Shown here: piece after piece, positions 1-21,626 of the stretch | How the letters are laid out: each line of letters begins with the position of its first letter | How positions within the stretch are numbered: position 1 is the stretch's first letter | DNA from: a virus | Length of the DNA: 21,626 bases | Virus record (IMG/VR): IMGVR_UViG_3300005253_001162 | Coordinates: 1-21,626 of that record | Direction: 5' to 3' (one strand) | The notes under the pieces: model-generated | Told to the model about the DNA's origin: nothing | Database searches by the model: none | What the model saw: the letters and a program-made list of their open reading frames with translations, nothing else | Made by a program: the position numbers and the translations under genes

Positions 1-1
1 G

Positions 2-139
2 ACATGTACGATTGGACTGGTAAGCGGTGAGGATGGGATTGATCCGTATGAGACGGCGTATGAAAACATAGATGGAAAAACCCATCGCATCATGATCGTG
101 CCGTTTGAAATCGTGCTTGATACTCATGCCACTACATAA
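2..139 (+). CDS. C-terminal fragment of a phage protein, probably head-tail connector or tail completion
   Basis: Frame 2 is open from the window edge to TAA at 137-139 and gives 45 residues, including the stretch GKTHRIMIVPFEIVLD near its end. The start lies outside the window. I do not recognise the family. Its place directly upstream of the tail-tube genes is where neck or tail-completion proteins normally sit, so that role is inferred from position only. A 45-nt gap carrying a purine-rich ribosome binding site separates it from the next gene. Confidence 0.5.
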   Translation, partial: TCTIGLVSGEDGIDPYETAYENIDGKTHRIMIVPFEIVLDTHATT

Positions 140-184
140 TTCTGGTGTGTACGCAAACGTAAGAAAGGAGAAAAGAAAAATATA

Positions 185-373
185 ATGAGTGATTATTTGG
201 CCCTAATGGGCTGTGAGAGAAAAAATCGCCGCTTTGAACCCGGCGACACAGTTCCCGGGGGCACGTTCCCGGCCAAGGTTGTGAAGCATTGGCTGGAGAA
301 GGGCGTGCTCGCTGAGATTGTTGGCGACGAGGTAGAACTAGAGGAGGACGTAGATGACGCAGGGCAAGACTAA
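185..373 (+). CDS. Small phage protein with KOW-like beta segment
   Basis: This 62-aa protein has ATG at 185, preceded by AAAGGAGAAAAG about 8-18 nt upstream. Residues ~17-40 (FEPGDTVPGG, then PAKVVKHWLEKGVL) look like a short beta-barrel entry followed by a helix, a layout common in small ORFs next to phage tail-tube genes. The acidic C-terminus overlaps the start of the next gene (ATG at 354) by 20 nt, so translation is probably coupled. The role is not known; a head-tail or tail accessory function is inferred from neighbours. Confidence 0.7.
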   Translation: MSDYLALMGCERKNRRFEPGDTVPGGTFPAKVVKHWLEKGVLAEIVGDEVELEEDVDDAGQD

Positions 374-1106
374 CGTCAAGCACTGGAGGTTGTACATTGA
401 TGGTATCGACGTCAGTGGTGTGATGCGAGCCGTTGGAGGGGTTGGTATTACCTTCCAAGAGGAGGATGTCACGGGGATCTCCGACGGCGTGATCAACTTT
501 TCAATCGGCCACGGCCAAGCGTCAATCACCGGCCTGCAGTCAGTGTTCGACAACACGGCAGCCGGCGCGCACGCCGAGCTAAGCGTGATCGAGCAGTACA
601 TCACGAGCCTGCACATGGGCATCAAAGCTGCGCCTACTTACGGCGACCCAGCGTTCGCGTGCCCCCTTGGGCAGTCCGGGTACTCGTTTCAGGGTGACGG
701 ACCAGTTACTGTGTCGTGGGAGCTGAACGGCCCCCACCAAGACAACACACTTCCATCCAAGGTCTGGGGCAAGGTACTGTACCCACCGACCTCTATCGCT
801 GCCACGACTGTAACGACTGCTAACCAGATTGACTTTGGCGCTGCACAAAGCAACGGCGCGTACTTGTACTTACAAATCACAGCGCTGGACGGCGGTGGCA
901 CCTGGACGATCAAAGTTGAAGATAGTCTTGACGGTGGCGGCGGTGGCAGCTGGGCAGACTATGGTACGTTCTCGGCCGACGGGCAAACAGTCCTCGGCGA
1001 ACTAAAAGTAGTGACTGCCAGCATGGATCGCTACGTTCGAATGACAGCAACCGACGGTGGCGCAGGCACTGGCTTCACGCCATCAATCGTGGTTATACCG
1101 CAGTGA
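354..1106 (+). CDS. Tail tube-like protein, paralogue A, with C-terminal extension
   Basis: This 250-aa protein has ATG at 354 with GGAGG 8-12 nt upstream. Residues 4-110 align by eye with paralogues B and C: KTN-x-KH near the start, a V-x-GVGI segment, E-x-DVT-x-x-SDGV-x-NF, and a GH-x-x-x-x-ITG block. This is expected of a major tail (tube) protein building the inner tube, though I assign it from motif pattern and neighbouring chaperone and tape-measure genes, not from a profile. From ~143 onward it carries an extra Gly/Thr-rich beta domain (ALDGGGTWTIKVEDS), absent from B and C, that may decorate the tube surface. The stop overlaps the GTG start of the homing endonuclease (GTGA). Confidence 0.75.
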   Translation: MTQGKTNVKHWRLYIDGIDVSGVMRAVGGVGITFQEEDVTGISDGVINFSIGHGQASITGLQSVFDNTAAGAHAELSVIEQYITSLHMGIKAAPTYGDPAFACPLGQSGYSFQGDGPVTVSWELNGPHQDNTLPSKVWGKVLYPPTSIAATTVTTANQIDFGAAQSNGAYLYLQITALDGGGTWTIKVEDSLDGGGGGSWADYGTFSADGQTVLGELKVVTASMDRYVRMTATDGGAGTGFTPSIVVIPQ

Positions 1107-1720
1107 TCCTCACCACGCTGTCTCGCGGGCGATCTAAGGTTTCTGGTATTTATGAGATCCGGAGCACAACTAGTGGTAAGCGCTACGTCGGTAGTTCAGT
1201 TGACGTGTATGGCCGGCTGTGGACCCACCGTAGAGAGCTGCGGCGAGATGGTCACTGCAACGCGCACTTGCAGTCGGCGTGGAACAAGTACGGTGAGGAT
1301 GCATTTGAGTATACGCTACTACTCGAGTGTGATCATGACAATTTACTACAATATGAGCAATTTTGTTTAGATGGGTTGAAGCCCGAGTACAACAAGGCGA
1401 TCAGTGCTGAGCGACCGGGGCTTGGTAATAGGTGGCATCACACTGAGAAAATAAAGAAGCAAATTTCGGCCTCGAATAAAGGTAAGCCGAAGTCTAAAGC
1501 ACATTGCAGAGCGATCAAAAGAGCAATGGCAGCTATGGACCCGGAAGTTAAGCGCAGAATTGCACGTATGGGTGGTTTAGCTTCTGCTGGATCATGCTCA
1601 GTTGGTTCAGGTGGTTCATCTGAGCAGCAAGCACAAAGAGGCAAATTTGGTGCTCATCAACGATGGCATGTAGCACGTAACAAAACTAATCCAAAGTGCA
1701 TTCATTGCACAATATCATAA
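1103..1720 (+). CDS. Free-standing GIY-YIG homing endonuclease
   Basis: This 205-aa protein starts at GTG 1103 in a GTGA overlap with the tail gene. It shows the GIY-YIG nuclease module: GIY at residues 15-17, RYVG at 27-30, an Arg in the RLWTHR segment (38-43), a catalytic-type Glu at 85 (YEQF) and YN at 96-97. Residues ~112-128 (HTEKIKKQISASNKGK) resemble a NUMOD3 DNA-binding repeat, and the C-terminus has a Cys-x2-Cys (199/202) zinc-finger-like end. The enzyme should nick or cut intron- or gene-less alleles and so mobilise itself. From ~1310 the gene is visibly more AT-rich than the tail genes on both sides, which suggests transfer. It ends 12 nt before the GTG of an intron-containing tail gene and lies outside that intron. 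Confidence 0.9.
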   Translation: MILTTLSRGRSKVSGIYEIRSTTSGKRYVGSSVDVYGRLWTHRRELRRDGHCNAHLQSAWNKYGEDAFEYTLLLECDHDNLLQYEQFCLDGLKPEYNKAISAERPGLGNRWHHTEKIKKQISASNKGKPKSKAHCRAIKRAMAAMDPEVKRRIARMGGLASAGSCSVGSGGSSEQQAQRGKFGAHQRWHVARNKTNPKCIHCTIS

Positions 1721-1732
1721 AAGGAGAAGCAA

Positions 1733-2393
1733 GTGGCTAACACGGGTCAATCTGGCCCCCTCCTGCGGTAACGCGGGTAGGAAAATCCCCTCTGATTGAG
1801 CTGAACCCTGAGATGGGAACAGTGCGGAACCCGAAAGGGACCGTAAGAGACTGAGCGAGGGGACCCCCAACGGGGAGATGCGACAGTCCGGCCTCATGGG
1901 AAACGAACCATGAGAGGCTAGCGGAAACGACTAGCCCCACCAGTACTGGTGAGTAACAAAAGCGAAGACTAATGCAAAACACATTCGGGTGATCGTGGAC
2001 AACTCCACGGCCGCGACGAAGGACATCTCGGCATTCGTGTCGAACGTCTCTGGAGTAGGGCTATCCTACGCGGAGCAGGATGTCACGGCCTACAGCGATG
2101 GGGTGATCAACTTCACGCTGGGGCATCCCTCGAGTGAGATCGAGATCACCGGGCCGTTCAGCAACACCGCGGCCACAGGTTCACACACAGTCCTAAACGG
2201 TATCGCGGGCCTGCAGAGCGCGACCATCACGCTCACAGTTCAGATCGGCATCAAGGCCGCCCCAACCACTGGGAACCCAGAGTTTGAGGGTGAGTACTAC
2301 TGCTCGAGCTACGTTGTGAACGGCGACGGGACCTACACGGCCCGATTTGTACCCGCCAGCGCAACAGCCCCTGCATGGGGGACGGTGACATAA
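1733..2393 (+). CDS. Tail tube-like protein, paralogue B, split by a group I intron (exons 1733-1747 and 1965-2393)
   Basis: GTG at 1733 follows AAAGGAG (1720-1726). Exon 1 encodes V-A-N-T-G and ends at U1747. Without splicing the frame runs into TAA after 12 codons. Joining 1747 to 1965 restores GKTNAKHIRV and one continuous 147-aa product, nearly the same length as the 149-aa paralogue C (2394-2843), which begins V-A-N-L-G-K-T-N-A-K-H. An ORF caller would probably report only an internal start at 1989, so the annotated N-terminus would be wrong. The conserved SDGVINFTLGHPSSE and ITGPFSNTA blocks are present. The role is a tail tube subunit, or a minor tube variant alongside A and C. Its stop TAA directly abuts the GTG of C. 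Confidence 0.85.
1748..1964 (+). ncRNA. Self-splicing group I intron, 217 nt, ORF-less
   Basis: The exon ends in U1747 and the intron in G1964, as group I splicing requires. Elements seen: P1 pairs exon GGGU (1744-1747) with internal guide GCCC (1755-1758), with U1747-G1755 as the wobble. P2 is CCTGCG-gtaa-CGCGGG (1762-1777). P3 is CCCCTC (1787-1792) with GAGGGG (1857-1862). P6 is CCC-GAAA-GGG near 1831-1840. P7 is GACTG (1849-1853) with CAGTC (1884-1888), inside the usual R (AAGAGACTGA) and S (GCGACAGTCC) contexts. P8 is CCCC-aac-GGGG (1865-1875). Three hairpins follow as P9-type domains (CTCATGG/CCATGAG, GGCTAG/CTAGCC, CACCAG/CTGGTG). The P3-P4/6-P7-P3'-P8-P7' order is that of a group I core, and the paralogue alignment independently fixes both splice sites. 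Confidence 0.93.
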
Positions 2394-2843
2394 GTGGCGA
2401 ACCTAGGGAAAACCAACGCAAAGCACATTCGGGTGTTCATGGATGACGCGACCCCGACTGCTAGAGACATATCAGCAAGTGTGTCCAATGTCTCAGGTGT
2501 TGGACTGACGTACGCGGAGCAGGACGTGACCGCGTACTCTGACGGAGTGGTCAACTTCACGTTGGGCCACCCGTCGTCTGAACTTGAGATCACTGGACCG
2601 TTCAGCAACACCGCGGACATCGGGGGGCACGAGGTGTTCTCCGCGATCGTAGGAGTGCAGCCGGTAGCCGGCACCGCATACACACTGACAATACAAATTG
2701 GCGTGCGAGCTGCGCCGACGGCCACCGACCCTGAGTTCGAGGGAGAGTACTACTGCACCTCGTACATGGTCAACGGTGACGGGACCTACACGGCTCGACT
2801 AGTACCAGCAAGTTCAACCGCCCCAGCTTGGGGCACAGTATAA
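2394..2843 (+). CDS. Tail tube-like protein, paralogue C
   Basis: This 149-aa protein starts at GTG 2394, directly after the TAA of paralogue B. It shares most of its sequence with B, for example KTNAKHIRV, SNVSGVG, YAEQDVTAYSDGV, NFTLGHPSSE, GPFSNTA, EGEYYC and VNGDGTYTAR. B and C therefore look like a recent tandem duplication of a tail-tube gene, and A is a more distant relative. C carries no intron at the position interrupted in B. The stop TAA at 2841-2843 leads straight into the AGGAGGAAGG ribosome binding site of the next gene. Alternatively, one of the copies could be a decoration or minor tail protein. Confidence 0.78.
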   Translation: MANLGKTNAKHIRVFMDDATPTARDISASVSNVSGVGLTYAEQDVTAYSDGVVNFTLGHPSSELEITGPFSNTADIGGHEVFSAIVGVQPVAGTAYTLTIQIGVRAAPTATDPEFEGEYYCTSYMVNGDGTYTARLVPASSTAPAWGTV

Positions 2844-2854
2844 GGAGGAAGGAA

Positions 2855-3235
2855 ATGGCGGAGGAGATCAGTAGGGATCTAAAGGAGTTAGGCTATCAAG
2901 GGGAGGGGAAGTTCCTATGCCCCCTCCCTGACTACTCTGGGAGTTTCACGCTCGCGTACCCGTTTATGGGTCGAAACTACAAGGCATGGCTGCGAGCATC
3001 GAACGAGGATGGTGACGACGACATCGAGAAGCTAACCGTCTTCAAGGAGTGGCGAGGGTTCGTGGCCATCCTGTCGAAGTGGGACATTGAAGGCGTTCTG
3101 TTTGAGGATGTCACGCCCGATGGCGATGATGTGCCAGAGGACTTGAAGTACTGGTGTCGCACGTGCATGGTTGAGTACCTTGCGGACATTTATGACCCAA
3201 AAATTTGGCGAGGGCAGCAAGAGACTACATCGTAG
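2855..3235 (+). CDS. Tail assembly chaperone, upstream frame (gpG-like)
   Basis: This 126-aa acidic protein starts at ATG 2855, with AGGAGGAAGG (2843-2852) just upstream; a start further upstream at 2828 would overlap the previous gene and lacks a binding site. Residues include a TLAYPFMGRNYKAW segment and a Trp-rich middle (EWRGFVAIL, WDIEGVLFED). I assign the role mainly from architecture: it lies between tail tube and tape measure, is followed by a -1-frame overlapping ORF, and has a canonical slippery heptamer near its 3' end. This is the G/GT chaperone arrangement that keeps the tape measure soluble until the tube polymerises. Confidence 0.72.
   Translation: MAEEISRDLKELGYQGEGKFLCPLPDYSGSFTLAYPFMGRNYKAWLRASNEDGDDDIEKLTVFKEWRGFVAILSKWDIEGVLFEDVTPDGDDVPEDLKYWCRTCMVEYLADIYDPKIWRGQQETTS
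3196..3202 (+). promoter_or_regulatory. Programmed -1 ribosomal frameshift site (C CCA AAA)
   Basis: In the zero frame of the upstream chaperone ORF the codons read GAC CCA AAA ATT, so CCCAAAA fits X XXY YYZ in phase. Slipping back one base lets ribosomes read AAT TTG GCG into the downstream ORF that ends at 3456. The expected fusion is about 200 residues (116 codons plus 84). The zero-frame stop TAG is at 3233-3235, 31 nt past the site. I did not identify a clear downstream stimulatory pseudoknot. Confidence 0.7.
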
Positions 3236-3456
3236 ACGACGCCCCCATACCCTGGGCACTACAAATCTTCTACGACTGTCAAACCTTCGGACAGTTCCCG
3301 CGGTCGGGTGGTTGGCACAAACAGGACGACGATGAGATGTACTTGATAAAGTTGGCTAACCGATCTGCCACTGCGTACGCTAACGCGGTGGCCGGGCATG
3401 AGATATCAGAAGATGATGCTGGGTTTTTTGTGTGGGTTGAAAGTGATAATGAGTAG
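3205..3456 (+). CDS. Tail assembly chaperone, downstream frame (T part of G-T fusion)
   Basis: This is the -1 frame relative to 2855-3235, open from before the slippery site to TAG at 3454-3456. Read alone it could start at TTG 3205, but no ribosome binding site precedes it, so production as the tail of a frameshift fusion is more likely. The 83 residues (WALQIFYDCQTFGQFPRSGGW, an acidic DDDEMYLIKL, and SATAYANAVAG) are not recognised by themselves. The stop overlaps the GTG of the tape-measure gene (TAGTG), so the three genes are coupled. Confidence 0.68.
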   Translation: MARAARDYIVDDAPIPWALQIFYDCQTFGQFPRSGGWHKQDDDEMYLIKLANRSATAYANAVAGHEISEDDAGFFVWVESDNE

Positions 3457-3965
3457 TGGCTAACGACACGAAACTTAGATTAATCCTTGAAGCGATTTGG
3501 AAGGGATCGGGCGTCAAACAGGCTTCCTCAGACCTTGATAAGCTCACGAAGTCCACGGGCACCGCCGGCGGTAGCCTGAAGAAGGCTGGCTTGATCGCCG
3601 GTGTGATGGGTGGCGTGATGGCCACAGTGTCTAGCAAGATCATGCAAGGTGTGGGTGCCATGAAGGACATGGCGGTCGAGTCTGTTATGTTGGCCGCTCG
3701 CTACGAGACCATGGGCACTGTGGTTGACCGTCTTGGGGCGAACATAGGACACTCCACGTCGCAGATGCGGATGTTCGAGAAGTCCCTTCAAGGCTTCCTT
3801 GTTTCCTGCAAGGTCCTTGAGTGGGTCCTCCTGCCCACCACCATCTCCACCTTCTCCAGGTTCGCCATCCCCCTCATCCCCAGGCTTAGCCATCCCCTCA
3901 GAGGCAGCTTCTCCATCCCCCTTGACTGGAGGCTTCCCATCAGAGGCCGGCTTGCTGGCGTCTGA
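3456..3965 (+). CDS. Tape-measure protein, N-terminal part only; truncated at the 3777-3797 junction
   Basis: GTG 3456 overlaps the previous stop. Residues 1-110 look like a tape-measure N-terminus: a basic LRLILEAIWKGSG start, the D-x-L-x-KLT-x-S segment, a Gly/Ala-rich hydrophobic stretch (AGLIAGVMGGVMA), then helix AARYETMGTVVDRLGANIG and MRMFEKSLQ. Complete tape measures run to many hundreds of residues because their length sets tail length. Here the frame stays open to 3965, but after about residue 112 it turns into a Pro/Ser/Leu-rich stretch that is the antisense of a gene on the other strand. Only 3456 to about 3795 is genuine coding sequence. The gene is broken by a sequence junction, not by a nearby stop codon. 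Confidence 0.8.
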   Translation: MANDTKLRLILEAIWKGSGVKQASSDLDKLTKSTGTAGGSLKKAGLIAGVMGGVMATVSSKIMQGVGAMKDMAVESVMLAARYETMGTVVDRLGANIGHSTSQMRMFEKSLQGFLVSCKVLEWVLLPTTISTFSRFAIPLIPRLSHPLRGSFSIPLDWRLPIRGRLAGV

Positions 3966-4073
3966 AACGGAATCTTTACCTTCAATTATAACAGGCACCT
4001 CTTCACCCGCAATAGCTGCGGCTAAAGCTGCCACTTCAGGGTCGGCCTGTTCTGCGCCGGGCTTATCTGGCAT
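3528..4073 (-). CDS. Acidic low-complexity protein, 3' end lost at junction (scaffold candidate)
   Basis: ATG at 4073 has GGGAG 8-12 nt upstream on the - strand. The first ~95 residues are convincing: an Ala/Glu-rich helix (DPEVAALAAAIAGEEVPV), then a Lys/Asp/Gly/Pro-rich flexible stretch (~30-82), then DPLKDLAGNKEALKGLL. Beyond about position 3790 the frame continues to 3528 but is only the antisense of the tape-measure gene (His/Arg-rich, without pattern), so the true C-terminus is missing. A disordered acidic protein last in a TerS-TerL-portal series suggests a scaffolding or capsid-assembly protein. This is inference; no family motif was recognised. Confidence 0.6.
   Translation of the reverse strand: MPDKPGAEQADPEVAALAAAIAGEEVPVIIEGKDSVSDASKPASDGKPPVKGDGEAASEGMAKPGDEGDGEPGEGGDGGGQEDPLKDLAGNKEALKGLLEHPHLRRGVSYVRPKTVNHSAHGLVASGQHNRLDRHVLHGTHTLHDLARHCGHHATHHTGDQASLLQATAGGARGLRELIKV
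3777..3797. other. Inverted junction between two phage segments
   Basis: Here the + strand tape-measure gene and the - strand acidic gene both lose coherent coding sense, and each is intact up to about this point. For ~20 nt both readings still look natural (FEKSLQ on +, ALKGLL on -), which suggests a short shared sequence at the join. To the left I count 8 CTAG tetranucleotides in 3.8 kb. To the right they are far denser, for example 10 within 10681-11280. A chimera of two genomes or an inversion with loss of the head genes both fit. Confidence 0.75.
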
Positions 4074-4398
4074 TTGATGTCTCCCTATTGCTGGATGCAG
4101 CTATCGCTTCTACGTTCATTGTAGCGCGTCTGACAGATAGCGTCAATGGGTCTGTGACACTGTTTCTATCAGATTTAGCTCTGTAGACCGTGCGCCTACT
4201 AACACCCATAACCTGCATAATCCATGCCGTCGAGCGTCCCTCGTCTAGGAAGTGGCTTATCCTCAAACTCTTCAAGGTTGCACTTACAGTTTTCATTCCT
4301 TGCTTAAACTCAAACTTACACACGGGTAGAGGACAGTCAAGGCAACAGGCTGAGACCTCACAGCCACACTCATTGTAGTGATTGCAGGAGGTGACCAT
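4063..4398 (-). CDS. Cys-rich N-terminus plus helix-turn-helix protein
   Basis: This 111-aa protein starts at ATG 4398 in a TAATG overlap with the stop of the giant gene. Residues 5-27 hold seven cysteines (C5, C11, C13, C18, C19, C22, C27; motif CCLDCPLPVCKFE), probably a zinc-binding knot. Residues ~46-80 (ISHFLDEGRSTAWIMQVMGVSRRTVYRAKSDR) form a resolvase/Hin-like helix-turn-helix. It is likely a small DNA-binding regulator. Lying late in a structural operon, it may feed back on the operon or on host genes. Its 3' end overlaps the start of the next - strand gene by 11 nt. Confidence 0.72.
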   Translation of the reverse strand: MVTSCNHYNECGCEVSACCLDCPLPVCKFEFKQGMKTVSATLKSLRISHFLDEGRSTAWIMQVMGVSRRTVYRAKSDRNSVTDPLTLSVRRATMNVEAIAASSNRETSNAR

Positions 4399-7300
4399 TA
4401 CTCTGTCAATCCTAGCCTAGCTGCAAGCGCGGGTGACAGGCGCCTACCTTCCGTAACTGCACCAGGTGTTCCCACACCCGTACCTATTATGGCAAGTAGT
4501 TCTCTACGGTACAGTCCTGGGAATAGCCTACGCAGCGAATCTTCATTATCAATGAGGTACCGGTCAGCCTCAGGATTACGGTAGTTAGTATCAGCCCCAG
4601 GTCGGACAGTCCAAGCAGCCTGCCAAACACTTATAGGTATATCAGGCCTCTCCTCTATCAGGGCACGATACACCGAATCACTACCCACGTTCAGATAGCC
4701 CTGGCTAGCAAACTCATCCCTCTTAGCCCCTACTAGTTGGTGGATGTCCTCAACCTTGTTCTCCATCTCCTTGTCTATACCGAACCAGCGGTCTATCTCA
4801 CGATAACCTGACAGTGAATCCAGAGCAGCCAGTATCTCAGGCTCAACTTTGATTAAGTTAGGGCTCACAGCCCTGGTACGAGCCTCTAGCGCATCTGCTA
4901 GTTCAGGATAGACTCTTCGTATCTCAGCGAAGGCTGCTTCCTTGTCTGCTCGGTAAGCATCACGGTCCACGTCCCGAGTGATAGCATCACGGTACTTCTC
5001 GTCATCAGGCTGTATCTCTCCCCAGGCTTGGAGAGCCTTACCCTCAGGAGTCTCGGCCTGCCTATCCTCTCCAAAGATACTGAATGAGATTGCATCTGAC
5101 ATACTGGCCTGGTGGTCTAGCCAGTCATTGATGAGGGCTATGCCTACGTCCTCACCTGCCAGGAATCTCTCGGCATCCTTCTCTAGGCCGCTCTTAATCT
5201 CTTCCTGGCCACGGAACTCCTCAATCTTCTCTCTACGCAGGGCAGACAAGGAACCCCACTTTAGACTAGAGGCATTAGAGGCTGCCACCATAGGAGAGAA
5301 CTCTACGGATAGCTCAGGGTGAGAGTCGGCAACTATCCAGTCCACCTCATCATTGAACTCCCTACCAGTTGTACCCTGCCACTCCTCTCTAAGCAACCTA
5401 TTGACACTGGTTGGATAGGGGTTGAAGCCTACACCAGCTAAGACCAAGGACATCACATCAGTTTCCTGGAAGGCTATCTGCTCCGCTAGCGGAGGTGTAG
5501 GAGGGATACTCAAGGCTCGGTCCCTGAATGAGAGTCCACTCTCTCCTCCAGGGAGACCACCTGCACGGAACCGCCCAGTCTCAGGGTCAAAGCCCACACC
5601 GAGTATAGGCCCTAGTAGGGATTGGACCGCAGGAGAGGACTTACCTATTACAACCTGTGCCCAGGCAAGGGCTATATCCTCTGGACGCCAGCCCTCACCC
5701 TCGATACCTTCTGTGATGATAGTTATGCTCTTGTCAATGGCACGGGCTAGAGTCCTCTGTGGCATGAGCGGAATAGTAGTGCCCTTAATCCTGATAGTGG
5801 CCCAGTCAGGCTTACCAGGTTGCCACTCTTGAGGACCATCACCAAAGACCCCATTGATGAGGTACTGCATACCATAGGTATAGGCAGCAAGGTTCATTAG
5901 GACTAAAGCAGTACGGAGTTTTTGCATCCTACCACCTACGGTAAGACCCTCAGCTATCTGAGCATAGACAGCTATGTTAGCCCGAGTCATAGGTGCTGAC
6001 GTTAGAGCAAAGGTTTCGACGGCTCTACGCCCTGGAGCCTGTGCTCCTCTACCTGCTCCTGTAGCAGAGTTAGCCCATTCAGCAGACAACCTTCTAACCG
6101 CAGGGTCATTGATGTCCTTGCCAATCATTTTCAAGGCTATAAGGTTACCTTCGTGCATACGGATTCTGAGGGATGTCAGAGCATGGCCAAACTGCGCCTT
6201 CGCCATGAAGTCAATAACCGCGCTAAGAGGCGCATCAATGTACTTGCCTACAACAGGAATCCACTTAAGAACAGTGCCCGCCCTGAGTTGCACAGATGAA
6301 GCAGCTATACCTATATGCAGCGTATCCTCGGCATACTGAACTAACCGCCCAACCACCGCAGGGTCCTGCATGGCAACGTGGATGTAAGGTAGGCCAAGAC
6401 CTTGGAGGCTACGGTTGAGGGTGCCTACTCCTATCTGGAACCCCCCATGAGCCATTGACAGAGGGAACTGGACTCCACCTATGGCTATGTCAACCAAGCC
6501 AAAGGCCGTGTTCTTCATCGTGGCAGCAACGTCACCTACCATCCTGGAGCCTGTACCTACAGGTTGGTAGAGCCTGTCTATCGCAGCAGTTACATCCTGA
6601 GGTGCGCTCCAGCCCTGATAGAGAGGATTACCAAACTTCCTACTACCAGTGAGAGCAGGAACCTTTGCAGTTCTAGTACCATAGCGACGGAGGACCTCCT
6701 GGCGCATAAACGCATCACCTATAGCCTCGTCAAGGAGACGCGAGGAGTGCTGCATCAGTTCCTCAACTGTTAGGTCAAGAGGCTTACCACCCTTGGAGAG
6801 TCCTTCGAGGTAGTCGTCAAACCACCGCTGCTTGGCCACACTTATCTTACCCTTACCTCTTAGGATAGGCTGCTCTAGTGCTCCTCTAGGTATATCCCAT
6901 AGCTGCTCCAGGTAAGCACCATCAAGGGCCTCAATGGGATAGCCTAGCGCACGGGCCTGTTCGAGCCTTGCTCTCATACCTAACTGGGCGTCAATTAGGA
7001 GGCCATCCAGTTTAGCGGACTTACCAGCGAACCAGTCAGGATGCTGGACGACGTGGTAGGCCTTGTACTCACCTTGGGCTAGCTCGGCCCATTTGTTAGG
7101 GCCTGTAAAGGTAAGGTTATCTAGCTCCTTGCTAAGGAGCCTCTGCACACCTCTAAAGATGTCATCCATCTCGTCCGCAGTCTGAAGGTGTAGCGCCTCC
7201 ACAAGGGCAAGCCTTTGGTCAGCTAGTACACCTACTCCTCTGAACACTCGGCCCTTGACTAAGGCTATGCCCTTGGCAATGTGCTGACGCCACGCCCCTG

Positions 7301-9404
7301 CTGTCAGGAGAGAGTCGCTTTGAGGTACTAGAGCAACACTGTTATCAAAGGCTCTGCCTATGATACCAGCAGACTCATCACTGCCTCCTACACTACGGAC
7401 TAGCTTCATAACACTATCCCTGGTAGCCCTAATCTTGGCTTCCCTGAGGATAGCCCTGGCAGACTTTAGCTGCTCATTAGCCCTTGCAAGTTGGAGGGTA
7501 GCCTCGTCCACGCGGGTAGGACTTAGTATCCCTGCCTTGACTGCGGAGCGGTTGAACTTCAAGGTTTCACGGGCATCGTCACGGAAACGAAGGGCAGACT
7601 CAAGCTGGTCATCGAACTGGCTTAGCTCAGGTAGGTCTCGACGGGAACGTATAGGTACAGGGTTATCAGGAGCCTCTGAGAGGCGCTCAAGGGCTGCACC
7701 TGTAGCATCCCGTTCATGTGGCTTAAGGCTAGGTGTGGGCTGAGGCTTGGCAGGCTTAACGGCCTGTTCAATACTACGTCGCCTAGAGGCTTCCTCGGCT
7801 CTGGCTTCCTTGGCGGCTCGTTGCTCTAGTCCTTGCTCAACTATGTCAGGTTTGACTCTACCGACGCGCTCAGGTCGTGTAGGCTTAACAGCCTGCAAGA
7901 CACCCTTCTCTCGGGCTGCATCCATCTCTCTAGCCGCTTGTGCCAGAACCTTTCTTGTACCAGGAGCCTCAGCAGCTTGCACCTTACGGATGTTAGTAAT
8001 TGTTTGTGCCTTGGTCCTACCAGCAGTGGCACCTATGCGACTGGCAACATCATCCAGCATCCTCTTAGGCATGGCATCTAGGGCATCCTTAGCAAGCAGA
8101 ATGGCCTTCTGTCTAGGAGTGCCTCCAAGGCGTAATGCGCCAGCTTCACCTTGCAAAGTCGTAATGGCACGTTGAATAGCAGGAGTTTCTCTGACAACTC
8201 TAGAAAGTTTGGATACTCCCGCCAACCCTTCTCTGCCCAGGATGGTCAACCCTCTCATAGTGCCACGGAGAGCAGCACGGGTCACGCCAGTACCAATGAG
8301 GTTATCTGCTATCTGGAAGGCTAGGGTAGCCCCACGAAGCCCCTCAATACCTTGTAATGCAAATGGGACAAGGAACACCAAAGCCGCAGGGTTGATTAGC
8401 TCGGTGCCAATATCCTCGACTATCTCACTCCTGATAGCATCAGTGATGCCACCAGCGGCAGGTGAGACTACAGGGATGCCAGCCTTTTCTACCTGCTCAA
8501 AAGGCTCACCCAGTATTTCCTGTCCCTTTTGCACTACAGGACGGCTTATCTCCGCCCCCCTCTCAAATGGAGTTTCACCTTCAGGGTCAAAGTGTGGAAA
8601 CCCTTCTCTAGGAGTACGGGCAAAAGGCCCACCTAGCAGAGGATCCTTCTCCAGAAGCTCTATTCCCTCACCCACGCCCTCTAAAATCTTCTCGCCACCA
8701 GTAGGACTCCCAAAGAAGGTTAACTGCGCTCCCTTAGAGGCAGCAGCAACCACCTGGTCAAACATACTCTTGCTAGGCTTAGGCTGCGCCTTCTTTAGAA
8801 GGTCACCCATCTCCGTCTCAAGCCGGTCAAGGGCAAGACTTTCAATAGTAGTCCCAGGTGGTGTCCGCACAGGGAAGCTAGTCTTGGTCTCCTCCAGCAA
8901 CTCAGCAAGCCTGAACTGACCTCTGAGTTGTGCATCAATCATCCAGGGTGCATAGCCCTCAGTGGTTAGGTCAGAGCGGAATTGTTGGATAGCCTCTTCC
9001 GTCTTGTCATCGAACACAGTCCTAAATGGGATAGGAGGCTGAGTAGCTTGCTGTTGGAACGCATCCAGGCCAGGCTGGGGTATAGTGCGAGGGCTTACCA
9101 TCCCAGCACTGACACGTCTGGATGTCACGTCTAGGTAACGGCGTACCTGCTTTACAGCATCGTCAGGTGACATCCCCATACCCGTCAGGCGCTTAACAGT
9201 CCTTTGGAACTGCTCGTTTTGAGTGCCAGGCTGGTTGTCCTCTAAGGCTCTGGAAGGCGTCAGGATTGAGGGGTCAATACCTCTATCTCGCAGGGAGTTA
9301 GATGCAAGCCGTGTGAAGGCATTAGTAGCAGCCTTGCGCCGAAAGGCGGCTCTAGCCTGAAGCTGCTCAGGCCGTCTAGGCTCATACTCCCAGGGCTTAC
9401 CCAT
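4398..9404 (-). CDS. Giant virion-associated protein, 1668 aa (internal/ejection-type candidate)
   Basis: This single ORF covers 5 kb; its ATG at 9404 follows GTGAGGT on the - strand. The N-terminus (1-190) is basic, helical and Gln/Arg-rich. It has hydrophobic segments near residues 337-375, 963-991 (GLVDIAIGGVQFPLSMAHGG) and 1160-1185 (ALVLMNLAAYTYGMQYLI). The region ~480-640 is charged and coiled-coil-like, and the Asp/Glu-rich C-terminal third carries repeated Trp motifs. I saw no lysozyme, protease, polymerase or methylase motif. Very long, helical, partly hydrophobic proteins encoded after the portal are typically packaged in the head and ejected with DNA, or are 'polyvalent' proteins delivered to the host. 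I favour that role by position and composition only. It abuts a 38-aa membrane protein upstream and an HTH protein downstream. Confidence 0.7.
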   Translation of the reverse strand: MGKPWEYEPRRPEQLQARAAFRRKAATNAFTRLASNSLRDRGIDPSILTPSRALEDNQPGTQNEQFQRTVKRLTGMGMSPDDAVKQVRRYLDVTSRRVSAGMVSPRTIPQPGLDAFQQQATQPPIPFRTVFDDKTEEAIQQFRSDLTTEGYAPWMIDAQLRGQFRLAELLEETKTSFPVRTPPGTTIESLALDRLETEMGDLLKKAQPKPSKSMFDQVVAAASKGAQLTFFGSPTGGEKILEGVGEGIELLEKDPLLGGPFARTPREGFPHFDPEGETPFERGAEISRPVVQKGQEILGEPFEQVEKAGIPVVSPAAGGITDAIRSEIVEDIGTELINPAALVFLVPFALQGIEGLRGATLAFQIADNLIGTGVTRAALRGTMRGLTILGREGLAGVSKLSRVVRETPAIQRAITTLQGEAGALRLGGTPRQKAILLAKDALDAMPKRMLDDVASRIGATAGRTKAQTITNIRKVQAAEAPGTRKVLAQAAREMDAAREKGVLQAVKPTRPERVGRVKPDIVEQGLEQRAAKEARAEEASRRRSIEQAVKPAKPQPTPSLKPHERDATGAALERLSEAPDNPVPIRSRRDLPELSQFDDQLESALRFRDDARETLKFNRSAVKAGILSPTRVDEATLQLARANEQLKSARAILREAKIRATRDSVMKLVRSVGGSDESAGIIGRAFDNSVALVPQSDSLLTAGAWRQHIAKGIALVKGRVFRGVGVLADQRLALVEALHLQTADEMDDIFRGVQRLLSKELDNLTFTGPNKWAELAQGEYKAYHVVQHPDWFAGKSAKLDGLLIDAQLGMRARLEQARALGYPIEALDGAYLEQLWDIPRGALEQPILRGKGKISVAKQRWFDDYLEGLSKGGKPLDLTVEELMQHSSRLLDEAIGDAFMRQEVLRRYGTRTAKVPALTGSRKFGNPLYQGWSAPQDVTAAIDRLYQPVGTGSRMVGDVAATMKNTAFGLVDIAIGGVQFPLSMAHGGFQIGVGTLNRSLQGLGLPYIHVAMQDPAVVGRLVQYAEDTLHIGIAASSVQLRAGTVLKWIPVVGKYIDAPLSAVIDFMAKAQFGHALTSLRIRMHEGNLIALKMIGKDINDPAVRRLSAEWANSATGAGRGAQAPGRRAVETFALTSAPMTRANIAVYAQIAEGLTVGGRMQKLRTALVLMNLAAYTYGMQYLINGVFGDGPQEWQPGKPDWATIRIKGTTIPLMPQRTLARAIDKSITIITEGIEGEGWRPEDIALAWAQVVIGKSSPAVQSLLGPILGVGFDPETGRFRAGGLPGGESGLSFRDRALSIPPTPPLAEQIAFQETDVMSLVLAGVGFNPYPTSVNRLLREEWQGTTGREFNDEVDWIVADSHPELSVEFSPMVAASNASSLKWGSLSALRREKIEEFRGQEEIKSGLEKDAERFLAGEDVGIALINDWLDHQASMSDAISFSIFGEDRQAETPEGKALQAWGEIQPDDEKYRDAITRDVDRDAYRADKEAAFAEIRRVYPELADALEARTRAVSPNLIKVEPEILAALDSLSGYREIDRWFGIDKEMENKVEDIHQLVGAKRDEFASQGYLNVGSDSVYRALIEERPDIPISVWQAAWTVRPGADTNYRNPEADRYLIDNEDSLRRLFPGLYRRELLAIIGTGVGTPGAVTEGRRLSPALAARLGLTE

Positions 9405-9405
9405 G

Positions 9406-9522
9406 TTACCTCACTATCTCATAGGCCGTGAGGATTACAAATGATGCCAAGGCAAAACTTACCACTATCATAAAGGCCATGACGAGGGTATTAGCAATGC
9501 CACCTAGCAACTTACTAATCAT
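9406..9522 (-). CDS. 38-aa single-pass membrane protein
   Basis: This short gene has ATG at 9522 in a TAATG overlap with the stop of the upstream gene and TAA at 9406-9408, one base before the ATG of the giant protein. The product is a short polar start (MISKLLGG) followed by a ~25-residue hydrophobic helix (TLVMAFMIVVSFALASFVIL) and a short charged end (YEIVR), a single transmembrane segment. The exact fit between two coupled genes argues that it is real. It could be a holin-like peptide or a membrane partner for the adjacent giant protein; nothing in the sequence decides between these. Confidence 0.7.
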   Translation of the reverse strand: MISKLLGGIANTLVMAFMIVVSFALASFVILTAYEIVR

Positions 9523-9884
9523 TACCTTAGACCACGTAGTTGAAGGACTCGCTGTAATAGGGCCCTCCCTTGTGGTGTCCGAGCAAAGTCCACCGGACTA
9601 GGCAGGTTGAAGAATCGGTCCCTCAGACTGCCCACAGGCCTTTGTGTGGTTTCCGGAGAGGAAACTAAGGGACTAGGCTGGACTATAGGAGCCACAGCCC
9701 TCCGGTCATCGCGCCTGAGTAGGCCCTGCTGTCCAAAGGCCCTGCCACGGGCCACGTTGGACGCCTGAGAGGGTAACGTCCCCCTACTAGGCGCCTGCCC
9801 AGGGGCTTGCCCAGGAGTGCCTACTTCCCCGCCCAGGAACTTCCTGGTGATGTTCAGGATTTCTTCTGTCGGGTGCTGTGCCAT
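9522..9884 (-). CDS. Pro/Gln/Arg-rich small virion-type protein
   Basis: This 120-aa protein has ATG at 9884 with a strong AAAGGAGG five bases upstream. The N-terminus (EEILNITRKFLGGEVG) resembles the C-terminal end of the 245-aa protein encoded at 10698-11435 (DEAIAIARGFLGG). The rest is disordered and rich in Pro, Gln, Ser and Arg, ending in a short basic helix (RALLQRVLQLRGLR). No family was recognised. By position it is a minor head or internal protein. Confidence 0.7.
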   Translation of the reverse strand: MAQHPTEEILNITRKFLGGEVGTPGQAPGQAPSRGTLPSQASNVARGRAFGQQGLLRRDDRRAVAPIVQPSPLVSSPETTQRPVGSLRDRFFNLPSPVDFARTPQGRALLQRVLQLRGLR

Positions 9885-9895
9885 TGGTTCCTCCT

Positions 9896-10696
9896 TTAGA
9901 ACCTAAACTGTGTTCGTTGTTGTGGAAGCACAGGTACTAGCCCCTCCTCCAACTCAGTAAAGAAGTCCTCTGGATTGATGCCTTGGAACTCACCACCATC
10001 GGTTTCCACTCCTCCTCTCAGGAAGCTAGATAGTATGCCTATATCTGTAGGATTAAACGCACCTAACTCGGATCGACTTATAGACTGTGTGGTTGGTAGG
10101 TCTACCCCAAATTGGCCTGCACCCAGAATACCCTCATCACCCAGGCCCTCTAGGTTAAGAGCTAGACTAAAGAGGTCCTGAATCTCGACATCAGACCGAG
10201 GTGCATTGGTAGGAGTAAAGCCCTGTTCCTCCAAACTGCGCTTGAACAACTCAAAAGCCACGAAGTCAGCGGGGTTGGCACCCAGTTGGGCCTCAGTAAG
10301 CCTACGAGCATCCGCATCTCTTTGCTCCTGGAGAGCTATACGGCTCCTCTCTAGTTGTGCCAGTTGGTCCGCAATGAGCTTCTCTAAAGCTAACCTATCA
10401 GCAAATTGCTCTGCCTGGAGGCCAGGTTGTACAGGAACCGCTAGAGAAGCAGGCGGACTGGGAGGTGGTCTAGGTGCAGGTCTGGGCGCCGGTCTAGTAG
10501 CAGGTGCCGGAGCAGCAGCCTGCCCAGGTCGCCACCCACCTATCAGGGCCTTCTGGAAAGCTACATTGGCCGCAGCCGACCCAGGAGGGGCTGTAATTCC
10601 TAGTGTCCTCAGATATCCTCTAATTTCAGCGGATGTGCCTCCCGGCCAGTTTCTACCAAATATCCTAGCATAGGTCTGGAACGGAAGTTCAGCCAT
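9896..10696 (-). CDS. Structural-operon protein with Pro/Ala linker and coiled coil, 266 aa
   Basis: ATG at 10696 follows the previous TAA by one base (TAAGATG). Residues 1-55 (FQTYARIFGRNWPGG, then YLRTLGI) look like a compact domain. Residues 58-92 are an Ala/Pro/Arg-rich linker. Residues ~95-140 (QAEQFADRLALEKLIADQLAQLERSRIALQEQRDA, in two parts) are a long amphipathic coiled coil. The C-terminal half is mixed and acidic. I do not recognise the family. The arrangement of a folded end, flexible linker and coiled coil suits a minor capsid or portal-associated protein, which is inference. Confidence 0.72.
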   Translation of the reverse strand: MAELPFQTYARIFGRNWPGGTSAEIRGYLRTLGITAPPGSAAANVAFQKALIGGWRPGQAAAPAPATRPAPRPAPRPPPSPPASLAVPVQPGLQAEQFADRLALEKLIADQLAQLERSRIALQEQRDADARRLTEAQLGANPADFVAFELFKRSLEEQGFTPTNAPRSDVEIQDLFSLALNLEGLGDEGILGAGQFGVDLPTTQSISRSELGAFNPTDIGILSSFLRGGVETDGGEFQGINPEDFFTELEEGLVPVLPQQRTQFRF

Positions 10697-10697
10697 C

Positions 10698-11435
10698 TTA
10701 GCCTCCTAGGAATCCTCTTGCTATTGCTATAGCCTCATCAAGGGCAGCACCGGAAGGTACTCCAATATCTGTAAGGTTGGGTGATTCTGCCACTATTTGA
10801 TTAGCCATGCCAAATGGGTCAAAGTCAATAGGACTAGCTTCTAGGGTGGGCCTTCCTAGTGCCTCACCAATGTCTCCAGGCCCTCGTCCAGGAAAGAACT
10901 TAGAACCAGGTGCAATAGTGAAGGGTTGTATACCTACAAACTGCTCACCAGCCTCGGCAAAGGCATCTAGCCTCTTGTTGAACTCGTCTAGAGCCTGCTC
11001 AGTGCTAAGGCGCTTGGTATCTATCTCTGTCTCTAGCTCGGCTACAGTGCCCTGGATGAAAGTAGCGAGGTTCTGAGCCTGGACTTGTGACCGCTGTATG
11101 GCTAGTTCAGCAGCAGTAGGGCCACTTGTACCAGGACCACCTCCAAGGCCTAACACCTCCTCCTGGAGCCACTTAGGAGCTAACTCAAATCCCTGGATAT
11201 CACCAGCAAAAGGCCCCTCACCCAGGACAGGCTGATAGACAAAGCCATCCCCACCCAGCACTAGGTTAGATGCCTCTAGCTCTCCCTTGGTCAACTCATG
11301 ACCATCAACGATGCTAAAGAAGCCCGTAAGACCTCCAGGTTGGGTAGCCAGAGGAGGGGCGCCTGTCCCCACTATTTGAGGGCCAACCTGCAAAGACTTG
11401 AGTATGTCAGCTCCTAGGTCACCTTGCTGTACCAT
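10698..11435 (-). CDS. Structural-operon protein, 245 aa, unknown
   Basis: ATG at 11435 lies in a TAATG overlap with the preceding stop. The sequence begins with Gly/Pro-rich segments (to ~115), continues with a helical stretch (residues ~125-165, AELETEIDTKRLSTEQALDE) that could form a coiled coil, and ends in DEAIAIARGFLGG, echoing the first residues of the 120-aa protein at 9522-9884. No enzymatic motif is visible. The place between portal and the giant protein suggests a virion component. The shared FLGG end could be a common docking or processing signal. Confidence 0.7.
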   Translation of the reverse strand: MVQQGDLGADILKSLQVGPQIVGTGAPPLATQPGGLTGFFSIVDGHELTKGELEASNLVLGGDGFVYQPVLGEGPFAGDIQGFELAPKWLQEEVLGLGGGPGTSGPTAAELAIQRSQVQAQNLATFIQGTVAELETEIDTKRLSTEQALDEFNKRLDAFAEAGEQFVGIQPFTIAPGSKFFPGRGPGDIGEALGRPTLEASPIDFDPFGMANQIVAESPNLTDIGVPSGAALDEAIAIARGFLGG

Positions 11436-11740
11436 TAGACTGTCCTCCTTGAAGAGGTCATGCGGTTCATCTTAGCTACGAACTCCTCTAGGTCCTTACG
11501 CACTAGCGCCTCAGCATTAGGCTTGCCACGGTGCCTATCAGTTAGTTTAGCTGTAAGGGCCTCCCAATCCTCTGGAGTCATGGACAGGAAGCGGTCAATC
11601 TGTTCGCTAGGCGACAGTGGAACGCTACCATAGGGATAGCCTTCCTCCAAGCCTTGTATCAGCTTCTCCCTGGTGTCAATGTACCAGGCAGCGAGGTCCT
11701 TAGCTATGGCATCTAGGGCAGGGCCTGTTACGATAGCCAT
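11435..11740 (-). CDS. Small helical protein next to portal, 101 aa
   Basis: ATG at 11740 is in a TAATG overlap with the portal stop, and its own stop overlaps the next ATG the same way. It is helical and charged: ALDAIAKDLAAWYIDTREKL, SEQIDRFLSMTPEDWEALTAKL, then a basic tail (MNRMTSSRRTV). No family was recognised. Small helical proteins directly after the portal gene are often head-completion or portal-associated factors, and I infer the same here. Confidence 0.7.
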   Translation of the reverse strand: MAIVTGPALDAIAKDLAAWYIDTREKLIQGLEEGYPYGSVPLSPSEQIDRFLSMTPEDWEALTAKLTDRHRGKPNAEALVRKDLEEFVAKMNRMTSSRRTV

Positions 11741-13683
11741 TAGAGTTGCTCCAGACCAGGTGTCGAGCCTGATATTTCTGGTGGCTGTCTAGGCTGTCCC
11801 TGGCGGGTACGGCCTCCCATGGATTGCAGCATTTCCACTATGGCAGCCTGTGAGCCTTGACTAGCTGCCGGAATCCCACCTCCACCTGGGCCACCGTTTG
11901 TAGACTGTATAGGATTACCTTGAGGGTCTACTAGTTGAGGTTGTGGAGGTGGTAAGACACCTACAGTTTGTAGCACGTCCTCATAGAGGGCAGGCTTCAT
12001 CATTTCCTGCAGGTCCTGAAACATTCTAGCCCGCATCTCGGCCTCAGGCTGGTCCATACGTAGGCCCTTCTCAAGGAAGGTACGACGGGTGATGTGACCT
12101 TGAGTGTGCATACGGTCATAGAACTGACCCTCTGCAATGAGGTTCTGTGGCAGGAGCGGGTCGATGTCAACATTGATAGTTGCGGGCCACTCCTTTATGT
12201 CACTAGGCTTGAGTGACATATCATCTACCCATATTTCCTGGCGGGCACGGGTAACTAGTTGACCTTCCAGCCAGTCTATCAGGCTGACTAGGCATCCACT
12301 GTAGGAATCCACAAGGTACTGAAACTGGCTCTTAGCCATCATAAATAGTGAGTTGCTATTGAAGCCAGAACTAGCCGCACCTGGGGGGTCACCTTTGAAG
12401 ATCGGGGATACTCCGTGCTGACCCATTATCTGCATGAGGGTTTGGATATAGGGCATAGCACCAAAGACATCGGCCACATTTGCAAAGGGGTCAATAACCT
12501 TTGAGCCAGCAGGTAGAGCAGTAGCCTTATCAGCATCAAACTTATAGGTCTTAGGCTGAGGCTGGTTATCCTCCCCAGGCTTATTGACTATCTCAGTTTC
12601 GGGTACGAAGCTTTCCGGTACTTCCAGTGTTAGCCTCTTACGGACAAGTAGCTCAACAGCCTCACCCATGCGGGTTAGAGCACGGTTGATAAGAGGCTCA
12701 TTGTGACGAAACGCCTCGGCCACCGAGATGCCAAACTTGTCAGGGTCTTTGCTACTGGTTGTACGGCCTACACAGAGGAAGTATTGGACACTAGGGTCGC
12801 CTACCTCTTGGTAGACCAGACGGCCATTAACATAGACCTGGTACACACCCTTGGAGCCGGGCACCTTGTCACGACGGTATTCAGTGACTAGGACCATTGT
12901 GGCCTCGCTAATACCGGCAGCGTGAGGCCTAATGGTTTGGTCAGGTTGGCCAGGAGTAGCTGCTACTGCCTCAGCGATTTCCTGATTAAGTTTGTCAGGG
13001 AAGGCCTCAAGTTGCTTGTCCTCCTTGATACCGAAGGCCGGATAGACCTCACGCTTAGGCTTCCAGGAGTGTTCGATGGACTCGACTATCCGGTTACCTG
13101 GGCCTAGACGGAAGTAGAACGTAAGAGGATGAATGGTAAAGACTCGGAAAGGTGGACCCCACTTCCTCTTGAGGGCTTTCACACGGTCTCTAAACGCCTT
13201 GTTACCCTCTGTGGTATCAGGTTCGCTCTTTAGGCGCTTACGCTCGTCCTTAGGCCAAGGGTAGTATGCACCTTTGAGGATACCTATACCTAGTCCAGCC
13301 TGGGCATCGACTAGCTCTGCCTTGACTGGGACAGGCTTTCCTATCCACTTGAGGAATTGAGTCCAGAAGGACTCCCTCTTGCTGGTGTTTGCCTGGGCAG
13401 GGTCACCATCTCGGAGAGCCTTGAGAACCACGTTAGGTTCGTTGGCTGTGAGAGATGCCTTGACGTTCTCAATTAGCTCACTAGAGGCCCCTATGCGTAC
13501 CTCTAGGCCAGATGTTCTCTCACCTGTAGGAAGCTGGATTGGGTCCTCATAGTGCCGCAGTAGTTCTATCTCATTCATCTTCTCATGCAGACCTCTCATC
13601 TCATCCTGGAGGTCAGCAAGTAGACGGTGAACGTAGGTAGGGTCTACTACAGGGACTATCTCAGTAACCACATCATCGGTCAT
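11740..13683 (-). CDS. Portal protein
   Basis: This 647-aa protein starts at ATG 13683 in a TAATG overlap with the terminase stop. Portals form the dodecameric DNA channel at the capsid vertex. The assignment rests on position immediately after TerL, the right length, and portal-like segments: a helical N-terminus (VHRLLADLQDEMRGLHEKM), the central beta-rich part with TEYRRDKVPGSKGVYQVYV and RLVYQE, a helical stem-like region with HNEPLINRALTRMGEAVELL (~330-350), and a helical QFQYLVDSYSGCLVSLIDWL segment (~450). The last ~60 residues are Gly/Pro/Gln-rich and disordered. Catalytic motifs are neither expected nor seen. This is the best-placed portal in the window. Confidence 0.85.
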   Translation of the reverse strand: MTDDVVTEIVPVVDPTYVHRLLADLQDEMRGLHEKMNEIELLRHYEDPIQLPTGERTSGLEVRIGASSELIENVKASLTANEPNVVLKALRDGDPAQANTSKRESFWTQFLKWIGKPVPVKAELVDAQAGLGIGILKGAYYPWPKDERKRLKSEPDTTEGNKAFRDRVKALKRKWGPPFRVFTIHPLTFYFRLGPGNRIVESIEHSWKPKREVYPAFGIKEDKQLEAFPDKLNQEIAEAVAATPGQPDQTIRPHAAGISEATMVLVTEYRRDKVPGSKGVYQVYVNGRLVYQEVGDPSVQYFLCVGRTTSSKDPDKFGISVAEAFRHNEPLINRALTRMGEAVELLVRKRLTLEVPESFVPETEIVNKPGEDNQPQPKTYKFDADKATALPAGSKVIDPFANVADVFGAMPYIQTLMQIMGQHGVSPIFKGDPPGAASSGFNSNSLFMMAKSQFQYLVDSYSGCLVSLIDWLEGQLVTRARQEIWVDDMSLKPSDIKEWPATINVDIDPLLPQNLIAEGQFYDRMHTQGHITRRTFLEKGLRMDQPEAEMRARMFQDLQEMMKPALYEDVLQTVGVLPPPQPQLVDPQGNPIQSTNGGPGGGGIPAASQGSQAAIVEMLQSMGGRTRQGQPRQPPEISGSTPGLEQL

Positions 13684-15110
13684 TAGAATCCTCTTAGGCT
13701 GACTTCTAGCAAAGGACTACCAGCAATAGACTCGGCCATGACACAGGCTATGGCTAGAGCGTCTAGGCGGTCGTCGTGTCGGTGGCTGCCAGTTGGAGAG
13801 AAGGAGCATAGCTCATCCTCCAGGGACACACCATCTACCAGTGGGAGGTCTTTAGGCAGGAACAGACGACCACTAGCGAACAGTGAGTCTAGGTAGAGCG
13901 CCCTACCAGTCTTGTCACGGTCCAGACCTAGTATCTTCATCGCCACAGTCTTGTTAGTGCGATAAGGAATCTCCCTGAATGGAAGCTGGTAGCGCCGGCG
14001 CATACCCTGGAGGAGGCTAAGTTGGAATCCAGCAGTCTCTAGGCCCACAGCGCGGAGGCCAGCAGTCCTCTTAGACAGTTGGACTATCTTAGCCTCGAGG
14101 TCAGGTACCTCCACCTTATCAGCCCACATATCTGCCAGGTACATCCACTTGGTACGCAGGTCTATACCAACGGTAGCAATGGCGGAGTAGTCGGCATAGG
14201 TCCTAGTGGATGCAGCAGGGTCTATCCCCATAACGAATTGCATAGGGTTCTTAGGGATAGTAAGTGCATCCCAATATTGTAGATGGTCACGTAGGATGAT
14301 ATTACCCTTGACAGCCTGGGCATTGCACATAAAGGTCAGGGAGAACAGGATGTCGCCCTTGTCATTATGTATACGTTTAACCTTCTCCATAGGGAACTTG
14401 GTAGGAGAGAGTGTAGGCCCCCAAGGGTAGTCACCTACTATAGGCATCTCGTAGACGACAAAGCCCATCTCTTTGAAGGTGGGTACGAGGTCATTCTCAC
14501 CCCAACGAGTGAGGATAACAATGATGCGCCCACCCTCTAGCAGGCGGTCCAGGATAACACCCCTAATCTTTTCTATCTGGCCTGCCATCGTGGTAGGACT
14601 CTTGACATCATCCTGGTCAGTAGGGTCGTCAATAATAATGATGTCAAAGTGGAGCCCCTGATAGGGACCATTGAGGCCAGTGCCCATAAGAGTAGGGTCA
14701 GGGTCCTCGTTGTGGCGTTGTACGAACAGGACATTCTTAGTCCACTGAGCGTTGGTGTCCTCGCGGACATCAAAGGCCGCTCGGTAGACATTGTTACTCT
14801 CAATGGTCTGCCGAATAGCCATAACCTGAATCTGGGCCTGCTCACCTGTGTTCATCACCCAAAGGATACGGACCTCAGGGTTCTTGCCTATCTCCCTCTC
14901 CACGAAGTCACGAACAGTTGTAGACTTATAGGTATCTGGAGGGCACACGATGACCGTGCGGTTCCGAGTCTCCAAGGCTTCGGCCCAGGCATCCTGGTAC
15001 AACTCGTAGTCACGGCGATGGACAGCCTTAGCGTAGGTCCTAGCATCACCATCACGGGCCGCCAGGGCCATAGTGGTAAGGCTATCCATCTGTGGTGGAG
15101 CTAGGGTCAC
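13683..15110 (-). CDS. terL: Terminase large subunit (DNA packaging ATPase/nuclease)
   Basis: This 475-aa protein starts at GTG 15110 in a TAGTG overlap with TerS. The ATPase half shows Walker A at ~56-64 (CPPDTYKST), Walker B at ~155-165 (FDIIIIDDP) and motif III (VILTRW). The nuclease half shows GIDPAASTRTYADYSA with its Asp, then VGLETAGF with Glu, and HDDRLDALA with Asp, the RNase H-like acidic triad. It pumps DNA through the portal and cuts the concatemer. The Walker A is unusual in having Tyr where Gly normally precedes the Lys; terminases tolerate loose P-loops, so I still expect activity. Neighbours TerS and portal confirm the identity. Confidence 0.95.
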   Translation of the reverse strand: MTLAPPQMDSLTTMALAARDGDARTYAKAVHRRDYELYQDAWAEALETRNRTVIVCPPDTYKSTTVRDFVEREIGKNPEVRILWVMNTGEQAQIQVMAIRQTIESNNVYRAAFDVREDTNAQWTKNVLFVQRHNEDPDPTLMGTGLNGPYQGLHFDIIIIDDPTDQDDVKSPTTMAGQIEKIRGVILDRLLEGGRIIVILTRWGENDLVPTFKEMGFVVYEMPIVGDYPWGPTLSPTKFPMEKVKRIHNDKGDILFSLTFMCNAQAVKGNIILRDHLQYWDALTIPKNPMQFVMGIDPAASTRTYADYSAIATVGIDLRTKWMYLADMWADKVEVPDLEAKIVQLSKRTAGLRAVGLETAGFQLSLLQGMRRRYQLPFREIPYRTNKTVAMKILGLDRDKTGRALYLDSLFASGRLFLPKDLPLVDGVSLEDELCSFSPTGSHRHDDRLDALAIACVMAESIAGSPLLEVSLRGF

Positions 15111-15781
15111 TACTCTAAGACCTCACCCTCAAGCGCCTTCTCACCGTTGGATGAAGATTTCTCAGGATTAGCCTCGGCTATCCTCTTGTTAGATTCAAAC
15201 CGCTCTAGCAGGTCCCTAGCAGCGGCACGACGAGCGGACTCGTCCTCAACCTGCCTACCTTCGACGGTGACAGTTAGAGTCTCACGGTAGCTCCCAGGAG
15301 GCATAGCGTCACCATCGGGTTGCATAGCCTTGTCTACTGCTATGATGTCCTGGGGAGTGTAGTGCTTACGGATAACCTTGAGGACCTCCATCTCTCGGTC
15401 AGTCAGCAAGGATAGACTAAGGCTAGCCTTCAGCAAGACCTTCTTATCAAGCCGGAGACAAAGGCGGAAGTTCCGCATGAACTCCATTGAGATGAGGTCA
15501 CTGGCTACGTTGTTTTGCAGCCAGGCCAGTCTCTCTCCTGACTCCCAGTTGCGGAATTCCTCGTCCTCACGGCGCCACTTTTTGACTGTACCAAACTGTA
15601 CCTCAGCCAAGGCGCATGACTCACGTACTGAGAAGCCAGCAGCACGATAGCTGAGGTATGAAGCCTTCCTAGGGTTGTTGTTGAGAGGTATCCTGGCCCT
15701 GAGCATCTCCTCGTAGTCGTCAGGCTCTACGTCAGCCTTGCCTGACTCTACAACCTTCACCTCGTGATTAGTTTCCTGCAT
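15110..15781 (-). CDS. terS: Terminase small subunit
   Basis: This 223-aa protein has ATG at 15781 with GGAGAGGTG (5-13 nt upstream on the - strand). Residues ~40-72 (YLSYRAAGFSVRESCALAE followed by VKKWRRED) form a helix-turn-helix of the kind used by TerS to recognise the packaging site. A helical middle (LLTDREMEVLKVIRKHYTP) would support oligomerisation, and the C-terminus is charged and disordered. The gene opens the packaging operon and its TAG overlaps the GTG of TerL. Assigned by HTH, length and position. Confidence 0.85.
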   Translation of the reverse strand: MQETNHEVKVVESGKADVEPDDYEEMLRARIPLNNNPRKASYLSYRAAGFSVRESCALAEVQFGTVKKWRREDEEFRNWESGERLAWLQNNVASDLISMEFMRNFRLCLRLDKKVLLKASLSLSLLTDREMEVLKVIRKHYTPQDIIAVDKAMQPDGDAMPPGSYRETLTVTVEGRQVEDESARRAAARDLLERFESNKRIAEANPEKSSSNGEKALEGEVLE

Positions 15782-15869
15782 AGTGCACCTCTCCAGGGCG
15801 TGGAGAATGGGGACACCGAGGGCAACACTTCGGGCCGTGTAATACCGGATTAGGGTCTAGCAGCTTCAA
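15768..15869 (-). CDS. Possible 33-aa Cys-rich mini-protein overlapping TerS
   Basis: A TTG codon at 15869 is preceded by AAGGAG with a 6-nt spacer (15876-15881), and the frame runs to TAA at 15768, overlapping the TerS start by 14 nt. The product carries CCPRCPHS and two histidines, a possible zinc knot. The same frame is open up to 16010, but the upstream ATG lies inside the -10 box of the operon promoter and would not be in the transcript, so the TTG is the better start. The short length and rare start codon keep confidence low. Confidence 0.38.
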   Translation of the reverse strand: MKLLDPNPVLHGPKCCPRCPHSPRPGEVHYAGN

Positions 15870-15901
15870 GTCCGTCTCCTTGAAAACCCTCTTTTTGTTA
15901 G

Positions 15902-15941
15902 TCTGAGCGGGCGGCCCGCCCGTGAAACCTACCCGCTCAGA
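15902..15941 (-). promoter_or_regulatory. Leader hairpin with two mutually exclusive foldings
   Basis: In the 5' leader of the packaging operon a 10-bp perfect inverted repeat (TCTGAGCGGG 15902-15911 with CCCGCTCAGA 15932-15941) encloses a second palindrome, GGGCGGcCCGCCC (15909-15921), that competes for the same GGG. No U-tract follows on either strand, so it is not a simple terminator. It could be a leader switch, a protein-binding site or an mRNA-stabilising structure. Confidence 0.5.
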
Positions 15942-15981
15942 ACCGAAAGGAGATGATGTGATTGTCTTGTCCTCCACTATC

Positions 15982-16010
15982 ATTATAGCACATCTGGAGG
16001 CGCTTGTCAA
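15982..16010 (-). promoter_or_regulatory. Consensus sigma70 promoter of the packaging operon
   Basis: On the - strand: TTGACA (16005-16010), 17-nt spacer, TATAAT (15982-15987), preceded by TGC (extended -10). Both boxes are perfect consensus. Transcription should start near 15975, giving a ~195-nt leader before TerS. The -35 box sits in a palindrome, CGCTTGtCAAGCG (16001-16013), a likely operator. Confidence 0.85.
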
Positions 16011-16131
16011 GCGAAAAGTCTCTAGTATAGCATAGTATGCTATAGTAGTTGCTAGTACGGTATAGTATGTTACAGTGATTTAGAGGTGGATGTCTACGTT
16101 AATCGTACTACACTATAAAGTATAGATAGTG
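16001..16131. repeat. Palindrome cluster in the divergent control region
   Basis: Four elements occur in 130 bp: CGCTTGtCAAGCG over the leftward -35 (16001-16013); a 19-bp palindrome TATAGCATA-g-TATGCTATA (16026-16044); a 13/15 direct repeat of part of it, ATAGTATGCTATAGT (16032-16046) and ATAGTATGTTACAGT (16062-16076), spaced 30 bp; and CACTAT-n9-ATAGTG (16111-16131). The - strand of the rightward -10 region (GATAGTATAGCATG) matches the same motif. They are likely operators for a phage regulator. The remainder of 15870-16252 has no gene. Confidence 0.6.
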
Positions 16132-16179
16132 AGGGGGTAGACCCATGATATGATAAGGCGCTCAGACACCTGACCAATA

Positions 16180-16208
16180 TTGACAACTCTGTCCACCCAT
16201 GCTATACT
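16180..16208 (+). promoter_or_regulatory. Rightward sigma70 promoter for the 16253 operon
   Basis: TTGACA (16180-16185), 17-nt spacer, TATACT (16203-16208), with TGC immediately before the -10. It diverges from the packaging-operon promoter 170 bp away. The leader to ATG 16253 is about 38 nt and contains an imperfect inverted repeat CTATCT/AGATAG. The -10 overlaps a copy of the TATAGCAT operator-like motif. Confidence 0.8.
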
Positions 16209-16252
16209 ATCTCTTAGATAAGATAGAACCAATAACGTAGACAGGAGGACCA

Positions 16253-16777
16253 ATGAAGTTCGGTAGCATACAGATTACCAAGAGGATGAAAGAGGGTGAG
16301 TGTGACCACTGCGAGAAGGCACTGGAGCTAGGGACACCTTACGTCACCATCACTATCAGAGCAAAGGCTAAGTCAGGCAAACACTGGTTCCACAACTGGC
16401 ATCTACACCTAGCTTGTATAGGAGTGTGGCTATTGTCACAGTTAGTGGCTAGGCAGGACAGGCGCAAGAAGGCTGGTAGGCCTAAGGGCACTGGAATGGG
16501 ACTGTCACCGGAGGACAAAAAGAAAAGGCTAGCATTTTGCAAGCGGCGTATGCGAATCCTCCAGGAAGTATCAACCTGCCCTCCAAAGGATAGAAGGCTG
16601 GGAGAATGGTTTACCAAGTTCGCAGAGGTAAACGAAATGATAGACAACCTAGGGGGAGCAGCCACAATCAATCACAGGACCATCCTAGACGTAGCAGCCG
16701 TGACGAGGAAGTTGGAATATGGTAAAGCCCTCAATGAGCAATCCAGACTTGATTTCTCAAAGGTTGGAGGCAGCTAA
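16253..16777 (+). CDS. Zinc-finger-type protein, 174 aa
   Basis: ATG at 16253 follows AGGAGG with a 5-nt spacer. Residues 17-20 (CDHC) and ~50-55 (HLHLAC) could form a treble-clef zinc site. A basic linker (RQDRRKKAGRPKG, AT-hook-like GRPKG) and a helical C-terminal half follow. It is the first gene of the rightward operon next to the operator cluster, so a DNA-binding regulatory or nuclease-accessory role is possible, but no family was recognised. Its 3' end overlaps the next gene by 59 nt in another frame. Confidence 0.7.
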   Translation: MKFGSIQITKRMKEGECDHCEKALELGTPYVTITIRAKAKSGKHWFHNWHLHLACIGVWLLSQLVARQDRRKKAGRPKGTGMGLSPEDKKKRLAFCKRRMRILQEVSTCPPKDRRLGEWFTKFAEVNEMIDNLGGAATINHRTILDVAAVTRKLEYGKALNEQSRLDFSKVGGS

Positions 16778-16979
16778 GTGCCCTCAATCACCTACTAAGG
16801 TCCACCACTGGATAATACCTATGCTTGGTGCCCAACCAATAGGCCGTTGCAGGTATTGTGGCGAAGAACGTATGTTTAACAATACCGGCTCCAGGTGGGA
16901 CTATGGCGAGAAAAACAAAATCGCGGATAGGATGGGAACTGTAAAGACATCTACTTATGATAGGTATTACGCCTGGTAA
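16719..16979 (+). CDS. Small zinc-ribbon protein, 86 aa
   Basis: ATG 16719 has GAGGAA 8 nt upstream (16705-16710); a later ATG at 16734 is possible but lacks a site. Residues ~35-50 (HHWIIPMLGAQPIGRCRYCGEER) form a half zinc ribbon with CxxC and upstream Cys/His. Truncated copies of the pattern W/Y-x-I-x-x-x-x-x-x-x-x-CxxCG recur in small phage proteins; the partial gene at the right edge of this window is similar (YHRYCKHCG). Unusually long overlap with the preceding gene. The stop overlaps the next ATG (TAATG). Confidence 0.65.
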   Translation: MVKPSMSNPDLISQRLEAAKCPQSPTKVHHWIIPMLGAQPIGRCRYCGEERMFNNTGSRWDYGEKNKIADRMGTVKTSTYDRYYAW

Positions 16980-17134
16980 TGGCTACCATATACTACAGAG
17001 GAGACAGATGGAAGTCACTATCCCCTCACCTAGGCAAGCGCGTGGAAATGCTGCGTATCTACCACAATACTAAGGTCCTAGTCCTGATTGATGGCCAGCT
17101 GGTCCTTACTATGATGAAGTGCCTGTGGACATAA
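16979..17134 (+). CDS. Small protein, 51 aa, unknown
   Basis: ATG 16979 overlaps the preceding TAA (TAATG) and the frame closes at TAA 17132-17134. The product begins MATIYYRGDRWKSL, has a basic middle and a hydrophobic run (VLVLIDGQLVLTMM). The SH3-like or beta pattern is too short to classify. Retention of the TAATG overlap seen throughout the phage supports it being real. Confidence 0.6.
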   Translation: MATIYYRGDRWKSLSPHLGKRVEMLRIYHNTKVLVLIDGQLVLTMMKCLWT

Positions 17135-17309
17135 ACTTATAAAAATCTCCAAGCAAGTCTTATTTTTCATAGTTCTGAGGCTAGGCGAGGGCATAGCTAT
17201 CGGCCTCCCTGGGATACTAGCATAGGGGTTCTGGTATTAGGCTGCTGGTGTGCGGGCCACAGCCACCATCCCCTCGTGATTTCCTTCACAATGTTAGTGG
17301 ATAGAGAAA
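17135..17309. other. Gene-free stretch between convergent operons
   Basis: There are no convincing ORFs here and no good terminator for the + operon. A weak A/T stem (AAAAAT 17145 region with ATTTTT near 17162) is the only candidate. Confidence 0.4.
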
Positions 17310-17336
17310 AGCCCCGACCCATGTAGAGCCGGGGCT
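17310..17336 (-). terminator. Rho-independent terminator after the 58-aa gene
   Basis: A 7-bp G/C stem AGCCCCG/CGGGGCT with a 13-nt loop. On the - strand it is followed by TTTTCTC, as expected for a leftward terminator 12 nt past the stop codon at 17348. The + strand side has no T-run. Confidence 0.75.
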
Positions 17337-17347
17337 CTCAGTGGTTG

Positions 17348-17524
17348 CTAGCCGAGGTGTTGGCCCTCGGTATCTTCCACAATGTCTACGTCCACTAACT
17401 CCTCCAGCACGTTAGTTAGATTTTCGATGGTGGATACCATCATGTCCATTTGTTCTGCGAGGCGACGTACTTCCAGGATCGCTGCGCTCACGCGCTCTTG
17501 GGTGAACAGCTGCTGGTTTAACAT
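17348..17524 (-). CDS. Small helical protein, 58 aa (moron-like)
   Basis: ATG 17524 is preceded by AGAGGAG with a ~6-nt spacer. The product is one long amphipathic helix: QERVSAAILEVRRLAEQMD, then MVSTIENLTNVLEELVDV and an acidic end. A dimeric coiled coil is likely. It has its own terminator and lies against the direction of its neighbours. A TGCTAGAAT extended -10 at 17560-17568 might drive it, though no -35 is visible. Function unknown; small helical inhibitor or structural adaptor are both open. Confidence 0.65.
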   Translation of the reverse strand: MLNQQLFTQERVSAAILEVRRLAEQMDMMVSTIENLTNVLEELVDVDIVEDTEGQHLG

Positions 17525-17621
17525 CGGGTGCTCCTCTCACTACTCTTGCCACTGACTAGATTCTAGCACGTCAACCCGGGCTGTGCGCGTTTATTATGTC
17601 AATATGAGGACTAAATGGAAA

Positions 17622-17652
17622 ACCCCCCAGCGTGGCGATGATACTGGGGGGT
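17622..17652 (-). terminator. Rho-independent terminator after the 199-aa gene
   Basis: A 9-bp perfect stem ACCCCCCAG/CTGGGGGGT with a 13-nt loop. On the - strand it runs into TTTTCC. It lies 28 nt past the stop of the gene at 17680. Confidence 0.82.
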
Positions 17653-17679
17653 AGGCTGTTCGATTGGTGAGGCTAGTGG

Positions 17680-18279
17680 CTAGCTGACCTCGTGGCCTGC
17701 GTTCGTTATCTTGCTGAGGATGCTGTCCCTGTTCAGTGGGCCTGAGTCAGGAAAGAACCTGTGCAGGGCTGCGCTGGCGCTGGCAAATTCCTCGCCATCT
17801 ACTGTCACAGGCTGGCCTCGACCATTACCACCTCCGCCACCTCCTCCAGAACGCTTTGGAGCTTTGGGGCCAGACGTGTTGACCAGGAGCTTGCCAGTCT
17901 CCTCGCTGCGCTCTACCACCAGGCGAGTCACGCCATACACCTCCAGCTTGACGAACGCGTCAGGGATGGACACCTTGCCATCGCGCACGTCATTGTGGAT
18001 CGCTGCGATTGCGTCAGCATTGAGAGCATACTTGGCGCTCTCAATCGCCCGGGTAGCGCTCTTGTGCTGGGCCTCTGACTTGGCGACCACTGCCTTCGCA
18101 GTCTGTCGCGCGTCTGCCAATTCTAGCGCCTTGTCAACGTCGCCAGACTTCACAGCCTTGGCGAATGCATCCTCGGCTTGCACTGCGAGCTTGGCGTCAG
18201 TCTCTACCTGATTCGCCAAACGCGCAATTTTGCCCTCAAGCTCTGCTACGCTTGGGGCCTCTTTGGTCTCGTCTACCAT
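17680..18279 (-). CDS. Coiled-coil protein with Gly linker and compact C-terminal domain, 199 aa (moron-like)
   Basis: ATG 18279 has GAGGAG 8 nt upstream. Residues ~10-85 are Ala/Glu/Lys-rich coiled coil, ~90-130 a mixed domain (IPDAFVKLEVYGVTRLVVER), ~145-155 a poly-Gly/Arg linker, and ~158-199 a small C-terminal domain (VDGEEFASASAALHRFF, then DSILSKITNAGHEVS) like DNA- or partner-binding modules appended to nucleoid-type proteins. It is GC-richer and nearly free of CTAG (one in the ORF), unlike its neighbours, and has its own promoter and terminator. The combination suggests a recently acquired moron gene. No catalytic motif seen. Confidence 0.72.
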   Translation of the reverse strand: MVDETKEAPSVAELEGKIARLANQVETDAKLAVQAEDAFAKAVKSGDVDKALELADARQTAKAVVAKSEAQHKSATRAIESAKYALNADAIAAIHNDVRDGKVSIPDAFVKLEVYGVTRLVVERSEETGKLLVNTSGPKAPKRSGGGGGGGNGRGQPVTVDGEEFASASAALHRFFPDSGPLNRDSILSKITNAGHEVS

Positions 18280-18326
18280 CTCTACATCTCCTCTGCTACT
18301 AACACTTGTCTCGCCACTACCACCAT

Positions 18327-18353
18327 ATTATAGTAGGTTGGCATGGTTGTCAA
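18327..18353 (-). promoter_or_regulatory. Promoter of the 199-aa gene
   Basis: On the - strand TTGACA (18348-18353) is followed by TATAAT (18327-18332) at 15 nt, or by TAATAT (18325-18330) at the standard 17 nt. The leader to ATG 18279 is about 40 nt. Confidence 0.65.
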
Positions 18354-18556
18354 GTGGTTTTGACCTCGATTCGTGGAATCTTCACAACGCGCAAACCTCA
18401 CACTTGTCCTGCGTTATGTAAACTGGGGTGGGTGGCCTCTTAGGCTAAACTGCTAGGACAGGTTATCATTTAGTTAGTGGTGAGGAACTGTTTACGTGAG
18501 TATGCGATAGCGTGGGACAGAATAGCACAACAGTTCTTATGATTATGTCAACCAGA

Positions 18557-18600
18557 ACACTTGACAGCGCCAAGTGTCCTATGTTATAATGGATAGGACA
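18557..18600. repeat. Two overlapping operator palindromes on the promoter
   Basis: ACACTTG/CAAGTGT (18557-18563, 18571-18577) covers the -35, and TGTCCTAT/ATAGGACA (18575-18582, 18593-18600) is centred on the -10. They share three bases and have different half-sites, so two repressors or one repressor plus an activator are possible. A third inverted repeat, GAACTGTT/AACAGTTC (18485-18492, 18529-18536), lies upstream. Confidence 0.65.
18561..18590 (+). promoter_or_regulatory. Strong promoter of the right-hand small-gene operon
   Basis: TTGACA (18561-18566), 18-nt spacer, TATAAT (18585-18590) preceded by TGT (extended -10). The start should fall near 18597, 78 nt before ATG 18675. Both boxes are covered by separate palindromes (next entry). 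Confidence 0.85.
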
Positions 18601-18674
18601 GTTGAAATGGAGATGCGTCATGTAACCCTCACCGTTAGCCTACCTTCCCTTGAGATTGAAAGGAGGTGAATCAC

Positions 18675-19382
18675 ATGGCGATTGAGGAACGCATCCGCGC
18701 ACTACTCCGACTAGCCAATGACGCTGGCGCTACTGAGGCCGAGGCAAGTCTGGCGATGGAGAGGGCACACGCTCTGCTCCTCAAGCACAACCTGGATATG
18801 GCTACTGTCGAGGCTGACACTGGCGACGAGGTTATGTCTGTAGTAGATGAGGAGTTTGACTATCGCTACTCGGACAGGTGGCGGGCCAGTCTGACTAATC
18901 TCGTAGCCAAGCACAACTATTGCAAGGTGTTGGTTACAGCCAAGACTGCCGTTCAGGTCATGGGTCGGCCTCATAACGTATCAGCTACTAAGGAAATGGC
19001 TAGGTGGTTGATGGGACAGGTAGCTGATATTACCAGGGAGCGTTGGGGCATAGAGGCTAACGTCCTGGTTCAGACTGGTGACACCAGGGAACAGGACTGG
19101 AAGGATGGCTTCGCTTTTGGCCTCATCAACAGGCTGGGAGAGAGGCTAGCAGAGCAACGAGCGCAGGAGGAAGGCCAGCACGATAACGTCAGGGCGTTGA
19201 CTATTAGTCTGGCTTCTGAGAATGACGACTTCATGCGGCGAACGTATCCCAACACTTCTAAGGTTCAGATACGTTTCAATTCCAGAGCCTACAGCGTAGG
19301 TGTTCGTGCCGGCGACCAGGTTTCCATTTCATCTGAGGGAAGGCAGGTGGGAGGGCCTACCCCGCAACTACCTAGTGGCTAG
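18675..19382 (+). CDS. DUF2786-domain protein, 235 aa
   Basis: ATG 18675 follows AGGAGGTGA with a ~6-nt spacer; the GTG at 18666 is inside that binding site and is not the start. Residues 3-41 show the DUF2786 pattern (IRALLRLANDAGATEAEA followed by AMERAHALLLKHNLD). The middle (~60-140) is a basic and aromatic domain of the sort found C-terminal to DUF2786 (ARWLMGQVADITRERW). The family is widespread in phages and mobile elements with no settled function. It leads the right operon just downstream of the operator-covered promoter. Confidence 0.85.
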   Translation: MAIEERIRALLRLANDAGATEAEASLAMERAHALLLKHNLDMATVEADTGDEVMSVVDEEFDYRYSDRWRASLTNLVAKHNYCKVLVTAKTAVQVMGRPHNVSATKEMARWLMGQVADITRERWGIEANVLVQTGDTREQDWKDGFAFGLINRLGERLAEQRAQEEGQHDNVRALTISLASENDDFMRRTYPNTSKVQIRFNSRAYSVGVRAGDQVSISSEGRQVGGPTPQLPSG

Positions 19383-19396
19383 GAAAGGAGAACCCC

Positions 19397-19600
19397 ATGT
19401 TCACGCTCAGGCAGCTACTCAAGGAGGTTAAGCGAGACTGCCGCAATCCCATCGGCCACGTCAGGGATATGCGAACCTATGCCAAGGATAGCCCTGGGTC
19501 GGAAGGCTCTTGCAAGGATATAGTCTGTGACGGTTGCGACGTTCTTGCTCAGGCGAAGCGTTGGCTTGGGCTGCGAGGCATAGAGTACCAGCCATATTAG
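19397..19600 (+). CDS. Small Cys-containing protein, 67 aa
   Basis: ATG 19397 follows GAAAGGAGAACCCC. Basic helix at the start (LRQLLKEVKRDCRNP), then a Cys cluster at ~39-47 (CKDIVCDGC), then AKRWLGLRG. A zinc knot with C15 is possible. It lies 14 nt after the DUF2786 stop and shares its AGGAAAGGAGAACC leader with the gene at 19669. Function unknown. Confidence 0.68.
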   Translation: MFTLRQLLKEVKRDCRNPIGHVRDMRTYAKDSPGSEGSCKDIVCDGCDVLAQAKRWLGLRGIEYQPY

Positions 19601-19668
19601 CCTCACCAGCGTTGACCATTGGCAACAGTGGTCAGCCCTGGTAGGGTTAGTAGGAAAGGAGAACCACG

Positions 19669-19809
19669 ATGTGTGAACGGTGTAACCATCCCAAGGGTAC
19701 ACACAAGGATGAAGGGGCCTATCCATGTAACGGGCCGTCCATCAAGCACATCCACTGTTACTGTCCTCAGTACGTGGCCCCTCCCAAGCCATCAAAGGTG
19801 ACCGCATGA
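19669..19809 (+). CDS. Small zinc-binding-type protein, 46 aa
   Basis: ATG 19669 is preceded by AGGAAAGGAGAACCACG, almost the same leader as the gene at 19397. Cysteines and histidines occur at C2, C5, H7, H12, C20, H27, H29, C30 and C32 (CERCNHPKGTH, then HIHCYC), enough for two metal sites. The stop overlaps the next start (ATGA). No known function. Confidence 0.65.
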   Translation: MCERCNHPKGTHKDEGAYPCNGPSIKHIHCYCPQYVAPPKPSKVTA

Positions 19810-19931
19810 GTGCATCATCCTGGGTCACAGTCCTAATGATGTTGCTAGTCCTTGTAGTCATGCTAGCTATGGTTGGCGTGGTAAGTGAGGCCCTTGGTGG
19901 TATCAATGAGTCGGGGCTGATAGACCGATGA
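19806..19931 (+). CDS. 41-aa single-pass membrane peptide
   Basis: ATG 19806 is in an ATGA overlap with the preceding gene. After a short polar start (MSASSW) comes a strong hydrophobic helix (VLMMLLVLVVMLAMVGVV) and a short acidic tail. It is one transmembrane segment, N-out or N-in not decided. The stop overlaps the next start (ATGA). Membrane peptides in early phage operons can alter host membrane proteins or act as antiholins. Confidence 0.62.
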   Translation: MSASSWVTVLMMLLVLVVMLAMVGVVSEALGGINESGLIDR

Positions 19932-20104
19932 AAGCGTATGTGGAGCTACAAGAGAAGGTTGATGGTAAGTGGAGGCGAATACCATCGTCAGGCAATCTCT
20001 ATTGGGCTGATGGTTTGGAGGAGATTAGGAAGCTGGCTATGGACTACGCCAGCAGGATAGAGACGAACAATCCTAATCCCATACGCCCTCATATCCCGGA
20101 GTAG
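19928..20104 (+). CDS. Small phage protein, 58 aa, unknown
   Basis: ATG 19928 is in an ATGA overlap. The product starts with a beta-like KAYVELQEKVDGKWRRIP, continues with a helix (LEEIRKLAMDYASRIE) and ends Pro-rich. The pattern 'x-VEL-x-x-x-x-DGKWRR' recalls small DUF-type host-takeover ORFs, but no family name can be given. It is followed at once by the structured RNA. Confidence 0.62.
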   Translation: MKAYVELQEKVDGKWRRIPSSGNLYWADGLEEIRKLAMDYASRIETNNPNPIRPHIPE

Positions 20105-20110
20105 ACTGGT

Positions 20111-20259
20111 CGGTTGAGCGCCGCTGACAGCACCTCTCGACGGAGAGGAGACTGTATCGGAAGACCGGCGGTAGCTCCGCTGGAAAGACCGACTGTGATA
20201 GGCTAATGCCGCTGGGGTTAGAGTCCCCTAAGGTCTACACTGTCGGCGGCGCTGAGCCG
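20111..20259 (+). ncRNA. Strongly structured RNA, class not recognised
   Basis: A 20-bp closing stem pairs 20111-20130 with 20240-20259 with a single G-G mismatch and two G-U pairs. Inside are hairpin CCTCTC-gacg-GAGAGG (20133-20148), helix AGAC/GTCT (20149-20152, 20233-20236), TCGG/CCGA (20157-20160, 20189-20192) with GA-rich internal loop AAGA/AAAGA, a 7-bp hairpin CCGGCGG-tagct-CCGCTGG (20165-20183), and GGGG-ttagagt-CCCC (20214-20228), whose loop fits a T-loop (U54-A58-like). It is a multi-branched fold in an operon between two coding genes, with no ORF inside. It is not a group I core, and the tRNA, tmRNA and RNase P readings I tried do not fit. Confidence 0.7.
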
Positions 20260-20284
20260 AACAGTAGAGAGGAGGTGAGAACAC

Positions 20285-20719
20285 ATGAAGGTGCTGGTCT
20301 GTGGTGATAGGAACTGGTCTGACTACCTCACTATCCAGAAACAGATAGTCAAGCTAGGCCGTAGTACCATCATTCAAGGTGAGGCCAGAGGAGCAGACCG
20401 AATAGCAAAGCAAGTAGCACAAAACCTTGGTTGGCCTTATGAGTCGTACTACGCCAGATGGGATGTGTACGGTAAGGCAGCCGGTCCCATCAGGAACAAG
20501 CAGATGCTAGATGAGGGTCAGCCTCATCTAGTGCTGGCCTTCCATGACAACATAGAGGAAAGCACCGGCACCAAGGATATGGTCAAGCAGGCTGCCAAGC
20601 GAGGTATCGAAACCCTTGTTATCAGTCACAAGGTTGAAATGACTTGGCCTTGTTCTCATGGTGTGGTAGGTGGCTGCAAGCGAGACAATGGAAAGGAGTC
20701 CCTCAGTGGTGAACTGTGA
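20285..20719 (+). CDS. SLOG-superfamily (DUF2493/YspA-like) nucleotide-binding protein
   Basis: This 144-aa protein starts at ATG 20285 after AGGAGGTGA. It has a Rossmann-like start VLVCGDRNW (3-11), the glycine turn QGEARGADRIA (31-41), W-x-VYGKAAGPIRN (59-71) and LVLAFH (82-87). These match the cpYpsA-like SLOG fold that binds nucleotides or NAD-type ligands and is frequent in phages and in antiphage-signalling sets. The C-terminus after ~118 is phage-specific. Its 3' end overlaps the next GTG. Ligand not determinable from the sequence. Confidence 0.82.
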   Translation: MKVLVCGDRNWSDYLTIQKQIVKLGRSTIIQGEARGADRIAKQVAQNLGWPYESYYARWDVYGKAAGPIRNKQMLDEGQPHLVLAFHDNIEESTGTKDMVKQAAKRGIETLVISHKVEMTWPCSHGVVGGCKRDNGKESLSGEL

Positions 20720-20870
20720 ACACTACGAGAACTGTAAGGTGTGCGGTGTGTCCTCAACTGACTGGCGAAGGATAGGCAAGGGCATTGTCTGCCGCGCTTG
20801 CGCCGACTGTTACAACGAGGTTCGGACACTGGTACTAGAGGCAGGCCGTGACCCTGCCACATACCAATAG
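20706..20870 (+). CDS. Zinc-ribbon-like protein, 54 aa
   Basis: GTG 20706 has AGGAG with a 7-nt spacer (20694-20698); an upstream in-frame start at 20670 lacks one. It has CEHYENCKVCG near the start and CRACADC in the middle, so six cysteines in two pairs, typical of a small zinc ribbon. The gene overlaps the SLOG stop by 14 nt. Confidence 0.65.
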   Translation: MVNCEHYENCKVCGVSSTDWRRIGKGIVCRACADCYNEVRTLVLEAGRDPATYQ

Positions 20871-20887
20871 AGAGGAGGTGAACGCAC

Positions 20888-21040
20888 ATGGCAAAGCCTA
20901 AGATGGTTCCAGTATCGGTTAACCTCATCAACGCCATCCGCGACTTGCAGGCGGACAGGCGATACTCGCTGCTGCCCTTGAGCCTGCGGGAACGCATAGA
21001 GGAAGGCATGAGGGGTAACGGCCACAAGGTCAGGAAGTAG
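20888..21040 (+). CDS. Small basic helical protein, 50 aa
   Basis: ATG 20888 follows AGAGGAGGTGAACGC, a strong binding site. The protein is basic: beginning MAKPKMVPVSVNLINA, with IRDLQADRRY and a long C-terminal helix (LREREE-type, LSLRERIEEGMRGNGHKVRK). It could be a ribbon-helix-helix-like DNA-binding or host-interaction peptide; the pattern is not strong enough to name. Confidence 0.6.
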   Translation: MAKPKMVPVSVNLINAIRDLQADRRYSLLPLSLRERIEEGMRGNGHKVRK

Positions 21041-21047
21041 GACTACT

Positions 21048-21263
21048 ATGCAGACAATCAAGGTTGAGCCTACCACTGGTGGCTATGTCCGCATAGCGCA
21101 AGTGCTGGCTCAGGACATTCTATCATCTACACGCAAGGACCGGCGTGATGCCGTTGAGGTGATATTGAAGTCTCTTCTTGACATCACTAGGTACCTAGGT
21201 ACAATAGGTGAGTCGGACGTACCTGAGAGGATTCTAGCTAAGCGGGCAGACTCTGCCGAGTAG
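21048..21263 (+). CDS. Small protein, 71 aa, unknown
   Basis: ATG 21048 follows AGGAAGTAG with a 9-nt spacer. It begins beta-like (IKVEPTTGGYVRIAQVLA) and becomes helical (RKDRRDAVEVILKSLLDITRYL). The stop TAG is two bases from the next ATG (TAGAATG). No family recognised. Confidence 0.6.
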   Translation: MQTIKVEPTTGGYVRIAQVLAQDILSSTRKDRRDAVEVILKSLLDITRYLGTIGESDVPERILAKRADSAE

Positions 21264-21264
21264 A

Positions 21265-21471
21265 ATGATGGACACACCTAACCTCAGGCTCCTCTGTCGT
21301 GCTACTTGGGTGAGAGGCAATGAGGTAGAGTGGTGGACGTGGGCCTATGACAAGCAATCCGAGGAGTACATCAGCGGTGACGATAAAGCGGTGCTACCTC
21401 GTAGTGACCTCTGGTTCTCTATGTCCAAGATGGCGAGTGAGGGATGGCAGCTTTGCAGGACAGTGGTGTAG
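21265..21471 (+). CDS. Small Trp-rich protein, 68 aa
   Basis: ATG 21265, two bases after the previous stop. Beta-strand-rich with several Trp (CRATWVRGNEVEWWTWAY, WFSMSKMASEGWQLCR), possibly a small binding module like phage DUF-type proteins with a W-x-x-W-x-W core. No family named. Confidence 0.58.
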   Translation: MMDTPNLRLLCRATWVRGNEVEWWTWAYDKQSEEYISGDDKAVLPRSDLWFSMSKMASEGWQLCRTVV

Positions 21472-21490
21472 GAGAAGGAAGGGTACCTGA

Positions 21491-21626
21491 ATGACCAAGA
21501 TAGGCGGCAACTATCCTTTGACCGAGGAGAAGTGTCTGGAGCTAGAAGGCCATTGCTATGTATCGACAAACTCCGTAGTGGCTACAAATCCTCCCCTCTA
21601 CCACCGCTATTGCAAGCATTGTGGTC
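21491..21626 (+). CDS. Zinc-ribbon protein, N-terminal part, runs off the window
   Basis: ATG 21491 to the right edge, open throughout (45 residues). Cysteines at 15, 22, 41 and 44, the last two in YHRYCKHCG, recall the half zinc-ribbon at 16719-16979. Ribosome binding site GGAGAAGGAAGG (21471-21482). The C-terminus is outside the window. Confidence 0.6.
   Translation, partial: MTKIGGNYPLTEEKCLELEGHCYVSTNSVVATNPPLYHRYCKHCG

Follow-up and report, generated by a model that had tools for sequence, protein, structure and literature searches.

The window analysed here, a 21,626-nt stretch of viral DNA (IMG/VR record IMGVR_UViG_3300005253_001162), carries two kinds of tail gene, designated A and B, with B present as the tandem copies B1 and B2, and a homing-endonuclease gene of the GIY-YIG type is found between A and B1 (Table 1). 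The endonuclease gene starts within gene A, with a 4-nt overlap at the stop of the latter, and its 3′ end lies 27 bp short of the point, between codons 5 and 6 of B1, where a small group I intron appears to have been inserted. Its product possesses the GIY-YIG domain (Pfam PF01541, E 4.7e-7, 30.5 bits against a cut-off of 22.6) and is assigned to PHROG 314, homing endonuclease (E 8e-24). The order A-B is kept in the relatives L003, L005 and L136-L147.

Products of the B genes resemble tail proteins in sequence and fold, and the genes occupy a tail-operon position. The part of exon 2 of B1 that starts at 1989 matches PHROG 10528, "major tail protein" (E 3.3e-7), and PHROG assigns B2 to major tail protein as well. 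The predicted structure of B2 is of low to modest confidence (mean pLDDT 59) and shows weak similarity in fold to tail tube and TP901-1 major tail proteins. A tblastn search with B2 in cultured phages returned no match. An earlier note, made from the letters of this DNA, had called B1 a tail-tube gene, and the identification of B as a probable tail-tube or major tail protein is supported by these results, weakly so in the case of the structure.

Table 1. Features of the split tail-tube locus, in window coordinates; intron, exons and helices are predictions
Feature	Position	Strand	Remarks
Tail-tube/major-tail gene A	354-1106	+	250 aa; PHROG 9522 major tail protein, E 3.8e-12
Free-standing GIY-YIG homing-endonuclease gene	1103-1720	+	205 aa
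Ribosome-binding site for exon 1	1721-1726	+	AAGGAG, read in sequence
Exon 1 of tail-tube gene B1	1733-1747	+	five codons, GTG GCT AAC ACG GGT (M/V A N T G)
ORF-less group I intron	1748-1964	+	217 nt; 5′ splice site after U1747, 3′ end G1964
P1	1744-1758	+	exon GGGU 1744-1747 paired to guide GCCC 1755-1758, the stem continuing to 1749/1753; minimum-energy fold
P2 hairpin	1759-1781	+	from the fold
P3	1786-1863	+	1786-1792 with 1857-1863; encloses P4-P5-P6-P6a
P7	1849-1888	+	GACUG 1849-1853 with CAGUC 1884-1888; guanosine-binding helix, pseudoknotted with P3
P8 hairpin	1864-1875	+	inside P7
Exon 2 of tail-tube gene B1	1965-2393	+	142 codons and stop
Intronless tandem paralogue B2	2394-2843	+	149 aa

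The five-codon first exon proposed in that note has held up, in that it is preceded by a ribosome-binding site and encodes an N-terminus that is homologous in intronless relatives and in the spliced gene of the viral contig L004. The 217 nt that follow it are not tail-coding, and translation of the unspliced sequence from 1733 meets a stop after 12 codons. From A1965, the first base of exon 2, the frame of B1 is open up to the stop at 2393 and matches that of B2 starting at the latter's sixth codon, and the spliced product of 147 aa, compared with 149 aa for B2, reproduces the lengths previously given. The insertion site reads GGT|AAG in B1 and GGG|AAA in B2, the latter encoding G|KT, and intronless homologues in other viral contigs read ...(T)G|RT... 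across the same joint, so that the suggested alignment with intronless relatives returned the exon joint that had been predicted. The G-(K/R)-T motif coded around this joint near the N-terminus is conserved in all homologues. Removal of the intron restores the conserved coding sequence, in keeping with group I membership.

The intron contains no ORF of at least 60 aa on its + strand, and its region is more stably folded than any of 200 shuffled sequences (z -4.95). Its conserved core is made up of a P3-P8 domain, a P4-P6 domain and the pseudoknot between P7 and P3, and its ends are those of a group I intron, with U1747 of the 5′ splice site paired to G1755 in P1 and a terminal guanosine, G1964, closing the intron. 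Exon 1 also ends in GGGU in L004 and in a second viral contig, L110, both of which are discussed below.

Independent evidence for the fold was obtained from a covariance model, R1, built only from other viral introns. A loose P7-P3-P8 pattern scan over 2.9 million viral contigs yielded 50 stretches; 20 compact members were taken from these, and an alignment was made of 19 of them, the window being left out. RNAalifold returned the group I topology from these 19 (P3, P4, P5, P6, P6a and P8), 21 of the 24 pairs showing double changes, and the resulting model matches the window once only, at 1783-1893, with 104.5 bits (E 2e-20). All seven pairs of P3 are changed on both sides in relatives. A larger alignment of 51 members was then considered, which includes many extra introns from outside the pattern selection and in which P7, absent from the model, was added as a pseudoknot. 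Across these members P3, P4, P5, P6, P6a, P7 and P8 all covary; standard pairs occupy 94.9% of cells, as opposed to 71% after shuffling and 35-53% with partners slid, double changes occur in 27 of 29 pairs (P7 included), and cells with double changes number 347 against 96 after shuffling, although the alignment was fitted to R1 and these pairing counts lean somewhat its way. P7 is paired in 98.4% of its cells and has double changes in three of its five pairs, including G-C to A-U and U-A among others, and all four pairs of P8 covary.

The fold, the family, the boundaries and the conserved protein reading frame of the intron are thus established by computation. The claim of a group I intron is borne out by a model built without the window and by the covariation of every core helix, and the P3-P7-P8 pairings reported earlier are indeed present and covary in relatives. 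From the sequence, we place the probability that 1748-1964 is a group I intron with exactly these splice sites at about 0.9.

One check suggested in the earlier note failed. A cmscan search of the window with the Rfam group I model, RF00028 (Intron_gpI), gave no group I match at the gathering threshold, nor any up to E 10. RF00028 and the window intron have a common ribozyme topology (P3-P8 domain, P4-P6 domain and P7 pseudoknot), but the Rfam model gives no match to the latter. At gathering, RF00028 found none of the R1 introns in the 19 loci that carry them, its only two matches there being outside the R1 matches, and it gave no match on the intron of Roseobacter phage CRP-118; at E 10, it gave no group I match on the small loci L101 and L148. 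The silence of Rfam was rejected as evidence against the intron, since RF00028 also misses the L110 and CRP-118 introns, whose removal restores a reading frame exactly. The miss is a limit of the model and does not reflect a defining feature of group I introns, and the escape of this family from Rfam seems to be unrecorded in the resources consulted.

A search of 84,980 species genomes of bacteria and archaea for the exact intron-core pattern returned nothing, which suggests, at the level of sequence, that the family may be restricted to phages; a blastn search with the window intron against cultured phages gave no match. A single virus can contain several R1-family introns spaced no more than a few hundred bases apart. 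Clusters were observed in L087 (1282 and 1655), L109 (88 and 329), L130 (973, 2091 and 2358) and L104 (3586, 4708, 5247 and 10663), as well as in L115 and L153, and such clustered cores suggest genes with multiple group I introns. L104 also carries a second group I intron that Rfam does recognise (10363-10570, - strand), about 90 bases downstream of its R1 core at 10663-10773 and in the same portal gene region. In L084, an R1-family core (4745-4863) lies just 3′ of a terminase-like ORF, and a GIY-YIG gene (5034-6020) is found downstream of that core, possibly inside the same intron.

The most direct comparison for the window is L004 (IMGVR_UViG_3300005403_000018), where an intron, in phase 0, splits the same tail gene at the identical position (MAAQTG|RTNAKH). 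The L004 intron scores 52.5 bits with RF00028 and only 19.4 bits with R1, whereas the window intron is matched strongly by R1 and by RF00028 not at all, and the gap between A and B is occupied in L004 by an HNH endonuclease gene on the opposite strand, in place of the GIY-YIG gene of the window. Descent of both from one inherited intron was considered, but the scores favour two intron types, a very old divergence at the site being the less likely alternative.

Two other family members allow the joint to be judged at the level of the protein. In L110, removal of an R1-family intron restores the 700-aa frame of an SU10-type portal gene exactly, with a U|...G| junction. In the cultured phage CRP-118 (OR420741.1; R1 92.6 bits, E 3e-18), removal of the intron likewise restores a 633-aa ribonucleotide reductase frame exactly, with the same kind of junction (DFGTNPCSEIILRPYQF); the exon joint falls within the stretch DFGTNPCSEIIL, and it was placed by visual inspection at the NPCSEI motif, after which the frame was checked, reading-frame enumeration being too permissive (218 solutions). 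The CRP-118 intron is thus similar to that of the window in being ORF-less, in its junctions and in its exact frame restoration, and differs in the gene that it splits. The reductase has been deposited as two CDS, gp44 and gp45, with no intron annotated (locus L155, positions 34084-36157 of the record), and we read these as the exons of one gene split by an R1-family intron. Taken with the intronless genes and the L004 intron at the same base, the frame restoration in these two members supports the splice sites that had been proposed for B1, whose coordinates prove correct to the nucleotide.

The intron is almost certainly spliced, to judge from its sequence. Its RNA would fold into a P1-P9 self-splicing ribozyme. 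Attack by an external guanosine after U1747 would be followed by the joining of exon 1 to A1965, after G1964, to give the 147-aa tail-tube protein. The upstream GIY-YIG gene would most likely be the intron's mobility partner, with its enzyme cutting, in a co-infecting phage, the N-terminal tail-tube sequence that lacks the intron, and the ensuing repair copying endonuclease gene, exon 1 and intron together, a process known as collaborative or trans homing (mechanism reviewed in PMC3984707 and PMC2988022). A free-standing endonuclease gene beside an ORF-less intron, as seen in the window, is the layout associated with this process. In PMC10448857, collaborative homing is named for the ICP1 terminase, where a GIY-YIG-type (T5orf172) gene lies beside the N-terminal exon. 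Other cases of collaborative or trans homing include F-CphI of S-PM2 with psbA, those of T7-like phages, and T4 mobE with the nrdB intron. The window is like these cases in that its endonuclease gene adjoins the exon and is not contained in the group I intron; it is unlike them in its split tail-tube gene, its five-codon first exon and its tandem intronless paralogue, and in that cleavage of the site is here something that we infer.

It is conceivable that the intron is real but that the GIY-YIG gene is independent of it, homing alone between A and B with no functional tie, and we consider this a serious possibility, albeit one with somewhat less than an even chance. Phages commonly carry free-standing GIY-YIG genes (302 annotated phage records match), so adjacency alone could be coincidence. 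Moreover, of the 80 relatives retrieved for the window's GIY-YIG protein, just one has an R1 intron on its locus, because of which the enzyme family cannot be regarded as tied to the R1 intron, and a constant link between the two was rejected. PMC10448857 also proposes that such layouts could instead have arisen through turnover of endonucleases next to introns. Against independence, an arrangement in which an endonuclease gene is followed by exon 1 and then, close to the 5′ end of the split gene, by an ORF-less intron recurs in L104, L110 and L124, where a free-standing GIY-YIG gene located between terminase and portal genes (in L110, after one further gene) precedes exon 1 of a portal gene split by an ORF-less R1 intron. 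Endonuclease and intron also co-occur both in the window and, with an HNH gene, in L004, whereas the intronless viral contigs examined have neither, with A running directly into B. By analogy, collaborative homing would be the likeliest function of the pair, and we lean slightly towards the view that the GIY-YIG neighbour cuts the intron site.

A quite improbable alternative is that the intron splices poorly, such that B1 is silenced, or yields a shorter protein from GTG 1989, and B2 does the work. The intact tandem copy and the open frame from GTG 1989 would permit this, but inspection of the sequence ahead of that GTG, the automatic start, reveals no ribosome site, as expected from the earlier claim that this start is wrong. 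Spliced B1 and B2 share 75% amino-acid identity, with dN 0.18 and dS 2.6 (the latter saturated), and their differences by codon position (35/16/82) are heaped on third positions. The low dN/dS implies strong purifying selection on the split copy as a protein, and this argues, as far as sequence divergence can, that B1 is still made as protein. The conserved motif at the joint and the intact intron core likewise speak against poor splicing. The tandem duplication itself (1961-2839 in the window) shows saturated synonymous divergence, and the relatives inspected appear to carry a single gene B, so the duplication may be lineage-specific.

That there is no intron at all, and that the stretch is an intergenic structured RNA or a misassembly between two tail genes, might be suggested by the lack of an Rfam match and by an odd-looking join elsewhere on the contig, at about 3795, but this highly improbable reading is in practice already refuted by the independent model match, the covariation, the exact frame restoration and the presence in L004 of another intron at this site. 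As to the join, two frames are cut short near 3795, one on the + strand that begins at 3456 in tape-measure position and one on the - strand whose end is near 4073, and between 4398 and 15781 the majority of long genes lie on the opposite strand; a chimeric or inverted contig join may be present there.

Group I introns in phage genes, and endonucleases outside them, are already known. What is added here is independent computational support for an intron of this kind, the Rfam blind spot, the occupation of this site by another intron in L004, and the endonuclease gene that lies outside the intron. No tail-tube case of such an intron was found in the open-access literature, to which the search was limited, and this is weak evidence of absence. 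We give even odds to the broader proposition that the R1 introns are an abundant and possibly phage-restricted small group I subfamily to which Rfam is blind, accompanied in several lineages by outside, upstream endonucleases, and that codon 5/6 of the tail gene is a hot spot taken independently by two unrelated introns with two unrelated endonucleases.

Phage gene calling and Rfam annotation would miss introns of the R1 type, leaving structural and ribonucleotide reductase genes truncated or split in the databases, and model R1 provides a way to find them. Two introns and two endonuclease types at one tail-gene site also furnish pairs in which the collaborative-homing route to mobile introns could be tested, and the recurrent layouts of endonuclease, exon 1 and ORF-less intron offer further test pairs for this process.
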